From assembly GCA_022616435.1 (NCBI GenBank), contig JAKEET010000128.1, positions 62,001-126,000 on the forward strand: a stretch of 64,000 nucleotides of DNA. Reading direction: 5' to 3'. Below are positions 1 through 64,000 of the stretch, one piece after another. Each line of letters starts with the position of its first letter. Positions within the stretch are counted from its first letter, which is position 1. Both the position numbers and the translations under genes were made by a program. Under the pieces are notes generated by a model that was not told where the DNA came from, searched no databases, and saw only the letters and a list, made by a program, of their open reading frames with translations. The DNA is from Gemmataceae bacterium (lineage in GTDB: Bacteria > Planctomycetota > Planctomycetia > Gemmatales > Gemmataceae).

Positions 1-519
1 GTTGTCGTGCCGGGCCAGGCCGAAGTCGGTGAGCTTGACGAGGGGTGCGCCGCGGCGCTTGACGATGAGGATGTTGGACGGCTTGACGTCGCGGTGCACG
101 ACGCCGGCCTGGTGGGCGTGATCCAGGGCCCGGGCCGCCTGCAGGGCGATCTGCCGGGCTTCCTCGGGATGGAGCCGGCCGCCGGGCGACTTGGAAATGT
201 AGTCGTGCAGGTCGCGGCCTTCCACGAATTCGAGGGCCAGGTAAAAGGTCCCCTCGGCCTCGTTGAATTCCTTGATCTCGACGATGTTCTCGTGCTTGAG
301 CTTGGTGATGCTGCGGGCCTCGCGGCGGAAGCGCGCGATCATGGTGGGTTTGGCGGCCAACTGCTCGGACATGACCTTCAACGCGACCGTGCAGTTGTCG
401 GTGGTGTCGATGGCTTTGTACACCGCCCCCATGCCGCCGCTGGCGATGTGCGCAATGATGTTGAAGTGGACGAAACGTCCATGCCGTTTCTTGTCGCTGT
501 CTTTGGTATCGTCCGCCAT
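1..519 (-). CDS. Ser/Thr protein kinase, N-terminal part (cut by left edge)
   Basis: Only the first 173 codons are present; the frame is open to the window edge. The protein starts at the ATG complementary to 517-519. A degenerate glycine loop (SGGMGAVYKA, about residues 27-36), the ATP-binding lysine in VALKVM (K48), the catalytic loop HRDVKPSN (about 142-149) and the DFG motif (165-167) appear in the right order for a Hanks-type kinase domain. All key residues seen so far are intact, so it is probably active. Planctomycete kinases of this type usually continue into a transmembrane helix and a sensor region, but that part is outside the window. The kinase domain begins almost at residue 1, so the catalytic part should be cytoplasmic. 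It is divergent from the MazG-like gene at 726. Confidence 0.93.
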   Translation of the reverse strand, partial: MADDTKDSDKKRHGRFVHFNIIAHIASGGMGAVYKAIDTTDNCTVALKVMSEQLAAKPTMIARFRREARSITKLKHENIVEIKEFNEAEGTFYLALEFVEGRDLHDYISKSPGGRLHPEEARQIALQAARALDHAHQAGVVHRDVKPSNILIVKRRGAPLVKLTDFGLARHDN

Positions 520-725
520 GCGGTTGCCGTCATGCTGAAGTCTAAATGAGCACCACGATACAGTGCGCAGCGTTCCCCATTCTAGCTGGCCCGTCCCGAA
601 TCAGTCAAACGACGTTCGGGCGACGTAATGAATATTGCTTTCCCTTGGCGGGCTCGGCGGCTTAGAATGGAGTCTTCCGAGGGCCCGGGTGGGCCCGCCG
701 GGTCGGGGCCGAGCGGTTGAGGTGC

Positions 726-1031
726 GTGCCGTTGACGTTGCTCGAGTTGCAAGACATGATCCGCCAGACCTACGGCGCCAAGGACGCCCACCGTGGCGTG
801 GACGGCACCTTCATGTGGTTCATGCAGGAAGTCGGCGAGCTGGCGACGGCGCTCCGCGGCGGCTCGGCGGCGGAACGGGCCCACGAATTCGCCGATGTCC
901 TGGCCTGGCTGGCGACCCTGGCCAACGTCTGCGGCGTAAACCTGGAGGATGCCGTGCGCCACAAGTACGGCGGCGGCTGCCCGGGCTGCGGCGCCTCTCC
1001 CTGCCGGTGCGACCAATCGGAGAAACCGTGA
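726..1031 (+). CDS. MazG-like nucleotide pyrophosphohydrolase with Cys-rich tail
   Basis: A short all-helical protein of about 101 residues. It carries the paired acidic motifs of the MazG/all-alpha NTP pyrophosphohydrolase fold: EVGELATAL and, about 20 residues later, EFADVLAWL. These residues bind magnesium in the family. A tail with CPGCGASPCRC follows, which looks like a small zinc site and is unusual for this size class. The start is uncertain: GTG at 726, TTG at 717 and TTG at 732 are all in frame, and a GAGG at 719-722 is best spaced for 732. The stop abuts the ATG of the next gene (1032), so the two are probably co-transcribed. The substrate cannot be told from sequence; house-cleaning of non-canonical nucleotides is the family role. 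Confidence 0.8.
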   Translation: MPLTLLELQDMIRQTYGAKDAHRGVDGTFMWFMQEVGELATALRGGSAAERAHEFADVLAWLATLANVCGVNLEDAVRHKYGGGCPGCGASPCRCDQSEKP

Positions 1032-3485
1032 ATGTATCGGATCTCAACATGCGGATTGCGGACTTGGACTGTCGCGCTCATCGTCGTCGCCGCCGGCGTG
1101 TCGCCCCTCGCCGCCCAGGAAGACAAGAAGAAAATCCCTGTCGCCGAAATCAAGGTGGCCCGCATCGGCTTCATCCCCAACGACCCGGGCGACAACCACG
1201 GCCGCTACAAAGTCGGCATGTGGACGCCGGTGTACGTGAAGATCAAGGCCGGGCCCAAGGGCATCGGGCCCAAAGGGCCGAACGAACCCGAGCCGTACAT
1301 TCAGATCGAGAATGAAGACAACGAGGACGTCGGCACCATCTACCGCACGCCGTTCCGGATGGGGCCCAACGAGGAACGCTGGGTGATGAGCTACGCCAAG
1401 CCCGGCAAGATGTCCGACGTCAAGATGCGCGTGGTCATTGGCGATCTGGAGTTCAAGCCGCTCTTGACCGGGTTCAACTCCCTGGAGTTGAACACGCATC
1501 TGTACGTCAGCCTGGGCGAGCGGCTTCCCGATTTGCAATCGGCCATCGCCGGCATCTCGCCGCGGCGGCAGCAGAATCAGCTCGGCGGGCAGCAGGGCAT
1601 CGTCGACACCTGGCCGCGGTACGCCGGCTACGAGCCCGACGCCGAGCAACTGCCGGACCACTGGTTCGGCTACCACGGCGTCGATCTCTTGTTTCTGTCC
1701 ACGCGCGACAACAAGTTTCTGCTCGAGCTTGGCAAGGACAACGACGCCAGCCGGGACCGCCTCCGAGCCATCGCCCAGTACGTCCGCCGCGGCGGCCGGC
1801 TGATTGTCAGCGTCTCGACGCGCAACTCCGATGTGCTCAATCAAGTGCTGAGCTCGACCGTGTGGCAGCCGCCGCTCCCCGCGGTTCCGCCCAAGGAAGG
1901 TTCGCTGGACATCAAGCAGCGCCTGTTCAACATCGAAGCGTACGCCGGGGTCGGCGTGCAAGCGCCGTTCTCGGGTCCCCACAAGATCGCCGCGCTGGAA
2001 CCGGCCAGGCTGATCACGGGCGCCTGGGAGGTGCTGGCGACAGCGCCCGACGAGGCCAAGGCAGGCGCCGCCCGGCCGGTGATGGTCCGCATGCCCTACG
2101 GCTTGGGGAGCATCACGTTGCTGGCGTTTCCGCTCGACGAGCAGCCATTCACCACCTGGCCGGGCAGGACCAAGTTCCTGGAGCAGCTCGTCCAGAAGCT
2201 GGGGCCGCGCGCCCCGCTCAACCAGGCCGAGCACCATCAGCGCCAGAGCAGCGATCTGTCCACCGAGCTGCAGCGCCAGCTCGATAACTTCGACGTCCGT
2301 GTCATCCCCTTCGGCTACGTGGCGCTGTTCATCATCCTGTACATCCTGATCGTCGGCCCGCTCGATTTCGTGCTGCTCAAGTACGTCTTCAAACGCCTGG
2401 AATGGACCTGGTTCACCTTCCCGACGGTGGTCCTGGCGGTCAGCGTCGCCGCTTACTTCACGGCGTACGCGATCAAGGGGAGCGAGCTGAAGATCAACAA
2501 GGTGGACCTGGTTGATTTCGATCTGCGCACCCACGTGGACGCCGCCGGCCAGACCAAGAAGGCGGCGGCGTACGGGCACACGTTCTTCACGATCCTGAGC
2601 CCGCAGATCAGGAACTACACGATCGGCGTGGAACCAAACCCGCTGTTCTGGGGACACAACGCCGACAAGCCGGCCAGCGCCGACATGGTCACGTGGCTGG
2701 GCCGCGCGGAGGCGAACATGTTCGGCGGCATGGGCGCGCGCGGCAGCGGCCAGGGCTTCTTCCGCAAGCCCTACAGCTACGAGCCGGACGCGGTCGGTCT
2801 GCGCGACGTGCCGATTCCGGTGTGGACGACCAAATCGTTCCACGCCGCCTGGGAGATGACCGGCCTGCCGCCGCCCTTGCAAGTCGATCTGTCCTACCAT
2901 CAGCAGCAGGAACAAGGCAAAGACATGCGAATCTCGGGGACCATCAAGAGCGGACTGGCGGTGGACCTGGAGGACGTATGGCTCTTGTACCTCGACAAGG
3001 CGTATCCGATTGACGGCGGTCTCGCCAAGGGCGTCGAGCGGCCGATCAGCTTCGAGGCGCGCGAAGGCCAAGGGATCCGCGACGATTGGGCGCAATCGCA
3101 GCGCGACGGCCCGCGCTTGCAAACCGCGCAAGGGGTCTACAATCCAAGCCCGCTGCTCCGCCAGATCCAGTTCAACGAGCGCGTCGACCACGCCAACACG
3201 TCGCGCAACCACGCGTTTCGCGCCCTCGACCTGAGCTGGCGGATCAAGGACGATCCCCTCGGCCTGGTTCGCGACCGCAGCATCCGCGAAGCGATCCTCG
3301 TCGGCCGCGTGAAATTCGTCACGGGTCAGGCGGAAAACCTCACGGCCGACGTCAACCAGCCGCTGCCGACCAACCTGTGGCTGCATGACTTGCCGGGCCC
3401 GAACCGCGTCCGCCCACGCCTGGACGGACTGATGGCGCAGGACACGTTCGTGCGAATCATTCTTCCCGTAAAGCCAAAGGAATAA
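1032..3485 (+). CDS. Exported membrane protein, partner of the following ABC ATPase (817 aa)
   Basis: I do not recognise a named family with certainty. Residues 1-29 look like a signal peptide ending near LAAQ. The first half resembles an exported glutamine-amidotransferase-like Rossmann domain, with a stretch reading YVRRGGRLIVSVSTRN. Two hydrophobic helices follow at about residues 429-450 and 460-482. The C-terminal 300 residues look extracytoplasmic and beta-rich. It starts directly after the MazG-like stop and lies about 60 bases before an ABC ATPase, so it probably belongs to that transporter module. No separate ABC-2 type permease follows the ATPase inside the window. Role in transport or envelope assembly is inference only. 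Confidence 0.75.
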   Translation: MYRISTCGLRTWTVALIVVAAGVSPLAAQEDKKKIPVAEIKVARIGFIPNDPGDNHGRYKVGMWTPVYVKIKAGPKGIGPKGPNEPEPYIQIENEDNEDVGTIYRTPFRMGPNEERWVMSYAKPGKMSDVKMRVVIGDLEFKPLLTGFNSLELNTHLYVSLGERLPDLQSAIAGISPRRQQNQLGGQQGIVDTWPRYAGYEPDAEQLPDHWFGYHGVDLLFLSTRDNKFLLELGKDNDASRDRLRAIAQYVRRGGRLIVSVSTRNSDVLNQVLSSTVWQPPLPAVPPKEGSLDIKQRLFNIEAYAGVGVQAPFSGPHKIAALEPARLITGAWEVLATAPDEAKAGAARPVMVRMPYGLGSITLLAFPLDEQPFTTWPGRTKFLEQLVQKLGPRAPLNQAEHHQRQSSDLSTELQRQLDNFDVRVIPFGYVALFIILYILIVGPLDFVLLKYVFKRLEWTWFTFPTVVLAVSVAAYFTAYAIKGSELKINKVDLVDFDLRTHVDAAGQTKKAAAYGHTFFTILSPQIRNYTIGVEPNPLFWGHNADKPASADMVTWLGRAEANMFGGMGARGSGQGFFRKPYSYEPDAVGLRDVPIPVWTTKSFHAAWEMTGLPPPLQVDLSYHQQQEQGKDMRISGTIKSGLAVDLEDVWLLYLDKAYPIDGGLAKGVERPISFEAREGQGIRDDWAQSQRDGPRLQTAQGVYNPSPLLRQIQFNERVDHANTSRNHAFRALDLSWRIKDDPLGLVRDRSIREAILVGRVKFVTGQAENLTADVNQPLPTNLWLHDLPGPNRVRPRLDGLMAQDTFVRIILPVKPKE

Positions 3486-3491
3486 CCGCTC

Positions 3492-3529
3492 CCGCTTGCG
3501 GCTTGGCGCGTTGCGCCAAACGCAAGCGG
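3492..3529. repeat. Intergenic palindrome, family E
   Basis: An imperfect inverted repeat with arms at 3492-3509 and 3513-3529, containing CGCTTGCGGCTTGGCG and its near complement. It lies between the membrane protein and the ABC ATPase. Similar elements built from GCGGCTTAGCG occur at 5933-5982 and 56909-56964. Confidence 0.7.
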
Positions 3530-3546
3530 CCCAACTCCCGACAACG

Positions 3547-4482
3547 ATGATCGAAACCCGCGACCTCACGAAGATGTACGGCGACCTGTATGCCCTCGAC
3601 CGGCTGACGCTGCGTCTGGAGAAGGGGGACGTGTACGGCTTCATCGGGCCCAACGGCGCCGGCAAGACCACCACCATGCGCATCCTGGCCACGCTGCTGA
3701 ACCCGACCTGGGGCGAGGCGACGGTGTGCGGCTACTCGATCTACAACGGCTCGAAGGACATCCGCCGCGTCATGGGTTACATGCCGGACTTCTTCGGCGT
3801 GTACGACGACATGAAGGTGACCGAGTACCTGGAGTTCTTTGCCGCCGCGTACCGGATCAAGGGCGCCGAGCGCCGCAAGAAATGCGAGCAAGTGCTCGAG
3901 CTGGTCGACCTGAGCTACAAGCGCGACGCCCTGGTGACCAGCCTGTCGCGCGGCATGACGCAGCGCCTCGGGCTGGCCCGCGTCCTGCTGCACGAGCCGC
4001 AGGTGCTGCTGCTCGACGAGCCGGCCAGCGGCCTCGATCCGCGGGCGCGCATCGAGATGTACGAGCTGCTCAAAGAGCTGCGCAACATGGGCAAGACCAT
4101 CCTGGTGTCGAGCCACATCCTACCGGAGCTGGCCAAGGTCTGCAACAAGATCGGCATCATCGAGCGCGGCAAGCTGCTGTTCGACGGCGACGTCGAGTCG
4201 GCCAAGCGGCAAATCCTGCAACGCACGATCCTGAAGGTCATGGTCGGCGACGGCCGCAACCTCGAAGCGAAGCAGCACCTGGAAGCGCATTCGACCGTGG
4301 AGAAGATCGAGCACAACGCCGAAGACGACGTGCTGCTGGTCACGCTCCGCGACGGCAATCACGACGGCAGCTTCGTGGCCGACACGCTGGTGCAAAAAGG
4401 CTTTCGGCTCAAGATGCTCCGCGAGGAAGAGGTGAACCTCGAGGACGTGTTCATGGGCATCACCAAGGGGATCACGAACTGA
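3547..4482 (+). CDS. ABC transporter ATP-binding protein
   Basis: A 311-residue ABC ATPase. Walker A GPNGAGKT is at residues 34-41, the signature LSRGMTQ at 133-139, Walker B LLLDEP at 154-159, and the H-loop lies in VSSHIL. About 90 residues follow the ATPase core, as in ABC-2 type drug or polysaccharide exporters. The start is the ATG in ATGATCGAAACC; an upstream TTG at 3496 would translate the palindrome and is unlikely. The ATPase should work with the membrane protein at 1032-3485. No conventional permease gene follows, because the next gene is a DUF1559 protein after 239 bases in which I see no gene. Confidence 0.93.
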   Translation: MIETRDLTKMYGDLYALDRLTLRLEKGDVYGFIGPNGAGKTTTMRILATLLNPTWGEATVCGYSIYNGSKDIRRVMGYMPDFFGVYDDMKVTEYLEFFAAAYRIKGAERRKKCEQVLELVDLSYKRDALVTSLSRGMTQRLGLARVLLHEPQVLLLDEPASGLDPRARIEMYELLKELRNMGKTILVSSHILPELAKVCNKIGIIERGKLLFDGDVESAKRQILQRTILKVMVGDGRNLEAKQHLEAHSTVEKIEHNAEDDVLLVTLRDGNHDGSFVADTLVQKGFRLKMLREEEVNLEDVFMGITKGITN

Positions 4483-4721
4483 ATCGTGAACCAACCGTGG
4501 GCCAAAGCGGTCATTTCCTCGGCGCGGAATAAACCTAACTCTTTAGGTGTCAACCAGTACCGTTTGTCGCGCTCCATTCATTTTCTCTTCATATTCTCTT
4601 GCATTGTCTCCCAGAATTGATCTAATTGAGGGTCGCCTCTCCTAATTGTCATCCGGAGCCTTCTCTCCCGAGCGCAACGGGCCGGGTAGTTATTCCATAA
4701 CTCGTTTTGGGAGACTCGCAC

Positions 4722-5696
4722 ATGTGTCGCACTGCAGTTGGCCGGAGGCACGCCGGCTTCACGCTGATCGAGTTGCTCGTCGTGATTGCCATCATCGCCA
4801 TCCTGATCGCATTGCTGGTGCCGGCAGTGCAAAAGGTCCGCGAAGCAGCGGCGCGTACCCAGTGCCAGAACAATCTCAAGCAGATTGCCCTGGCGGCCGT
4901 GAACTACGAAAGCGCGAACAAGGTGTTGCCCCCGGGATACCTGGGGCCGCTCAGTCCGCCCTACCCCCAGTCGAGTTCGATCGGCAACCAGATGGTCGGC
5001 GTGCTCGCCTACCTGCTGCCGTACGTCGAACAGGACGCCGTCTACAAGAACATGTTGAACGGCATGCCGGCCGACTACCTGGACATTCGAAAGTCATACG
5101 GCTCGTGGTGGAGTTACAATCCGACCTGGGGCGCCGCCAATACCCGCATTCCCACGTTTCTGTGCCCGTCGGCCGTCGAGCAGCCGACGATCGGGAGCCT
5201 GTTCAGCACGCACTGGCTCAATCCGCCGAACCTGACCCTGTCGGGCTATTACTTTTCGGCCACGAGCTATCCAACCTTGGGCAAAACGAACTACCTGGGC
5301 GTCGCCGGCTACTTCGGCAGCTGTGCGCCGCCGTATGACGGCATCTACTACAATCGCTCGCGGCTGTCGATGGCCATGGTGACTTCCCTGGACGGGTCCA
5401 GCAACACGCTGGCCTTTGGCGAGGTGCTCGGCGACCGGGAATCCGGCGGGCCGCACCAGTACACGTACTGCTGGATGGCCGCGCCGTTGCCGACCGCGTG
5501 GGGCCTGCCGACCTATCCGAACTCGGGCTGGCACCATTTCAGCAGCCGGCACCCCACGGTGCAGTTCGCTTTCGGCGACGGCTCGGTCCGCGGCGTGCAA
5601 AAAGTGGGCGGCAGCGGCGCGGGCAGGAACACCTTCATCTATATCTCCGGATTGAAGGACGGCGTCGTGGCCGATGCCAGCTCGATTGCCCCGTGA
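4722..5696 (+). CDS. DUF1559 prepilin-like protein (type II secretion/pilin-type N-terminus)
   Basis: A 324-residue protein of the DUF1559 family, which is greatly expanded in planctomycetes. It has a short basic leader, the class III prepilin cleavage and helix motif [18 protein letters not shown], and then the conserved QNNLKQIALA segment. The C-terminal signature FAFGDGSVRGV is typical of the family. The N-terminus predicts processing by a prepilin peptidase and assembly or secretion by a type II secretion or pseudopilus machine; the function of the large globular part is unknown. ATG 4722 is preferred to TTG 4707 because the leader is then of normal length. A small lipoprotein gene follows, a pairing often seen in this group. 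Confidence 0.92.
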   Translation: MCRTAVGRRHAGFTLIELLVVIAIIAILIALLVPAVQKVREAAARTQCQNNLKQIALAAVNYESANKVLPPGYLGPLSPPYPQSSSIGNQMVGVLAYLLPYVEQDAVYKNMLNGMPADYLDIRKSYGSWWSYNPTWGAANTRIPTFLCPSAVEQPTIGSLFSTHWLNPPNLTLSGYYFSATSYPTLGKTNYLGVAGYFGSCAPPYDGIYYNRSRLSMAMVTSLDGSSNTLAFGEVLGDRESGGPHQYTYCWMAAPLPTAWGLPTYPNSGWHHFSSRHPTVQFAFGDGSVRGVQKVGGSGAGRNTFIYISGLKDGVVADASSIAP

Positions 5697-5748
5697 CGAC
5701 CGCAACGCCGTGATGTGAACCTACCCCCCCCGGTAATCAGGAGGCCTC

Positions 5749-5928
5749 ATGCTGCGTTGTGTTCTGGGTTTGGTGATGTGCGCGGCCTTCGTGGCCGCGC
5801 TGGGCTGCGGCGGCGGCGGTGGTCCGGCAGGCAAGGGCGACGGACCAGGCACGGCCCCCAAAGACAAGCCTGACGGCCTCCAGTCGCCTGCCCCGCCTGA
5901 GCCGCCGCCCCCGCTACCCAAGACATAG
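5749..5928 (+). CDS. Small proline-rich lipoprotein (59 aa)
   Basis: A short gene with a strong ribosome binding site (CAGGAGG, five bases before the ATG). Residues 1-19 form a signal peptide ending in the lipobox AALGC, followed by a run of five glycines and a Pro/Lys/Gly-rich tail (PEPPPPLPKT at the end). It should be a lipid-anchored envelope protein without a folded domain. It lies 52 bases after the DUF1559 gene on the same strand and is probably co-transcribed with it. Its function is unknown; small lipoproteins next to DUF1559 genes are common in Gemmata relatives. Confidence 0.8.
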   Translation: MLRCVLGLVMCAAFVAALGCGGGGGPAGKGDGPGTAPKDKPDGLQSPAPPEPPPPLPKT

Positions 5929-5932
5929 GTCC

Positions 5933-5982
5933 GGCCGCTTGCGGCTTAGCGCTCGGTTGACGACGCCAAGCCGCGAGCGGCC
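5933..5982. repeat. Intergenic palindrome, family E (possible bidirectional terminator)
   Basis: Imperfect inverted repeat. The left arm 5933-5951 includes GCTTGCGGCTTAGCG; the right arm 5964-5982 includes CGCCAAGCCGCGAGCGGCC. It sits between the convergent lipoprotein and glycosylase genes, where a bidirectional stem would be useful. There is no T-run. Confidence 0.7.
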
Positions 5983-5991
5983 AGGGCCATT

Positions 5992-6690
5992 TCATGAGAT
6001 GGGATTGACTGATCCATCGGCGCTCCGTCGCCGGCACAGTTCCAGCGCCTGATCCAGCATCGCCTCGGTCAGCCGGCCCGTAAATGTATTCTGCTGGCTC
6101 GGATGATAGCATCCCACCAGCGTGTAGCACCCCACCTCCACGCAAGCGCCGTGGCTGAACTTGGGCCGGCGCGCGAGCCGGTGGCCCATCGCCGCCAGCG
6201 CCCGCAGGGTTCCGTCCCAGGCATAACCTCCCAGACACAGCAGCACCCGGACCTCTTTCAGCAACCGCAGTTCGCGTTCCAAGAACGGCCGGCAGCGGTC
6301 GCGCTCCGCCGGCAACGGCCGATTGTCCGGAGGCGCGCAGCGAACGCAGGCGGTGACGTAACAATCGCGCAGGCGCAAGCCGTCGTCGCGGCGCTGGGAC
6401 GTGGGTTGATTGGCGAACCCCGCGCGGAATAGCGCCGCGTACAGCCAGTCGCCGGAACGGTCGCCGGTGAAGACACGGCCGGTGCGATTGCCGCCGTGTG
6501 CCGCCGGCGCGAGTCCGACCACGAGCAGCCATGCCTCGGGGTCGCCGAATCCCGGCACGGGCTTGCCCCAGTATTCCTCGTCGCGGAAGGCGGCACGTTT
6601 CTCCTTGGCTGCCTGCTCGCGCCAGCGCACCAGCCGCGGACACGCCCGGCAGGCCACCATGGTCTCGCCCAGCGTTTGCAAGGCCGTCAC
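5992..6690 (-). CDS. Family 5 (UDGb-type) uracil-DNA glycosylase
   Basis: A 232-residue glycosylase that removes uracil and other deaminated bases from DNA. The N-terminal CRACPRL provides two of the Fe-S cluster cysteines. Motif A is GLAPAAHGGNRTGR, in which the usual catalytic acid position is replaced as in UDGb enzymes, and the C-terminal motif is CYHPSQQNTFTGRL. The start is GTG at 6690, which overlaps the stop of the upstream gene as GTGA. This four-base overlap suggests translational coupling and settles the start; longer in-frame extensions run antisense of nothing useful and are rejected. Confidence 0.9.
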   Translation of the reverse strand: MTALQTLGETMVACRACPRLVRWREQAAKEKRAAFRDEEYWGKPVPGFGDPEAWLLVVGLAPAAHGGNRTGRVFTGDRSGDWLYAALFRAGFANQPTSQRRDDGLRLRDCYVTACVRCAPPDNRPLPAERDRCRPFLERELRLLKEVRVLLCLGGYAWDGTLRALAAMGHRLARRPKFSHGACVEVGCYTLVGCYHPSQQNTFTGRLTEAMLDQALELCRRRSADGSVNPIS

Positions 6691-7784
6691 GTCACACCGC
6701 CTTCGTGCTGTCCGCGCTCTCCGCGGTTGGCGCTCGCCGCGGTTGTCGCCGGCCGCGACGAGATCGGTCGAGTCTCGGCATGCCATTCCTCGACGCGGCT
6801 GCGAAAGCACCACAGGCCCAGCAAGCGAAAGAAGAACGTCAGCCACGCCAGCCCGCCGAGCCAGGCGGCGAACAGCAGCATCCACCCGGCGATGAATTCC
6901 TCGTGCATGAATTGCAGCGCCTTGACGAGCAGCAAGCCGAACAGCAATCCAACGGCCGCCGCGCCCAGCGTCGCGAGCACCGCGCCGTAGCCGAGCCGCC
7001 GGATCAGATCGCCGACGCGGATCGGATTGGCGTCGCGCAGCCGGCCGCTCTGCTGCACCGCCGCCAGCGTCAAGAGCCAATGGACCGAACCGGCCAGGAC
7101 CAGCTCGATCACGATCAGCCAATCGGCGACGGCCGGATCGCCGGCGCGATACCAGAACCAAGCGGCCGCGGCAAAGAACACGATTGGCCCGGCCAGAAAG
7201 CAGACAATCCACGCCGCCAGGGCGCGGATCATCTTCAGCAGATCGACGCCCGGTCCGGGCCAATCGTCCATCTCCCCTTCGGCGGCCGTGCCCAGGACGG
7301 ATTGCAGGAACCCGCACAAGTAGCCGACGATCAAGAAGGGTGCGACCCAGGCGGTCGCCAGCAAAAGTGCGGAACGGATTTCAACGGCGCTCAGCTCCGA
7401 GAATGCCAGCGCCGCGATGCCGGACAGGGCCGTCATGCCGAAAGACAGCGGCACGACCACCGGCAACGTGTACACGGGATGACGTAGGCACTCGTACCAG
7501 TGTTTTTCCAGGGACAGGAGCCGCCGCGCGCGCCGCCAGGAGCGCTTGGGGCGCGGCGCGGGCGGCATTGCCGGCTCGGCCGGCGGCACGGACGAAGTCA
7601 CCGGCCTACCCAGCTTGGCCTTGTCGACCGGGCTCAAGGGCGCCGGCTCGGTGCCGCGGTGCGTGGGCTGAAGCGACGGCACGCCGACGAGTTCGCCGCA
7701 GGCGGGACACACGGAGCGTTTGCCCGCCAGGGACTCGCGCGCACGCAGGTGCTTGCCGCATTTGCAGATGAACTTGATGGACAT
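6687..7784 (-). CDS. Zinc-ribbon membrane protein (365 aa)
   Basis: The first 35 residues form a zinc ribbon, with CKCGKHLRA then CPACGELV. A Pro-rich linker follows, then a basic region around residue 85. The rest is about six hydrophobic helices in pairs, the layout of DUF4013/YIP1-like membrane proteins. The zinc ribbon is close in sequence to that of the protein at 14220-14717 in this window. The gene is translationally coupled to the uracil-DNA glycosylase downstream, but no functional link is evident. The start ATG at 7784 is chosen because the ribbon begins there; the 77 codons upstream translate antisense of the neighbouring gene. Confidence 0.8.
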   Translation of the reverse strand: MSIKFICKCGKHLRARESLAGKRSVCPACGELVGVPSLQPTHRGTEPAPLSPVDKAKLGRPVTSSVPPAEPAMPPAPRPKRSWRRARRLLSLEKHWYECLRHPVYTLPVVVPLSFGMTALSGIAALAFSELSAVEIRSALLLATAWVAPFLIVGYLCGFLQSVLGTAAEGEMDDWPGPGVDLLKMIRALAAWIVCFLAGPIVFFAAAAWFWYRAGDPAVADWLIVIELVLAGSVHWLLTLAAVQQSGRLRDANPIRVGDLIRRLGYGAVLATLGAAAVGLLFGLLLVKALQFMHEEFIAGWMLLFAAWLGGLAWLTFFFRLLGLWCFRSRVEEWHAETRPISSRPATTAASANRGERGQHEGGVT

Positions 7785-7819
7785 GCGTTGGGAATGCAAA
7801 TCGCGGAGTTCGGCAATCG

Positions 7820-9103
7820 CTATTGCGGCGCTCGCAGCGTCTTCAAGAACTCGATCATCTGCGCCTGCTGCGTGGCGCTCAACTTCGCGAACGCGCCGGC
7901 CGACCTCGTTCCTTGCCCACCGTGCAGCTGGATCGCTTCCTCCAGAGTCTTCGCCCGGCCGTCGTGCAGCCAAGGTCCCGTGTCGGCGACGCCCCACAAC
8001 GGCGGCGTCCGCCACTCATCCGCCATCGGCAGGGTCCGGGCGCCGCTCGACGCCGGCATCGGGGCGCCGTAGTAGAAGCCGCCGCCTTGCAAATCGAAGC
8101 CCATGCGGTGCAACAGCAGGTCGCTGTACAGTCCCTCTACCGAGCCCAGGTTCGGCGTGTGGCAATCGGCGCAACCGACCTGATGGAACAGGGTCCGCCC
8201 CGCCTCGGCTTTCGCCCGCGCCGCGGCATTGGCGGGCGCCCTCTCGATCGGCCGCGCCAGGGTCAGCAAGAAGTCGGTCATCTGCTGGCATTGTTCATTG
8301 GTCAGGTCGAGCGCGAGGGTCTTGTAGTCCGGCCGGCCGATCGGATTGGGCTGCGCCTGCGCCGGATTGCCCAGGCCCAGTTCGTTGGCGCACGCGGCCT
8401 GCACGAACTCCAGCAGGCTGGCGCTCTGCGCTTTCCAGCCGAACTTGCCGACGCGGCCATCCGGCAGCCGCAGGGCCCGGCCGACGGGATACTGCTCGCT
8501 GCTGGCGGGCGCCAGGCCCCATTTCAGGTGCTGCTGCTTTTCCTGAGCGATGAGGTCGCGATCGGCGATCTCGTCGATCCACTTGGCGCCGTACAAGGCC
8601 GGCGTGTTGCGCTGCGACAGGACGACATTCGAGGGAATGGTGAAGTTGAATGCGAAAACCGTGCGGCCCCCTGTGTTCACCGGCTCGAACTTCGGCTTCG
8701 AGACGTGCGGCAACGACTTCTCGACCTTGGCCAGCGTTTCCTGGTACTTCGAGTCCACCGCCATGACATGGACGACGCCTTGCTGGATGTCGCCGCCCGG
8801 CCGCGCCGGCAAGAGCGTGTACATGGTGACGTTGTGGTCGCGGCCGCTGGCGCCGCCCAGAGTCGGCTGGCCGTGGCAGGCGACGCACGACGTGGCGTTG
8901 TAGACCGGTCCGAGCCCGTCGCCGCCGTTGGCCAGCGGGTCGCGCGGCTGCCAATCGTGGGTGAACAGCATCTTGCCGGTCTCGGCCGAGGCCGCCTCGA
9001 CGGCGTGGATCGTCGGCGCGGGCCAGGTGAGCACCCGCAACCCGGGCAGCAAGAGCGCCAGCAGCAAGGCCAGGTGATACCAGCAAGGATTGGGACGTTT
9101 CAT
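7820..9103 (-). CDS. Di-heme oxidoreductase (DUF1111/thiol-oxidoreductase-like cytochrome c)
   Basis: A 427-residue exported cytochrome. An N-terminal hydrophobic segment serves as signal or anchor. Two heme c sites are visible, CVACH near residue 75 and CADCH near residue 315. The family signature WRTPPLWGVADTGPWLHDG near the C-terminus, followed by EEAIQLHGG, is diagnostic of the di-heme oxidoreductase group related to MauG and CcpA. It should act in the periplasm, passing electrons to or from an unknown partner. The ATG at 9103 directly precedes the signal peptide; a longer GTG start adds only charged residues. Confidence 0.87.
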   Translation of the reverse strand: MKRPNPCWYHLALLLALLLPGLRVLTWPAPTIHAVEAASAETGKMLFTHDWQPRDPLANGGDGLGPVYNATSCVACHGQPTLGGASGRDHNVTMYTLLPARPGGDIQQGVVHVMAVDSKYQETLAKVEKSLPHVSKPKFEPVNTGGRTVFAFNFTIPSNVVLSQRNTPALYGAKWIDEIADRDLIAQEKQQHLKWGLAPASSEQYPVGRALRLPDGRVGKFGWKAQSASLLEFVQAACANELGLGNPAQAQPNPIGRPDYKTLALDLTNEQCQQMTDFLLTLARPIERAPANAAARAKAEAGRTLFHQVGCADCHTPNLGSVEGLYSDLLLHRMGFDLQGGGFYYGAPMPASSGARTLPMADEWRTPPLWGVADTGPWLHDGRAKTLEEAIQLHGGQGTRSAGAFAKLSATQQAQMIEFLKTLRAPQ

Positions 9104-9270
9104 GGGAGCACCGTTGGTTTGGATGTGGGGCGGTTTCCCAGAGAGCAAGTTCGCAAGTTCTATTATCCTGCCAGGCGATGATCGAACGCAAGCATTTTCT
9201 CGAAAACGGCGCCAGCACGGCCTTGGAACCCGCTCTCGCGGTTGGTACACTGCACGACAAGGAGATATCC

Positions 9271-9582
9271 ATGCCGACTGCGACTGCCTACCCGCACATC
9301 GTCAAAGACGACGGCGCGCCGGCGCGCCTGGAAAGCCACCCGCGCACCCGCGTGGCGATGATTGTCATGGACTATCTCGCGCGCGGCTACGGGCCGGAGG
9401 ACATGGTGCGCCACTATCCTTATTTGAAGCTTGCCGAAGTCCATGCGGCCATGGGGTATTACTACGATCACCAGCAAGAGATCGACGACGAGATTCAAGG
9501 AGAACTTGATCAGCTGGAGCACGACAAGTCAAAACCGCCGTCGCCGATTTGGCTGAAGTTGAAGGCTCGCCGTCTCATCTGA
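9271..9582 (+). CDS. DUF433 antitoxin
   Basis: A 103-residue protein with the DUF433 helix-turn-helix pattern: YLARGYGPEDMVRHYPYL then AEVHAAMGYYYDHQQEID. Such proteins bind DNA and neutralise PIN-like DUF5615 partners. The ATG at 9271 has AAGGAGAT at a normal distance, so the upstream in-frame ATG at 9178 is rejected. The DUF5615 gene starts 13 bases after its stop, the standard order for this toxin-antitoxin type. Confidence 0.82.
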   Translation: MPTATAYPHIVKDDGAPARLESHPRTRVAMIVMDYLARGYGPEDMVRHYPYLKLAEVHAAMGYYYDHQQEIDDEIQGELDQLEHDKSKPPSPIWLKLKARRLI

Positions 9583-9595
9583 TGCACGAGATTCC

Positions 9596-9943
9596 ATGGC
9601 TATCGGACTCTACTTCGACGTCCACGTCGATCATGCAATTGCCGCACAATTGCGCCTTCGACAAGTCGATGTCGTAACCGCGCAAGACGACGGCGCCGAC
9701 CATTTCACCGACGATGTGCTGCTGGAGCGGGCCAGCACGATGCACCGACCGCTTGTGACTCACGACATCCGTTTCCGGGCCATGGCCGAGGATTGGCAAA
9801 GACTAGGCCGACCGTTCTGCGGCTTGATCTTCGCACACCTCATGCAAGTCTCGATTGGCCGATGTGTCAAAGAGCTGGAACTCATCGCCAAAGCCACCGA
9901 TGCACAGGACTGGACGAGCGCGGTCATGCGCCTGCCGATTTGA
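9596..9943 (+). CDS. DUF5615 PIN-like toxin
   Basis: A 115-residue PIN-like protein of the DUF5615/Mut7-C group. The N-terminal strand LYFDVHVDHAIA corresponds to the family motif around the first acidic residue. VTAQDDGADHFTDD and LVTHDIRFRAMA carry the later conserved acids. These residues coordinate the metal of the predicted RNase. It is paired with the DUF433 gene just upstream. The second acidic residue of the first motif is H rather than E, so activity may be altered. A fragment of a second gene of this family appears near 58640-58709. Confidence 0.82.
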   Translation: MAIGLYFDVHVDHAIAAQLRLRQVDVVTAQDDGADHFTDDVLLERASTMHRPLVTHDIRFRAMAEDWQRLGRPFCGLIFAHLMQVSIGRCVKELELIAKATDAQDWTSAVMRLPI

Positions 9944-9957
9944 ATGAAGAGGGCGAC

Positions 9958-10266
9958 ATGAATCAATTGCCACCCAACCCCACTCTCCTGCGTTCCCGCC
10001 GCGAAGCGGTCATCATCATGGCCGCCTACGTCGTCGCCATGACCTGGACCGGCGTGGTCTGCTACTTCTGGGGCTACAACCGCGATCCGGCGACGATCAC
10101 GTTTCCTTTGGGGCTCGGCATCCCCGATTGGGTCTTCTGGGGCATCATCGTGCCGTGGCTGGCCTCGAACCTGTTCACCGCCTGGTTCACGCTCGGTTAC
10201 ATGGTGGACGAGCAACTCGCGGCCGAAGACGAGGACGAGTTCGCCCCGGAGGACCGCCATGGGTGA
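9958..10266 (+). CDS. Small membrane subunit of sodium:solute symporter (DUF997/YhdT-like)
   Basis: A 102-residue protein with two predicted helices, at about 18-37 and 55-78, and an acidic C-terminal tail. Such proteins accompany PanF-like symporters and are probably small accessory subunits. The ATG at 9958 follows GAAGAGGGCGAC. Its end overlaps the start of the symporter gene by eight bases, which fits translational coupling and one complex. Confidence 0.8.
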   Translation: MNQLPPNPTLLRSRREAVIIMAAYVVAMTWTGVVCYFWGYNRDPATITFPLGLGIPDWVFWGIIVPWLASNLFTAWFTLGYMVDEQLAAEDEDEFAPEDRHG

Positions 10267-12040
10267 GGGCAACGTCCTGGTGATGGCTGCGTTCCTGGCC
10301 TACATGCTCGGCGTGTTCGCGCTGGGCATGGCGGCGCACAAGCTGCTCTCGCGCGGCTCGTTCCTCGGACAGTACTTCCTCGGCGGCAAGAACCTCGGCG
10401 TCTGGACGCTGGCGCTGACCTTCGCCAGCACGTCCGCCTCCGGCGGCTCGTTCATGGGCTTCCCGGCACTCGTGTACCACAACGGCTGGATCGTCGCCCT
10501 GTGGATCGCCAGCTACATGATGGTGCCGCTGGTCACCATGGGCGTCCTGGGCCGGCGCCTCAATCAAATGGGGCACGAAACCAACGCCCTCACGGTCCCC
10601 GACGTGTTCCGCGATCGGTTCCAGTCGCCCGCGCTGGGCCTGGTGTGCACGATCCTGATCATGTCGTTCCTGGCGTTCAACCTGGTCGGCCAGTTCTCGG
10701 CCGGCGGGCGGATCATGGCGCGGGTCATGGGTTGGCCGACCGTCAGCTATCCGCAAGAGGTAGAGGCGGCCGACCGCGACGGGCGCGTCCGGTTGACGCA
10801 ATCGGCCGACGGAACCGACATCGTCCTGGAACTGACCGGCGCCGACGGCAACGTGCAGCGGTTCGAGGCCGCTGACGGCGCGGCCCTGCGCGCGCAAGAT
10901 GCGAAGGCATACACGCTGTATGTCCGGCACGGACATGGAACCGGCTGGGGCTACCTCGCCGCGGTGGTGGTCTTCGCCTTCGTGGTCGTCGCCTACACCG
11001 CCTACGGCGGCTTCTGGGCCGTGGTCTGGACCGACGTCTTCCAGGGAATCTGGATGGCGCTGGGCATTCTCATCCTCTTGCCCGTAGCGCTGATCGCCGC
11101 CGGCGGCCTGGGCGCGGCGACCGAACGGCTGGCGGCGCGCAACGCCGACCTGGTCACCGGGCCGGGGCCGCTCGACTTTCATCCCGGCGGATTGATGATC
11201 TCTTTCCTCATCATGTGGTCGATCTCCGGAATGGGGCAGCCTGCCAGCATGTGGCGGCTGATGGCCTTCAAGAACACGCGCGTGCTCAGCCGCTCGATGT
11301 TCGCCGTCATGGTCTATTATTCGCTCATCTACATCCCCATCGTGCTGGTCTTTGTGTGCGCCAGCTCGCTGGAGCCGCGGCTGCCGGTGCCGGCCGGCGC
11401 CCCCGACGACGCCATGCCGGTGACCGCGGTCGAGATGTCGCGACGCGTGCTCGGCGACATCTGGGGTCCGCTGTTGGGCGGCGCCGTCATCGCCGCTCCG
11501 ATCGCCGCCATCATGAGCACCGTGGACAGTTTCCTCCTCATGATCAGCTCCGGCCTGGTGCGCGACGTCTATCAACGCTCGATCAACCCGAGCGTCAGCG
11601 ATCAAACGGTCAAACGGCTCACGTACATTGTGACGCTCCTGGTCGGCGGCGGCGTGACCGTGATCGCGCTGCAGCCGCCGCGGTTCGTGCAGTACATCAT
11701 CGTGTTCACCGGCCAGGGGCTCGCCTGTTCGCTCCTGGCGCCGATGGTGCTCGCCCTGTTCTGGCGGCGCGCCACCGCCGCCGGCGCCCTGGCCGCGGTC
11801 CTGGGCGGCTTCCTGACGTTCATCAGCCTGTACGTGATCGGCTGGGTCGGCCGCGGCCTGGAATGGCTGCCGCCGCAGACCTACGGCCCGCGCTCGGAAC
11901 TGGCGCCCTTCTGGTTGTTCGAGCTAGAGCCGGTGGTTTGGGGTTTGGCGGCGTCATTTATGGCCGGCATCGCGGTGAGTCTCTGGACGAAGCCCCCGGA
12001 GACGGAGCTGGTGCAACGGCTGTTCTCCGCCAAGCCGTGA
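10259..12040 (+). CDS. Sodium:solute symporter (SSS family, PanF-like) with soluble insertion
   Basis: A 593-residue multi-helix transporter of the SSS family. The early segment LGGKNLGVWTLALTFAST and the following GGSFMGFPALVY match the sodium-binding and unwound-helix region of PanF-like symporters. About 12-13 helices are expected. Between two helices, at about residues 160-228, there is a hydrophilic, beta-like stretch full of Asp and Arg that I do not expect in PanF. The substrate is not clear from sequence; pantothenate, proline or another carboxylate are options. It is coupled to the small membrane subunit at 9958. Confidence 0.88.
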   Translation: MGEGNVLVMAAFLAYMLGVFALGMAAHKLLSRGSFLGQYFLGGKNLGVWTLALTFASTSASGGSFMGFPALVYHNGWIVALWIASYMMVPLVTMGVLGRRLNQMGHETNALTVPDVFRDRFQSPALGLVCTILIMSFLAFNLVGQFSAGGRIMARVMGWPTVSYPQEVEAADRDGRVRLTQSADGTDIVLELTGADGNVQRFEAADGAALRAQDAKAYTLYVRHGHGTGWGYLAAVVVFAFVVVAYTAYGGFWAVVWTDVFQGIWMALGILILLPVALIAAGGLGAATERLAARNADLVTGPGPLDFHPGGLMISFLIMWSISGMGQPASMWRLMAFKNTRVLSRSMFAVMVYYSLIYIPIVLVFVCASSLEPRLPVPAGAPDDAMPVTAVEMSRRVLGDIWGPLLGGAVIAAPIAAIMSTVDSFLLMISSGLVRDVYQRSINPSVSDQTVKRLTYIVTLLVGGGVTVIALQPPRFVQYIIVFTGQGLACSLLAPMVLALFWRRATAAGALAAVLGGFLTFISLYVIGWVGRGLEWLPPQTYGPRSELAPFWLFELEPVVWGLAASFMAGIAVSLWTKPPETELVQRLFSAKP

Positions 12041-12063
12041 TCCCAAGCGTGAGCGAGAACCGA

Positions 12064-13392
12064 TTAACGGCGCAGCTCCTCCAGGTCCTGCCAGAAGCCC
12101 GGATACGTCTTCGCCACGCAGCCGGGGTTCTTGATGATGATGCCCGGCACTTTCAGGCCGATCAGCGCCATGCTCATGGCCATGCGGTGGTCGTTGTAGG
12201 TTTCGATCTCGGCGCCGTGCAGCGGCCGCGGCGTGATCTTGAGGCCGTCGGGAAACTCATCGACCTCCGCCCCGACGCGGCGCAATTCGGCGGCGAGGGC
12301 GGCAAGGCGATCGGTCTCCTTGTGGCGAATGTGGGCGACGTTGCGGATGGTGGTGGGCCCCTCGGCGAAGCAGGCGACGGCGCCGAGCGTCATGACGGTG
12401 TCGCTGATGTCGTTCATGTCCACGTCGATGCCGCGGAGGGGCCGCCCCGGCATGATCGTTGTGGCGTCGGCCGATTGTGCTACGGTGCACCCCATCTTGT
12501 TGAGCACGCGGATGAAGCGCACGTCGCCTTGAATACTATCAGCGGCGACATTACCAACGGTCACAAGTCCTCGGCTGATCGCCGCCGCGGCGAAGAAATA
12601 GCTTGCGGCGGACGCGTCGGGTTCAATCGGATAGACGGGCACACTCTCGGACGTTTGCACGCGCATTTGCTCGCGCAACGGCTTGGACCGTTGCCGACCG
12701 CGAACTAGAATCCTGGCTCGATCGATTGGCTCCACGGCGAGTCGCCATTGCCTCATCATGCGCACCGTCATGTCAATGTAGGGCAGCGAGACCGGTCTTC
12801 CCGCCATTTCGATGATGGTGTCTTGCGGCGCGAAGGGAGCGGCCATCAAGAGTCCGCTCACGAATTGGCTGCTCAGATCGCCGCGGATCCGAACCTTGCC
12901 CTGTTGCCAGCCGTTGGATTCGATGATCACCGGCGGACATCCGGTGTCGCTTTCGCTGTACGCATGGACGCCTAGCTGGCGCAGGGCCGACAACAGATCC
13001 TCGATGGGCCGTTCCCGCATCCGTGCGACGCCGTCAAGTCGATAACGACCCTGGCCAAGGCTGACCAGGGCCGTCAGGAAACGCATGGTCGTGCCGGAGT
13101 TGCCGACGAACAGATCGGCCGATCTGGCCGGGATGAGCTCGGAACTGTCCCTCCCGACGTAAACCAAGCCTTGTCCAGTTTCCCACCCACCAATCTCAAA
13201 TCCGAGCGAACGCAAGGCCGCGACCATGAGGTCCGTGTCTTCGCTCCGCAAACATCCTTGTAACGCAGCGACCCACGAACGGCAGCACAGCGCCGCCAGC
13301 ACCAGCGCCCGGTTCGTGATACTCTTCGATCCCGGCACCCGGACGGTGGCGTGCGGCGGTTTAGTGAACGGTTGTATTTCAAGTCGATCCAT
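12064..13392 (-). CDS. aroA: 3-phosphoshikimate 1-carboxyvinyltransferase (EPSP synthase)
   Basis: A 442-residue enzyme joining PEP and shikimate 3-phosphate in aromatic amino acid synthesis. The N-terminal PGSKSITNRALVLAAL, the central GNSGTTMRFLTAL and the C-terminal HKETDRLAALAAELRRVGA are all typical. The conserved YNDHRMAMSMAL lies close to the C-terminus. Two in-frame ATGs are possible (13392 and 13401). Neither has a clear ribosome binding site, because a large palindrome begins two bases upstream of 13401; the shorter form (MDRLEIQP) matches the family best. It lies head-to-tail with truA on the same strand. Confidence 0.95.
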   Translation of the reverse strand: MDRLEIQPFTKPPHATVRVPGSKSITNRALVLAALCCRSWVAALQGCLRSEDTDLMVAALRSLGFEIGGWETGQGLVYVGRDSSELIPARSADLFVGNSGTTMRFLTALVSLGQGRYRLDGVARMRERPIEDLLSALRQLGVHAYSESDTGCPPVIIESNGWQQGKVRIRGDLSSQFVSGLLMAAPFAPQDTIIEMAGRPVSLPYIDMTVRMMRQWRLAVEPIDRARILVRGRQRSKPLREQMRVQTSESVPVYPIEPDASAASYFFAAAAISRGLVTVGNVAADSIQGDVRFIRVLNKMGCTVAQSADATTIMPGRPLRGIDVDMNDISDTVMTLGAVACFAEGPTTIRNVAHIRHKETDRLAALAAELRRVGAEVDEFPDGLKITPRPLHGAEIETYNDHRMAMSMALIGLKVPGIIIKNPGCVAKTYPGFWQDLEELRR

Positions 13393-13402
13393 GGTTGGCA
13401 TC

Positions 13403-13476
13403 GGCGAGCGTCGCGGCGTAAGCGCGACGTGCCTGCATCCCGCAGTCCACGTCGCGCTGACGCCGCGACGCTCGCC
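13403..13476. repeat. Palindromic repeat, family B (GGCGAGCGTCGCGGCGTAAGC type)
   Basis: A nearly perfect inverted repeat with arms at 13403-13431 and 13448-13476, filling the whole gap between truA and aroA. The arms hold GGCGAGCGTCGCGGCGTAAG and its complement. Related sequence is found inside the dehydrogenase gene at 16825-16854 and around the end of the peroxidase gene at 55296-55431. Confidence 0.85.
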
Positions 13477-13477
13477 T

Positions 13478-14215
13478 TTAGTACGTCACCCGCACCAGAA
13501 ACAACCCGTGCGCCGGCGCCGTCGGCCCCGCCAGCGTGCGGTCAAGGGCGTCGAGGATCGCTTGCACCTGGCTCTCCGGCCAGTAACCCCTCCCGACGTT
13601 GATCAGCGTGCCGGCGATGGCGCGCACCATATTGTACAGGAAGCCGTCGGCCTCCACATCGATCCAGAGGTAGTCGCCGAAGCGGTTGACGGCGAGATGC
13701 GTCACGGTGCGGACGCTCGACATGCGGTTGGGCCAGTCGGTCTCGAAGCTGTGGAAATCGTGGCGGCCCTTGAGCGGCAGGGCGGCGCGGGCCATCGCTC
13801 GATCGTCCAGCCGGCGCTTGTGGTGGCAGGCGTAGCGGCGCAGAAACGGGCTTGGCACGGGGCCGTCGTGGATCACGTAGCGGTACAGCTTGCGGACGGC
13901 GTCGTGGTTGGCGTCGAAGGCCTGCGGCATGTCGGCCGCTTCCAGCACCGCGATGTCATCCGGCAAGTGGGCGTTGATGGCCGGGACGAGCTTGGCCGTT
14001 GCCAGCGCGGTACGGCTGTAAAAGTTCGCGACCTGGCCCAGCGCGTGGACGCCGGCGTCGGTTCGGCCGCTGGCGTTGACGCGGATTCGTTCCTCGCCGG
14101 TCAGCTTGGCGATGGCGGCTTCCAGCGTCTCCTGCACGGTGCGTTTGCCGGGCTGCGTCTGCCAGCCGAAGAAGTCGCTGCCGTCGTAGCTGAGAGTGAT
14201 TTTGAGATTACGCAT
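13478..14215 (-). CDS. truA: tRNA pseudouridine(38-40) synthase
   Basis: A 245-residue pseudouridine synthase for the tRNA anticodon stem-loop. The N-terminus LSYDGSDFFGWQTQPG and the catalytic loop ASGRTDAGVHALGQV (catalytic Asp about residue 53) are diagnostic. Further family signatures are FLYNMVRAIAG and the closing GLFLVRV. ATG 14215 is chosen since the family begins at the first beta strand; a longer start at 14266 overlaps the upstream gene. It lies four bases after the zinc-ribbon gene, so they are probably co-transcribed. Confidence 0.95.
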   Translation of the reverse strand: MRNLKITLSYDGSDFFGWQTQPGKRTVQETLEAAIAKLTGEERIRVNASGRTDAGVHALGQVANFYSRTALATAKLVPAINAHLPDDIAVLEAADMPQAFDANHDAVRKLYRYVIHDGPVPSPFLRRYACHHKRRLDDRAMARAALPLKGRHDFHSFETDWPNRMSSVRTVTHLAVNRFGDYLWIDVEADGFLYNMVRAIAGTLINVGRGYWPESQVQAILDALDRTLAGPTAPAHGLFLVRVTY

Positions 14216-14219
14216 CGGC

Positions 14220-14717
14220 CTAGACAAACTGCATCGCGATGATGGCCCCGGCGCAGCCGGCGCCAATCAAGGCGCCGATCGCGATCTTTTCCCAGCAGCT
14301 CAGGCCTTCGCGCAGCGGCTTGATGCCGGCCTGGAAGCGCTCCTCGTCGCCGGGGAGCCACGGCGTCGGCGTCTGGATCAGGGATCGGTCTTCCCAGGGA
14401 TGCGGCGTCGGCGGCGCGGCAACCGTGATCGGCGCCGCCTTGGCTGCCACGGGCTTGGCAAGCGGGGTGGCCGCCACCGGCTGGGCAAGGGGCGGCGCCG
14501 CCGGACGGACCGCCACCAGCGCAGGCGCCGGCGAGCCCTTGGCGATGCCCTGGGCGACCGCCGGCTCAGGAGCCGGCGGCGTTTCGGGATGGTCGTCGGC
14601 CTCCGGCAGCGGGATGCGCACGACCTCGGCGCACTGGGGGCACCGGATCTTGCGGCCGCCGAATTCATCCTTCGCCCGCAGCGACTTGCCGCACTCGCAA
14701 CGAAACTCGATGGCCAC
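14220..14717 (-). CDS. Zinc-ribbon protein with C-terminal membrane anchor (165 aa)
   Basis: Residues 1-36 are a zinc ribbon (CECGKSLRA and CPQCAEVV). A long Ala/Pro-rich linker follows to about residue 110, with a tail-anchor-like helix at about 145-163 (IAIGALIGAGCAGAIIAM). The ribbon closely resembles that of the membrane protein at 6687-7784. The architecture fits a cytoplasmic domain tethered to the membrane. Function is unknown. The gene precedes truA on the same strand. Confidence 0.78.
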   Translation of the reverse strand: MAIEFRCECGKSLRAKDEFGGRKIRCPQCAEVVRIPLPEADDHPETPPAPEPAVAQGIAKGSPAPALVAVRPAAPPLAQPVAATPLAKPVAAKAAPITVAAPPTPHPWEDRSLIQTPTPWLPGDEERFQAGIKPLREGLSCWEKIAIGALIGAGCAGAIIAMQFV

Positions 14718-14730
14718 GATCCGATTCTCC

Positions 14731-14797
14731 GTGGGATAGGACTCCGATCCTGTCCGTTTCGATCTCTGGGTCGGACAGGATCGGAGTTCTATCCCAC
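14731..14797. repeat. Palindromic repeat, family C (GGACAGGA type)
   Basis: An inverted repeat with arms at 14731-14756 and 14772-14797, based on ATAGGACTCCGATCCTGTCC. It lies upstream of the zinc-ribbon gene. Other members are at 47739-47800 and 50757-50852. Confidence 0.85.
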
Positions 14798-14942
14798 GTA
14801 CTGTAAAGCAGGCCCCGGAATTCCGCGAGGGGAAAATGCTCGCGGGTTTGACTTCCTGCGGCTGAGGGATTTACTAACATCCACCGACGAATGCCGCCCC
14901 GGTTCCGCCAACCGGGGCTAAACAATGTCGCAAAGGATCAAC

Positions 14943-15935
14943 ATGAAACTCCGTGGCGCGCTGGTTCTGTTGCTCGTTCCGACCATCGTTCACGCCGACG
15001 ACCGCTGGGTCGTGTACGACGGCTTCGACGGCCCCGGCAAGGGCAAGCACATCGTGCTCATCGCCGGCGATCACGAGTATCGCTCCGAGGAGACGATCCC
15101 GCAGCTCGCCAAGATCCTTGCCAAGCATCACGGCTTCAAGTGCACGGTCCTGTTCACCCAGGACGCCGCCGACGGCACCATCAACCCCAACATCGATCAT
15201 ATTCCCGGCCTGAAAAACCTCGCCACGGCCGACCTGATGATCATGTTTCTCCGCTTTCGCAACCTGCCCGACGCGCAGATGAAGCACCTGGTGGACTACA
15301 TCGAATCGGGCCGGCCGATCATCGGCCTGCGGACCTCGACGCACGCGTTCAACCTGCGCAAGGACAGCCCGTACTTCGAAAAGTACCACTGGACCAGCAA
15401 GGGCGGCTTCGGCAAGAAGGTGCTCGGTGAGACCTGGGTGAATCATCACGGCGCCCACGGCAAGCAGGCGACCCGTGGCATCATCGCCAAGGGGCAGGAA
15501 AAGCATCCCATCAACCGCGGCATCAAGGACGGCGACATTTTTGGCCCGAGCGACGTCTACGGCGTGAACCTGCCCTTGCCCGGCGACAGCTTGCCGCTGG
15601 TGCTCGGCCAGGTGGTCGCCGGCATGAAGGAAGCCGATCCGCCGCTCGCAGGCAAGAAGAACGATCCGATGATGCCGATCGCCTGGACACGGACCTACAA
15701 GGGCGAAGCCGGCAAGACGGCGCGGGTTTTCACGACGACGATGGGGGCGTCGCAGGATTTTTCGTCGGAAGGATTGCGCCGCTTGCTGGTCAACGCGACG
15801 TTCTGGGCGCTCGAGATGGAGGAACGCATTCCGGAGCGGGCGAACGTCGCCATCGTCGGCGAGTACAATCCCCGGCCGTTCCGCAACGACGGGTTCCAGA
15901 AGGGCGTGCGCCCGGGGGATCTCCAATTGAAGTAG
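14943..15935 (+). CDS. ThuA-domain exported protein
   Basis: A 330-residue protein with a signal peptide (ending near VHADD), then a ThuA domain of the class I glutamine amidotransferase-like fold: IVLIAGDHEYRSEETIP, MIMFLRFRNLP, GRPIIGLRTSTHAF. In planctomycetes ThuA proteins usually sit with sugar dehydrogenase-cytochrome proteins, as here with the gene at 16117, and are thought to take part in carbohydrate turnover. ATG 14943 is preferred over 14925 because AAAGGA precedes it at a good distance and it starts the signal peptide. No amidotransferase cysteine motif is expected in this family. Confidence 0.9.
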   Translation: MKLRGALVLLLVPTIVHADDRWVVYDGFDGPGKGKHIVLIAGDHEYRSEETIPQLAKILAKHHGFKCTVLFTQDAADGTINPNIDHIPGLKNLATADLMIMFLRFRNLPDAQMKHLVDYIESGRPIIGLRTSTHAFNLRKDSPYFEKYHWTSKGGFGKKVLGETWVNHHGAHGKQATRGIIAKGQEKHPINRGIKDGDIFGPSDVYGVNLPLPGDSLPLVLGQVVAGMKEADPPLAGKKNDPMMPIAWTRTYKGEAGKTARVFTTTMGASQDFSSEGLRRLLVNATFWALEMEERIPERANVAIVGEYNPRPFRNDGFQKGVRPGDLQLK

Positions 15936-15938
15936 CGT

Positions 15939-16012
15939 GTGGCTTGCCGTTTCGCGCGGCCAATGACCCATCAGCGCCGGCATCCGTCCGCGAGCGCGAA
16001 ACGGCAAGCCGC
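15939..16012. repeat. Intergenic inverted repeat with long loop
   Basis: Arms of 19 bases at 15939-15957 and 15994-16012 carry GGCTTGCCGTTTCGCGC and its complement. The element starts just after the ThuA stop and could act as a terminator stem. No T-run follows. Confidence 0.7.
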
Positions 16013-16116
16013 AGCCGCCATCCGCCGATTGACAATTGCAATCGGCGCGCGACTGCGCCACAATAGTCCCGTCGTCTCGCTTCTCGAACTCGAAACGATC
16101 CCGAAGGTGTTGTCCC

Positions 16117-18474
16117 ATGCGCCGCGCCAGTGCTTTCGCGTTGTCCCTCGTCGCTCTTGGACTCCTGTTCGCGCTCGCGCATCCCGACGCCGCCGGCCAG
16201 CCGGTCCGCAAGAAGTCCGGAATCGACAGGCGCGTGCCGTGGACCACGTCGAAGGTGATCGGCTCGCCGGAGCCGCCGCCGCCGTACAAGACCGAGCGCG
16301 TCTTCACGAAGCTGAAGTTCGAAGAGCCGCTGGACATGACCTACGCGCCCGGCACGAACCGGCTGTTCGTCGCCGAGCGCTGGGGCAAGATCTGGTCGTT
16401 CGTCAACAAGAACGATGTCGCGAAGGCCGACCTCGCCCTGGAGATCAAGCCCGGCACGGATTCCAAGGGCATGCCGATGAAGCGGATCATCTACGGCTTC
16501 ACGTTGCATCCGAAGTTCAAGGACAACGGCCACATCTACGTTACGTGGATCCCGAACCCGGAGAAGGAGGGCAATCCGAAGGGGACGCGGGTATCGCGCT
16601 TCACGATGAAGGGTGAGCCGCCGGTCGCCGACCTGGCGTCGGAGAAGGTCATCATCGAATGGCCCAACGGCGGGCACAACGGCGGCTGCCTGAAGTTCGG
16701 GCCCGACGGCATGCTGTACATCGTCACCGGCGACGGCTCCGGCATCGCCGACGAGCTGGTGATCGGCCAGGATTTGTCGAGCATCTTGGCGAAGATGCTG
16801 CGCATCGACGTGGACAACCTCGGAGGCGAGCGTCGCGGCGTAAGCCCGACGTGGAATTACAGCGTCCCGAAGGATAATCCCTTCATCAACACACCCCGGG
16901 CCCGTCCCGAAGTCTGGGCCTACGGTCTGCGCCAGCTCTGGCGGTTCAGCTTCGACCGCGAAAGCGGCGACATCTGGGGCGGCGAAGTCGGCCAGGATTT
17001 GTGGGAAATGGTCTACAGGATCGCCAAGGGGGGGAACTACGGCTGGTCGGTCATGGAAGGCACCCATCCGTTCCGTCCGGAACGCAAGAAGGGACCGACG
17101 CCGATCCTCACGCCAGCCGTTGAACACTCGCATTCTGATTTCCGTTCCATCACCGGCGGGTTCATTTATCAGGGCAAGCGTCTGAAGGAGCTGAGGCAAT
17201 ACTACGTCTACGGTGATTTTGACACAGGACGGATTTGGGCCTTTCTTCCAGGCTACAGCCGTTCAGACCCGCAACCGACGACCCCAGTCAAGCCCCTGTT
17301 TCATCGCGAGCTCTCCCGGACCACTCACCGCATCATCACCTGGACTGAGGACGCCGACGGCGAGCTGTACTACGTCGATTTCACCGGCGGCGGCATCCAT
17401 CAACTCGTCAAGGACGACAAGAAGGACGAGAGCGCCAAGTTTCCGCGCAAGCTCAGCGAGACCGGCATCTTCGCCTCGGTCAAGGACCACGTCGTCGCGC
17501 CCGGCGTCATTCCCTATTCGGTGAACGCCCAGCTCTGGGGCGATCACGCGGTCAAGGAGCGCTTCATCGCCATCCCCGGCAACGGCCAGATCGGCTTCGA
17601 CGAGATCACCTATCCGCAGCCGTCGCCCGGTTCAACCCCCGGTTGGCGCTTCCCCGACGGCGCCGTGCTCGTCAAGACTTTCCTGATGGACATGGAGCGC
17701 GGCAATCCCAAGAGCCGCAAACGTCTGGAGACGCGCCTGCTTCACTTCCAGCAGTTCCCGGGTACGCAGGAGTACGGCGATCAATACTGGCGCGGCTACA
17801 CCTACAAGTGGAACGACGAGCAGACCGACGCAGTCCTGGTGGACGAAAAGGGCCTCGACTTGCCGCTCAAGATCAAGGTCGGCGACGGTTTCGTCCAACA
17901 GAACTACCGCATCCCGAGCCGGGCCGAATGCACCTTGTGCCACACGAACGCGCATAAGTTCGCCCTGGGCGTGGCGACCATGCAGATGAACCGCGATCAT
18001 ATCTACGTCGAGCCGGGCAAGGATGCGATCCGCGACGGCAGCGTCGTCGCCAATCAACTTGCCACCCTGGAGCACATCGGCCTGTTCACGAAGCCGCTGC
18101 CCGAGCCGCCCGACAAGCTCCCGAGGCTCGCGGATTACGACGACCAGGCGCAATCCATCGAAGCGCGGGCCCGGTCGTACCTGCACTCCAACTGCGCCCA
18201 CTGCCACATCAAATGGGGCGGCGGCAACGCCGAGTTCAAGCTGCTGGCGACGCTGCCTCTGGTCGAGATGGGCATCGTCAACGTCCCGCCGGCCCACGGC
18301 AACTTCAAGATCGACGGCGCCAAGCTCCTCGTCCCCGGCCATCCGGACAAGTCGATCCTTTTGCACCGCATGAAGATCACCGAGCTGGGCCGCATGCCGC
18401 ACATCGGCTCGCGCGTGGTGCACGACTCGGCGGTCCGGGTGGTGGCGGAGTGGATCAAGGGGATGAAGGAGTAG
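16117..18474 (+). CDS. Sugar dehydrogenase propeller fused to di-heme cytochrome region
   Basis: A 785-residue exported protein. A signal peptide (1-27) is followed by a glucose/sorbosone dehydrogenase beta-propeller (about 50-450), recognisable by LFVAERWGKIW, IYGFTLHPKF, WPNGGHNGGCLKFGPDG and VWAYGLRQLWRFSFD. The C-terminal third carries two heme c sites, CTLCH at about residue 605 and CAHCH at about 693. This fits a quinoprotein that hands electrons to its own cytochrome in the periplasm. At residues 237-246 the in-frame peptide GERRGVSPTW is encoded by a copy of repeat family B (16825-16854), in a loop of the propeller. ATG 16117 starts the signal peptide. The 3' end overlaps the convergent Anbu gene by 20 bases. 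Confidence 0.88.
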   Translation: MRRASAFALSLVALGLLFALAHPDAAGQPVRKKSGIDRRVPWTTSKVIGSPEPPPPYKTERVFTKLKFEEPLDMTYAPGTNRLFVAERWGKIWSFVNKNDVAKADLALEIKPGTDSKGMPMKRIIYGFTLHPKFKDNGHIYVTWIPNPEKEGNPKGTRVSRFTMKGEPPVADLASEKVIIEWPNGGHNGGCLKFGPDGMLYIVTGDGSGIADELVIGQDLSSILAKMLRIDVDNLGGERRGVSPTWNYSVPKDNPFINTPRARPEVWAYGLRQLWRFSFDRESGDIWGGEVGQDLWEMVYRIAKGGNYGWSVMEGTHPFRPERKKGPTPILTPAVEHSHSDFRSITGGFIYQGKRLKELRQYYVYGDFDTGRIWAFLPGYSRSDPQPTTPVKPLFHRELSRTTHRIITWTEDADGELYYVDFTGGGIHQLVKDDKKDESAKFPRKLSETGIFASVKDHVVAPGVIPYSVNAQLWGDHAVKERFIAIPGNGQIGFDEITYPQPSPGSTPGWRFPDGAVLVKTFLMDMERGNPKSRKRLETRLLHFQQFPGTQEYGDQYWRGYTYKWNDEQTDAVLVDEKGLDLPLKIKVGDGFVQQNYRIPSRAECTLCHTNAHKFALGVATMQMNRDHIYVEPGKDAIRDGSVVANQLATLEHIGLFTKPLPEPPDKLPRLADYDDQAQSIEARARSYLHSNCAHCHIKWGGGNAEFKLLATLPLVEMGIVNVPPAHGNFKIDGAKLLVPGHPDKSILLHRMKITELGRMPHIGSRVVHDSAVRVVAEWIKGMKE
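16825..16854 (+). repeat. Family B repeat arm inside a coding sequence
   Basis: Thirty bases nearly identical to the left arm of the palindrome at 13403-13431 (GGCGAGCGTCGCGGCGTAAGC). Here they are read in frame and encode GERRGVSPTW. Only one arm is present. The same peptide type closes the peroxidase at 53868-55355. Confidence 0.85.
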
Positions 18475-19198
18475 CCGAGAACCGCACCGGCGGCAGCGCC
18501 TGGATCGCCCGGCGCAGCTCCTGCTCCCAGTGATTGCGGATGCCGGCGAGCTGCGGATCGTCGGCCAGGAAGCGGCAGTGCTGCCGGATCGCCAGGTCGC
18601 CGTCGCGGTAGAGCAACAGGTCGATGGGCGGGGCGACCGTCATGTTCGAGCGCATCGTCGAGTCGAGCGATAGCAGGGCGTACTTGGCGGCCTCCTCGAG
18701 CGTGGTTTCTTCGTAGCGGATGCCGCGGTCGAGGATCGGCCGGCCGTACTTGATCTCGCCCACTTGCAGGAACGGCGACTCCTCGGTCACATGCAGCGGA
18801 TTGCCCTGGGGATAGATCAGGTACAGGTCCGGCGCCGAGCCGCGCACCTGGCCGCCGAGGATGATGTGCAGGTTGAACGGGATCTTGTCGCGTTCGAGGG
18901 CGGCGCGGTCGAGGCCCTCGACATGGCGCACGGCGTCGCCGACACAGCGGGCCGCCTCGTACAGCGTGGCCGCCTGGGCCAGGCCCTTGCCGGCGTCACA
19001 TTGCTCGCCCAGGATCGTCAACACCGATTGACCCAGCGCCAGGCCGCCGCTGGTCAAGAGGACGAAGACCCGCTCGCCGGGTTGCACCAGCGTGTGCATC
19101 TTGCGGCAGGTGTTGACCTGATCGAGGCCGGCGTTGGTGCGCGAGTCCGAGGCCAGGACCAGACCGGTTCGGGTTTTGATGCCGAGGCAGTAGGTCAT
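18455..19198 (-). CDS. Anbu (proteasome-like peptidase, bacterial proteasome homologue)
   Basis: A 247-residue N-terminal nucleophile hydrolase of the Anbu/BPH family, related to proteasome beta subunits and HslV. The start MTYCLGIKTRTGLVLASDSR places the catalytic threonine at residue 2 (first after Met removal), with Asp18 and Lys33 in the positions expected for the proteasome-like catalytic set. This also fixes ATG 19198 as the start. The protein should assemble into a ring-like oligomer in the cytoplasm. It is divergent from genes for ATP-grasp, alpha-E and transglutaminase-like proteins, its standard partners, with a 353-base gap holding both promoters. The natural substrate of the system is not established. 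Confidence 0.93.
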   Translation of the reverse strand: MTYCLGIKTRTGLVLASDSRTNAGLDQVNTCRKMHTLVQPGERVFVLLTSGGLALGQSVLTILGEQCDAGKGLAQAATLYEAARCVGDAVRHVEGLDRAALERDKIPFNLHIILGGQVRGSAPDLYLIYPQGNPLHVTEESPFLQVGEIKYGRPILDRGIRYEETTLEEAAKYALLSLDSTMRSNMTVAPPIDLLLYRDGDLAIRQHCRFLADDPQLAGIRNHWEQELRRAIQALPPVRFSATPSSP

Positions 19199-19551
19199 GA
19201 TTGTTGCTCTTTCGTGGTTGCACATATCTTAGGCGAAGAAAAATGGATTTGATCGCACCAGACACCCATTAGTGTGGATGTGCGTGTGTGTGTAGCCAGC
19301 GCAATGCAATCTATTTTGCGCCATGCCCAATCTCGCCGAATCCGCGCCGTTTTGGCACGGCAGCTGCCAAAGGTGGACCGTTCCTATGCCCGATAACGCG
19401 CTGGAGCGAAACGAAGCAGAATTAAGCATTTGTCCTGATTGAACTTGGAACGCTGCGTTTGCAGGCATCCTTGTCGGCCGCCGGTTCCATGCCTCGACCA
19501 CAGGCACTGGTTGCCTCACTCCGTGCACAGATAACGCCCCTGAGTCGATCC
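19199..19551. promoter_or_regulatory. Divergent intergenic region of the Anbu cluster
   Basis: This 353-base stretch between Anbu (minus) and the ATP-grasp gene (plus) must hold both promoters. It is less GC-rich than the surrounding genes and includes a GT-rich run at about 19272-19292. I see no convincing -35/-10 pair, operator palindrome or small gene. Confidence 0.5.
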
Positions 19552-21033
19552 ATGCGTCTGCTCGATCAGCCTTCCCCGAACGCAGCGCCGTCTCCAGGGG
19601 GGCTTTTGCGGTCCTACAGCCAAGGAGCGGCGTACGACGAAATGTTCGACCGAACCGGCTCGCCGCGCGACCACTATGAAGTCCTCTGCCGCCGCTTGCA
19701 GCACATCAGCCCCGAGGAATTCTGGCGGCGAAAGACGATGACCGACCTGTCCATGCGGCAGGACGGCGTCGGCTTCACCGTGTACCGACAGGAAGAAGGC
19801 ATCGAGCGCATCTGGCCGATGGACCCGGTGCCGCGGATCATCCCGGCCGCGGAATGGGAGGGCATCGAGCAAGGCTTGGTGCAACGGCTGACCGCGCTCA
19901 ACCTGTTCCTGAACGACATCTATCACGAGCAGCGCATCCTGCACGACCGCGTGCTCGACGCCCGGCCGATCTACGAGGCCGCCTTTTTTCGTCCCGAGTT
20001 CATGGACGCCGTGGTTCCCAGGGGCATCTACGTCCACGTGTGCGGCACCGATTTGATCCGCGATCGCGACGGCCGCTACGTGGTGCTTGAAGACAACGCC
20101 CGCACGCCGTCGGGCGTGAGCTACATGCTGCACAACCGCCAGGTGCTGAAGCGCGTGTTTCCGCAGCTCTTCGAGCAGTACGACGTGCGGGCCACGGACG
20201 ATTACCCCGCCGCGTTGCGCGACGTGCTCCAGCACATCGCCCCAGCCGGCGCCGCGGACCCGACCGTGGTGCTGTTGACGCCCGGCATCTTCAACTCCGC
20301 GTACTTCGAGCACAGCTTCCTGGCCCAGCGCATGGGGATCGAGCTGGTCGAAGGCCGCGACCTGCTGATCGATCAGAACCGCGTGTTCATGCGGACCACG
20401 CGCGGGCTGAAGCGCGTCGATGTGATCTATCGCCGCATCGACGACGATTTCCTCGACCCGCTGACCTTCCGGCCGGAGAGCAGCCTGGGAGTGCCGGGGC
20501 TGGTGAACGCCTACCGGTCGGGGAACGTGGCGCTGGCCAACAGCATCGGCACCGGGGTCGCCGACGACAAGGGGGTGTACCCGTTCGTGCCGGCGATGAT
20601 CCGCTACTATCTGAAGCAGGACCCGATCCTGCCCAACGTCGAGACGTTCCGCGCTGCCGAGGCGAGCCAGCGCAGCCACATCCTCGCCAACCTCGACCAC
20701 CTGGTGGTCAAGAAGGTGAACGAATCGGGCGGCTACGGCATGCTGATCGGGCCGGCGTCGACCGCCGCGCAGCGCGCGGAGTTTCGCGGCTTGATCCAGG
20801 CCAACCCGCGCGACTACATCGCTCAGCCGACGATCCAGCTGTCGACGCATCCGACCTTCGTGGACGGCCGGCTCGAAGGCCGCCACGTGGACTGCCGGCC
20901 GTTCATCCTGTGCGGCGAGAAGATCGTGGTGGTGCCCGGCGCGCTGACGCGCGTCGCGTTGCCGAGGGGAAGTTTGGTCGTGAACAGCTCGCAGGGAGGC
21001 GGCAGCAAGGACACGTGGGTGCTGGCGAACTAA
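19552..21033 (+). CDS. Circularly permuted type 2 ATP-grasp protein
   Basis: A 493-residue member of the circularly permuted ATP-grasp family (older names DUF404/DUF407/DUF403-linked). Recognisable blocks are [58 protein letters not shown] and a C-terminal [15 protein letters not shown]-grasp enzymes join a carboxylate to an amine, so it is predicted to ligate peptides or amino acids. It is followed by alpha-E and transglutaminase genes on the same strand. The start is uncertain: ATG 19552 gives the usual family length, while in-frame starts at 19459 and 19489 would add about 20-30 unconserved residues. Confidence 0.93.
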
Positions 21034-21034
21034 A

Positions 21035-21130
21035 TGACCGTTCGGGATTCTGCACCAACCCGACGCGTAAGCGAGGGACTCCCTCGCTTGCGCGTCGGGT
21101 TGGTGCAGCGGAATCGTGCACGCTCATTTA
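21035..21130. repeat. Palindromic repeat, family A, copy 1
   Basis: A long, almost perfect inverted repeat directly after the ATP-grasp stop. The core palindrome spans 21046-21115, with an arm including CTGCACCAACCCGACGCGTA and a two-base loop. Related copies are at 53214-53292 and 57981-58070; those have CCGAAGCGTAAGCG where this has CCGACGCGTAAGCG. Confidence 0.9.
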
Positions 21131-21196
21131 GTGGCGGCAAGCTTCCAACTTGCCGCGGCCTCCTTCGAAGTTCATGCCGCAAAAAACTTGCGGCCA
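21131..21196. repeat. Short inverted repeat upstream of the alpha-E gene
   Basis: The stretch holds GGCGGCAAGCTTCCAACTTG and later AACTTGCGGCCAC, giving a weak stem next to the family A palindrome. It lies inside the Anbu operon and might influence read-through between ATP-grasp and alpha-E genes. Confidence 0.4.
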
Positions 21197-21212
21197 CAAG
21201 GTCTGGTGTGTC

Positions 21213-22193
21213 ATGCTCAGCCGTGTCGCCGATGCCCTGTTCTGGACGAGCCGCTACCTGGAGCGGGCCGAGCATCTGGCGCGCGTGCTGGATGTCGGCT
21301 TTCACCTGGAGCTGGACCTGCACGGCGTGCTGGCCGGCGGGCGCGAGCAGGAAACCGCGGCGGTGATCGGCATTGCCCAGATCGGCATCACACAGTTCGG
21401 CAGCGCCCCGTTCGCGGGCCGACCGGAAGGCGCCGAATCGGAGGACACCTCACTCTACGACTGGCTGAGCTTCGACCTGAACAATCCCGGCAGCATCATG
21501 ACGTGCATTCAGCACGCCCGCACCAACGCCCGCAGCGTCCGCGGCACGATCGCGCCGGCCGTGTGGCGCGAGCTGAACAAGCTCTACTGGCAGATCCGCG
21601 ACGCCGACTTCATGGCCCGCGCCCGCGAGTCGCCCCATGATTTCTTCGGTGCCGTCGAAACGGGCTGCCACCTGTTCCAGGGGCTGTGCGACACCACCAT
21701 GACGCACGACGAGGGCTGGCAGTTCATCCAGCTCGGCAAGTTCCTCGAACGGGCGGACTTGACCTTGCGGCTGCTCGACGTGAAGAGCCGGCAGCTCCAG
21801 CAGCTCACCGACCCGGTCGACTTGCCGATCGCCAACCTGCAATGGGCGGCGGTGCTCAAGAGCTGCCTGGCGTACGAGGCATATCAGCGCCTGTACATCA
21901 GCCGCGTCGAGCCCGAGTGCGTCATCGAGTTCCTGCTGACGCACGCGCTGTTCCCGCGCTCGGTGCGGTTCTGCCTGGAAGAGGCGGCCAAGGTGCTGAC
22001 GCTGCTGGAGGGACCGACGCCGGTTGGCGACGGCAAGGCCGAGCGCCTGCTGGGGCGGGCGCTGAGCGACTTACGGTTCCTCGATCTCGACGAGATCCTG
22101 CGCGAAGGCCTGCACCCGTTCCTGACGCGGGCCGCGCGGATGTGCGCTCAGGCGAGCGCGGCCATTCAGGAACAGTACGCGTTGATCGCGTGA
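21213..22193 (+). CDS. Alpha-E domain protein of the Anbu cluster
   Basis: A 326-residue all-alpha protein with the family start MLSRVADALFWTSRYLERAE, followed by HARTNARSVRGTIAPAVWRE and FIQLGKFLERADLTLRLLD. These blocks define the alpha-E domain (DUF403). The ATG 21213 gives exactly the conserved N-terminus. Alpha-E proteins always accompany the circularly permuted ATP-grasp and are thought to take part in the same peptide-ligation chemistry; no reaction has been shown that I can cite. The transglutaminase-like gene follows after 11 bases. Confidence 0.93.
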   Translation: MLSRVADALFWTSRYLERAEHLARVLDVGFHLELDLHGVLAGGREQETAAVIGIAQIGITQFGSAPFAGRPEGAESEDTSLYDWLSFDLNNPGSIMTCIQHARTNARSVRGTIAPAVWRELNKLYWQIRDADFMARARESPHDFFGAVETGCHLFQGLCDTTMTHDEGWQFIQLGKFLERADLTLRLLDVKSRQLQQLTDPVDLPIANLQWAAVLKSCLAYEAYQRLYISRVEPECVIEFLLTHALFPRSVRFCLEEAAKVLTLLEGPTPVGDGKAERLLGRALSDLRFLDLDEILREGLHPFLTRAARMCAQASAAIQEQYALIA

Positions 22194-22204
22194 AGGTGTC
22201 TGGA

Positions 22205-23164
22205 ATGATCCTGCAAATTCAACACGAAACACGGCTCGAATACACGGACGCCGTGTTGGAATGGTTGGCCGAGGTGCGCATGGAGCCGGTCAGCGACGAA
22301 CGGCAATCGTGCCATTCGTTCCACCTGTCGGTCAGCCAGCCGGTTACGTTGTTCCGCTACCAGGATGGCTTCGGCAACCACGTGCATCACTTCAACCTGT
22401 TGACGCCGCACCAGCAGGTGCGGGTGCTCGCCGCCAGCATCGTGGAAACCACCCCGGCCGAGACCGACCTCGCCGCCAACTCGGCGACCTGGCCGTTGAC
22501 GCTGGACAACGACGAGCCGGAACTGCACGGCTACGTGCAGTTCGGCGGCCCGGTGCGCGACACGCCGTTGCTGGCGCCGGTGCTCGACGCCACCCGGCCG
22601 CGGCCCGGCGAGCGGCTCGGCGCCGTGCTGGAACGGGTGAGCCGGCACATCCACGAGCGCTTCGAATACGCGCGGGCCGTGACCAACGTCAGCTCGCCGA
22701 TCGACGACCTGCTGACGCAAGGCAAGGGCGTGTGCCAGGACTTCGCGCATTTGATGATCGCCGTCTTGCGCTCGTTCGGCGTGCCGGCCCGCTACGTCAG
22801 CGGCTACATCCACCGCCCGAACATGGATTCGCAGAGCCACGCCTGGTGCGAAGCCTGGCTGCCGGACCTCGGCTGGGTCGGCATGGATCCGACCAACAAC
22901 TGCGTGGCCGGGGATCATTTCGTGCGCGTCGCGGTGGGCCGCGACTTCACCGACGTGACGCCGAACAAGGGAGTCTATCGCGGCAAGGGGCAGGAGTCGG
23001 TGTGGGTGCGCGTCGGCACCCGAGCGCTGGAACGGGTGCCGTCCCTGTCATGGCAAGAAGAGTTGCCGCCGCTCGACGTGCCGCTGACGGCGCTGCATCA
23101 GCGGCAGCGCTTCAACTGGTGGCGGAACGACGGGCCGGAGCAGGAGCAACAGCAGCAACAGTGA
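22205..23164 (+). CDS. Transglutaminase-like cysteine peptidase of the Anbu cluster
   Basis: A 319-residue protein with an N-terminal bacterial transglutaminase-like beta domain (1-120) and a transglutaminase core. The predicted triad is Cys177 (GKGVCQDFAH), His212 (SQSHAWCEAWLPD) and Asp228 (GMDPTNN). It probably works as a protease or amidase rather than a true cross-linker. The tail ends in a Gln-rich run. ATG 22205 is the natural start of the beta domain. With ATP-grasp, alpha-E and Anbu it completes the conserved gene set. Confidence 0.93.
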   Translation: MILQIQHETRLEYTDAVLEWLAEVRMEPVSDERQSCHSFHLSVSQPVTLFRYQDGFGNHVHHFNLLTPHQQVRVLAASIVETTPAETDLAANSATWPLTLDNDEPELHGYVQFGGPVRDTPLLAPVLDATRPRPGERLGAVLERVSRHIHERFEYARAVTNVSSPIDDLLTQGKGVCQDFAHLMIAVLRSFGVPARYVSGYIHRPNMDSQSHAWCEAWLPDLGWVGMDPTNNCVAGDHFVRVAVGRDFTDVTPNKGVYRGKGQESVWVRVGTRALERVPSLSWQEELPPLDVPLTALHQRQRFNWWRNDGPEQEQQQQQ

Positions 23165-23204
23165 AGCTTCTCTCCTTCGCGCCTTTGCGCCTCCGCGTGA
23201 GGCC

Positions 23205-26186
23205 CTACTGCCTCGTCACCCAGATCGGCGACCCCCAGGCGATTTCGCCGTCGGTTTGCAGCACGCGGACGTAGTAGTAATGCGTGCCGGGCAGCGGCTG
23301 CGAGTCGGTCCAGTCGCCAAGGAACTGGGTGCCGGCTTTGCCTTTGGGGACCAGGTTGGCGACGACTTCGCTGTCGCGCAGCACTTCGACCTTGTCGAGG
23401 TTGGCCGTGCCCCAGACGTGCAGCTTGAACGTGGGGGCGCCGTTGACCGTCGTTTCATCGCCCATGATGGCGTCGCCGCACCGGAAATCAACCAGGATGT
23501 TGTCGGTGGCGCCGTAGCAATGACGCTGCTTGACGGCGTCGAGCAGGGCCTGGCGATTGTCCTGAATCGACTTGCCCATCTTGCCGGCCTCGACCAGCAC
23601 GACGAAGAACGAAATGTGCGTGGACCAGTGGTCGCTCGACGCCTGGAAGCCGAGCTTGTAGCCCTTGTCTTTCAAGGCCAGGTTGACAAAGCCGAGCGGC
23701 TGCCAGCCGCCGACGTTCGCCGGCTCCATGCCTCCCTTGGGATTGTAACCGGCGCGCGGCGCCCCCTGGTGCTCGTACGACATGCGGTCGCCCTGATAGA
23801 TCTCGACGATGGGCTCGACGACCGGATCGTTGTCGCGCCAGTCGGTGCCCATGCCGGTGGCGCTGGTGTGCACGGCGCAGATGCCGTTGAACTCCTTCAA
23901 ATACCGGTACAGCATCTTGGTATCGTCCGGATGGATGCCGGCGACGCCCTTTTCGCCCTTGGGCGCGGCCAGCCGCGGCAGCGTGCGGATGCCGCGCTGG
24001 GCGAACATGACGTTGCGATGCCCGTGCGGATAGCTCACCGAACGCTCGTAGGTGAACATCGGCGTGAACTTGGGCGTGGCGTAGGCATCGGTGGCCTTTT
24101 GCGTCAACCACCACGAATACTCGCGGCCGGCGCCGTTGTCGTGGTCGCCGTTGCCGATCCAGTCGAACTGCACCGCGTCGATGGCGTAGCGGAACATGTC
24201 TTCGAGAGAACCATCCGGCGCTCCGTCCCAGGACATCTCCGTGTGCCGATGATACTCGCCGCGCAGGTACTGGTAGTTCTTGCCGCTCGCTGTCAAACGG
24301 TGCTTGCGCATCCTGGCGACCGCCTCGTTCTCGGCCTTGATCTCGGGCGTCGGCGAGTTCTTGCCGGCCTGGTGCGCGATCAGTTTTGGCGCCGGCGGCG
24401 TTCCCGGCAGGTTGATGACGCTGGCGTAGATTTGATTGTCGATCTGCTCCGGCGTCGTGTAGCGGCCGTCGGTGTTGTGGATGACCAGCAGGCCTCCCGA
24501 GGCGTGCGGCAACAACACCGGCCGATGGTCGAGCAAGCCGCACGAGTGGTGGACCTCGATCGGCTCGCTCCATCGGTCGCCTTCCAGACGACGTACAAAA
24601 GTCAACCAGTAAGGGCCGGGGTGGGAGGAATAGCGCGAGCCGAAGTTCTGGCGATAGCCAAGCCAGATGTTGCCGTTGCCGTCCAGGCCGATGCTCGGGT
24701 AGGCGTAGCGCGTCGTACGTTCGTATTGATTGGTCTTGACCGCTTCGAACGGCAGCACGGGCGGAGCATATCGGGAGACGGGCAGTTCGGCGATGGGACG
24801 GGTGAGGTTCTTGCCGTCGGGTTCCAGGCAGGTGACCTTGACGTTTCGCTCGTTGTAGAGCGGGTTACCCTCGTTCGGTGCAAAGGCGCCGTAGTCCTTA
24901 CCCCATCTTTCCGGGCCTTCCTCATAGGCGACCCAAAGGCGGCCGGCCTTGTCATAAACAATGCTCGGCCGCGCTTCGAATCTTGGCGTCTTCGCAATTC
25001 GGCCGCCTGCCCCCACCACGACGTGGACGTCGTAATCGTAGGAATGGCTGTCAAAGGCGATGTTCCAACGCCCGCCGGGCCCACCTGCGGCGGCCGAGAC
25101 CCAACAATTCCAGCCCCACGCTTCGCCCAAGCCACCCCCCGCCGACGCCCAGTTTCCATTGGCAAAGAAAAGGCTCTTGATCATAAACTGACTGCTGCGC
25201 TCATCCCACACTTGCGCTCCAAGAAAGACGCGGCCTTGAGAGTCCGTACACATGACCGGAGACAAATCGCGGCTGCCTTTGGTCAGTTCGACTTCCTCGC
25301 CGAACCGGCCTCGCGCATCGCAGGGCCGGCCGTACAAGCGATGGTTCCCTTGCCGGAGTGCGCTGTAGACCACCCAAAAACCGCCGCTGCCGCTGACGCC
25401 GATCGCGACGCGGACGATGCTCTGATTGGCGTCGGTCAGCTTGATCGGCTCTTCCCATTTGCCGTCGCGATAGGCGCGCAGCATCACCTGATCGCGGCCC
25501 TCCGGCGTGTAGTAGCTCTTGAAATCCTCCGGCTGCTCCTTGAGCTGCGGCGCTTCGATGCGGCGACTGTCTTCCTTCACGTGATAACTCACGTAGGCGA
25601 CCCAGAGCGTGCCGTCGGGACCATAGGCGGCCGCGGGGAAATCGTCCTCGGTCGGGCCGTCGGCCACCGGCTGCGCGGTGGTGATCAGCCGCACGGCGGC
25701 GGCGCCGTTCCACAGCTCGCGCTTCGTGCCGGCAAGCACCTCGGCCAGCGGCACGTCCACCTTTTCACCGTCCTTGAGCGCGATCGCTAGCTTCGCATCG
25801 GGCTGCACGTCTTGCAGGTGCAAGACCACGCCGACCGAGGCGATCGGCTCCAACTTCGTCACGCCCGGCTTGCCCGGCGGCGCCCGCAGGGCGCGATGCG
25901 AGGACGCTTCCCACGCATTGGCGGCCGCCAACTTGTCTTTGGAGCGGAAACGATAGCCCTCGCGGTGGACGACCTTCGCGCCGGCGACCGTGGCCGAGCC
26001 GGACCAGTCGCGGACGTTGGCGTCGTTGAGCCCGAACTCCAGGAGGACGGCGCTGGTCGGCTTGCCGGCCTGTCCTTCCTTGGCCCAATCGAGGTACGGA
26101 AACGCGGACTGCGGCTGCTGAAAGGCGACGGCGCTGATGGCCGTCATGATGCCCAGGGCGGCGACGAAGAGGAGGAGGCGCTTCAT
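23205..26186 (-). CDS. Large exported protein: propeller-like region plus PHP-type metal domain
   Basis: A 993-residue protein with a signal peptide (1-23). Residues of about 190-600 are repetitive, with DGTLWVAYVSY, GRLWVAYEEGP and GNIWLGYRQNF, suggesting a beta-propeller. The C-terminal part has LRGEYHRHTEMSWDG and WIGNGDHDNGAGREYSWW. These match the histidine/aspartate pattern of the PHP-fold DUF3604-like exported hydrolases. GICAVHTSATGMGTDWRD and HWSTHISFFVVLVE complete it. A metal-dependent phosphoesterase or lyase role outside the cytoplasm is plausible. It is convergent with the transglutaminase gene and appears not to belong to that cluster. ATG 26186 begins the signal peptide. Confidence 0.78.
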   Translation of the reverse strand: MKRLLLFVAALGIMTAISAVAFQQPQSAFPYLDWAKEGQAGKPTSAVLLEFGLNDANVRDWSGSATVAGAKVVHREGYRFRSKDKLAAANAWEASSHRALRAPPGKPGVTKLEPIASVGVVLHLQDVQPDAKLAIALKDGEKVDVPLAEVLAGTKRELWNGAAAVRLITTAQPVADGPTEDDFPAAAYGPDGTLWVAYVSYHVKEDSRRIEAPQLKEQPEDFKSYYTPEGRDQVMLRAYRDGKWEEPIKLTDANQSIVRVAIGVSGSGGFWVVYSALRQGNHRLYGRPCDARGRFGEEVELTKGSRDLSPVMCTDSQGRVFLGAQVWDERSSQFMIKSLFFANGNWASAGGGLGEAWGWNCWVSAAAGGPGGRWNIAFDSHSYDYDVHVVVGAGGRIAKTPRFEARPSIVYDKAGRLWVAYEEGPERWGKDYGAFAPNEGNPLYNERNVKVTCLEPDGKNLTRPIAELPVSRYAPPVLPFEAVKTNQYERTTRYAYPSIGLDGNGNIWLGYRQNFGSRYSSHPGPYWLTFVRRLEGDRWSEPIEVHHSCGLLDHRPVLLPHASGGLLVIHNTDGRYTTPEQIDNQIYASVINLPGTPPAPKLIAHQAGKNSPTPEIKAENEAVARMRKHRLTASGKNYQYLRGEYHRHTEMSWDGAPDGSLEDMFRYAIDAVQFDWIGNGDHDNGAGREYSWWLTQKATDAYATPKFTPMFTYERSVSYPHGHRNVMFAQRGIRTLPRLAAPKGEKGVAGIHPDDTKMLYRYLKEFNGICAVHTSATGMGTDWRDNDPVVEPIVEIYQGDRMSYEHQGAPRAGYNPKGGMEPANVGGWQPLGFVNLALKDKGYKLGFQASSDHWSTHISFFVVLVEAGKMGKSIQDNRQALLDAVKQRHCYGATDNILVDFRCGDAIMGDETTVNGAPTFKLHVWGTANLDKVEVLRDSEVVANLVPKGKAGTQFLGDWTDSQPLPGTHYYYVRVLQTDGEIAWGSPIWVTRQ

Positions 26187-26258
26187 GACTGTAACCTCGG
26201 AATAGTCGGGCACTTTGAGTGGTAACAGACGGATTTACGGGATGCAACGAAAAACGGA

Positions 26259-26780
26259 CTACTTGCTCGAACGGATTCCCAAACTGGCCTTGATGTCTTT
26301 CAGGAGCAGAAAGAGACAGAGCGGATCGCCGGGCGACGGCTCAAAGCCAAAGCGCAAGTAGAACGCTCTTGCGTGTTCGTCCTTGGCATGCACCATCACG
26401 GCCCGGCAGCCGATGATGTCTGCCGCGGCAACGACGCGCAACAGTGCATCCTTGAGCAGTCCCGCGCCCAGTCCATGACCCGTCTCCGAGCGGGCGACCG
26501 CCAATCGAGCGAGCAGGATCACCGGTACGGGATGCGCTGCCAACCCTTTGGCCACCCGCGCCGGCGTTTCCTCACGCCGGGCCGAAGCAGCCGCCAAGGT
26601 GTAGTAGCCGACCACGCGCAGTCCACGCGTCGCGACATAGGTGCGGGCCGACTCGCTCCCTTGATTCTGGAGTGCGAATTTCTTCAGATAGCTATCCAGC
26701 GCCGGCGCGCCGCAATCGAAGCTGCTGACATCATGTTCTGCGCTGAGCGGGACTGGACTATCCAGGGGAGGGTTGTCCAT
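26259..26780 (-). CDS. GNAT acetyltransferase toxin (TacT-like)
   Basis: A 173-residue GNAT protein. The cofactor loop lies in RSETGHGLGAGLLKDAL, and the late AFYLRFGFEP contains the catalytic tyrosine position seen in TacT-like toxins. The N-terminal SFDCGAPALDSYLKKFALQN is the typical toxin start. In this class the toxin acetylates charged tRNA and stops translation. Its start overlaps the end of the DUF1778 antitoxin gene by 23 bases, the standard order. ATG 26780 is preferred because a longer form would run further into the antitoxin gene. Confidence 0.9.
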   Translation of the reverse strand: MDNPPLDSPVPLSAEHDVSSFDCGAPALDSYLKKFALQNQGSESARTYVATRGLRVVGYYTLAAASARREETPARVAKGLAAHPVPVILLARLAVARSETGHGLGAGLLKDALLRVVAAADIIGCRAVMVHAKDEHARAFYLRFGFEPSPGDPLCLFLLLKDIKASLGIRSSK

Positions 26781-27075
26781 GCTGATCGAAGACACTGGGT
26801 CGAGTGAGCAGCGCCTTGAGGGCCGGAATGGTTCGCGGGGGCGCGTCGAGGGCCTTGCAAAACGCTCGCCACGCCTCCGGCGGCATGACAATGTCCACGT
26901 GCGAGGCGATCACTTGCTGGGCTGCCTCGTAGGCGTGTTCCAGCATGAAGCTGCTGAGGCTGGTGCGCCTCAGCTGGGCCGCTTGCGCGATCACGACTTT
27001 CTGCTCCAGCCGCATCCGCAGCTGGACCTTGGCCGCCTTCAATGCGAGCGGCGTTCGCGTCCCTGGCTTCGGCAT
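26758..27075 (-). CDS. DUF1778 antitoxin (TacA-like)
   Basis: A 105-residue protein of the DUF1778 ribbon-helix-helix antitoxin type. The DNA-binding part is LRMRLEQKVVIAQAAQLRRT, followed by SLSSFMLEHAYEAAQQVIA. The C-terminal part, MPPEAWRAFCKALDAPPRTI, wraps the toxin in homologues. GGAG seven bases before ATG 27075 supports this start over 27102. It should repress its own promoter together with the GNAT toxin; the operator is expected within 27076-27200 but I cannot mark it. Confidence 0.88.
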   Translation of the reverse strand: MPKPGTRTPLALKAAKVQLRMRLEQKVVIAQAAQLRRTSLSSFMLEHAYEAAQQVIASHVDIVMPPEAWRAFCKALDAPPRTIPALKALLTRPSVFDQHGQPSPG

Positions 27076-27308
27076 CGTGATCTCCGGCGAAACCTCGCGC
27101 AATTGGCTGGCGGCCGGGGCTTCGAAGACTCAGCCCCGGCCACGACCTCTCCTCGGGTTCCTCCGTCATGATACCGCTTTGTATGGACATCGTCCACACC
27201 GCGGTTCAGTCGATCGCCAACCGCCTCGGCCCGTTAACGCCGTCACGGTCGAACCGACGATCTTGGTGAAGGTCATTCGACCGTATTGAACGGGCGCACC
27301 GCATCGGC

Positions 27309-30300
27309 TCACTTCGCCGCCTTCTCCTTCTTCGGCGCCAGCGCCGCCAGCTCTACATCCAGGTACAGGTCCGAGCTGCCGCCGCTGTTGTGGACCTGCA
27401 CCGCGATCACGTTCGTCCCCGGACGAAGCATGTCGGCCTTCACCGCCACGTCGCGGTTCCAGTAGCTGAACTCGTGGTCACCCGTATCCTCATCCACCTT
27501 GACGCCGTTGACGTACACGGTGGCGCTGTTGTCGGCCGCGATGTTGAGCCGCAACGTCACGCCCGCCTGTTTCAAGAGCGGCGCGGGCACGTCGAACGTC
27601 TTGCGGCAACACAGAGGCTGCCCCTGCTCGGCGATGGCGGTTCCCTGGCGGTTGGCGATCTCGCCTTCGCCGTAACCCAGCGGCGTCTTGGCGGCCCGCC
27701 ACGCCTGGTCGTTGAAGGCCGGCTTGGTCCAGTCATCGCCCTTGACCTGCGCCGCCGGCAGGTGCTTCCATCCGGCGGACCCGGCCGGGACCAGTTTCAC
27801 AACGTCGATCTTCACGCCGGGCGGCAGGGCGGCGGCCTTGGCATCCAGGACATTCAGCGACAGCGGAGTTTCGGACGTCAAGGTCGCGCCCGACACCTTG
27901 GCGACGGCGCGAATCTTCACCTTGGCGCCGGCGGACGTCTTGGCGTTGGGCGGCGCCTTGAACACCAGGCGGGCTTCGTTGGCGTTGCCCGGCACCGTGA
28001 CTTCCGGCACGGCGACGCTGGAGAATCCCTGCGGCAGCACCACCTGGACCTTGAAGTCCCCCTTGTAGCCGTACAGGCGGTTGAGGCGGACGATCAACGG
28101 CGTCTCGGCGCCGGCCTTGACGGTGACCTGGGGCTGCGCCGGGGTGAGCTCGGCCACGCGGTCGTACACCACCAGGCGAATCGGCGGCGTCACCTGCGAG
28201 ACATCCACGTTGGTCTTCTTCTTGCCCTTGGCGTCCGTCATGAACGGGTACTTAGCCACCCCGCGAAACACCAGGTTATAGGTGCCGGCGAGCGCATTGC
28301 TGGGCAAGTTGATCTTCACGTCGCCTTCGGTCTTGCCCGGCTGGAGCGTCAGCTTGGGGATGTTGAGCGGCTGGCCGTTCGATTGGGCCGGCCCGCTGAT
28401 GGCGTCAATCTGCACCTGCGTCTTGAAGTCGCCGGCAAGCGCCCGGAGCTGCACCTTGACGGTCGCGTTGCCGCCGACCGGAGCCGCCAGCTCGTTCTTG
28501 ACGGCGGTCTCCAGGGCGAACGGGCCTTTGTCGCGGACGGCCAGGCAGGTGGAGCGGGCCAGCCGGCTCAACGGGGGAACGTTGTTGGGGGCGGGCCACA
28601 CAACCGTGGTGGCGCGGGCCTCGCGCACGACCTTGGCGCCGTTGATGGTCGCCACGCCGGTGACCTTGAGCGGCACCGTGGCGATGGGGGCGTTCGCGGC
28701 CGCGGTGACCACCAGGGCGGTGCGCTTCTGCTTCGGGCCAAGGATCTGCGGCGGACACACGACGCCGCCGGGCAACCCTTCCACGCTCACGGTGACTTCG
28801 CCGTCGAAACCGTCCTGGCGGTAGCACACGATGTCGAGGTCCTGGCTGCCGCCGCGGCGCACGGTCGGTCCGCCGGTGCTGACGTCGTTGTTCCCCAGGA
28901 GAAACAGGCGGAAGTCCGGCTCCTCCCGGCGCAGGCTCAACCGGTAGATGTGCCGGGCGCCGCTGCGCAGGTCCGACCCGTGCGTCCGCACCATGATCTG
29001 ATACGCGCCGTCTTCCGGGACCACGAGCCGCGTCTTCGGATCACTCGTGCCCAGAAAGAGCCGGCCGATCGCGGCCGGCACGTCGGGGTGATCGTCAAAA
29101 ATGCCCAGCGGCTGCTCCTTCCCCTTTTGACGAACCTGGAAGAGCAGATCCACGGGCGCGCCCAGCCGGTCGGCGAAGGCTTCGAGCACCCAGACGTCTC
29201 CCTTCTTGGCGGTGAACGTGTACCAATCGCGATCGCCGGACTTCTCGATGCGGCCGCACAGCTCGCACGGCGCGGGCACGGGTTGCGCGGTCTCCGGAGT
29301 GTCGTTCTTGTCATTGTCGAGCACGACCGGGCGCTGCACGCGCGCCAGGAACACCGGGTTGGACGGGCCGGCAGGACCTGTCAACCGATGCTCGAAGCCG
29401 TCCATCACGCCGCGCCGCGGCCAGTAGGTTCCCTGCACGTGCAACTGACCTTCGCCCAGCGACGCCGGCACGTTCAACGTCATGGCCAGTTCATCCAGCG
29501 GACCGCTCTCGACCAGCCCGACGGCGCTCGGCTTGCCGCCCGGCAGGTTGCGGCCGAAAAGCGTGATCGTATTGGGCTTGCCCGCTTCGACCACCGGCGG
29601 ATAGGCGGCGTCGATCCACGGCGCCGTGGCGACCGTCAAGCGATAGAAGTAATCCGGGCCGGCGTTGAGGTAGGTGAACTCGCACACCCGGATCAGATAG
29701 TCGCCGTCGGCCGGCAGCACGCAATCGAGCACGGCGTCGCGGTTGCGGTAATTGCGGTTCGAGGCCAGCTCGCGTTCGTCGGGACCGAACACCTGGACGA
29801 GCGGATTCAGTTTGCTGTCGATGCTCCACGCCGCGGCGTGAACGACCACACGCTGATCTTTCTTGCCGGCGAAGCGGAAGTAGTCCACGTCCGGCTTGGG
29901 ATTGACCGCGCCGTGAATCACCGAGCCGAGGGCGACCGGCTGCGCCTGATGCACGTCGTTGTTCGTTTCCTTCTCGGCAACCTCGCCCAGGCCCCCGACG
30001 ACGAAGGCCCGAGGATTGCTGACGCCCCACTTGCCGACGGCCCGCACGTCATGGATGCCGAGCGGCACGTCGGCGGGCACGGTGACCTTGAAGCGCAACG
30101 GGGCGGGGGGCGGCGTCTTCTTCTTGTCCTTGGGCGGCGGCGGATCGGGCAGGCGCTCGGCCTTGATCTTGGCATCGCTGACATACAAGGATTGGACCTC
30201 GTCGAGGTCGGCGCCGGTCAGCGTGACTTCGACCGTCGTTCCGGCTTTCGCGCCCGGCGGCGTGACCGTCGCCAGGCGAGGCACCGGATAGGGCGTTTGC

Positions 30301-30398
30301 GCGACCGCCGGCGCGGCGGCCGCGGCGGCCAGCAACACCACGATCAACAGGCCGAATCGACGGACGACGCCGAAGCTGCAACGGATTGCATCGTGCAT
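27309..30398 (-). CDS. Giant exported protein with PPC domains (1029 aa)
   Basis: It has a signal peptide (1-33, ending in AAPAVAQ). An IPT/TIG-like beta domain with PPGAKAGTTVEVTLTGADLD follows. At least two pre-peptidase C-terminal (PPC) type domains are visible, marked by KETNNDVHQAQPV, VDYFRFAGKKDQRV, NDTPETAQPVPAPCE and DRDWYTFTAKKGDVW. The last 150 residues resemble a galactose-binding-like fold with LNIAADNSATVYVNGV. This is a common planctomycete surface protein type with no peptidase domain. The function is unknown; adhesion or polymer binding is only a guess. Confidence 0.85.
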   Translation of the reverse strand: MHDAIRCSFGVVRRFGLLIVVLLAAAAAAPAVAQTPYPVPRLATVTPPGAKAGTTVEVTLTGADLDEVQSLYVSDAKIKAERLPDPPPPKDKKKTPPPAPLRFKVTVPADVPLGIHDVRAVGKWGVSNPRAFVVGGLGEVAEKETNNDVHQAQPVALGSVIHGAVNPKPDVDYFRFAGKKDQRVVVHAAAWSIDSKLNPLVQVFGPDERELASNRNYRNRDAVLDCVLPADGDYLIRVCEFTYLNAGPDYFYRLTVATAPWIDAAYPPVVEAGKPNTITLFGRNLPGGKPSAVGLVESGPLDELAMTLNVPASLGEGQLHVQGTYWPRRGVMDGFEHRLTGPAGPSNPVFLARVQRPVVLDNDKNDTPETAQPVPAPCELCGRIEKSGDRDWYTFTAKKGDVWVLEAFADRLGAPVDLLFQVRQKGKEQPLGIFDDHPDVPAAIGRLFLGTSDPKTRLVVPEDGAYQIMVRTHGSDLRSGARHIYRLSLRREEPDFRLFLLGNNDVSTGGPTVRRGGSQDLDIVCYRQDGFDGEVTVSVEGLPGGVVCPPQILGPKQKRTALVVTAAANAPIATVPLKVTGVATINGAKVVREARATTVVWPAPNNVPPLSRLARSTCLAVRDKGPFALETAVKNELAAPVGGNATVKVQLRALAGDFKTQVQIDAISGPAQSNGQPLNIPKLTLQPGKTEGDVKINLPSNALAGTYNLVFRGVAKYPFMTDAKGKKKTNVDVSQVTPPIRLVVYDRVAELTPAQPQVTVKAGAETPLIVRLNRLYGYKGDFKVQVVLPQGFSSVAVPEVTVPGNANEARLVFKAPPNAKTSAGAKVKIRAVAKVSGATLTSETPLSLNVLDAKAAALPPGVKIDVVKLVPAGSAGWKHLPAAQVKGDDWTKPAFNDQAWRAAKTPLGYGEGEIANRQGTAIAEQGQPLCCRKTFDVPAPLLKQAGVTLRLNIAADNSATVYVNGVKVDEDTGDHEFSYWNRDVAVKADMLRPGTNVIAVQVHNSGGSSDLYLDVELAALAPKKEKAAK

Positions 30399-30743
30399 GG
30401 GACACCCCCCCCAAGATTGGCAGTGTGAGCGTAACGGAATCAGAATGCGACACGGTCACGACACGCCCTGCAGCGTCGTGGAAAGGCGTGAATCGTGCGG
30501 CAGCGTTGAGAGGCCGGACGGACCAAGTTTTGGGCGACGGAGCTCGGGCGACGGAGCTCGGGCGACGGAGCGCGAGACAGGCAGCGATGATTCACCGGGA
30601 TTCTATCCAGCCCGGCGGGACTGTGCAAGCCGCGCGGGTGGATTCGTGGATTCGTGGAGTTGTCACAACAACGTGGTGATGACCAAGCTAAGAAAGCCCG
30701 GTGAAAAGAAGACCAGGAACGGTCCATGCTCGTGGCGCGCGTC
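30399..30743. other. Gene-free stretch with short tandem repeat
   Basis: No gene can be supported in these 345 bases. At about 30539-30569 the unit GGAGCTCGGGCGAC is repeated about two and a half times. This is the upstream region of the giant PPC-domain gene, so its promoter should lie here. Confidence 0.5.
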
Positions 30744-31256
30744 TCAATCGCCTTTCTTTTTCTTCTTTTCTGCTTTCGGCCCGCCTGGCCCTTTGGCGTC
30801 TTCACGGAGCACCTTGCCGGCGCCGGACAGTAGAATCTTGCTTTTGCGGCCGTCGGAGCGGATGATGTCCACCTTGAACTGGAAGCCGTCGGGAGTGCCT
30901 TTGCGGTCCGCTTTCACCGCCTCGCCCTTGCCGACACGTTCGGCGATGTCGATGGCCTGACTCAAGGAGATCGTTTGGTCGCCGGCTTTGCCTTTCTTCT
31001 TCTCGCCGTCGACAGTCTTCTTGCCTTTGTGGGCGAGCCCTTTCTTGCCAGCGCCTTTGCCGGCAGCGTCGATGTGGTTCAACAGCTGCTGGGCAAGCCC
31101 TGGAGGCAGCGTGCTGAGGTTCACCGTGACGACGCCCCCTTTGCCCTTGCCCTTGCCTTTCCCCTTAACGCCGTCGTCATCGGCGGTTGCCGCCATGGTG
31201 AGCCCCACACTTGCCAGCAGCGTGGCGATGCCCATCAACCGCGATCTGTAACCCAT
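30744..31256 (-). CDS. Exported Lys/Gly-rich protein with PepSY-like region
   Basis: A 170-residue protein with a signal peptide, then the tract DDGVKGKGKGKGKGG. A central region reads VTVNLSTLPPGLAQQLLNHI and a C-terminal region SQAIDIAERVGKGEAVKADR continues into VDIIRSDGRKSKILLSGAGK, a pattern like PepSY domains. The C-terminus is again Lys-rich (EKKKKKGD). ATG 31256 begins the signal peptide. It lies 39 bases after another minus-strand gene, in the divergent half of the ECF sigma locus. The KGKGKGK tract recurs in two other proteins of this locus. The function is unknown. Confidence 0.75.
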   Translation of the reverse strand: MGYRSRLMGIATLLASVGLTMAATADDDGVKGKGKGKGKGGVVTVNLSTLPPGLAQQLLNHIDAAGKGAGKKGLAHKGKKTVDGEKKKGKAGDQTISLSQAIDIAERVGKGEAVKADRKGTPDGFQFKVDIIRSDGRKSKILLSGAGKVLREDAKGPGGPKAEKKKKKGD

Positions 31257-31295
31257 GACCGTCCTCCCGGCTCGGATCAAGGAGCGCATGCCTGG

Positions 31296-31781
31296 TCAAC
31301 GCGAGACCGGCGCATCCGCCATGGATAACGGAGCAGTCGGGTCGGCGTTGGCGAGAACCTCGCGAAATTCCTGCTCGATGCGTTGCCGGGCCTTGGCCAG
31401 CGCGGGTGTGCCGAACCGTTCGTGGTTGAGTTGCGATCGCCAGACGAGGCTGCGGGCGATGCGTTCTTGGTTACTCGAGCCGGGATACGCCATGGGCAAC
31501 CAGTTCAGGAATTCCGGGTAGGCCTTTTGTGATTCCGCCTCGATCGCCGCCGCCGCCAGCCGCAACGAGGTTTGGCCCAGGTCCAGGGCCGCGCCAATGC
31601 CGTCCAGCTTCCGTGCGAAGGCATCACGCCGCCGCCGTTGCTCGTCGATCTCCGCCCCATGCCGACATTCGTCCGCGAGGAGGTCCCGGGAGGCCGCGTC
31701 CTGACCGGACTGGCGGGCGTCGCCATAGAGCAACATGCCGAGCAGGCCCAGAAACAAGCAAACCGCAATGCCGCGACTCAT
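31296..31781 (-). CDS. Membrane-anchored hypothetical protein divergent from ECF sigma gene
   Basis: A 161-residue protein with a single N-terminal hydrophobic helix (IAVCLFLGLLGMLLYG) and a charged, mainly helical remainder containing DEQRRRRDAFARKLDGIG and ARQRIEQEFREVLANAD. I do not recognise a family. It is divergent from the sigma gene at 31955 with a 173-base gap, so it may be part of the regulon. The next gene on its strand is the PepSY-like protein. Confidence 0.65.
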   Translation of the reverse strand: MSRGIAVCLFLGLLGMLLYGDARQSGQDAASRDLLADECRHGAEIDEQRRRRDAFARKLDGIGAALDLGQTSLRLAAAAIEAESQKAYPEFLNWLPMAYPGSSNQERIARSLVWRSQLNHERFGTPALAKARQRIEQEFREVLANADPTAPLSMADAPVSR

Positions 31782-31954
31782 GACGCAACTCCTCGGGGCC
31801 GGTTTCGCGCTTCGTGAACCCCACGTCAAGGACAAACGCGGCTTCGCCGGTTTTGTTGGCGGAACCCTTTCGAGATTGTTGTTCGAGATTGTTGTGGCTC
31901 AAAAAAGGAGGCCGCGCCAACAACCCGGCCTGGGCCCCGTTATCCTGATAGGCG

Positions 31955-32518
31955 ATGAGACGCTCCGTGGAGCCGCAGGACGAAACGAACTGGATCCGCC
32001 AAGCACAGGCCGGTGACCGGGCGGCCTTTGCACGGCTCGTCGAGCGCTACTGGAGCCGCATTTTCCGCTGGCTGTATGGATTGGCGGGCTGCGGCCACCG
32101 GGCGGAAGACCTGACGCAAGAGGTGTTTTGCAAGGCCTGGGAAGCGCTGGGGACGTATGAGGCGGACCATTTTCGCGGCTGGCTGTTTCGGATCGCCCGA
32201 AACGCCCTCATCGATCACCGGAGGCGCCAGCGCCCTGCCGCATCGGGAGCACTGCTTGATGAATTCGCCGCCGCAGCGCCGGGCCCGCTCGACCAGCTGG
32301 TCGCCCAGGAGAATGAAGTGCTGCTGCGGCAGGCGTGCCGCCGGCTTCCCGAGCCGTTTCGCGAGGCGTTCCTCTTGTGGGCCCAGGAAGAAATGCACTA
32401 CGCCGACATGGCCCAGGTCCTGGACATCACGGAGGAGACGGCCCGCTGGCGCGTGTTCAAAGCGCGGCGCTGGTTGGTGAGATGCCTCGGTTCCCAGCTG
32501 GATTCCAAAACCCCATGA
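31955..32518 (+). CDS. ECF RNA polymerase sigma factor
   Basis: A 187-residue ECF sigma factor. Region 2 has AFARLVERYWSRIFRWLYGL and AEDLTQEVFCKAWEAL, and then FRGWLFRIARNALIDHRRR. Region 4 has RRLPEPFREAFLLWAQEEM and a helix-turn-helix VLDITEETARWRVFKARRWL. It starts at ATG 31955 without a strong ribosome binding site. Its stop overlaps the start of the anti-sigma gene as ATGA, so the two are translationally coupled. The target promoters cannot be predicted from the window. Confidence 0.95.
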   Translation: MRRSVEPQDETNWIRQAQAGDRAAFARLVERYWSRIFRWLYGLAGCGHRAEDLTQEVFCKAWEALGTYEADHFRGWLFRIARNALIDHRRRQRPAASGALLDEFAAAAPGPLDQLVAQENEVLLRQACRRLPEPFREAFLLWAQEEMHYADMAQVLDITEETARWRVFKARRWLVRCLGSQLDSKTP

Positions 32519-33837
32519 AATGCAGTGATGTACGACCCTGGCTCTACGTGAGCCGCGCGGCCGATCCTCTGCCGGGCGGCCTGCGGCGGCACCTGCGCCA
32601 TTGCCGGGCCTGCCGGCAACGTCGCCGGCGCCTGCTCCAGTTGGATGCCCAGGTCGCGGCCCTGCCGGCGCCACCGGCTTGTGAGGCGGCACGGCGGCGG
32701 TTTCTCGATCAGCTCGAGTCGTTGCCGGCTGCTCTCGGCACTCCGGCGGCCGAGGCGCCGCTGCCCGCGCCAAAGCCCCGGCGGGCGAGCAGACCGTTTT
32801 TCTACTGGGCGGCATCCATCCTGGTTGCGGCCGGATTAGCCGTGGCGCTCATCAACTGGCTCCCACGGGACGACCGGGCGCCGCCGGACGATGGGCGCGT
32901 GGCCGGCGCTTCGCTCACGTCCATGGATCGTCTCGTATTGCGGTTCGTCGACCGCGATCTGCGCTTGGCGGACACGCTGGTCGCCGCCGATCAGATGCAC
33001 ATCATCGCCGAAATGGCCGACGACCTGCGCGGCGAGGCGTTGCGACACGTGGATGGGGCGTCGGCCGAATCGTTGCCGCTGCTGACGGAGCTGTACGATC
33101 TGACGCTGCAACGCGGCGTGGTGGGCAGGATGCGATCCGTGCCGGCGGCCGAGCGTGCGGAGTTGCTCCGCGGCTTGTCGGAACGCCTGGACAAGACGGA
33201 AGCTGAAGTCGCGCGGGTGCTGGAGCGCTCCCCCGAAGACCTCGCCCTGCTGCTGCGGCCGATCCACAAGGCGACCCGGCAAGCGCGGGAACGGTTGGCC
33301 GGTCTGCACTTGCCGGCGCCTGCCCCGCCGCTGCGCTTGACGGAACGGGCCAATTCCCGCCAGGCGCTGCTGGCGGCGCTGGTCCTCAATGGCGTCCGGC
33401 TGGCCGAGGAGCCCGATCCGTTGCGGCGGGCGGACTACTGCTCCGACGTCGCCGATCAACTGCTGCAGGCGGTGTTCGCCGCGTCGGCCCAGGGCGAACG
33501 CGAGCAAGCGTCGCTGTTGAGCAAGCGGCTGGGGGATTTCATGCAGCGCGGCGTGTCGGCCAATCTCGCCCGCGTTCCGGCCGATGATCCGCGGATCGCC
33601 GACCTGCGGCAGGTGATGGGCCGCGCCGCCCAGATCCTGAGCGCCTTGGATCGCACTTTGGAGAACATGACCGCGCCCGCCGCAACCCGGCAGGACACCG
33701 TTTCCTGGCAGCGCCTGAAAGAGCTGGAATTCACGCTGAAGGACGTCGAGAAGGGTCTCAAGAAGGTCCAAAAGGCTTACAAGGACGGCGCGAAAGGTCA
33801 GCACAAAGGCAAGGGCAAAGGAAAATCCGCGGACTAA
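32515..33837 (+). CDS. Zinc-binding membrane anti-sigma factor with long outer domain (440 aa)
   Basis: The N-terminus carries a ZAS-type zinc motif: His26, Cys30 and Cys33 in HLRHCRAC, with Cys3 as possible fourth ligand. One transmembrane helix lies at about residues 95-116 (FFYWAASILVAAGLAVALIN). The roughly 320-residue outer part is mainly helical, with FVDRDLRLADTLVAADQMH and several heptad-like stretches. It ends in KGQHKGKGKGKSAD. ZAS proteins hold their sigma factor inactive at the membrane until a signal arrives. The large helical sensor domain is not one I recognise. ATG 32515 overlaps the sigma stop. Confidence 0.88.
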   Translation: MKCSDVRPWLYVSRAADPLPGGLRRHLRHCRACRQRRRRLLQLDAQVAALPAPPACEAARRRFLDQLESLPAALGTPAAEAPLPAPKPRRASRPFFYWAASILVAAGLAVALINWLPRDDRAPPDDGRVAGASLTSMDRLVLRFVDRDLRLADTLVAADQMHIIAEMADDLRGEALRHVDGASAESLPLLTELYDLTLQRGVVGRMRSVPAAERAELLRGLSERLDKTEAEVARVLERSPEDLALLLRPIHKATRQARERLAGLHLPAPAPPLRLTERANSRQALLAALVLNGVRLAEEPDPLRRADYCSDVADQLLQAVFAASAQGEREQASLLSKRLGDFMQRGVSANLARVPADDPRIADLRQVMGRAAQILSALDRTLENMTAPAATRQDTVSWQRLKELEFTLKDVEKGLKKVQKAYKDGAKGQHKGKGKGKSAD

Positions 33838-33852
33838 CCTGGGAGCGCCGCC

Positions 33853-34536
33853 ATGTCCCCCATGCGACCACTGCTGGCAAGCTTGTGGAGCTTTGTCGTG
33901 CTCGCGTCGTGCCTGGTGGTGTCGCAGGCCCAGGAATTCGCGAAGAAGAAAAAGGGCAAAGGACACTCCGAAGACGAGAAAATGCTCAAACTGCTCGAAA
34001 AGTCATTCAAGCACAAGGGTGATAAGAAAGGCGACAAGGGCGTTGACCCCGTTCGCGAGGCGGCAAAAGTCTTCCGCCATATCGACGCCGACGGGGACGG
34101 CCTCCTGGCGAACGACGAGATCCCCATGGCGCTCCGCGACAGTCTCGGCCGCTGGGACATCGACCGCGACGGCCGCATCAGCGCTCCGGAATACCTGGAG
34201 TACTTCGGGCGGCGCTTCGAATACCTGCGTCAGGACATCGCAGCCGGCATCATGGCGCCGCCGCGGTCGCGCGTGGTCGAATCGCTCAACGACGAGCGGC
34301 CGCGCGTGTTTCGCGCCGGCAAGCTGCCGCGGGAATTGCCCTCGTGGTTCGTCGAGCTGGACCAGGACCGCGACGGCCAAGTGGCCATGTGGGAATGGCG
34401 CCGTCAAAAGGGGGCTTCGGGGAAAGCGCTCATCGAGGAGTTTCGCGGCATCGATCGCAATGAGGATGGATTCATGACGCCCGAAGAGGCGCTGCGGCAT
34501 GTTCATCTCCAGCAGTCGAAGCGAGCACAGCCATGA
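33853..34536 (+). CDS. Exported EF-hand protein (four predicted calcium loops)
   Basis: A 227-residue protein with a signal peptide (1-26). A Lys-rich tract KKKKGKGHSEDEK follows, and another run KHKGDKKGDKG lies near residue 54. Four EF-hand loops are visible, starting near residues 78 (DADGDGLLANDE), 102 (DIDRDGRISAPE), 170 (DQDRDGQVAMWE) and 201 (DRNEDGFMTPEE). They are arranged as two pairs. It starts 15 bases after the anti-sigma stop, so it is probably in the sigma operon. Calcium sensing or calcium-stabilised structure outside the membrane is likely; a role as the input of the anti-sigma factor is inference. Confidence 0.88.
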   Translation: MSPMRPLLASLWSFVVLASCLVVSQAQEFAKKKKGKGHSEDEKMLKLLEKSFKHKGDKKGDKGVDPVREAAKVFRHIDADGDGLLANDEIPMALRDSLGRWDIDRDGRISAPEYLEYFGRRFEYLRQDIAAGIMAPPRSRVVESLNDERPRVFRAGKLPRELPSWFVELDQDRDGQVAMWEWRRQKGASGKALIEEFRGIDRNEDGFMTPEEALRHVHLQQSKRAQP

Positions 34537-34877
34537 AGCGACGCGACGCGGCGGCGCGAATCACGCAATGTGGAAGCTATCCCCCAACCCAGTCCCCGCG
34601 AAACAGGACGCGCTCCACTGGCAGCGCCGACTCGAGGATTCTCCGCTTCCGTGCAACCAGCCGGTCCACGAGGCGAAGTTCGCCGGCGTCACGAACGGCC
34701 GCGACATGAGACGCCTGGCATGGTGGTTGGTAGTTCGTGGTTTGGTGGTTCGTGGCCAACCACGAACCACTAACCACTATGCATATCGAGCCTCATGCAT
34801 CTGGCATACAAATCGGCGCGGATGTAGAATGGATGCCGTTGAGGTGGAGAGCATTCGTCCCGACGAGAGGGCCAGCC
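34537..34877. other. Gene-free stretch with inverted repeat
   Basis: Three hundred and forty-one bases without a supportable gene. An inverted repeat at about 34722-34778 consists of variants of TAGTTCGTGGTTTGGTGG and a complementary CCAACCACGAACCACTAACC. The minus frame at about 34577-34690 reads like a protein tail (LVARKRRILESALPVERV) but has no homologue I recognise. Confidence 0.5.
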
Positions 34878-35714
34878 ATGTCTCGGTCATCACGCGATGG
34901 ATTTACCTTGCTTGAACTGCTCGTCGTCATCGCCATCATTGCCATCTTGATCGGCCTGCTGCTCCCGGCCACCCGGCGCGTTCGTGGGGCAGCCGCAATC
35001 ACGCAGTGTCGAAACAATCTCAAGCAACTGATCCTGGCGTTGCACAACTTCCACGAAGCGGGCCGACCGTCCTATCCGTCAACGGGGGATCCGTTCGCGG
35101 CCGCCGTGCGGGCGTTTCCGCCCGGTTGTTTCGGTCCGGGGACGACGCCCGACGAGCGCCTTGGCTGGACGGTCGCGGTGTTGCCGTATTTGGAACACGA
35201 CGCCCTGTTCAAGCAATTCGACGTTGCGGCGGGGTATGCGGGGAACCTTGAGGCAGCCCAGGCCAGGATCGCGACACTGCTGTGTCCGGCCGCGAGTGAC
35301 CCGGCCACCGCCGGGGCGGTGACGCATTACGTCGCCATGGCCGGCATTCGGCGCGACGCCGCCCGGCGACCGGCGGGTGCGTCCAGCAACGGCTTCATGG
35401 GCTACGACCGCCTGACCTCGATGGCCATGATCAAGGACGGAACCTCCAATACCATCGCCCTGATGGAAACGCGTTCCGAGCTCGGGCCGTGGGCCCGCGG
35501 CGGCGTCTCGACCTTGCGCGGATTTGACCCGGCCGACGTGCCGCTGCACGACGTGCCGCTGCACGGCGACAGTCGCCCCTTCGGCGGGCATCCTCAAGGA
35601 ATGCAAGCGGCGATGGCCGACGGTTCGGTTCGTTTGATCCGCGCGTCGATCGAGCCGAGCAAGCTAGCCGCCGCGATCACCATCGCCGGCGGCGAACCGG
35701 CCGAGCTGGATTGA
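34878..35714 (+). CDS. DUF1559 prepilin-like protein (second copy)
   Basis: A 278-residue protein with a short leader, the prepilin motif [20 protein letters not shown], the [15 protein letters not shown] segment and the C-terminal [11 protein letters not shown]. It belongs to the same DUF1559 family as the protein at 4722-5696 but is shorter and clearly divergent in the middle. ATG 34878 gives a seven-residue leader before the cleavage site; longer forms begin inside the upstream repeat and are rejected. The next gene (DUF2306-like) follows after seven bases. Confidence 0.92.
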
Positions 35715-35721
35715 GCACTGC

Positions 35722-36384
35722 GTGAGGCGCCGCATGCTGACCACGGTTCTTCGCCTGCTCGCGGTCGTGTTGATCCTGCGCGTGCTGGTCACGATTCTCG
35801 CGAACTACCCGGATTACTTCCCTCCCGATTTCGATTCGCTCTTCCTGCAGGGCCGCGAAGCGACGTTCACCGGCGCTTACCCGCCGGCATTCTACGTGCA
35901 CATCTTCACCGGACCGTTGGTGCTGCTCAATGGGCTGATCCTGCTGAGCGACCGCGTTCGCCGGCGTCACGGCCGCTGGCACCGCGTCTTGGGGCGGGTT
36001 CAGGTCGGCGTGCTTCTGTTGTTCGTGCTGCCGAGCAGCGTGGTGATGTCCCGGCACGCCTTTGGCGGCTGGCCGGCCGGGCTGAGCTTCCTGCTGCTGT
36101 CGGCGGCGACCGCGGGTTGTGCGCTCGCCGGCGTGGTGCATGCGCGCCGCGGACGCTACGACCGGCATCGCCGGTGGATGATTCGCTGCTATGTCCTGAT
36201 TTGTTCGGCAGTGGCCCTTCGTCTATTCTCCGGGGCGGCGGGGCTTTTCGGCGTGTCGAGCCCCGAGGATGCGTACATCGTCGCCGCCTGGACGAGCTGG
36301 CTGCTCCCGCTGGCGGGCCTGGAGATCGTGCAGCGACTGACGGCGGCTCCGCGGCTAGCAGGCCCGGCGCCTGTTCCCAGATGA
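35722..36384 (+). CDS. DUF2306-like membrane protein
   Basis: A 220-residue protein with about six hydrophobic helices. The conserved block FYVHIFTGPLVLLNGLIL, then HGRWHRVLGRVQVGVLL, and HRRWMIRCYVLICSAVALR place histidine and arginine residues as in the DUF2306 family. The function is unknown; the histidines might bind heme. Start GTG 35722 or ATG 35734; both are in frame. It lies seven bases after the DUF1559 stop. Confidence 0.8.
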   Translation: MRRRMLTTVLRLLAVVLILRVLVTILANYPDYFPPDFDSLFLQGREATFTGAYPPAFYVHIFTGPLVLLNGLILLSDRVRRRHGRWHRVLGRVQVGVLLLFVLPSSVVMSRHAFGGWPAGLSFLLLSAATAGCALAGVVHARRGRYDRHRRWMIRCYVLICSAVALRLFSGAAGLFGVSSPEDAYIVAAWTSWLLPLAGLEIVQRLTAAPRLAGPAPVPR

Positions 36385-36440
36385 TGATCAAGGCGACCAC
36401 GAACCTTCGTACCGATGCGCCGGATCGATCTGAAGCGGAG

Positions 36441-37436
36441 CTACGCCGCCGGCGTCGGCTCGCGCAGCAGCGCGATCTGCACCCAGCCGTGCCACACGTC
36501 GCCGGGGGCGAGGACTTGCAAGCCGGTGTCGATGCCCTGCTGGTGCAAGTTGATCGCGTCCGTGATGCACGTGTAGGGCTCGAAGCAGATCGCCTGGCGG
36601 TGCGGCGGCGTGAACACCACCAGCTCGCGGAAGTCGCGGGCCGCCTCGACGACCAGCCGGCGGCCTTCGGCGGATTCCATGGCGCCGCAGTCGCGCGTGT
36701 CGCGGCGGCTGAACGGCACATCCGTGAACAGATCGTCGAAGTGGACGTCCGCGAAACGCCGCTCTTGCTGCGTGCGATTGCAGGCGAGCGTCGCGCCGGT
36801 GGGGAGGTTGTCCACCAGCTTCCACTGCGTGCCCGCTTCGATGTCGATGCACGCCTGGTCGCCGCCGAACGGGGCCACGCGGAAGTACGGGTGGTAGCCC
36901 AGCCCGAACGGCAAGGGCGTTGGCGCCGGGTTCTCGACCGCCGCCTCGATTCGGACTTCGCCGGCCATGAGGCGATACGTGATCCGCAGGAGGTACGCGG
37001 CCGGCCAGAGGTCCACAGCGTCGGCGGCGTCGCGCGCCGAATCGAACTCGGCCGTGACCCAGGCCTGGCCGGCGTCGGCGCCGTCGCCGGTGACGCGCCA
37101 CGGCCGCCGGACGACGAATCCGTGGATGGCGTTGGCGCCCGCGGAATCGTTGAGCGGTAACTGATACGATTTGCCTTCCCAGGTGAAGCGGCCGGCGCGG
37201 ATGCGATTCGGAAAGGGAAACAGGATCGGAATCCCGCTGCGAGTCGGCTTGAGCTCGTCGAAGAAGGCGGCGTCGCGGTACAAGATCTCCTCGCCGGCGA
37301 CGCACCAGCGATAGGCGTTGAAGCCCAGCGCCGGCCAGATTTCCACGCAACTCCCCTGGCCGTCGTCCAGCACCCACACGGTCGGATCGCGCGACAGCGC
37401 GTTGGTCCGGGTTTCCTGGCGAACGCGAAAACTCAC
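36441..37436 (-). CDS. Aldose 1-epimerase family protein
   Basis: A 331-residue mutarotase-like protein. Family blocks are SGIPILFPFPNRI, NAIHGFVVRRPW, PLPFGLGYHPYFRV and FTPPHRQAICFEPYTCITDA. The conserved His of GLGYHPYF and the Glu of CFEPYT are in the positions of the catalytic residues. It interconverts alpha and beta anomers of a sugar; the substrate is not certain. The start is GTG 37436, preceded by GGGGAGAG; the frame runs far upstream but that part is antisense of the dehydrogenase gene. Confidence 0.9.
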   Translation of the reverse strand: MSFRVRQETRTNALSRDPTVWVLDDGQGSCVEIWPALGFNAYRWCVAGEEILYRDAAFFDELKPTRSGIPILFPFPNRIRAGRFTWEGKSYQLPLNDSAGANAIHGFVVRRPWRVTGDGADAGQAWVTAEFDSARDAADAVDLWPAAYLLRITYRLMAGEVRIEAAVENPAPTPLPFGLGYHPYFRVAPFGGDQACIDIEAGTQWKLVDNLPTGATLACNRTQQERRFADVHFDDLFTDVPFSRRDTRDCGAMESAEGRRLVVEAARDFRELVVFTPPHRQAICFEPYTCITDAINLHQQGIDTGLQVLAPGDVWHGWVQIALLREPTPAA

Positions 37437-37523
37437 GACGTTCTCTCCCCGACCTCTTCGCTCGTAGCTATGTTGACACAAAACCCGGCTCGCGGCCAGT
37501 GCCTGTCGGTCGCACCGTGCGTC

Positions 37524-38615
37524 ATGAAGGGGATCGCCGTGCCTACGCTGTTCCAAGAACCGCTGGTCCATTTCACGGAAATGTTGTTCCAGGCCAGCGG
37601 CGTTCCCAAGAACGAGGCCAATCGCGTGGCCCGCAGCCTCGTGGACGCCAACCTGTGCGGCCACGATTCGCACGGCGTCATCCGCGTGATCCAGTACATC
37701 GACGCCATCGCCGATGGCCGGCTGAAACCGGGGGCGCCGTTCCAGGTCGTCAAGGAGACCGCGGGCGTGCTGGTGGTGGACGGCGGCTGGGGCCTTGGAC
37801 AGGTGCAAGCCCACCGGCTGCTCGAACGCCTGGTGCCGCGGGCGCAGGCGCTCGGCCTGGCGGCGGGGACATTGAAACATTGCGGACACATCGGCCGGCT
37901 GGGCGAATACGCCGAGGCCGCCGCCGCTCACAAGCTGGCCTTCATGGCCAGCGTGAACAACCACGGCTTCGGCCGCGGCGTGGCCCCGCCCGGCGGGACC
38001 GAGGCCCGCATCGGCACCAACCCGCTGTGCCTGGGAGCGCCCAGCAACGGCGACCCGGTGGTGCTCGACATCGGCACCAGCGTCGTGGCCGAGGGCAAGG
38101 TCCGCGTCGCGTACAACAAGGGCCAGCAAGTCCCCACCGGCTGGCTGCTCGATCCGCACGGCATGCCGACGACGAACCCGAGCGTCCTGTACAAGGAGCC
38201 GCGCGGCAGCATCTTGCCGCTCGGCGGCAATCAGGCGTACAAGGGCTTCGGCATCGGCCTGTTGCTCGACATGTTCGTCGGCGGCTTTTCGGGCGCGCCG
38301 TGCAGCGCGCCCGGCCGGCCGAACCTGTCCGCGAACGCCGTCTTCTTCCTGGTGCTGGATATTTCCCAATTCGCCGGCGCCGGTCACTTCCTCAGCGAGG
38401 TCACCAGCCTGGCCGACAACATTCGCGCCTGTCCGAAGGCCGCCGGCGTGAAGGAGATCACCCTCCCCGGCGATCCCGAGCGCCGCGCCAAGGCCCAGCG
38501 AATGGCCAACGGCATTTCGCTGGACGACGGCACCTGGGGCCAGCTCTCGGCCTTGGCGATGAAGCTGAAGGTGCCCGAGCCGACCGTCGAGTTCCGGGTC
38601 GACAAACCGAAGTGA
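37524..38615 (+). CDS. Malate/L-lactate dehydrogenase-like oxidoreductase (Ldh2 family)
   Basis: A 363-residue enzyme of the NAD(P)-dependent Ldh2/MdhC family. Typical blocks are LVDANLCGHDSHGVIRVIQY (with the catalytic His in HDSHGV), HCGHIGRLGEYAE, GGTEARIGTNPL and the late AYKGFGIGLLLDMFVGG. Members act on malate, L-sulfolactate, ureidoglycolate or sugar acids. A GTG at 37539 with AAGGGGAT just upstream is an alternative start. A 2-hydroxyacid dehydrogenase gene follows after 19 bases, so both probably act on one pathway. Confidence 0.9.
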   Translation: MKGIAVPTLFQEPLVHFTEMLFQASGVPKNEANRVARSLVDANLCGHDSHGVIRVIQYIDAIADGRLKPGAPFQVVKETAGVLVVDGGWGLGQVQAHRLLERLVPRAQALGLAAGTLKHCGHIGRLGEYAEAAAAHKLAFMASVNNHGFGRGVAPPGGTEARIGTNPLCLGAPSNGDPVVLDIGTSVVAEGKVRVAYNKGQQVPTGWLLDPHGMPTTNPSVLYKEPRGSILPLGGNQAYKGFGIGLLLDMFVGGFSGAPCSAPGRPNLSANAVFFLVLDISQFAGAGHFLSEVTSLADNIRACPKAAGVKEITLPGDPERRAKAQRMANGISLDDGTWGQLSALAMKLKVPEPTVEFRVDKPK

Positions 38616-38634
38616 TGTAGGATCGTCGGAGATC

Positions 38635-39594
38635 ATGGTGGAACGCGTATCCGTCATCCTGGTCTGTCACTGGCTGCCGGACGGCGAGCTGCCGCGCTGG
38701 CGCGACGAGTTTGCTGATTGCGAATTCGTGGACGGGCGCGATCCAGCCGTCGCCGCGCGCGAGCTGCCGCGGGCCAACATCGTCTACGGCTTGCCGGACG
38801 TCGGCAAGCTGGCCGCAGCGGCGTCCGTGCGCTGGATCCAGCTCGCGTCCGCCGGGGTGCCGGCCGCGCTGTGTCCCGTGGCGCTAGAGCGCAACATCCG
38901 CGTGACTAACCTGGCCGGGCTGTACGGTCCGACCATCGCCGAGCACGCCGTGGGGTTGATGCTGATCCTGAGCCGGAACTTGCAGATCGCCGAGCGCAAC
39001 CAGGCCGAGAAGAAATGGGACCGTAGCGTCGCCAACACGATGCGCGACCTGCACGGCGCGGCCATCGCCATCGTCGGCCTGGGCAACATCGGCCAGAACA
39101 TCGCGCGGCTGTGCAAGGCCCTGGGCATGCGCGTGGTCGGCTGCCGGCGCACGCCACGGCCGACGCCGTTCACCGACCGGGTCTATCCCTTGGCCGAGAT
39201 GAACACCATGCTCGCCGAGGCGGATTACGTGGCGGTCGCCGCGCCGTTGACCCGCGAGACCGACGGCCTGCTCGGCCCGGCGGAATTCAAGGCCATGCGC
39301 CCGGGCGCCATCTACATCAACGTGTCGCGCGGCCAGGTCGCCCAGGAAGCGGCACTCGTGGATGCGTTGCAATCCGGCCATCTCGGCGGCGCCGGGCTCG
39401 ACGTATTTGCCGTCGAGCCGCTGCCGGCGGAACATCCGCTGTGGTCGATGCCCAACGTCGCGATCAGCCCGCATGTCAGCGGCGAGACGGTGAACAACTC
39501 CGCGTTGCCGGCGCAACGCTTCACCCGCAACCTGCGCAGCTGGCTGGCCGGCCGCGAGCTGGAGGGGAATGTGGATGTGGCGCTGGGTTATTAG
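38635..39594 (+). CDS. D-2-hydroxyacid dehydrogenase
   Basis: A 319-residue NAD-dependent dehydrogenase. The Rossmann motif IVGLGNIGQNIARLC, the NVSRGQVAQEAALVDAL block and the DVFAVEPLPAEHPLW block with its Glu-His elements are typical of the family. Substrate binding residues cannot be used to name the substrate. ATG 38635 follows GGAGATC. It forms an operon with the Ldh2-type gene upstream. Confidence 0.93.
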   Translation: MVERVSVILVCHWLPDGELPRWRDEFADCEFVDGRDPAVAARELPRANIVYGLPDVGKLAAAASVRWIQLASAGVPAALCPVALERNIRVTNLAGLYGPTIAEHAVGLMLILSRNLQIAERNQAEKKWDRSVANTMRDLHGAAIAIVGLGNIGQNIARLCKALGMRVVGCRRTPRPTPFTDRVYPLAEMNTMLAEADYVAVAAPLTRETDGLLGPAEFKAMRPGAIYINVSRGQVAQEAALVDALQSGHLGGAGLDVFAVEPLPAEHPLWSMPNVAISPHVSGETVNNSALPAQRFTRNLRSWLAGRELEGNVDVALGY

Positions 39595-39679
39595 GGCAAA
39601 ACTCAAAATCCGAAGCATGATTCCTTCTCGTCTTTAAGGCAGACGCCCTCTGTTTCTCGTACACACAGGGAGGACCTTC

Positions 39680-40216
39680 ATGCGAATAGCCAGCGCCTTG
39701 GTCGTCGTCCTTGTGCTCGGCGTCGGCATGAGCCCGGGCCAAGGCCGGAAAGAACCGCCTGCGAAGCCTGACCCCAAGGTTCCCTGGGGCAAGGCCGTCG
39801 AAGGGCTCCAGTGCTGGTTGCAAGCCGACAAGGCCGTCTGGAAGGTTGGTGAGGTTCCCACGTTTCGACTCCATGTCCGCAACCAGGGAAAACGGGACCT
39901 CGAGATTCACATGGCCCAGGCCGCGTGCGAACTCGAGTTCGACGGCGTCTGGATTGATTGGAACGCCCCGGTAAGCATTCTCGCAAGCAGATGGCCCGCC
40001 GGTCGCCACTACGATGATTTCGAAGTGCGTGTAACGCTGGAAGCGCCGTGGGCCCGTGGCAACCAACCGATCGCTCTGAAAACCGGCAACCACAAGGTCC
40101 GCGTGGCGTATGTCACTCTGGACCGCAAACAGCCGGTCCGTGTTGTGAGCAATACGGTCGAGATTCAGGTGGTTGCCGCCGCTGGAGACCGTCCGCACAG
40201 CAATCGCGCTCTTTGA
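39680..40216 (+). CDS. Exported hypothetical protein
   Basis: A 178-residue protein with a signal peptide of about 20 residues and a strong ribosome binding site (GGGAGG nine bases before ATG). The mature part is beta-rich, with FRLHVRNQGKRDLEIHM resembling an immunoglobulin-like domain, and NHKVRVAYVTLDRKQPVRVV at the end. I do not recognise a family. It stands alone between the dehydrogenase operon and the convergent pgpH gene. Confidence 0.72.
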   Translation: MRIASALVVVLVLGVGMSPGQGRKEPPAKPDPKVPWGKAVEGLQCWLQADKAVWKVGEVPTFRLHVRNQGKRDLEIHMAQAACELEFDGVWIDWNAPVSILASRWPAGRHYDDFEVRVTLEAPWARGNQPIALKTGNHKVRVAYVTLDRKQPVRVVSNTVEIQVVAAAGDRPHSNRAL

Positions 40217-40288
40217 GGTATAACCCAGGTCGCCAGCGTCTGCAATCGGCGGATGCGACCCAGGTCTTCGTTCATCCCATCGGCACGT

Positions 40289-41995
40289 TCACGCCACCTT
40301 CGCGACCTCGTCCTCCGGATACTTGATTCGCGCGTGGAACAACGCGATCAGCGATTTGGTCAGGCTTTCCTCGATCAAATGCAGTTCCGTCAGCGTCAGG
40401 CCGCTCTCCTCGAACTGGCCGTCGAGCAGGCGTTTCATGAGCAGGTCGTGGACCATCTTCTGCAAGCTGGCCGGCGTCGGCGTGGCGAACGACCGGCTCG
40501 TGCCTTCCACGGCATCGGCCAGCATCACCAGGCCGTTCTCGCGGCTCTGCGGTTTTGGGCCCGGGTAGCGGAAGCACGCCTCCAGTTCCTGCCTGCCGGT
40601 GCCGGTGTTTTCCTGGAGACGCATGGCCTCGCGATAGAAGTACTCGACCAGCGTGGTGCCGTGGTGCTGGGCGATGAAGTCCGTGACCGGCGCGGGGAGA
40701 TGATATTGTTCCGCCAGCGCCAGGCCGTCCTTGACGTGGCCGATGATGACCAGCGTGCTCAGGGCGGGTTCGAGGCCGTCGTGGCGGTTGTCGCCCGATT
40801 GGTTTTCGATGAAATACTGCGGCTTGAGCATCTTGCCGATGTCGTGGAAGTAGCTGCCGACGCGGACCAGGAGCGCGTTGGCGCCGATGGCCTGGGCGGC
40901 GGCCTCGGCCAGCGTCGCCACGGTGATGCTGTGCGTGTACGTCCCCGGCGCCCGCTTCACCAATTCCTGCAGCAACGGGTGCGAGCCGTCCGCCAATTCC
41001 AGCAGGCTGATGTCGGTCACGATGCCGAAGCAGCGCTCGACCAGCGGCAGCAACCCGGTCAGCAGGAAGCCCGCCAGGCTGCCCCACAGGAAATGGCGCA
41101 GGGCGTCGGTGCCGATGAGCCACCAGGTCTGGCCGGTGAGGATGCCGGTCGCGAGCGTCATTGCCGCGTAGACCGCCCCGGCGAACGTGGCCACCTGGAC
41201 GAGCTGGGTGCGGGTGCGGACATTGCGGAGCAACAGGATCGACGCGGCCAGGCCGCCCATCTGTTCCAGCAGACGTTCGACGTTGGTGCCGAGAACGGCC
41301 GTCATCGCCAGCGCCAGGCTGAGCGACATCAAGAGCGCGAACTGGGCGTTGTACGCCAGCGTCAGGACCATGGCCGTGATGGTCAACGGCAGGATGGCGG
41401 CGTGCCATGGCGCTTGGCTCAGCAGCAAGCACAGGCCGCACGTGATCAGGACGAGCACGCACACGCCGGCGATCATCGGCAGGCTTTCGCCCAGGCTCGA
41501 CTGAAAGCGGGCCACATAGATGACCACCATGCTCGTCAGCAGGCTGAAGATGAGGAACAACGCGCCGCCGCGCGTCCAATGGTAGTCCTGGCCCAGGCTC
41601 AGGAGGTAGGCGAGATGCTCGTCGTGGAGGAGGTCGAGGTGGCGGTCCAGGAGGGGTTGGCCGGCGGGCACCAGGAGCGTGCCGCGCGGATGCTTTTCGA
41701 GCGTGGCGCTGGCCGCCGCCTCGGGCGCCGGCGCCGGCTCGACTTCGGTGACGACCTGGAAATCGACCCGCGCCTTGATGTCGTACGGATAGATCTTGCC
41801 GGTCCGAAACGGAAACGCCGGGCCCCAGCCGATCGCCAGCAGCGTGACCGCGATGGTGGTCGCCCAGGCGACGCCCAGCCGCGCCAGCACGTCGCGGCGT
41901 ACGATGCGCCGCAACAGGGCCTCTTCGCTGCGCGACGAGCGCTTTCGCCCTGTCCACTGACTGAGACGTGCGCTCTTTCTGGATGAATTGAACAT
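40289..41995 (-). CDS. pgpH: Membrane HD-domain phosphodiesterase (PgpH-like)
   Basis: A 568-residue protein of the 7TM-HD type. The first helix is at about 41-60. An outer region follows to about 140, then six helices between about 145 and 320, and an HD domain beginning THSITVATLAEAA (His355) with HDIGK at 384-388 and HDGLEP. In PgpH this domain breaks down cyclic di-AMP. The outer domain is shorter than in Listeria PgpH. The gene lies 28 bases after phoH on the same strand, the usual neighbourhood, but ybeY, often next to these genes, is not in the window. Confidence 0.88.
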   Translation of the reverse strand: MFNSSRKSARLSQWTGRKRSSRSEEALLRRIVRRDVLARLGVAWATTIAVTLLAIGWGPAFPFRTGKIYPYDIKARVDFQVVTEVEPAPAPEAAASATLEKHPRGTLLVPAGQPLLDRHLDLLHDEHLAYLLSLGQDYHWTRGGALFLIFSLLTSMVVIYVARFQSSLGESLPMIAGVCVLVLITCGLCLLLSQAPWHAAILPLTITAMVLTLAYNAQFALLMSLSLALAMTAVLGTNVERLLEQMGGLAASILLLRNVRTRTQLVQVATFAGAVYAAMTLATGILTGQTWWLIGTDALRHFLWGSLAGFLLTGLLPLVERCFGIVTDISLLELADGSHPLLQELVKRAPGTYTHSITVATLAEAAAQAIGANALLVRVGSYFHDIGKMLKPQYFIENQSGDNRHDGLEPALSTLVIIGHVKDGLALAEQYHLPAPVTDFIAQHHGTTLVEYFYREAMRLQENTGTGRQELEACFRYPGPKPQSRENGLVMLADAVEGTSRSFATPTPASLQKMVHDLLMKRLLDGQFEESGLTLTELHLIEESLTKSLIALFHARIKYPEDEVAKVA

Positions 41996-42023
41996 GGCTT
42001 CCGTGCCGTAGAGTGAAGGTAGA

Positions 42024-42986
42024 TTATTCGCGCTTCTTGCGCGGCTTCTCGTCTTCGTAAGCCTCGACGATCTTCTGCACCAGCGGGTGCCGGACGATGT
42101 CGTTCTGATCGAGATACACGACCGCGATGCGGTGAAAGTCGCGCAGGCGATGGACCGCGTCGAGCAGGCCGTTGCGGGTTTGCCGCGGCAAATCCACCTG
42201 GGTCACATCGCCGGTGACGATGATCTTCGAGCCTTGCCCCATGCGCGTCAGGAACATCTTCATCTGCGGGACCGTCGTGTTCTGGCCCTCGTCGAGGATG
42301 ATGACCGCCTGGTTCAACGTGCGGCCGCGCATGAACGCCAGCGGGGCGATCTCGATGATGTCGTTCTCCATGTAGCGCTTGACCTGCTCGTGGTCCATCA
42401 TGTCGTTGAGGGCGTCGAACAGGGGCCGCAGGTACGGGTTGATCTTGGCCGCGATGTCGCCGGGGAGGAAGCCGAGCCGTTCGCCGGCTTCCACCGCGGG
42501 GCGGACGAGGACGATCTTCTTGGCGATGCCCTGGCGGAGCTGGTTGACCGCCATGCCGACCGCGAGGTACGTCTTGCCGGTGCCCGCCGGACCGATGCAG
42601 AACACCACGTCATTGTCCTTCATGGCGTGGACGTAGCGGGCCTGGCCGTCGGTGCGCGGCCGCACGGCGCTGCGGCCGTTGACGACCGCCAGGCTCTGCG
42701 GGCCTTGCCGGTCCTCGCTCTGCGTGACCACCGCCAGCACGGTGCGGACGTTCTCCAGCGTCAACGAACCCTGCTGTTTCAGCAGCTGGCGAAGCTGCTG
42801 GAAGACGCGGTCGGCCTGGTCGACCTGCGGTTCGTTGCCGTCGATGTGAACGACGTCGCCGCGGGCCACGATCCGGACCCCGAGCGCCTCGCGGAGCAGT
42901 CTCAGGAACTGGTCGCGGCTGCCGAACAAGGCGACCGCCTCGTCGCGGCTGTCGAGCGTCAGGGTAACGGACGTTTCGCCGGTCAT
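42024..42986 (-). CDS. phoH: PhoH-like ATPase
   Basis: A 320-residue PhoH-family protein. An N-terminal RNA-binding-like region is followed by the ATPase core with Walker A GPAGTGKT at residues 132-139 and Walker B VIILDEGQN. KIIVTGDVTQVDLP is the family's late motif. PhoH-like proteins are NTPases linked to RNA metabolism. It lies between cdsA and pgpH on the same strand. The palindrome at 43000-43084 directly precedes its start. Confidence 0.93.
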   Translation of the reverse strand: MTGETSVTLTLDSRDEAVALFGSRDQFLRLLREALGVRIVARGDVVHIDGNEPQVDQADRVFQQLRQLLKQQGSLTLENVRTVLAVVTQSEDRQGPQSLAVVNGRSAVRPRTDGQARYVHAMKDNDVVFCIGPAGTGKTYLAVGMAVNQLRQGIAKKIVLVRPAVEAGERLGFLPGDIAAKINPYLRPLFDALNDMMDHEQVKRYMENDIIEIAPLAFMRGRTLNQAVIILDEGQNTTVPQMKMFLTRMGQGSKIIVTGDVTQVDLPRQTRNGLLDAVHRLRDFHRIAVVYLDQNDIVRHPLVQKIVEAYEDEKPRKKRE

Positions 42987-42999
42987 GTGTAGGAATCCG

Positions 43000-43084
43000 C
43001 TCTGCGTTGCCTCTGCGTGTCAGCGGACTCTGCGGTTCGGATTCTAACCGCAGAGTTCGCGGAGACGCAGAGTGAACACAGAGA
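43000..43084. repeat. Palindromic repeat, family D (CAGAGTTCGCGGAGACGCAGAG type)
   Basis: An imperfect inverted repeat between cdsA and phoH. The left arm includes CTCTGCGTTGCCTCTGCG; the right arm includes AACCGCAGAGTTCGCGGAGA. It almost abuts the end of cdsA. A related element is at 46133-46204 upstream of purA. Confidence 0.8.
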
Positions 43085-43086
43085 GA

Positions 43087-43953
43087 TCATTGCGCGCGTG
43101 CAGCTCCAAAGTACAGGCAACCATAAACAACCGGGGCCGCGAACAGCACGGCGTCCAGCACGTCGAGGACGCCGCCGAAGCCGGGGACCGCGTCGGAGGC
43201 GTCCTTCTTCAGGCAGTCGCGTTTCAACAGCGACTCCGACAAATCGCCGAGCATGCCCGCGGCGCCCACCAGGAGGCCAAACACGATCTCGCACGGCAGA
43301 CAGCCGCCGATCACCGGCCTGGGGACGAGGCGGTCGATGCCGATGGTGATCAGCACGGCAAATACCAGGCCGCCGGCGGCGCCTTCCCAGGTCTTCTTCG
43401 GACTCAGATTCGGCGTCATGCGGCGCCGGCCGAGCAGCCGGCCGGTGACGTAGGCGCCGATGTCGCAGCCCTTGGGGACGAAGATCGCCAGGGCCAGCGC
43501 GGCCGCGCCGCGCGCGTCGCCCGGCTCGTACAGCCACCGCAGCTGGGCAAAGAAGCACGGCAACAGGCCGAGGTAGCCCAGGATGAACCAGGTCAGGGCC
43601 ATGCGCTCGGTGCAGCGTTCCGGGCCGACGAACCAGGCCATTTCCCACAAGAACACTGCCAGGTGCAGGGCCGTCAGGCACGCGAGCAGGGTCAGCCAGG
43701 TCTGGGCGATCGTGTCGCGCTGGCCCACCCAGTTGGCGACGACCATGATCGTGACGCCCAGGACGCTGACCAGGATCTGCGGCCGGCGGTTCGGGCCGAG
43801 CAGCGTGATCAGTTCGACACACGCGGCCAGGGCCAGGCTCAGGTAAAAGACGAACAAGAACGGGTAATAGGGCGCCAGCCACTGATCGACGGCGAGCATG
43901 CCGACCGCCAGCGCGATCAAGACCGCGCCCATCCATAGACGTGTGGTCAGCAT
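43087..43953 (-). CDS. cdsA: Phosphatidate cytidylyltransferase
   Basis: A 288-residue membrane enzyme that makes CDP-diacylglycerol from phosphatidate and CTP. About seven helices are expected. The signature runs from GCDIGAYVTGRLLGRR through SPKKTWEGAAGG to GDLSESLLKRDCLKKDASD. The second part carries the conserved metal- and CTP-binding Asp residues. It starts nine bases after the uppS stop; this pairing is widely conserved because both enzymes supply envelope precursors. Confidence 0.93.
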   Translation of the reverse strand: MLTTRLWMGAVLIALAVGMLAVDQWLAPYYPFLFVFYLSLALAACVELITLLGPNRRPQILVSVLGVTIMVVANWVGQRDTIAQTWLTLLACLTALHLAVFLWEMAWFVGPERCTERMALTWFILGYLGLLPCFFAQLRWLYEPGDARGAAALALAIFVPKGCDIGAYVTGRLLGRRRMTPNLSPKKTWEGAAGGLVFAVLITIGIDRLVPRPVIGGCLPCEIVFGLLVGAAGMLGDLSESLLKRDCLKKDASDAVPGFGGVLDVLDAVLFAAPVVYGCLYFGAARAQ

Positions 43954-43962
43954 GCGTCATTC

Positions 43963-44721
43963 TCAACCTTTCAATCCCCCGAAGCGGCGTTCGCGCTTCG
44001 CGAAATCGTGCAGTGCCTGATGCAGCACGGCGGCATCGAACTCCGGCCAGCACTTGGGCGTCACCCACAGCTCGGCGTACGAGATCTGCCAGAGCAGGAA
44101 ATTGCTGACGCGCATCTCGCCGGCGGTGCGGATCAGCAAGTCGGGGTCGGGCATGGCGGCGGTGTCAAGCGCGTCGCTGAGCGTGGCTTCGTCGATGTCT
44201 TCGGGCCGCACCTGCCCCGACTTCACCCGCTCGGCGATGGCGCGGGCCGCGTCCACCAGCTCGGTGCGGCCGCTGTAGTTGATCGCCAGGCACAGGGTCA
44301 TGCCGGTGTTGGCCTGGCTGACGCGCACGTTCTCGTCGATCTCGCGGAGCACGTTGTCCGGCAGCCCGTCGCGCCGGCCGATGGTCGTGAAGCGGATGTT
44401 CTGCTCGATGATCTCGGCCCGCTCGGCGATGAGGTAGCGGTGCAACAGCGACATGAGAAAGTCGAGCTCGTGCCGCGGCCGCTTCCAGTTTTCGGTGCTG
44501 AGGCAGAACAATGTGAGCTGGCCGATGCCGAGGCGGCAGCATTCCTCGATGGTGCCGCGGACGCTGTGGACGCCGCGGCGATGCCCCTCGATGCGCGGCA
44601 AGCCGCGCTGCTGCGCCCAGCGGCCGTTGCCGTCCATGATGACGGCGATGTGCCGCGGCAGCCGGGCCGGATCAAGGCCGGCGGCCGCGACGCGCTCCAG
44701 GGTGTCCGGTGACATGGACAT
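43963..44721 (-). CDS. uppS: Isoprenyl (undecaprenyl diphosphate) transferase
   Basis: A 252-residue cis-prenyltransferase. VIMDGNGRWAQQRG contains the catalytic Asp30, and GHRRGV follows. LLIRTAGEMRVSNFLLWQIS and YAELW are the C-terminal signatures. It makes the lipid carrier for cell-wall and surface polymers. ATG 44721 gives a second ATG (M3) alternative. It is followed by cdsA and lies 78 bases after the purA stop. Confidence 0.95.
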   Translation of the reverse strand: MSMSPDTLERVAAAGLDPARLPRHIAVIMDGNGRWAQQRGLPRIEGHRRGVHSVRGTIEECCRLGIGQLTLFCLSTENWKRPRHELDFLMSLLHRYLIAERAEIIEQNIRFTTIGRRDGLPDNVLREIDENVRVSQANTGMTLCLAINYSGRTELVDAARAIAERVKSGQVRPEDIDEATLSDALDTAAMPDPDLLIRTAGEMRVSNFLLWQISYAELWVTPKCWPEFDAAVLHQALHDFAKRERRFGGLKG

Positions 44722-44799
44722 AAATCGTAGGGTGGGTGGAGTCTTCGGAACTCACCCGTCCGTCGGCCTAAGAAAGGGGACAGGCACCTTTTTTGGAGC

Positions 44800-46092
44800 T
44801 CACGTCATGAACACCGTTTGCTCCCTGTCCGGCCCGACCGACACGATCGTGACCGGCAGACTCAGCAGCTCGCTGAGCCGATCGAGATAGCGGCGCGCCG
44901 CGGCGGGCAGGTCGCCGGGTCCGCGGGCCCGTTCGATGTCGGTCTTCCAGCCGGGGAGCGTTTCGTAGACCGGCCGGCATTGTTCGAGCAGGAAGGCGTC
45001 GCCCGGGAACTCATCGAGGCGCTTGCCGTCGAGCTCGTACGCCGTGCAGATGCGGAGTTCGTCGACGACGCTCAGGACGTCGAGCAGCATCACCGCCAGC
45101 TCGTCGGCGCCCGCCAGCCGCGCCGAGTGTTTCGCGGCGACCGTGTCGAACCAGCCGCAGCGGCGCGGCCGGCCGGTGACCGTGCCGTACTCGCGCCCGG
45201 TCTTGCGGATGCGCTCGCCGATGCCGTCGGGACCGTCGGTCAGTTCGGTCGGGAACGGGCCGCGGCCGACGCGGGTGGTGTACGCCTTGATGACGCCGAC
45301 GACCCGTTGCAGGTGCCGGGCCGGCACGCCCGAGCCGGGCCAGATCCCGGCCGTGGAGCTGTTCGAGCTGGTGACGAACGGATAGGTGCCGTGATCGACG
45401 TCGAGCAAGCTTCCCTGGGCCGCTTCGAAGAGGATGTTCTTGCCGCCTTGGAGAGCGCGATGGAGGAACAGGGCGGTGTCGTGGATGTGCGGCTTGAGCT
45501 TGCCGGCATGGGTCAGGTATTCGTCGCACAGCGCGTCGGCGTCGAATTGCTGGGCGCTGGGCATCAGGGCGCGAAAGACGGCGTTCTTGCGCGGCACGAT
45601 GCTGCGGAGCCGTTCGCGCAGATGGGCGGGATGCAGCAGCTCGCCGACGCGGATGCCGTTGGTGCGGCTGACCTTGTCCTGGTAGCACGGGCCGATGCCG
45701 CGGCCGGTGGTGCCGATGGCGGCGGCCGAGGCTTCCTCGCCCAGCTTTTCTTCCTCCACGTGATAGGGGAAGATCACGTGGGCATGATCGCTCAAGAGCA
45801 GGTTGCCGCCGTCGATGGGGATGCCGGCCGCGCGGAGGGCGTCGACTTCTTCCAGAAAGCGCACCGGGTTGACGACCAGACCGTTGCCGATGACCGCCTG
45901 CATGTGCGGGGCGAGGATGCCGGTGGGGATCAGCGACAGCTTGTAGGTGCGGCCGTTCTTGACCACGGTATGGCCGGCGTTGGCGCCGCCGTTGTAGCGA
46001 ACGACAATGTCGTGCTGCGCCGTGAGGAGATCGACGATCTTGCCTTTGGCCTCGTCGCCCCATTGCAGGCCGACGACACAGGTGCAGGCCAT
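44800..46092 (-). CDS. purA: Adenylosuccinate synthase
   Basis: A 430-residue enzyme of the AMP branch of purine synthesis. The P-loop region GLQWGDEAKGKIVDLLT is slightly unusual (GLQWGDEAKGK rather than GGQWGDEGKGK). The expected NGGANAGHTV, GTTGRGIGPCYQDK and ANTLFEAAQG-like (NILFEAAQGSLLDVDHG) blocks follow. TTRVGRGPFPTE is also present. The start is ATG 46092. The upstream region has a palindrome (46133-46204) and a terminator-like hairpin (46259-46292) on its strand. Confidence 0.95.
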   Translation of the reverse strand: MACTCVVGLQWGDEAKGKIVDLLTAQHDIVVRYNGGANAGHTVVKNGRTYKLSLIPTGILAPHMQAVIGNGLVVNPVRFLEEVDALRAAGIPIDGGNLLLSDHAHVIFPYHVEEEKLGEEASAAAIGTTGRGIGPCYQDKVSRTNGIRVGELLHPAHLRERLRSIVPRKNAVFRALMPSAQQFDADALCDEYLTHAGKLKPHIHDTALFLHRALQGGKNILFEAAQGSLLDVDHGTYPFVTSSNSSTAGIWPGSGVPARHLQRVVGVIKAYTTRVGRGPFPTELTDGPDGIGERIRKTGREYGTVTGRPRRCGWFDTVAAKHSARLAGADELAVMLLDVLSVVDELRICTAYELDGKRLDEFPGDAFLLEQCRPVYETLPGWKTDIERARGPGDLPAAARRYLDRLSELLSLPVTIVSVGPDREQTVFMT

Positions 46093-46132
46093 GGTGTCCC
46101 TTTGCTTGGGTCAACGCGAGCGCCGTCGGCGT

Positions 46133-46204
46133 TGCCTCTGTGTTTCTCCGCGGCCTCTGCGGTTCGAAGCTTTTGACCGCAGAGGTCGCGGAGGAACGCA
46201 GAGC
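46133..46204. repeat. Palindromic repeat, family D, second copy
   Basis: An inverted repeat built from TTTCTCCGCGGCCTCTGCGG and CCGCAGAGGTCGCGGAGGAA, similar to that at 43000-43084. It lies about 40 bases upstream of the purA start on its strand. Confidence 0.8.
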
Positions 46205-46258
46205 GAATCGCCCGGGCACGCGTCCCTCATTTCGTCAATGCATCGCACGCAACGACCT

Positions 46259-46292
46259 AAAAAAAGCCCGTGCCACCGAGCGGCCTCGGGCT
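46259..46292 (-). terminator. Intrinsic-terminator-like hairpin upstream of purA
   Basis: Read on the minus strand, a stem with outer arms GCCCG/CGGGC and inner arms GCC/GGC is followed by seven T residues. The shape is that of a Rho-independent terminator. It lies about 170 bases upstream of the purA start on the same strand, so it could stop transcripts entering from the right or act as a leader attenuator. Confidence 0.55.
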
Positions 46293-46635
46293 CCTTGCGA
46301 AGCAAATCCGAAATTTACCAGGATTTAGGGTAGCGGCGGCGACCGGGCATCGTCAAGGTCAACGGACCGGCGCGGAAATCGGCCGATTCCCAACCGTCAC
46401 GATCGGCGAGCTGGCTGGCGGAGGCGGTCATTTGGGGAAAACTGAGCGGGATGGGCAAGCAGCTGCCGCGTAACCGTTTAGCCCGGGGCTAAACAGGGCT
46501 ACTTGTAGCGGAATTCGCAAGGCGAGGAATGAGGTCGGCTGGCCGATGGAATCACGCCGGTCGTTCGTCATGTTGTTGCGTGCGCCCCACGGGCCGTTTA
46601 TCATGCACGCATCGTCCATCAACGGGAAACCCGCC

Positions 46636-47742
46636 ATGAAACTGCGATCTGTGCTTCTCGTCATCTTCAGCATCGCTCTTGGCCTGCCCGCCCGCGCATG
46701 GTCCCAGGAGGACGACAAGATCAGGGGACTGAATCGCGAGGGCTGGTTGACGGTCCTCAAGAAAGACAAGGACACCAAGCGGCGCCGGGCCGCCGTGATT
46801 GTGTTGGAAGTCTACGGCCCGAAGGGACGCGGCGTGGTGACGGGGTTGTGCGAAGCGCTGGAGAAGGACGGTGAGCCGGAGATTCGCCGCGAGATCGCCC
46901 TGCTGCTCGGCCGCATGGGGCCCGACGCCAAGGAGGCGGTCCCTTATCTGGCGGAGGCGCTGAAGAACGACAAGGCGGGCGTGGTGCGTGAGGCGGCGGC
47001 CCTGGCGCTGGGCGACAAGCTCAGTCCGTTCGCCCATGAACAAGTGCTGGTCTTCGCCGGGGCGCTCAAGGATTCCCATGCCGGCGCACGCGCCGCCGCC
47101 GCCGCGGCGTTGAACAGCTTGGGCGAGAAGGCGGCGCTGGCGCTGCCGCAGCTGACGCACGTCGCCCAGGACAAGAAGGCCGACCGGTTGCCGCGCCTGT
47201 ACGCCGTGCAGATCATCAGCCGCTTGCAGGCCGACCAGGCGGAGGCGGGCCCGTTGCTGGCCGGCATCGCGACCGACGCCGACGCGCCGGCGACGGTGCG
47301 TCTGGCGGCGCTGGACGGCCTCGGCCGGCGCGAACGGACCAGCAAAGAGGAAGCGCAAGCCCTGGTCCAGGTGCTGCAGGATAAGACCGTCGAGCTGCGC
47401 CGGGCCGCGGCCGCGTCATTGGCGACGCTTGGCGAACAGGCGGCGCCGCCCTGGACGCAGGTGCAAGCGCGCCTGCAGGACGCCGACAACACGGTCCGGT
47501 TTCAACTGATTCGGGTTGCCGGGATCATCGCGCGCGATCAGAAGGAAGCCGTGACGGCGCTGGCCGAGCTCGCCGCCAAAGACGCCCACGTCGAGAATCG
47601 CCTGGCGGCCATCGGAGAGTTGGGACAGCTCGGCCCGACCGCTGCGTCGGCCGCCGACGCGCTGGCCACCATCGCCGCCCAGGATGCCCGGGCGGCGCTG
47701 CGCGAGGCCGCGGCCGCGGCGCTCAAGAAGATCCGGTCGTAG
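46636..47742 (+). CDS. Exported HEAT-repeat protein
   Basis: A 368-residue protein with a signal peptide (1-25, ending near RAWSQ). The rest is made of HEAT/PBS-lyase-like repeats of about 37 residues: EIRREIALLLGRMGPDAKEA, VVREAAALALGDKL, ARAAAAAALNSLGEKAALAL, ELRRAAAASLATLGEQAAP and the final ALREAAAAALKKI. This is a solenoid, probably a protein-binding scaffold in the periplasm. ATG 46636 begins the signal peptide; the ATG at 46546 adds an unlikely 30-residue leader. The stop overlaps a family C palindrome. Confidence 0.88.
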   Translation: MKLRSVLLVIFSIALGLPARAWSQEDDKIRGLNREGWLTVLKKDKDTKRRRAAVIVLEVYGPKGRGVVTGLCEALEKDGEPEIRREIALLLGRMGPDAKEAVPYLAEALKNDKAGVVREAAALALGDKLSPFAHEQVLVFAGALKDSHAGARAAAAAALNSLGEKAALALPQLTHVAQDKKADRLPRLYAVQIISRLQADQAEAGPLLAGIATDADAPATVRLAALDGLGRRERTSKEEAQALVQVLQDKTVELRRAAAASLATLGEQAAPPWTQVQARLQDADNTVRFQLIRVAGIIARDQKEAVTALAELAAKDAHVENRLAAIGELGQLGPTAASAADALATIAAQDARAALREAAAAALKKIRS

Positions 47743-47800
47743 GACAGGACTCCGCTCCTGTCTGTCCGGATGAACGGACAGGAGCGGAGTCTGCCCCTAC
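47739..47800. repeat. Palindromic repeat, family C, second copy
   Basis: An inverted repeat built from AGGACAGGACTCCGCTCCTG and ACAGGAGCGGAGTCTGCCCC. It includes the stop codon of the HEAT-repeat gene and ends at the stop of the convergent gene, so it may end both transcripts. Confidence 0.85.
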
Positions 47801-48510
47801 GAATCTTCCGGGTCGGATGATTCGCTGGGCGGCAAGGTCGGTTCGAACGATTGTCCTTCAATCGTCAGACGGCCATTGACGACTTCGAACCGCAGCAGCT
47901 GGGCGCTCGGCCGGCTGCGATTGCTGGGGAAGCGGATCAGGGCCACCGGATTGCCGTCGCGCCGGTACCAGCTCACGTCGATGCTCCGGTTGCGGGCCAG
48001 CTCCTTGAGGTCGTTGAGCAGCGATTGGGCCGCGATCGGCAGGCCGCCGGCCTTGCGGTGCAGGATTTCGACCGCCAGGGTGTTCGCTTCGGTGGGGACC
48101 AGCCACACGCGCACTTCGTAAGTCAGCACCGTGCTCCAGAACCCCGAGCCGTAGCGAAAGGCGAGACGCATCGTGTCGTTTTCGAGCTGCACGCGCGGCG
48201 CGTGAATGCCGAGCTTGGCGAACGCCTCGGCGTCTTTCAGGCGGACAAAGTCTTCCTCGAAGTAACTGTTGATCTGCTCCTGCGTGAAGTTGAATGTCCA
48301 CTTGCCGCGGCGGGTGTCGTAGACGCGGTTGAGCAGCGTGAAGAACTGCTTCATGAACTCATCGGACTGGCGGGTGCGGTCGCCGCCGGCTTCGATGGCG
48401 ATGCGCTGATAGAAGCCCGGTTCGTGCTTGAGCGCCGCCACCACGCCGCCGGCGATGCCGCCCAGCAGCAGGATGGTCAGGATCAACATTCGCACCGGCT
48501 TCTTGTGCAT
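47797..48510 (-). CDS. Single-pass membrane protein, unknown function
   Basis: A 237-residue protein with one N-terminal helix (MLILTILLLGGIAGGVVAAL) and a soluble part of about 205 residues. Recognisable segments are GKWTFNFTQEQINSYFEEDF and FRYGSGFWSTVLTYEVRVWL. The layout resembles single-pass YpmS-like proteins but I cannot assign it. It is convergent with the HEAT-repeat gene and is followed at 146 bases distance by the AnmK-like gene upstream on the same strand. Confidence 0.7.
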   Translation of the reverse strand: MHKKPVRMLILTILLLGGIAGGVVAALKHEPGFYQRIAIEAGGDRTRQSDEFMKQFFTLLNRVYDTRRGKWTFNFTQEQINSYFEEDFVRLKDAEAFAKLGIHAPRVQLENDTMRLAFRYGSGFWSTVLTYEVRVWLVPTEANTLAVEILHRKAGGLPIAAQSLLNDLKELARNRSIDVSWYRRDGNPVALIRFPSNRSRPSAQLLRFEVVNGRLTIEGQSFEPTLPPSESSDPEDS

Positions 48511-48523
48511 GAACGCCTCGGGC

Positions 48524-48657
48524 AGTCAGGAGTCAGGAGTCAGCAGTCGGCGGCGCCGCCGCGCCGGGCTTGCTGTCAAACGGGGCGAGTTATAACCGTG
48601 GCGCCGAACGCGGTCAACGCGGATTCGTCTGACCCCCGCCTCCTGCCTCCTGACTTC
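48524..48657. repeat. Direct and inverted GTCAGGAGTCAGGAG repeats
   Basis: GTCAGGAGTCAGGAGTCAGCA at 48524-48544 forms a tandem seven-base repeat, and CCTCCTGCCTCCTGAC near 48638-48655 is its complement, flanking the gap between two minus-strand genes. Confidence 0.55.
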
Positions 48658-49868
48658 TACGCGGCCAGCCGTGGCGTCGCCGCTTGCCGCGCCATCCAGC
48701 CCAGGCAGCGCGACCAGTTTTCCGGCGTGCCCGGCGTGAAGCTTCCCAGCAGGCGCGGGCCGCTGGCGCCGGTGACGCCCGGGAGATTGCCGGGGACGCC
48801 GTCCACCGTGAGGGCCGCCAGCGCCGCGAAGGCCACGGCTTTGCGGGCTTCGCTGGGAATGCCGCAGAGATCGAGCTTGGCCAGCGGCGTCGGCGTCAAG
48901 TGCTGCTCCAGCAAGCGCCACAGGAAGCCGTTGCGGACGCCGCCGCCGCTCACCAGCACGCGCGCCGGCGACCACGGGACAAAGCGCCGCAGCGCCTCGA
49001 TGATGGACCGGGCGACGAAATGCGTTGCCGTGCACAACAGATCGTGCAGCGACCGGTCGGTCTGCTTCGCCGCCTGGACGGCTTGCTCGATGAACTCGTC
49101 GCCGAAATCGCGGCGCGACATGACTCTGGGCGGACGGCGCTGCAAGAGCGGGTGCGCCAGCCAGCGTTCCAGGAGCGGCTCGATGCAGCGCCCCTGGACC
49201 GCATGCTTGCCGAAAGCGTCAAAGGGCTCTTTGCCGCCGGTCAGCCGCTGCATGAAGCCGTCGAGCAGCAGGCAGCACGGCGCCGCCTGAAAGCCGGCGA
49301 CCTGCTTGGGCGTGGCGCTGGCCGGCAATGCCGACACCGTCGCCGTACCCCCAAGGTGGACGAGCACGCGCGCTTCGGCCGGATCCCGAAACAGCAGCCA
49401 ATCGGCCAGCGGCGTCAGCGGCACGCCATGTCCGCCGACCACGACATCCTGGGCGCGCGGATCGCTCAGCGTGGTGAGGCCGGTGCGCTCGGCCACGGCG
49501 CTCGCCAGGCCGATGTTCAGGGTGGTGGGATAGCGGCAGTCGGGCTCGTGCCACAGCGTGTGGCCGGAGCAGCCGATGCACAGGACGTGGCGCAAGTCGA
49601 ACTTGGCTTCATCCGCCAGCAAGCGCACGCTGCCGGCGAACAACTCGCCCAGCAGTCGATGCAGCAAGGCGACCGTCCGCACCGGCGCCGGCGCCGACGA
49701 CGCCACGCCGCGCAGCAAGCCGCGCACGTCCCGCGGGTAGGCCTGGTGAACGAAGTGCAGGAGCCGCGGCTTCATGCCCAGGCCGGCGCCGTCGACGCGG
49801 ACCAGAGCGGCATCCACTCCGCTCAGGCCGGAACCGGACGACAGGCCGATGAAGCAGCGTTGCGTCAT
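48657..49868 (-). CDS. anmK: Divergent anhydro-N-acetylmuramic acid kinase homologue
   Basis: A 403-residue protein of the AnmK sugar-kinase family, which phosphorylates anhydromuramic acid from recycled cell wall. The start IGLSSGSGLSGVDAALV, CIGCSGHTLWHEP, NIGLASAVAERTGL and VSGGGVRNGFL are alignable. Two key motifs are changed. The usual GTSLDGVD loop lacks its aspartate (GSGLSGVD). The DTGPGN motif with the catalytic Asp is replaced by a stretch reading FQAAPCCLLLDGF. It may be a pseudo-kinase or have a new substrate. ATG 49868 matches the family start. Confidence 0.8.
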   Translation of the reverse strand: MTQRCFIGLSSGSGLSGVDAALVRVDGAGLGMKPRLLHFVHQAYPRDVRGLLRGVASSAPAPVRTVALLHRLLGELFAGSVRLLADEAKFDLRHVLCIGCSGHTLWHEPDCRYPTTLNIGLASAVAERTGLTTLSDPRAQDVVVGGHGVPLTPLADWLLFRDPAEARVLVHLGGTATVSALPASATPKQVAGFQAAPCCLLLDGFMQRLTGGKEPFDAFGKHAVQGRCIEPLLERWLAHPLLQRRPPRVMSRRDFGDEFIEQAVQAAKQTDRSLHDLLCTATHFVARSIIEALRRFVPWSPARVLVSGGGVRNGFLWRLLEQHLTPTPLAKLDLCGIPSEARKAVAFAALAALTVDGVPGNLPGVTGASGPRLLGSFTPGTPENWSRCLGWMARQAATPRLAA

Positions 49869-49890
49869 TTGGGTTAGGAATGCGTCGTTG

Positions 49891-49967
49891 GATTTTTGAT
49901 TTTCGATTTGCGTCGGAGGTCTTCGCGTGCGCTTCAATCAACAATCGAAAATCGAAAATCAAGAATC
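49891..49967. repeat. Palindromic repeat, GATTTTTGATTTTCGATTT type
   Basis: An AT-rich inverted repeat with arms 49891-49909 and 49943-49967, in an otherwise GC-rich setting. It fills the gap between the two genes on the minus strand (start of anmK-like, end of the amidotransferase-like gene). Confidence 0.8.
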
Positions 49968-49968
49968 A

Positions 49969-50724
49969 TTAGGCCGCCATCAGCACCGGCTGGCTCTGCC
50001 GGGTACACGCTTGGACGAAGCACTCGAACAGCTGCAAGTCGAGCGCCGAGGCGGTTTCCGATTCGGGGTGCCATTGCACGCCCACGCCGAACCAGTGCGG
50101 ATCGACGGCTTCGATGGCTTCGATGACGCCGTCGGGGGCCTGGGCGGCGACCCGGAACAGCGCGCCCACGGTCTTCACGGCCTGGTGATGGCTGCTGTTG
50201 ACGCGAATCTCCCCTTCGCCATAAATCTCGTCGAGCCGGGAACTGGGCTGCAAGAGCACGGCGTGGCGATGCGGTCCGGTGCACGAGGGGTCAAAGTGCG
50301 GCATCGCCCTGGGCAATTCTTCCGGGAGATGCTGGATCAGCGTCCCGCCGCTGGCGACATTGAGCTGGTGCATGCCGACGCCGATGCCCAGGACGGGCAA
50401 GCGCCGTTCCACCAGCAGCGCGACCAGGACGCGGTCGCTGTCCTCGCGCCGCTCCGGCATGGGCTGGACGCTGCGGTGCATCGGCAAGCCTTGTCGGCGC
50501 GGGTCCATGTCGAGGCCGCCGGTCAGGATGAAGCCGTCGACGCCCTCGAGATACTTCTCGATCTCCGCCTTCTTGCCGTAGGGCGGCATCGGCACGGGGA
50601 GGCCGCCGGCCGTCAGCACGGCGTCCAGAAATCCAAGGTGCAGCCGGAGGTGTGGCCGCGTGGTCTTGCTGGCAAGCACGACATCCATGTTCAGGCCGAC
50701 GACCGGCCGCGCGCACTGAGCCAT
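49969..50724 (-). CDS. Class I glutamine amidotransferase-like (peptidase C26) protein without catalytic Cys
   Basis: A 251-residue protein of the gamma-glutamyl-GABA hydrolase/C26 fold. GFILTGGLDMDPRRQG and PVLGIGVGMHQLNVASGGTL are clear family blocks, and VGVQWHPESE carries the His and Glu of the triad. In active members the second block reads GICRGMQ; here the nucleophile cysteine is a glycine (GIGVGMH). The product should therefore not hydrolyse gamma-glutamyl amides by the known route. ATG 50724 follows AGGAGAG. The upstream gap contains family C repeats. Confidence 0.85.
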   Translation of the reverse strand: MAQCARPVVGLNMDVVLASKTTRPHLRLHLGFLDAVLTAGGLPVPMPPYGKKAEIEKYLEGVDGFILTGGLDMDPRRQGLPMHRSVQPMPERREDSDRVLVALLVERRLPVLGIGVGMHQLNVASGGTLIQHLPEELPRAMPHFDPSCTGPHRHAVLLQPSSRLDEIYGEGEIRVNSSHHQAVKTVGALFRVAAQAPDGVIEAIEAVDPHWFGVGVQWHPESETASALDLQLFECFVQACTRQSQPVLMAA

Positions 50725-51078
50725 CCTGGTCTCTCCTTGTTCCCGGTGCGGTTTTCGTGGGACAGGATTTCGTTCCTGTCCGAGCGAAATCCGGACAGGA
50801 GCGGAGTCCTGTCCTACGAAGAATCCGGACAGGAGCGGAGTCCTGTCCTGCGGAGCGGGGCGGACCATAGTGAAACCCGAATTGAAGAAACAAGAGGGAC
50901 TGAGGCGAGATGATCGGTCAAGGTCCTGAAATAGACGAACGTTCATCCGGACCGCGTGAGTTGTGCGATTTGTTGCTTCAGCGGCAGTTTCCCAAAATTC
51001 GCGCGGCCCCTTGCGACGATCTTAGTATTACACTAGATTGACTCTCGGTGCCTCGCTTGTCCTAAGTGGTTGCGGCGT
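50725..51078. other. Gene-free stretch with family C repeats
   Basis: The 354 bases upstream of both the amidotransferase-like gene (minus) and the FHA gene (plus) contain the family C elements at 50757-50852. The rest (about 50860-51078) has no gene or obvious signal; a promoter for each gene must be here. Confidence 0.5.
50757..50852. repeat. Palindromic repeat, family C, tandem units
   Basis: Two to three units of GGACAGGAGCGGAGTCCTGTCC-like sequence, with a 25-base direct repeat around 50792-50847. It is in the divergent promoter region of the amidotransferase-like and FHA genes. Confidence 0.8.
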
Positions 51079-51624
51079 ATGTCTCCGATGCTCGTGGCGT
51101 TGACCGAAGGGCCCAACATTCCGTTGGACAAGCCCATCCTGCTGGTCGGCCGGCACGAGGAATGCGACGTGCAAATCCCAAGCCGCAAGATCTCGCGGCG
51201 CCATTGCTGCATCGCCCAGGTCCATGATTACGTCGTCGTCAAGGACCTGTTCAGCACCAACGGCGTCCGCATCAACGGCACGCGCGTCCGCGAAGGAAGC
51301 TTGCACCCCGGCGACGAGTTGACGATCGGTAATTATCGCTACAAGGTGCAAGTCGACGATTCGTCCGGACGGGAGCTGTTCGCCAAGTCGTCGGCGCTCG
51401 ATTCGCCGCAGCCGCTGCCGAGCTTGATGCCGGCCGATCACTTCGATTCATGCGACGTGCCGGTGCCCCTGAGCGAAGGCCAACACATCGGCCACGTGCC
51501 GCGGTCCCTCCCGCTCGTCCTCCCGGTCCATAGCGCCGCCAAGCCGCATGGCCACGAACCTGCGGGAAACGGCGGCCTGGTCCCGCTGAGCGGCGAATTC
51601 CGCGCCGGCCCGCCGCCGCAATAG
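51079..51624 (+). CDS. FHA-domain protein
   Basis: A 181-residue protein whose first 95 residues are an FHA domain: LVGRHEECDVQI, SRKISRRHCCIAQ and DLFSTNGVRINGTRV carry the conserved Gly-Arg, Ser-Arg-His and Asn-Gly residues for phosphothreonine binding. The C-terminal 85 residues are Pro/His-rich and probably unstructured. It is likely to read the products of a Ser/Thr kinase; whether that is the kinase at the left edge is unknown. ATG 51079 is used; a TTG at 51070 is also in frame. Confidence 0.93.
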   Translation: MSPMLVALTEGPNIPLDKPILLVGRHEECDVQIPSRKISRRHCCIAQVHDYVVVKDLFSTNGVRINGTRVREGSLHPGDELTIGNYRYKVQVDDSSGRELFAKSSALDSPQPLPSLMPADHFDSCDVPVPLSEGQHIGHVPRSLPLVLPVHSAAKPHGHEPAGNGGLVPLSGEFRAGPPPQ

Positions 51625-51668
51625 CCTGACTTCGCCTCTCCTCATCAAGTTAGGGGAGACGGGATGGG

Positions 51669-52286
51669 CTAACGTTCGGGCCGCAGGATCACTTCGAACA
51701 TGTTCTGACCTTCCGGAATGGTTTCCGTCTGCGCCGCGCGGCCGTCGATTTGCCAGACGAACGTCCGCGGCAGCTGCACATCGAGCGCGCGATCCTTGGG
51801 CAGCCTCCGCGTGCGACCGTCGATGGTCAAGGTCACGTCGCCGCCGGTGATGTTCCAGAAGCCGACTTTGCAGCGACCTGCCGGCGCGTCGGTGGCCCCA
51901 GCCCGCGTCACGCCGCCGTACGAGCGCGACTCGGTGATCGTGGGCGCGCGCTTGGGGCTCAGCGGCGGCTCGTTCGCAGTGGGCGCGGTCGAACGAGGCG
52001 TAGTCGAGCCAGGCGCCGGCAGATTGGGCGTGGTCGAGGTGGACGCCGGCGCCGGCAGCGGCATCGCCAGGGGCATGATCCTGGGACGCGGGCTTGGCGG
52101 CGGCGCGGGCACGTGACCCCAGCACGGCGGCAGCGCGACCCAGTAGCACCAGACCGCCGGAGCAGAATAGGCGGCGGCGCGATACGCGGGCCGTGACGCG
52201 GCACGCCCGCCAAGAGCATCGGCCGACGATGCCGACAACACCACCGCCAAGCACGCCGTCACGGCGTCGCGCCACGATCCAACCAT
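51669..52286 (-). CDS. Exported proline-rich protein with short beta domain
   Basis: A 205-residue protein. A signal-like N-terminus is followed by a region rich in Pro, Ala and Thr (about 50-130). The C-terminal 75 residues, CKVGFWNITGGDVTLTIDGR and FEVILRPE, look like one small beta domain. Similar Pro-rich proteins with this end are common in planctomycetes. AAGGAG lies nine bases before ATG 52286. It is convergent with the FHA gene. No function can be given. Confidence 0.7.
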   Translation of the reverse strand: MVGSWRDAVTACLAVVLSASSADALGGRAASRPAYRAAAYSAPAVWCYWVALPPCWGHVPAPPPSPRPRIMPLAMPLPAPASTSTTPNLPAPGSTTPRSTAPTANEPPLSPKRAPTITESRSYGGVTRAGATDAPAGRCKVGFWNITGGDVTLTIDGRTRRLPKDRALDVQLPRTFVWQIDGRAAQTETIPEGQNMFEVILRPER

Positions 52287-52379
52287 GGATGCGATCTCCT
52301 TACAGTACGTGGGCGCAGCGATTTTTTTGAGTGCCACGGCGTCGTTCAACGACGAATGGCATTCCGCATCATCGCAATT

Positions 52380-53099
52380 CTATTGAATGTTGACGTCGCT
52401 CGTCGTCACGCCCGGTCCCAGGTTGCGGACGCGGATCCGATAGGTGTCGGTGGCCGGGGCGACGAAGTTGACAAAGCAGTCTTTGCTGATGCGCGTATCG
52501 GACCGTATCGGGAAGCCGTTGCCGCGCTCGACGAACAGGTCGACATCGGTGCGGAAATCGGCCTGGCTGGTGACGGTGACGCGCACGGGTTGCCCAGCGT
52601 TGAAACGAAACAGGCGGATGTTCTCTTGCCCGCGGAACAGGGTGACGCGATAGGCGTTCGGTCCAAGCGGGGCGGCGCCGCCGCCGCTCCCCCGGACCAC
52701 GAGGATGATGACGACGATCAAGATCACCAGGCCGACCGCGATGCTGCCGCCGATGATGGCCACCTTGGCGCCCAGCGGCATCCCCTCGCTGGCAGCGCGG
52801 CGTCGCCGCCGCGGCCGATCGTCGTAGTCGTCGTCGTAATCATCGCGGTCGCGCCGGTCGCGGTCGCCCCGGTCTCGCTCGCGCGAGCGCCGCCGCGGCA
52901 ACGACTCGTCCACGTCGCCGCGGGCCGGCGACGCTGAAAACAACCCGTCCTTCTTGCCGGCCTTGAGCCAGTCGATCATCCCTTCCTTCCACACCATGTC
53001 GTTGGGATGCAGCAAGCCCGTGGAGGCGAGCTGCCGCAGCTCGTCCCACGAGACCGGACCCATCTGCTGGTTGTTCGTGGTGTAGTACCATTCGGCCAT
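52380..53099 (-). CDS. GYF-like (DUF4339) membrane protein with PPC-like outer domain
   Basis: A 239-residue protein with three parts. Residues 1-55 match DUF4339/GYF_2 (EWYYTTNNQQMGPVSWDELR, DMVWKEGMIDWLKA). Residues 70-125 are Arg/Asp-rich (RDRGDRDRRDRDDYDDDYDD). One helix lies at about 134-158. The C-terminal 75 residues (FRGQENIRLFRFNAGQPVRV) look like a PPC-type beta domain. The order suggests a cytoplasmic peptide-binding end and an outer end. ATG 53099 is the domain start. No operon partner is evident. Confidence 0.85.
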   Translation of the reverse strand: MAEWYYTTNNQQMGPVSWDELRQLASTGLLHPNDMVWKEGMIDWLKAGKKDGLFSASPARGDVDESLPRRRSRERDRGDRDRRDRDDYDDDYDDRPRRRRRAASEGMPLGAKVAIIGGSIAVGLVILIVVIILVVRGSGGGAAPLGPNAYRVTLFRGQENIRLFRFNAGQPVRVTVTSQADFRTDVDLFVERGNGFPIRSDTRISKDCFVNFVAPATDTYRIRVRNLGPGVTTSDVNIQ

Positions 53100-53213
53100 G
53101 GCGCACTCTCCTGCTCGGCGGAAAGATGAAGACGAGATGAACCAGGGTCGCCAACTATTATAATTCATCTTCGTGCGAGGTCATTCAAAATCCTTGGCGG
53201 TCATGAGTATGCG

Positions 53214-53292
53214 CGATTCCGCTGCACCAACCCGAAGCGTAAGCGAGGGGAGCAGGCGAAATCCCTCGCTTACGCTTCGGGTTGGTACAGCA
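53214..53292. repeat. Palindromic repeat, family A, copy 2
   Basis: Core arms at 53221-53249 and 53263-53292 carry GCTGCACCAACCCGAAGCGT and its complement. It lies between the GYF-like gene and the ACT-domain gene. Confidence 0.9.
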
Positions 53293-53381
53293 GACTCGCC
53301 CGACGAATCTGAAAAATCTGCCTGCATTCACGCAGGCAGCGGGTATAATCTCCGTCGATTCATTACCTTCGGGAGGCAGCC

Positions 53382-53828
53382 ATGAGCTTCAAATGGGATC
53401 GGGTGCATGTCTGGTCGGGCGAGATCGCGGATCAGGCCGGAGGCGCGGCCGAAAAGCTGTCCTTGCTGGCCCAGGCCGGCGCCAACCTCGAATACGTCGA
53501 GACGCAACGGCTGCCGGCCAAGACGGGCAAGGGCGTGCTGTACGTCGCGCCGGTGACCGGACCGACGCAGACTCGCGCCGCCAAGGCGGCCGGACTGAAC
53601 GAAGCCGATTACCCCGTCGTCCGCCGCATCGAAGGCGACAACGAGGCCGGCCTGGCCCATCGCCTCACGCAGACCTGGGCGCTCGCCAACATCAGCCTGC
53701 ACGGCTTGACCATGGCGGTCCTGGGGACCAAGTTCATCGGCTACGCCGCCTTCGACTCCGTCGCCGACGCCAACCGCGCCGCCCAGATCCTTGCCGATCT
53801 CGGCGTCGCGGTGGCGCAGCAAGGCTGA
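53382..53828 (+). CDS. Tandem ACT-like domain protein
   Basis: A 148-residue protein with two ACT-like beta-alpha-beta units: EKLSLLAQAGANLEYVETQR and, in the second half, AHRLTQTWALANISLHGLTM. ACT domains bind amino acids or other small ligands and control metabolism. It carries no catalytic domain, so it may regulate by itself. A GGGAGG lies eight bases before ATG. The MauG-like gene follows after 39 bases. Confidence 0.78.
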   Translation: MSFKWDRVHVWSGEIADQAGGAAEKLSLLAQAGANLEYVETQRLPAKTGKGVLYVAPVTGPTQTRAAKAAGLNEADYPVVRRIEGDNEAGLAHRLTQTWALANISLHGLTMAVLGTKFIGYAAFDSVADANRAAQILADLGVAVAQQG

Positions 53829-53867
53829 TCGTTCGTTCCAGCTCTAGCGCATCGTGGAAGGATTTCC

Positions 53868-55355
53868 ATGTCCCCCCGCGCCCCCGGTCTTGTGGGACTG
53901 CTCCTTGGCACTGTGACCATCCTCGGCTGTCAGCGGGCCGTGCGTTATCCCGGGGTTGGCGCCGCCAACGCGCCGGCCGAAGAGCAGAAGATCACGCCGT
54001 TGCCCACCTGGTCCTGGCAGTTGCCGTGGCTGCCGCCCGAAGCGGATGTGCCGATCGTGTTCATCGCTCACGGCCACAAGGATTGGGACAGCCTGCCGGC
54101 ATTCTGGAACGTGTTCCCGCCTCCCGCCGCGGGCCTGCGCACCATCCACTTCGCGCAGTCGCCGCTGGGCGGCGCCGCCGCCATGGTCCTTGCCGACCGG
54201 CTGGAGACGGTGAAGATCAAGGTCCCGCTCGGCTTGCCCGATCCGACCTCCAACATCCCGGCCGCCAATCCGCCCACGTTCGGCAAGTGGAAGCTCGGCC
54301 GGGAGATCTTCTTCGCGCGGAAGCTGTCCTCCGGCTACGACACGTTTTCGTGCGCTTCGTGTCATCAGCCGGATCACGGCTTCGCCGAGGACCGCGGCAA
54401 CACCCTGGGCGGCACGCGCAACACGCTCGGCCTGATCAACAGCGCCTACTGGCGCCACCAGTTCTGGGACGGCCGGGCCGGCGCCCTGGAGGAAGTCGTC
54501 GTCCGCTCGCTCGACGATGAAGCGGCCGCCGAGCACACATCATCGTCCGACAGGCCGCAAGAAACCCATCGCTGGGGCGGCCTGGTTCGCGCCCTCGATG
54601 CCGATGTGGACTTCCGCTTCCGATTCGAGACGGTGTTCGGCCTCAAGCAGCCGACGCAGGACGCCGTGGCCAAGGCCCTGGCAACCTACCTGCGCACGAT
54701 CCTGTCGGGCAATTCGCTCTACGACCGGGCCGAGCATGAGCGTCTGCGGCAGCAAGCGCCGCAGCTGCGCGCGGAACACTTCGCCATGTTCCTGGATGGA
54801 CCGGCGCTGGCCGCGCTCGAGCCCGGCGTAGCCGACAAGGACTCCGTCGCGAAGCAATTGGTCCGCGGACATCGACTGTTCCACGACAAGGGCTGTGTCG
54901 CGTGTCATCGGGGGCCTTTGTTCACCGATCACGACTTTCACAACATCGGCGTCGGCGAAAGCAGCCGCTTTCGCATCTCCGGCCAGGAGACGGGCCGGTT
55001 CGTCCAGGTCCCGATCGGCTTGAAGGAAGCGCGGCTGGTGGGCGCCTTCCGCACGCCGAGCCTGCGGGCATTGCCGCGGACGGCGCCGTACTTTCACGAC
55101 GGTTCGTTTCCCGATCTGCTGCGGGTCGTGAAGTATTTCAACCACTCGATCGCGGGCAACATCTACCTGGCCGAGCCGTTGCGGGCCGATCCCACGGGAT
55201 TGGCGAAGGCGCTCGACATGGACAGCGACGACCAGGACGCGCTGGTGCTGTTCCTGCGGTCGCTGGACGGCGGGCCGGTGGACCGCATCGTCGCGGCGCC
55301 CGGCGAGCGGCGCGGCATGGCGCCCGGCGAGCGGCGCGGCGTAAGCCCGCCGTGA
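53868..55355 (+). CDS. Di-heme cytochrome c peroxidase/MauG-like lipoprotein
   Basis: A 495-residue protein with a lipoprotein signal (TILGC near residue 21). The two heme c sites are CASCHQPDHGFAEDR at about residue 161 and CVACHRGPLF at about residue 344. GLINSAYWRHQFWDGRAG and FRTPSLRALPRTAPYFHDGS are the standard second-shell blocks. It should act at the periplasmic face of a membrane on hydrogen peroxide or a protein substrate. The C-terminal 25 residues contain two copies of an eight-residue unit ending GERRG, encoded by a 24-base tandem repeat (55296-55343) related to repeat family B. Confidence 0.9.
   Translation: MSPRAPGLVGLLLGTVTILGCQRAVRYPGVGAANAPAEEQKITPLPTWSWQLPWLPPEADVPIVFIAHGHKDWDSLPAFWNVFPPPAAGLRTIHFAQSPLGGAAAMVLADRLETVKIKVPLGLPDPTSNIPAANPPTFGKWKLGREIFFARKLSSGYDTFSCASCHQPDHGFAEDRGNTLGGTRNTLGLINSAYWRHQFWDGRAGALEEVVVRSLDDEAAAEHTSSSDRPQETHRWGGLVRALDADVDFRFRFETVFGLKQPTQDAVAKALATYLRTILSGNSLYDRAEHERLRQQAPQLRAEHFAMFLDGPALAALEPGVADKDSVAKQLVRGHRLFHDKGCVACHRGPLFTDHDFHNIGVGESSRFRISGQETGRFVQVPIGLKEARLVGAFRTPSLRALPRTAPYFHDGSFPDLLRVVKYFNHSIAGNIYLAEPLRADPTGLAKALDMDSDDQDALVLFLRSLDGGPVDRIVAAPGERRGMAPGERRGVSPP
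55296..55343 (+). repeat. 24-base tandem repeat at the 3' end of a peroxidase gene
   Basis: Two copies (55296-55319 and 55320-55343) of GCGCCCGGCGAGCGGCGCGG plus a four-base variable end, encoding APGERRGM and APGERRGV. The second copy runs on into GTAAGCCCGCCGTGA, matching a family B arm and providing the stop codon. Confidence 0.88.
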
Positions 55356-55369
55356 CAGCATCCCCGCAG

Positions 55370-55431
55370 GCCACGTCGAGCTTACGCTTCGACGCTCGCC
55401 GCCACGTCGAGCTTACGCTTCGACGCTCGCC
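55370..55431. repeat. Perfect 31-base direct tandem repeat (family B, inverse arm)
   Basis: Two identical copies at 55370-55400 and 55401-55431 carry CGTCGAGCTTACGCTTCGAC. They are the inverted arm of the family B sequence at 55320-55355, so the whole stretch 55296-55431 is one amplified palindromic element. Confidence 0.9.
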
Positions 55432-55446
55432 TTGATCGGATGACGC

Positions 55447-56253
55447 ATGGACAAGAAACTGTTACGCGACTACTTCATCGAGCTGGTCGGCAGCTTGTTC
55501 TTCGTGCTGACCGCGGCGGCGGTCACGTGCGTCAACGCGATGACGCTGCCCGCCGGGCAAACCGCGGGGACCGCGGCACTCACCTTGCATCAGCCGGGAT
55601 TGCTGGGGGTCGCGCTCGCCCAGGGGCTGGTCTGGGCGGTGGTGCTGTCGCTGACGGTGCCGGTCACGGGCGGTTTCCTCAACCCGGCGATCACGCTGAT
55701 GCTGTGGTTCTTCAACCGCATCTCCACCGTTCGCGCGGCGTGGCTGGCCGGGGCTCAATTGCTGGGCGGCGTGCTCGCGGGGCTGTGCCTGCGCTACACG
55801 TTCGCCGACAACATCCTGCAGACCGCCCATTTTGGGGCGCCTCATGTCAATCCCCTTGCCTACCCCTTCTTGTCGCGGGGCAGCCTCTGGGCCGGCGCCG
55901 CCGTCGAGTTCGCCTTGACCTTTCTGCTGGTGTTCGCCATTTTCGGCAGCAAGCACGACGACGGCGCGGGTCCGCACAGCGCCTGGCCTGCCGGCGCGTG
56001 GCTGTCGGGCGCCTGGCTGTCGGGCGCGGCGTTGACCGCGTGCGTCCTGGTCGCGTTTCCGCTCACCGGCGCTGCCCTGAACCCGGCGCGCTGGTTCGGC
56101 CCGGTCGCCTGGGAAGCGCTGACCTCGACCAGCACCGGCCGGCACCACCCCTTCGCCGACGCCTTCGTGTACCTTGCCGGTCCCATCCTCGGCGCCGTCG
56201 CCGGCGGATGGTGGTGCTTCAAAGTGTATCTGCCGGGACAGTCGACGAAGTAG
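55447..56253 (+). CDS. MIP/aquaporin-family channel
   Basis: A 268-residue channel protein of the aquaporin/glycerol facilitator family. The two half-helix loops show NPA motifs, GGFLNPAITLML and GAALNPARWFGPVAW. Six helices are expected. The stretch between helices four and five contains a tandem duplication GAWLSGAWLSGA encoded by a 15-base repeat (55993-56022). Whether it carries water, glycerol or another small solute is not certain. It begins 15 bases after the repeat cluster and is on the same strand as the DUF3501 gene. Confidence 0.92.
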   Translation: MDKKLLRDYFIELVGSLFFVLTAAAVTCVNAMTLPAGQTAGTAALTLHQPGLLGVALAQGLVWAVVLSLTVPVTGGFLNPAITLMLWFFNRISTVRAAWLAGAQLLGGVLAGLCLRYTFADNILQTAHFGAPHVNPLAYPFLSRGSLWAGAAVEFALTFLLVFAIFGSKHDDGAGPHSAWPAGAWLSGAWLSGAALTACVLVAFPLTGAALNPARWFGPVAWEALTSTSTGRHHPFADAFVYLAGPILGAVAGGWWCFKVYLPGQSTK

Positions 56254-56306
56254 TCACGAATGGACGCGAACGCTCAGCCGCAAGCGGCAGTGACCAAGGA
56301 TGGTCC

Positions 56307-56924
56307 ATGGTTCCTTTGACGGTTGCCGATCTGCTCCCCCTGGAGGAGTACGCCGCCCGGCGGCGCGAGTTCTTCGACGCGCACCGCCGGTACCTGGACC
56401 GCTATCGCCGCGTCCGCATCGGCCCGCGCCTGACCCTGATCTTCGAGAACCGTCAAACTCTCTGGTATCGCGTCCAGGAAGTCGTCCGCATCGCCCGGCT
56501 CGCCGACCGGCGGGCCGTGGAGCAGGAGCTGGACCTATACAATCGCCTCTTGCCCGGCAAGGACCTTCTTCAAGCCGCGCTGCTGATCGAGATTGCCGAT
56601 GAAACGCGGCTCTTTGCCGAGCTCGTGCAATGGCGCGATCTGGCCGGCGACCAGTTGCGGCTGGTGGCCGGCACGCAGCGCTTCCCCGCCACGCTGGTGA
56701 CGTGCCGGCCCGAAGACCGCTGCGCCGGCACCGCGCACTGGGTGCAGTTCGCGATCGAACCGGCCTATCGACTGACCCTCGCCGACGTCGACGCGCCGGC
56801 CCACTTCGAATTCGACAACGGCATCTACCAGCATCGCAGCGCCGAGCTGAGCGACGACCTCCGCCAGAGCTTGCTCGACGATCTGGAGCTGTCGGATCGA
56901 GATGACCAGCCGCTGGCGGCTTAG
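56307..56924 (+). CDS. DUF3501 protein
   Basis: A 205-residue protein of the DUF3501 family. Recognisable blocks are RRVRIGPRLTLIFENRQTLW, QELDLYNRLLPGKDLLQAAL and LTLADVDAPAHFEFDNGIYQ. Family members are found next to rubrerythrin and Fe-S genes in other bacteria, pointing to redox biology, but no such gene is adjacent here. AAGGA precedes ATG 56307. Its last four codons and stop lie in a family E palindrome. Confidence 0.85.
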   Translation: MVPLTVADLLPLEEYAARRREFFDAHRRYLDRYRRVRIGPRLTLIFENRQTLWYRVQEVVRIARLADRRAVEQELDLYNRLLPGKDLLQAALLIEIADETRLFAELVQWRDLAGDQLRLVAGTQRFPATLVTCRPEDRCAGTAHWVQFAIEPAYRLTLADVDAPAHFEFDNGIYQHRSAELSDDLRQSLLDDLELSDRDDQPLAA

Positions 56925-56964
56925 CGCTCGGAGGGCACATTCCGAACGCTAAGCCGCCAGCGGC
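56909..56964. repeat. Palindromic repeat, family E, overlapping a gene end
   Basis: Arms at 56909-56931 and 56942-56964 are perfectly complementary over 23 bases (GCTGGCGGCTTAGCGCTCGG inside the arm). The element covers the stop codon of DUF3501 and ends next to the stop of the convergent gene, so it probably serves both as terminator. Confidence 0.9.
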
Positions 56965-56965
56965 A

Positions 56966-57868
56966 TCACAACGTCCACCACGACTTGAGCCAGGTGCGTT
57001 TCATGTTGGCGATCGCGGTTGGCGGCGCCACGCCCGCCGGCGGCTTCACTTCGAACCCGCACACCGGCCGCCGGCCGGGCCGCAGAAAGCCGATGTCGAA
57101 GAGCGTCTTGATGAAGTCGCGCAGCTCGGGCACGTCGTTGTCGCCGCCGGGCATGCCGAACAACGGATGCGAATCGCCGAAGAGGGCGTGCTTCCGGTCC
57201 GAAACGCTGCTCCCCATGTGAACGGCCACGAGGTGCTCGCGAATCAACGGCAGGTGCTGGGCGGGGTTTTCGTGGCACAGGTAGATGTGGCTCAGGTCGT
57301 GCAGCAGGCCAAAGTCGGCGAAGTCGCGGCGCACGGCCCGGGCCACCTCCGCGGCCAGGGCGCAGGTCCCGACCAGGGCCTTCTTGTCCATGTCGTAGTC
57401 GAAAATCTCCATGAGGAGCGGCAGGCCGACGCGTTCCCTGGCAAGCTTGCACAACTGCCGCAGGGAATCGACCAACCGCTCGGGCGCGGCCTGCCCCGGC
57501 GCATGCTTGCCGCTCATCAGCGCGATGCGGCCGGCGTGCAGCTCGCGGGCCTGATCGAACAGCGCCGCGACCATCTCGACCGCCTTCTGGCGTTGGCCCG
57601 CGTCGGCGGCGTTGAGGTCGAGGTTGTGCCGCAAGATCACCGGCTGGCACGCGAACGTCACCGTCATCTGGCAATCGCGGAGCAGGTTGGCGCAGTCGCG
57701 GCGCACGGCGGCGTCGTTCATCGGACCGACGTCGACCGCCTCGAAGAACGGGTCGCGGCAAATTTCGTTGAGCGTGTCGAACTGGGGACCATCGCCGCCC
57801 AGGCACTCGGGAAAGGCCATGTTGTGCACGACGCCGAGCTGCAAGTGCGGCTGCCAGGGCTCTTTCAT
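56966..57868 (-). CDS. Sugar phosphate isomerase/epimerase-like TIM-barrel protein
   Basis: A 300-residue protein of the xylose isomerase-like TIM-barrel superfamily. The segments LLMEIFDYDMDKKALVG, DFGLLHDLSHIYLCHENP and HLVAVHMGSSVSDRKHALF give Glu, Asp, His and further metal-ligand positions in the order of the fold. The C-terminal CGFEVKPPAG carries the last Glu. Substrate unknown. ATG 57868 is preferred; the upstream extension crosses the family A repeat. Confidence 0.83.
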   Translation of the reverse strand: MKEPWQPHLQLGVVHNMAFPECLGGDGPQFDTLNEICRDPFFEAVDVGPMNDAAVRRDCANLLRDCQMTVTFACQPVILRHNLDLNAADAGQRQKAVEMVAALFDQARELHAGRIALMSGKHAPGQAAPERLVDSLRQLCKLARERVGLPLLMEIFDYDMDKKALVGTCALAAEVARAVRRDFADFGLLHDLSHIYLCHENPAQHLPLIREHLVAVHMGSSVSDRKHALFGDSHPLFGMPGGDNDVPELRDFIKTLFDIGFLRPGRRPVCGFEVKPPAGVAPPTAIANMKRTWLKSWWTL

Positions 57869-58182
57869 GGTCGGGATTTTGTATGGAAATGCGTTTCGGC
57901 GGGCGGCGGTCACGGCCGTTGCGGTTCGCCATGCCGGTCCGCAGGTGCGGCCGTCGGCGCCGCCATGTAGTCGTGCCCAATTCTGCTGCACCAACCCGAA
58001 GCGTAAGCGAGGGATTTCGACTGTTCCCCTCGCTTACGCTTCGGGTTGGCGCAGCGGAATCACGCACGCTGATCTTGGTAAACCGCAACTAGTAAACCGC
58101 AACGATCCTCGGCCGGCTTTGCATCGTATGGACATCAGCCCGCGAATCGACGTCGATATTTGAAACAGCACGGGAGGACGTG
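57869..58182. other. Intergenic region with family A repeat
   Basis: The 314 bases between the isomerase-like gene (minus) and the interrupted gene (plus) hold the family A repeat (57981-58070). No other gene or signal is seen apart from the ribosome binding site GGGAGG at 58172-58177. Confidence 0.5.
57981..58070. repeat. Palindromic repeat, family A, copy 3
   Basis: Arms of about 34 bases around a 12-base loop carry TTCTGCTGCACCAACCCGAA and its complement. This copy and copy 2 are nearly identical in the arms; copy 1 differs at one stem position on both sides, keeping the pairing. Confidence 0.9.
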
Positions 58183-58626
58183 ATGGCGACGCGAATTGGT
58201 CCGGCATGTTGGCGACGGGCGGCGCTCGGCGCCGTGTTGATGGCTGGGCTGGGGACGGCCGGGTGGCTGCTCGCCGAATGGGCCCTGCATCTCGACGAAT
58301 GGCGCCGGTTTTACGCGGTCGAGCCGGGCATGACCGAGGACCAAGTGCTGGCCGCGCTCGGCAAGCCGCCCGGACAGTACGGACCGCCGGGCGCGCGCTA
58401 CGCCGTGCGTCCAACGTATTGCTGACCGTCGGATTTTCCCAAGAGCCTCTCGTGGGGAGGCTATCGCGGCCAGCTCGACGTGGTCGTCGCGCGGGACGGC
58501 AGGGTCGAGCGCGTCAAGCTCTGGCGCCGATTGACGGAACTCGACGACTTGCGACTGTGGCGGCTGAATCGACAACCGGAAGCGATGGTCTGGGACAAGT
58601 CTGCCGCGCGGAAAGCATCTTCTTGA
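58183..58626 (+). pseudogene. BamE-like small exported protein interrupted by one in-frame UGA
   Basis: The frame starts at ATG 58183 with GGGAGG five to six bases upstream, and has a signal-like helix (AALGAVLMAGLGTAGWLLAE). FYAVEPGMTEDQVLAALGKPPG then matches the SmpA/BamE-like repeat GMT..QV...LG.P. A TGA at 58423-58425 stops translation at 80 residues. The same frame stays open for 66 more codons to a TGA at 58624, reading SWGGYRGQLDVVVARDGRVE and similar, which is the expected C-terminal half. Thus a single nonsense codon splits one gene. Sequencing error, recent inactivation or read-through are the options. Confidence 0.65.
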
Positions 58627-58639
58627 GGGGAGATGAGGC

Positions 58640-58709
58640 GATGCGAACGAGCCGTCGCCAGTCGAATCAACAGATCCTGATCGACGTCATCGTCCAGATA
58701 ACAGGTCAT
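58640..58709 (-). pseudogene. N-terminal fragment of a DUF5615 PIN-like toxin
   Basis: From the ATG complementary to 58707-58709 the minus frame reads MTCYLDDDVDQDLLIRLATA, the typical start of a DUF5615 protein with its conserved acidic triplet. Homology seems to end after about 23 residues, where the frame continues antisense to the interrupted gene. No antitoxin gene is seen. It is a likely relic of a second toxin-antitoxin pair. Confidence 0.45.
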
Positions 58710-58873
58710 GGAGCGGTCCTGAGATATCCCTTCGCGATCGCCTGTTGCCGGCTGCGACATCGCTCCCTGGCCAAGAACTCCTCATCTAGCATCCGCAAGA
58801 GACCCTACCCAATGCCACCCACGAACCGGATGTCCAGACCATCGGACCATATCCTGAACGCGTTCCTTTTTTC

Positions 58874-60463
58874 CTACCGGCCGTTGCCGTTGGCCAGAGC
58901 CAATTCATACGTGCGGCTGTCGTCGTGGCCGTTGCGGTTGTGGACCGCGAGCTGATAGAGGCGTTCGCCGGTCGGCGTGGGATATTGCCCGGTCAGGCAG
59001 GCGCGGCACAGCTGGTCGTCCGGCAGGTTGATGCACCGCGCCACCGCCTCCAAGGGGAGATAGAAGAGGCTGTCGGCCCCCAGCTCCTTGGCCATCGCCT
59101 CTTGTTCCGCCACGGTGGGCCGGTCGCCCTTCAGGAAACGCGGGGCGAACAGCTCGCGGACCGTGGACATGTCGATGCCGTAAAAGCACGGGGCCACGAT
59201 GGGCGGGCAGGCGACGCGGACGTGGATCTCCTTGGCGCCGCCGCGCTCGCGGACGTGGTGCAACAGCGACTTGAGCGTGGTGCTGCGGACGATGGTGTCC
59301 TCGATCAGCAGCACCCGCTTGCCCTCGAGCACCTCGCGCAGCGGCGTGTACTTCATGCGGACGCGGTCGATGCGATTGACCCCCTCGATGAACGTCCGGC
59401 CCACGTAGCGATTGCGCATCAGGCCCTCCACCGACGGCACGCCCAGCTCGTAGGCCATGGCGTCGGCGGCGGCCTTGCCGGTGTCCGGGACCGGGACCAC
59501 GACGGTGTCGTCGTCGAGCGGCACCTTGCCGAGCTTGTGTTCCTGCACGGCCAGCTCCTTGCCCAGCGCCGCCCGCGACAGGTAGACGCTGCGGTGGTCC
59601 AGCGTGCTGGCCACGTTGGCGAAGTAGATCCATTCGAAGAAGCAGTGCGACGACGATTGCCGCGGCGCGTACCGCACCACGCGCATCTCGTTGTCCTGGA
59701 TCAGGATCATCTCGCCCGGTTCGAGATCGATGATGTTCTTGAAGCCGAGGTTGGCCAGGGCCACGCTCTCGCTGGCGGCGGCGAACAGCGGCCCTTCGCG
59801 GGCGTAGCACAGCGGCCGGAACCCCTTCGGATCGCGGACCACCACCATCTCGCCCATCGCGTTCAAAAACACCAGGTTGTAGGCCCCGTCGAACTTGCGG
59901 CTCAGGTTGCGGAACACCTGCACCAGGTCCGGCCGTTCATCATGCCGCAACTCGTAGCTGAGGTAGTGCATGATGATCTCGGTGTCGGTGTTGCGCGTGA
60001 GATGGTATTCCTCGCGGTTGAGCAGGTCGTCGCGCAGCTCGGTGTAGTTGGCGAGCTGGCCGTTGAACGCCAGGCTGAACCACTTCCACTTGCGGCCATG
60101 GTAGCGCTGAAACGGCTGGGCGTAGCTGCGGTCGTTGGCGCCGCAGGTGGCGTAGCGGACGTGGCCGATGGCGGCCCGGCCGCTGTACTCGCGCATGATG
60201 CTTTCGGATTTGGCCTGGTGGTTGAGCCGGAACGCCTCGATCACGCTGCCGATCTGCTTGTAGGTGTCGAGGATCTTGTCGCGCTCGGGATTGTAGCTGG
60301 CGATGCCGGCCGCCAGTTGCCCGCGGTTCTGCAGGTCGAGCAGCATCCGCGGCATCAGCCGCGACACTTGACCGGGCCCCTGCGGCGGCGCCAGGGGCGA
60401 CGGGGTGGGACTGTCGAAATGGTAGACGGCGGCAATCCCACACTCATGATGCAGCTCGGCCAT
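58874..60463 (-). CDS. purF: Amidophosphoribosyltransferase
   Basis: A 529-residue enzyme of the first step of purine synthesis. The glutaminase begins [16 protein letters not shown], with Cys8 as the nucleophile after processing. [11 protein letters not shown] and [11 protein letters not shown]-type blocks follow. The phosphoribosyltransferase part has the PRPP loop [18 protein letters not shown] and [21 protein letters not shown] 60463 leaves a seven-residue propeptide; ATG 60499 would give 19. The C-terminal [19 protein letters not shown] fits a family tail. It has no neighbours of the purine pathway. Confidence 0.93.
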
Positions 60464-60946
60464 GCGCACCCCGCCCGTGGAAAAAGATGAGAAAACCAAC
60501 CTGTCCTGTTGGTCATTTCATTATAAGAAACGCCGGCGCCGCCCACCAACGGAAGGCAATTGCCGCGGCATGACGGGACGGAAATGGGCAGCTGACGTGC
60601 GGGGTAGTCATTCGTCAGTGGTCAGTAGTCAGTAGCAACAAACCACTCGCCACTGACCACTCGCACCCCCACCCTCGCTGAGTTGGCCAAGTACGGACAG
60701 TCCGGGAACGCAACTCATTGTCCGGCAAAGGAATGTGTCCCTCGCCGTTGTTGGCCAACTCGTTTTCGAGTTGGCCAACAAAGCAAAAACATTGGGGTTT
60801 TCGACGCTACACTGCGTCCTCCCAGCCGCCGGCAACCCGCGTTGACCGCCGCCGCGGTTTTCCTTACTATCCCGCGTCCTTGGCACGCCGGGCTTCCGGC
60901 CGATGGTCGCCGGAAGTCCAAGCGCCAACAGCGGATCGAGTGACGC
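60464..60946. other. Intergenic region with several inverted repeats
   Basis: Four hundred and eighty-three bases between divergent purF and the AsmA-like gene. A GTCAGTGGTCAGTAGTCAG-type repeat lies near 60613-60664. A perfect 13-base stem GTTGGCCAACTCG lies at 60750-60762 and 60767-60779 with a TTTT loop. No gene is supported. Confidence 0.55.
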
Positions 60947-63900
60947 ATGGCCTGGCACAAGTGGTTTGTCCGCGGGCTGGTCTTCAGCCTGTTCGCGAGC
61001 GCCGTCCTGGCGACGTTGGCCTACCAGCACTGGACCAACCCGGCCGCCGTCCGCCTCCAGGTCCTGGCCAAGACCCTGGCCACGTTTCCCGGCGGGCTGG
61101 TCACGGTCGATGCCGCTTCCCTGCGCATCCTCGGCGGCATCCAGGTGCGCGAGCTGCACCTGTCGCGCCGCGACGATCCGACCGCCGAGGTCGCGCACAT
61201 CCCGTCGGCGATCCTGTACCACAACAAGGAGAAGATGCTCGACGGCGAGCTGTCGTTCCGCAAGATCGAGCTGTATCGGCCGCGGCTGCGCGTGATCCGC
61301 GGGACGGACGGCGTCTGGAACGTGCAGGGCCTGGCCGCGGCCGCCAAGCCGGGACAAGCCTACCCGACCGTCGTGGTGCACGAGGCGACCATCCATTTCG
61401 AAGATCACAGCCGGCCCGACGTCCGCCCCTTCAAGCTGGAGCTGACCCGCGCCAATCTGACGCTCATCAACGATCCGCTCGACGTGGTCACGATCGACGG
61501 CGTGGCCCAGGCGGAGTTGCTTGGCCGGGTCATCGTGCACGGGACCTGGCAGCGCGAGGCCAATGAAGTGACCCTATCCATCCGCACCATCGGCACGCGG
61601 CTGAACGACGTGGTCGCCGAACGGCTGGCGTGCTGCTGTCCCGAGGGCCGGCTGAACGGCTTGCGGCTGCAAGGCCGGGCCAACGTCCACGTCAACATGC
61701 TGTACCGGCCGGCGAGCGAACAAGCCTGGAGCGTGAACGTGCATTGCCAGGTGGCCCAGACGAAGATCCAGCACCCGGAGCTGCCGCTGCCGCTGGATAA
61801 CGTCGAGGCGAGCATCCGCTGGGACGGCGACGAGCTGCGCCTGGAGTCGCTGCGCGCCAGCGCGGGGCCGGCGACGGTGACCGGGCAAGGCGTGGGCCGG
61901 CTGGCGTGCCTCGAAGAGCATTTCGAGGCGACCTTGCGGCTCGAACAGGTGGAGGTGGACGACGACCTGGGCGCGCGCTTGCCGGAGAAGTTGCGTCCGT
62001 TGATGGAGCGGTTCCAGCCGCGCGGCCGGATTCGCCTGCAATTCGACGTCTGCCGGCGCGACGGCGCGTGGACGACGTTGGCCGACGGGACGCCGTCGCG
62101 GGTCACGGCGCTCCCCGTGGACGTGTCGGCGTGCTTTGAACGCTTTCCGTATCCGCTGCGGAAGATCTCCGGCGCGGTGCAGTTCTTGCTGCCGCAGCAA
62201 CGGCTGCTGGTCGATTTGACCGCCCACGCCGGCGGGCGGCCGGTCCTGATCAAAGGCCACTGGCAGGGCCAGGCGCCGCGCATCGACATGCAATACGACA
62301 TCAGCGCCGACGCCGTCCCGGTCGATGCGACGCTGATCGGCGCCCTGCGCGAGCCGATGCGGTCGGCCGTGGAGTCATTCCAGGTGGGTGGCCTGGTCGA
62401 CGTCAAGGCCCACGTGCGCCGCCGCCCGGTCGACGACGACTTTCACGCGGAATATCACCTGCGCTTGCACCAGGGCGCCGCGGTGTGGACCGAATTTCCC
62501 TATCCGTTGACCAAGGTCAGCGGCTTCATCAGCGTCACGCCCACGGCGTGGGAGTTTCGGGATTTCGAGGCCTGGCACGGCGCCGGCCTGGTGAAGGTGC
62601 ACGCGTGCTCGCGGGCCGCACGAGACCGCGGCGCCGTGCCAGGGATCTACGTCGAGATTACCGGCAAGGACATCCTGTTTGATGCCGACCTGCACAACGC
62701 CGTGCGCGCCAAACCGGGGCTGGCGAAGGCCTGGGCCACGTTTCAGCCGTCCGGCCGCTTGAACTTCACCGCCACGATCGAGCGCCGCGGGCCGCAGCCC
62801 GAAGACGTGGACGTGCGCGTGGACGTCAAAGGCCCGAACGTGCGGCCGATCTTCTTCCCGTATCCGCTGGCCGATGTCGCCGGCCATTTTCACTTTCGCG
62901 ATCAGCGGCTCGAGCTGCGGCGGCTGTGCGCCAAGCACGGCGACGCCCGCTGGTATCTGGAAAAGGGGACGGTCGAGGTGCACCCCGGGGGCGCCTTCTA
63001 CGCGGACCTCCCGGACCTGCAGGCCGAACAGTTGCTGCTCGATCGAGACTTGCTCGGCGCCTTTCCGCCGAAGCTGCGCGCCGCCGCCGCCGCGCTGCGG
63101 CTGCGCGATCCGCTGCGGGTGAAGACGCGCCTGGTCATCGCCGACTCGGGCGGGCCGGACACTCTTCCCGACGTCTACTGGGACGGGCAGGCCTGGCTGA
63201 CCGAGGCGACGCTGACGGTGGGCCTGGAGTGCTCGCGGGTCACCGGCGCCGTGGCCTGCGTGGGCCGCCACAACGGCCGGCATCTCACCGGCCTGTGCGG
63301 CAACCTGATCCTGGAGCGCGCCGCCGTCTACAACCAGCCGTTTCGCAACGTGCAGGGACATTTCCACGTCCAGGAGAGCATGCCGGAGCTGATGCTGCTC
63401 GATCTCAAGGCGCCGATCTTCGGCGGCGACGTCGCCGGGCAGGTGAGCCTCGATTTCCGCGCCGAGCCGCGCTTCGAGCTGAACCTGACGGCGTCACAAA
63501 TCAACCTGGAGGAATTCGGCCGCCACAACCTCGACCCCGACCGGCTCGCCGGCCTCATGATGGCGCGCGTGTACCTGACCGGGACGGGAAACGATCCGGC
63601 GACGCTCAACGGCCACGGCACGCTCGACATCCCCAACGGCAAGCTGCTGAACCTGCCGTTTCTGCTCGACTTGATCAAGTTCCTCGGCCTGCGCTGGCCG
63701 GACCGCACCATGTTCGAGGAGCTGCACGCGCGCTACGCGATCCAGGGCCGCCGCGCCTTCATTCACGAGCTGGAGTTGTTCGGCAACGCGGTGAGCTTCA
63801 CGGGCAAGGGCGAGATCAACCTGGACGGCACCGACCTGCGCCTGGACATGTATCCGAGCTGGGCCCGCTTCGAGCAGCTCTTGCCCCCCGCGGTCCGGTC

Positions 63901-64000
63901 GATGCCGCCGAACTTGACCAAGAACCTGCTGACCGTCGAAGCCCGCGGCAAGATCAGCGGCGACGGCAACGACATCCGCTTCACCAAGAAACCGGTGCCG
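60947..64000 (+). CDS. AsmA/TamB-like envelope protein (cut by right edge)
   Basis: The first 1018 codons are visible and the frame is open to the edge. One N-terminal helix (VFSLFASAVLATLAYQHW) anchors a very long beta-rich part. Repeats of the type GRLNGLRLQGRANVHVN, ESLRASAGPATVTGQGVGRL, FGRHNLDPDRLAGLMMARVY and RFEQLLPPAVRSMPPNLTK recall AsmA-like and DUF748-like proteins that form bridges for lipid transport to the outer membrane. It starts at ATG 60947. No gene precedes it on its strand for a long distance, so it has its own promoter within 60464-60946. Confidence 0.82.
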   Translation, partial: MAWHKWFVRGLVFSLFASAVLATLAYQHWTNPAAVRLQVLAKTLATFPGGLVTVDAASLRILGGIQVRELHLSRRDDPTAEVAHIPSAILYHNKEKMLDGELSFRKIELYRPRLRVIRGTDGVWNVQGLAAAAKPGQAYPTVVVHEATIHFEDHSRPDVRPFKLELTRANLTLINDPLDVVTIDGVAQAELLGRVIVHGTWQREANEVTLSIRTIGTRLNDVVAERLACCCPEGRLNGLRLQGRANVHVNMLYRPASEQAWSVNVHCQVAQTKIQHPELPLPLDNVEASIRWDGDELRLESLRASAGPATVTGQGVGRLACLEEHFEATLRLEQVEVDDDLGARLPEKLRPLMERFQPRGRIRLQFDVCRRDGAWTTLADGTPSRVTALPVDVSACFERFPYPLRKISGAVQFLLPQQRLLVDLTAHAGGRPVLIKGHWQGQAPRIDMQYDISADAVPVDATLIGALREPMRSAVESFQVGGLVDVKAHVRRRPVDDDFHAEYHLRLHQGAAVWTEFPYPLTKVSGFISVTPTAWEFRDFEAWHGAGLVKVHACSRAARDRGAVPGIYVEITGKDILFDADLHNAVRAKPGLAKAWATFQPSGRLNFTATIERRGPQPEDVDVRVDVKGPNVRPIFFPYPLADVAGHFHFRDQRLELRRLCAKHGDARWYLEKGTVEVHPGGAFYADLPDLQAEQLLLDRDLLGAFPPKLRAAAAALRLRDPLRVKTRLVIADSGGPDTLPDVYWDGQAWLTEATLTVGLECSRVTGAVACVGRHNGRHLTGLCGNLILERAAVYNQPFRNVQGHFHVQESMPELMLLDLKAPIFGGDVAGQVSLDFRAEPRFELNLTASQINLEEFGRHNLDPDRLAGLMMARVYLTGTGNDPATLNGHGTLDIPNGKLLNLPFLLDLIKFLGLRWPDRTMFEELHARYAIQGRRAFIHELELFGNAVSFTGKGEINLDGTDLRLDMYPSWARFEQLLPPAVRSMPPNLTKNLLTVEARGKISGDGNDIRFTKKPVP

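What the first reader, a model, noticed from the sequence alone, without database searches (positions are those of the whole stretch)
30744..34536. ECF sigma locus with KGKGKGK tracts in three neighbouring proteins
Around a coupled sigma/ZAS anti-sigma pair lie an exported PepSY-like protein, a membrane protein and a four-loop EF-hand protein. The anti-sigma C-terminus (outside the membrane), the EF-hand protein and the PepSY-like protein each have Lys/Gly-rich runs such as KGKGKGK. These tracts occur in otherwise unrelated proteins, suggesting a common anionic partner or location (surface polymer, calcium-binding matrix). I know no described system with this composition, so it is a candidate calcium- or envelope-stress signalling module.
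Basis: partly seen in the sequence, partly recalled or inferred. Interest (0 to 1): 0.7.

Follow-up and report, generated by a model that had tools for sequence, protein, structure and literature searches.

The report
Autoregulated sigma locus with Lys-Gly tails
A planctomycete gene-control locus appears to switch on its own operon and a neighbouring set of exported proteins through one shared promoter motif, and its membrane sensor carries the same unusual lysine-glycine tract as an exported protein it controls, which suggests that the sensor monitors whatever that protein binds outside the membrane.

Summary
KGKGKGK occurs in the 6.4-Mb genome (79% complete) only in the PepSY-like protein and the anti-sigma tail, which lie side by side; the EF-hand tract is weak. 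A bipartite promoter motif not in the finding, GCCAAC-N16-CGTT(A/T), precedes the sigma-anti-sigma-EF operon, the divergent small exported gene and the PepSY gene: three of the genome's nine sites fall within 617 bp. Related divergent sigma/PepSY loci (L048, L049, L050) carry the same promoter pair, N16 kept. The EF-hand gene sits in the sigma arm here and in the PepSY arm there, so it changed arm but stayed in the regulon. The sensor is a ZAS domain, one transmembrane helix, two duplicated five-helix bundles (no significant Pfam or PDB match) and a disordered K/G tail. Such tails occur in 7 of 19 related two-domain sensors against 0 of 212 other C-termini nearby, mostly in loci that also encode exported K/G-rich low-complexity proteins. 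I read this as RsgI-like logic: sensor and regulon products share a ligand-binding module. Calcium as signal is untested. New variant of a known kind (ECF/anti-sigma).

The parts
30744..31289 (-). Exported PepSY-domain protein with a 10-residue K/G run (window 31137-31166); real start probably 31256
   Evidence: Fold model and PDB matches YpmB, UipA, CD1622; homologues L048, L049, L186; tract coordinates
31296..31781 (-). mem161: small exported or anchored protein of a lineage-specific paralogous family, first gene of the divergent arm
   Evidence: five further copies in the own genome
31326..31352 (-). Predicted ECF promoter GCCAAC-N16-CGTTA in front of the PepSY gene (inside the end of mem161)
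31834..31860 (-). Predicted ECF promoter GCCAAC-N16-CGTTT in front of mem161
31916..31942 (+). Predicted ECF promoter GCCAAC-N16-CGTTA in front of sigma (autoregulation)
31955..32518 (+). ECF sigma factor (sigma2 and sigma4)
   Evidence: Pfam and NCBIfam
32515..33837 (+). ZAS anti-sigma: zinc-type domain, TM helix 95-114, two duplicated five-helix bundles (136-263, 281-428), disordered K/G tail; KGKGKGK at 33805-33825
33853..34536 (+). Exported EF-hand protein, four canonical loops, N-terminal KKKKGKG at 33943-33963; third gene of the sigma operon

Best explanation
The locus is a small, self-contained ECF circuit. (1) Inferred from the family: the ZAS domain holds the sigma factor at the inner membrane. 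(2) Inferred from topology and fold model: outside the membrane the sensor is two duplicated helix bundles plus a cationic disordered K/G tail. (3) Inferred, the least certain step: the tail binds the same extracytoplasmic partner (an anionic surface polymer or an assembly site) as the exported K/G-rich protein that the sigma controls, so the sensor reads how much of that partner is free; a change in occupancy releases the sigma, perhaps through proteolysis. (4) Strongly supported by sequence, not shown by experiment: released sigma recognises GCCAAC-N16-CGTT(A/T) and turns on its own operon, including the EF-hand gene, and the divergent mem161 and PepSY genes. The EF-hand and PepSY proteins would act as exported effectors or modulators of the same envelope layer. 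The logic resembles RsgI anti-sigma factors, whose outer part carries the kind of binding module that the exported enzymes under their control also carry. My confidence is about 0.85 for the circuit (1, 2, 4) and about 0.35 for the tail step (3).
For: Motif found by enumeration, N16 in 11 of 30 sigma upstream regions (15 with GGTT) against 0-1 for other spacers; three of nine genome sites at this locus; the same divergent pair in L048, L049 and L050; the EF-hand gene moves arm but stays in the regulon; KG tails 7/19 against 0/212 C-termini, Fisher 8e-9; KGKGKGK in this genome only in the sensor and its neighbouring regulon product; loci with such tails also encode exported K/G-rich low-complexity proteins next to the sigma, in L050 and L052 from the divergent promoter.
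Against: The motif is not visible upstream of sigma in L051, L053, L054 and L056. L051 has a K/G tail but no such neighbour. In L048 and L049 the PepSY protein is K/D/E-rich and the tail continues into a beta-rich extension instead of a long KG run. Relatives are not independent, so the p-values overstate the case. No binding partner, signal or release mechanism was tested, and disordered basic tails may be neutral.
Confidence: 0.5

Rival explanations
1. Calcium-signalling circuit: the EF-hand protein is the true sensor; in one calcium state it binds the cationic anti-sigma tail or the bundles and controls sigma release, much as proposed for CaBP and SigV in Caulobacter.
For: EF-hand gene in the predicted regulon in both gene orders; four intact loops; precedent of a periplasmic EF-hand protein tied to an ECF sigma (PMC13171946); acidic loop region (net -3) and basic tail (net +5) could attract.
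Against: EF-hand adjacency seen in only three genomes, while the sensor family is in at least 57 of 95; the other KG-tail loci read here lack an EF-hand gene nearby.
Confidence: 0.2
2. The K/G tail is a protease-access or degradation segment: a disordered C-terminus that a periplasmic protease engages when the helix bundles change shape, with no shared ligand.
For: Disordered C-terminus in the model; a recurrent end PPGxxKK in L009, L050, L051, L066 and L168; regulated proteolysis is common in membrane anti-sigma factors (general knowledge; RsgI and RseP, PMC12203970 abstract).
Against: Does not explain why exported regulon products carry the same tracts; no protease gene was seen at the locus; the window and L053-L056 tails do not end that way.
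Confidence: 0.15
3. The tracts are neutral low-complexity drift in a lysine-rich exported proteome; only the ECF circuit is functional.
For: KGKGKGK occurs in assorted proteins, some cytoplasmic, in 36 of 95 family genomes; the tract is not kept in the PepSY or EF-hand proteins of L048 and L049.
Against: In this genome the long tract occurs only in two adjacent genes; tails 7/19 against 0/212; mixed codons.
Confidence: 0.15

Closest known systems
ECF sigma / ZAS (class I) anti-sigma pairs
   Same: Two-domain sigma, overlapping anti-sigma gene, Hx3Cx2C motif, one TM helix, autoregulated promoter with AAC in the -35 part
   Different: Outer part is a duplicated five-helix bundle with no significant Pfam or PDB match, ending in a K/G tail; -35 reads CCAAC instead of GGAAC
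SigI/RsgI of Clostridium thermocellum
   Same: Works like it if step 3 is right: the anti-sigma carries outside the membrane a module that the exported proteins it controls also carry
   Different: Not a member: a ZAS-type, not RsgI-type, cytoplasmic part; a disordered tract instead of a folded carbohydrate-binding module; ECF instead of SigI
CaBP-SigV of Caulobacter vibrioides (PMC13171946)
   Same: Exported EF-hand protein encoded beside, and predicted to be controlled with, an ECF sigma
   Different: There the sigV promoter lies inside cabp and both are transcribed independently; here the EF-hand gene is third in the sigma operon, with PepSY and K/G tracts
SigmaE-MseR of Neisseria meningitidis (PMC3240639)
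   Same: Loss of the anti-sigma raises the sigma operon and a PepSY-associated TM protein
   Different: That PepSY gene lies elsewhere and is probably indirect (no shared promoter consensus)

Membership tests
ECF sigma factor | Sigma regions 2 and 4 without region 3 | tested here: met
   Pfam r2 3e-19, r4_2 1e-7, both above cut-off; TIGR02937 3.6e-28
ZAS (class I) anti-sigma | N-terminal Hx3Cx2C motif, gene coupled to the sigma gene | tested here: met
   H26, C30 and C33 invariant in nine homologues; start codon overlaps the sigma stop. Pfam zf-HC2 was not reached
ZAS (class I) anti-sigma | Inhibits its cognate sigma | not testable with these tools
   Needs reporter or binding assays
PepSY domain | Alpha-beta PepSY fold | tested here: met
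   Model with pLDDT above 90 over the domain; best PDB matches 2gu3, 7ath and 4exr, probability 0.99-1.00; homologue L186 passes the Pfam cut-off, 39.6 bits against 24; the window copy scores 13.8
EF-hand calcium-binding protein | Canonical 12-residue loops with D at 1, acidic or N at 3 and 5, G at 6, E at 12 | tested here: met
   Four loops at residues 78, 102, 170 and 201; Pfam EF-hand_6 4e-13
EF-hand calcium-binding protein | Binds calcium | not testable with these tools
   Needs a binding assay
RsgI anti-sigma | RsgI-type N-terminal domain | tested here: not met
   No RsgI match in Pfam or NCBIfam; ZAS motif instead
RsgI anti-sigma | Outer module shared with proteins of the regulon | tested here: inconclusive
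   K/G tracts shared, but no ligand known
CaBP-SigV type circuit | EF-hand gene adjacent to and co-controlled with an ECF sigma | tested here: met
   By predicted operon and promoter only, in three genomes
CaBP-SigV type circuit | Calcium-responsive expression | not testable with these tools
   Needs reporter assays

The most novel reading that the evidence does not exclude
A new class of anti-sigma sensor in planctomycetes: duplicated helix bundles plus a K/G polycation tail that measures occupancy of an anionic envelope matrix and homeostatically controls exported K/G-rich low-complexity proteins, with an EF-hand protein tuning the same matrix through calcium.
Probability: 0.25. Interest if true: 0.75.

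Novelty: new variant of a known kind. Interest (0 to 1): 0.55.

Why it matters
Planctomycetes carry many ECF sigma factors, and I found no paper describing a signal or regulon for one of this kind. This locus gives a testable circuit: a specific promoter motif, three predicted target sites, a new sensor domain family present in at least 57 of 95 family genomes, and a concrete idea that low-complexity cationic exported proteins are a regulated and sensed class. If right, it links bacterial low-complexity matrix-like proteins to a dedicated transcriptional sensor.

Tried and rejected
A viral-contig search with the anti-sigma found no relatives. A nine-sequence alignment was too diverse for the genome-contig scan, and a four-sequence one returned a single contig, apparently the one already seen as G031:C359. 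Classical GGAAC -35 elements upstream of sigma were not consistent across loci. A broader promoter pattern (ending CGTWY) gave hit numbers close to the reversed control in three of four genomes and only twice the control in the own genome, so no distant regulon could be called. The site in front of a GKGKG-rich gene (L195) lies inside the signal-peptide region of a divergent gene and is probably chance. PDB fold search of the whole anti-sigma gave nothing significant (best E 0.36). Sigma-70 promoter and terminator scans were uninformative. Papers defining planctomycete ECF groups were not held, so no ECF group number is assigned.

Full report
WHAT IS THERE. The five genes exist as described. 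On the minus strand, mem161 (31781-31296) is followed by a PepSY-like gene (31289-30744, start more likely 31256). On the plus strand, sigma (31955-32518), anti-sigma (32515-33837) and a four-loop EF-hand gene (33853-34536) follow one another with no room for separate promoters. The two sets diverge from a 173-bp gap.

THE TRACTS. KGKGKGK occurs in the whole 6.4-Mb genome (79% complete) only in the PepSY-like protein and the anti-sigma tail. The shorter KGKGK occurs in nine other places. Shuffling each protein's own residues never reached the two long runs in 20,000 trials; the EF-hand run is marginal, p 0.014. In 243 genes called around 19 related loci, all seven proteins with a run of 5 or more were the anti-sigma itself or its divergent neighbours. 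In 95 same-family genomes KGKGKGK turns up in 36, in assorted proteins, a few of them exported EF-hand proteins.

THE SENSOR. The anti-sigma has an Hx3Cx2C zinc-type domain, one TM helix (95-114) with a basic flank on the N-terminal side, and outside it two five-helix bundles modelled mostly with good confidence, then a disordered tail. The two bundles are a tandem duplication: profile comparison aligns 133 columns in register at E 2.7e-5. Pfam, NCBIfam and PDB fold search give no significant match. Relatives occur in 57 of 95 genomes by single-sequence search and 78 of 102 by profile, though the weakest profile hits cover only the ZAS part. In many genomes the second bundle is a separate exported protein encoded just after a one-bundle anti-sigma (L055, L058, L060), a natural split/fusion that argues the two bundles work together.

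THE PROMOTER. Enumeration of two-part words upstream of 25 related sigma genes gave CCAAC...CGTT in eight loci, against a maximum of four to five in shuffles. Refined, the spacer is 16 in nearly all cases, and the window has the motif before sigma (31916-31942), before mem161 (31834-31860, minus) and before PepSY (31326-31352, minus). Genome-wide the pattern GCCAAC-N16-CGTTW occurs nine times, three of them here; the reversed control pattern occurs four times. L048, L049 (both genus g10) and L050 (a paralogous locus of the L048 genome) each contain exactly two CCAAC-N16-CGT(T/A) sites, one facing sigma and one facing the PepSY gene; L052 has one, facing an exported low-complexity gene. Other spacers score 0-1 in the sigma direction. 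The EF-hand gene follows PepSY in L048 and L049 but follows the anti-sigma here, so it stays within the predicted regulon either way. The sites on the opposite strand and in front of PepSY were not used to find the motif, so they test it independently.

THE K/G THEME. Tails of two-domain sensors have runs of 4 or more in 7 of 19 cases, against 0 of 212 other C-termini in the same loci and 0 of 9 separate second-domain proteins. Most loci with such tails also encode exported K/G-rich low-complexity proteins, usually with a conserved membrane protein ('AHLYQ'): L050 and L052 in the divergent arm, L053, L054, L056 and L066 downstream of the anti-sigma. Two-domain sensors without such tails (L063, L064, L169, L175) have no such neighbours. 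L051 is an exception. The relatives are not independent, so the p-values overstate the strength.

READING. Well supported by sequence: an autoregulated ECF/ZAS circuit whose local regulon includes itself, the EF-hand gene, mem161 and PepSY. Inferred: that the tail samples the same outside partner as the exported K/G-rich products, as RsgI sensors do with shared binding modules (papers listed; the detail is from general knowledge). Open: the signal, the partner, any role of calcium, and any distant targets. A calcium-centred version has a recent precedent in Caulobacter (PMC13171946), but the EF-hand link is seen in only three genomes.

ORGANISM. A contig of the same length and with the same match as G031:C359 (L139) is titled 'Planctomycetales bacterium isolate SW_37', so the window is planctomycete; placement in Gemmataceae is my inference.

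LIMITS. The genome is an incomplete MAG, genes in relatives were called by a simple GC-position method, shuffles for the motif enumeration were few (five), and the ECF group was not assigned because the classification papers were not held.

Noticed in passing
L049:3937-8031 (also L183, L187): A second PepSY-like gene heads a run of redox genes: an FAD/NAD oxidoreductase, a TM protein and a multihaem cytochrome c. In L049 this run directly follows the EF-hand gene, so the ECF promoter might also drive it.
   Followed up: partly
L009, L050, L051, L066, L168 anti-sigma C-termini: Five sensor tails end in PPGxxKK plus one residue, a recurrent C-terminal motif of unknown meaning.
   Followed up: no
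L048:6514-6760, L049:23-270, L056:9015-9250 (minus strand): Here the tail continues into a beta-rich extension of about 70 residues without a Pfam match.
   Followed up: no
window 31296-31781 and L232-L236: mem161 belongs to a family with six copies in this genome, in unrelated contexts (one beside another ECF/anti-sigma pair, L233), and only weak hits in four other genomes.
   Followed up: partly
window 34900-36384 and L055:44-1503: The DUF1559-like and DUF2306-like gene pair downstream of the locus is also found near the related sigma/anti-sigma pair in L055, a shared gene order.
   Followed up: no
L076, L077, L079, L092: Elsewhere in the family, proteins with EF-hand loops, mostly short and exported, carry KGKGKGK tracts, hinting at a wider link between K/G tracts and calcium-binding exported proteins.
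   Followed up: partly
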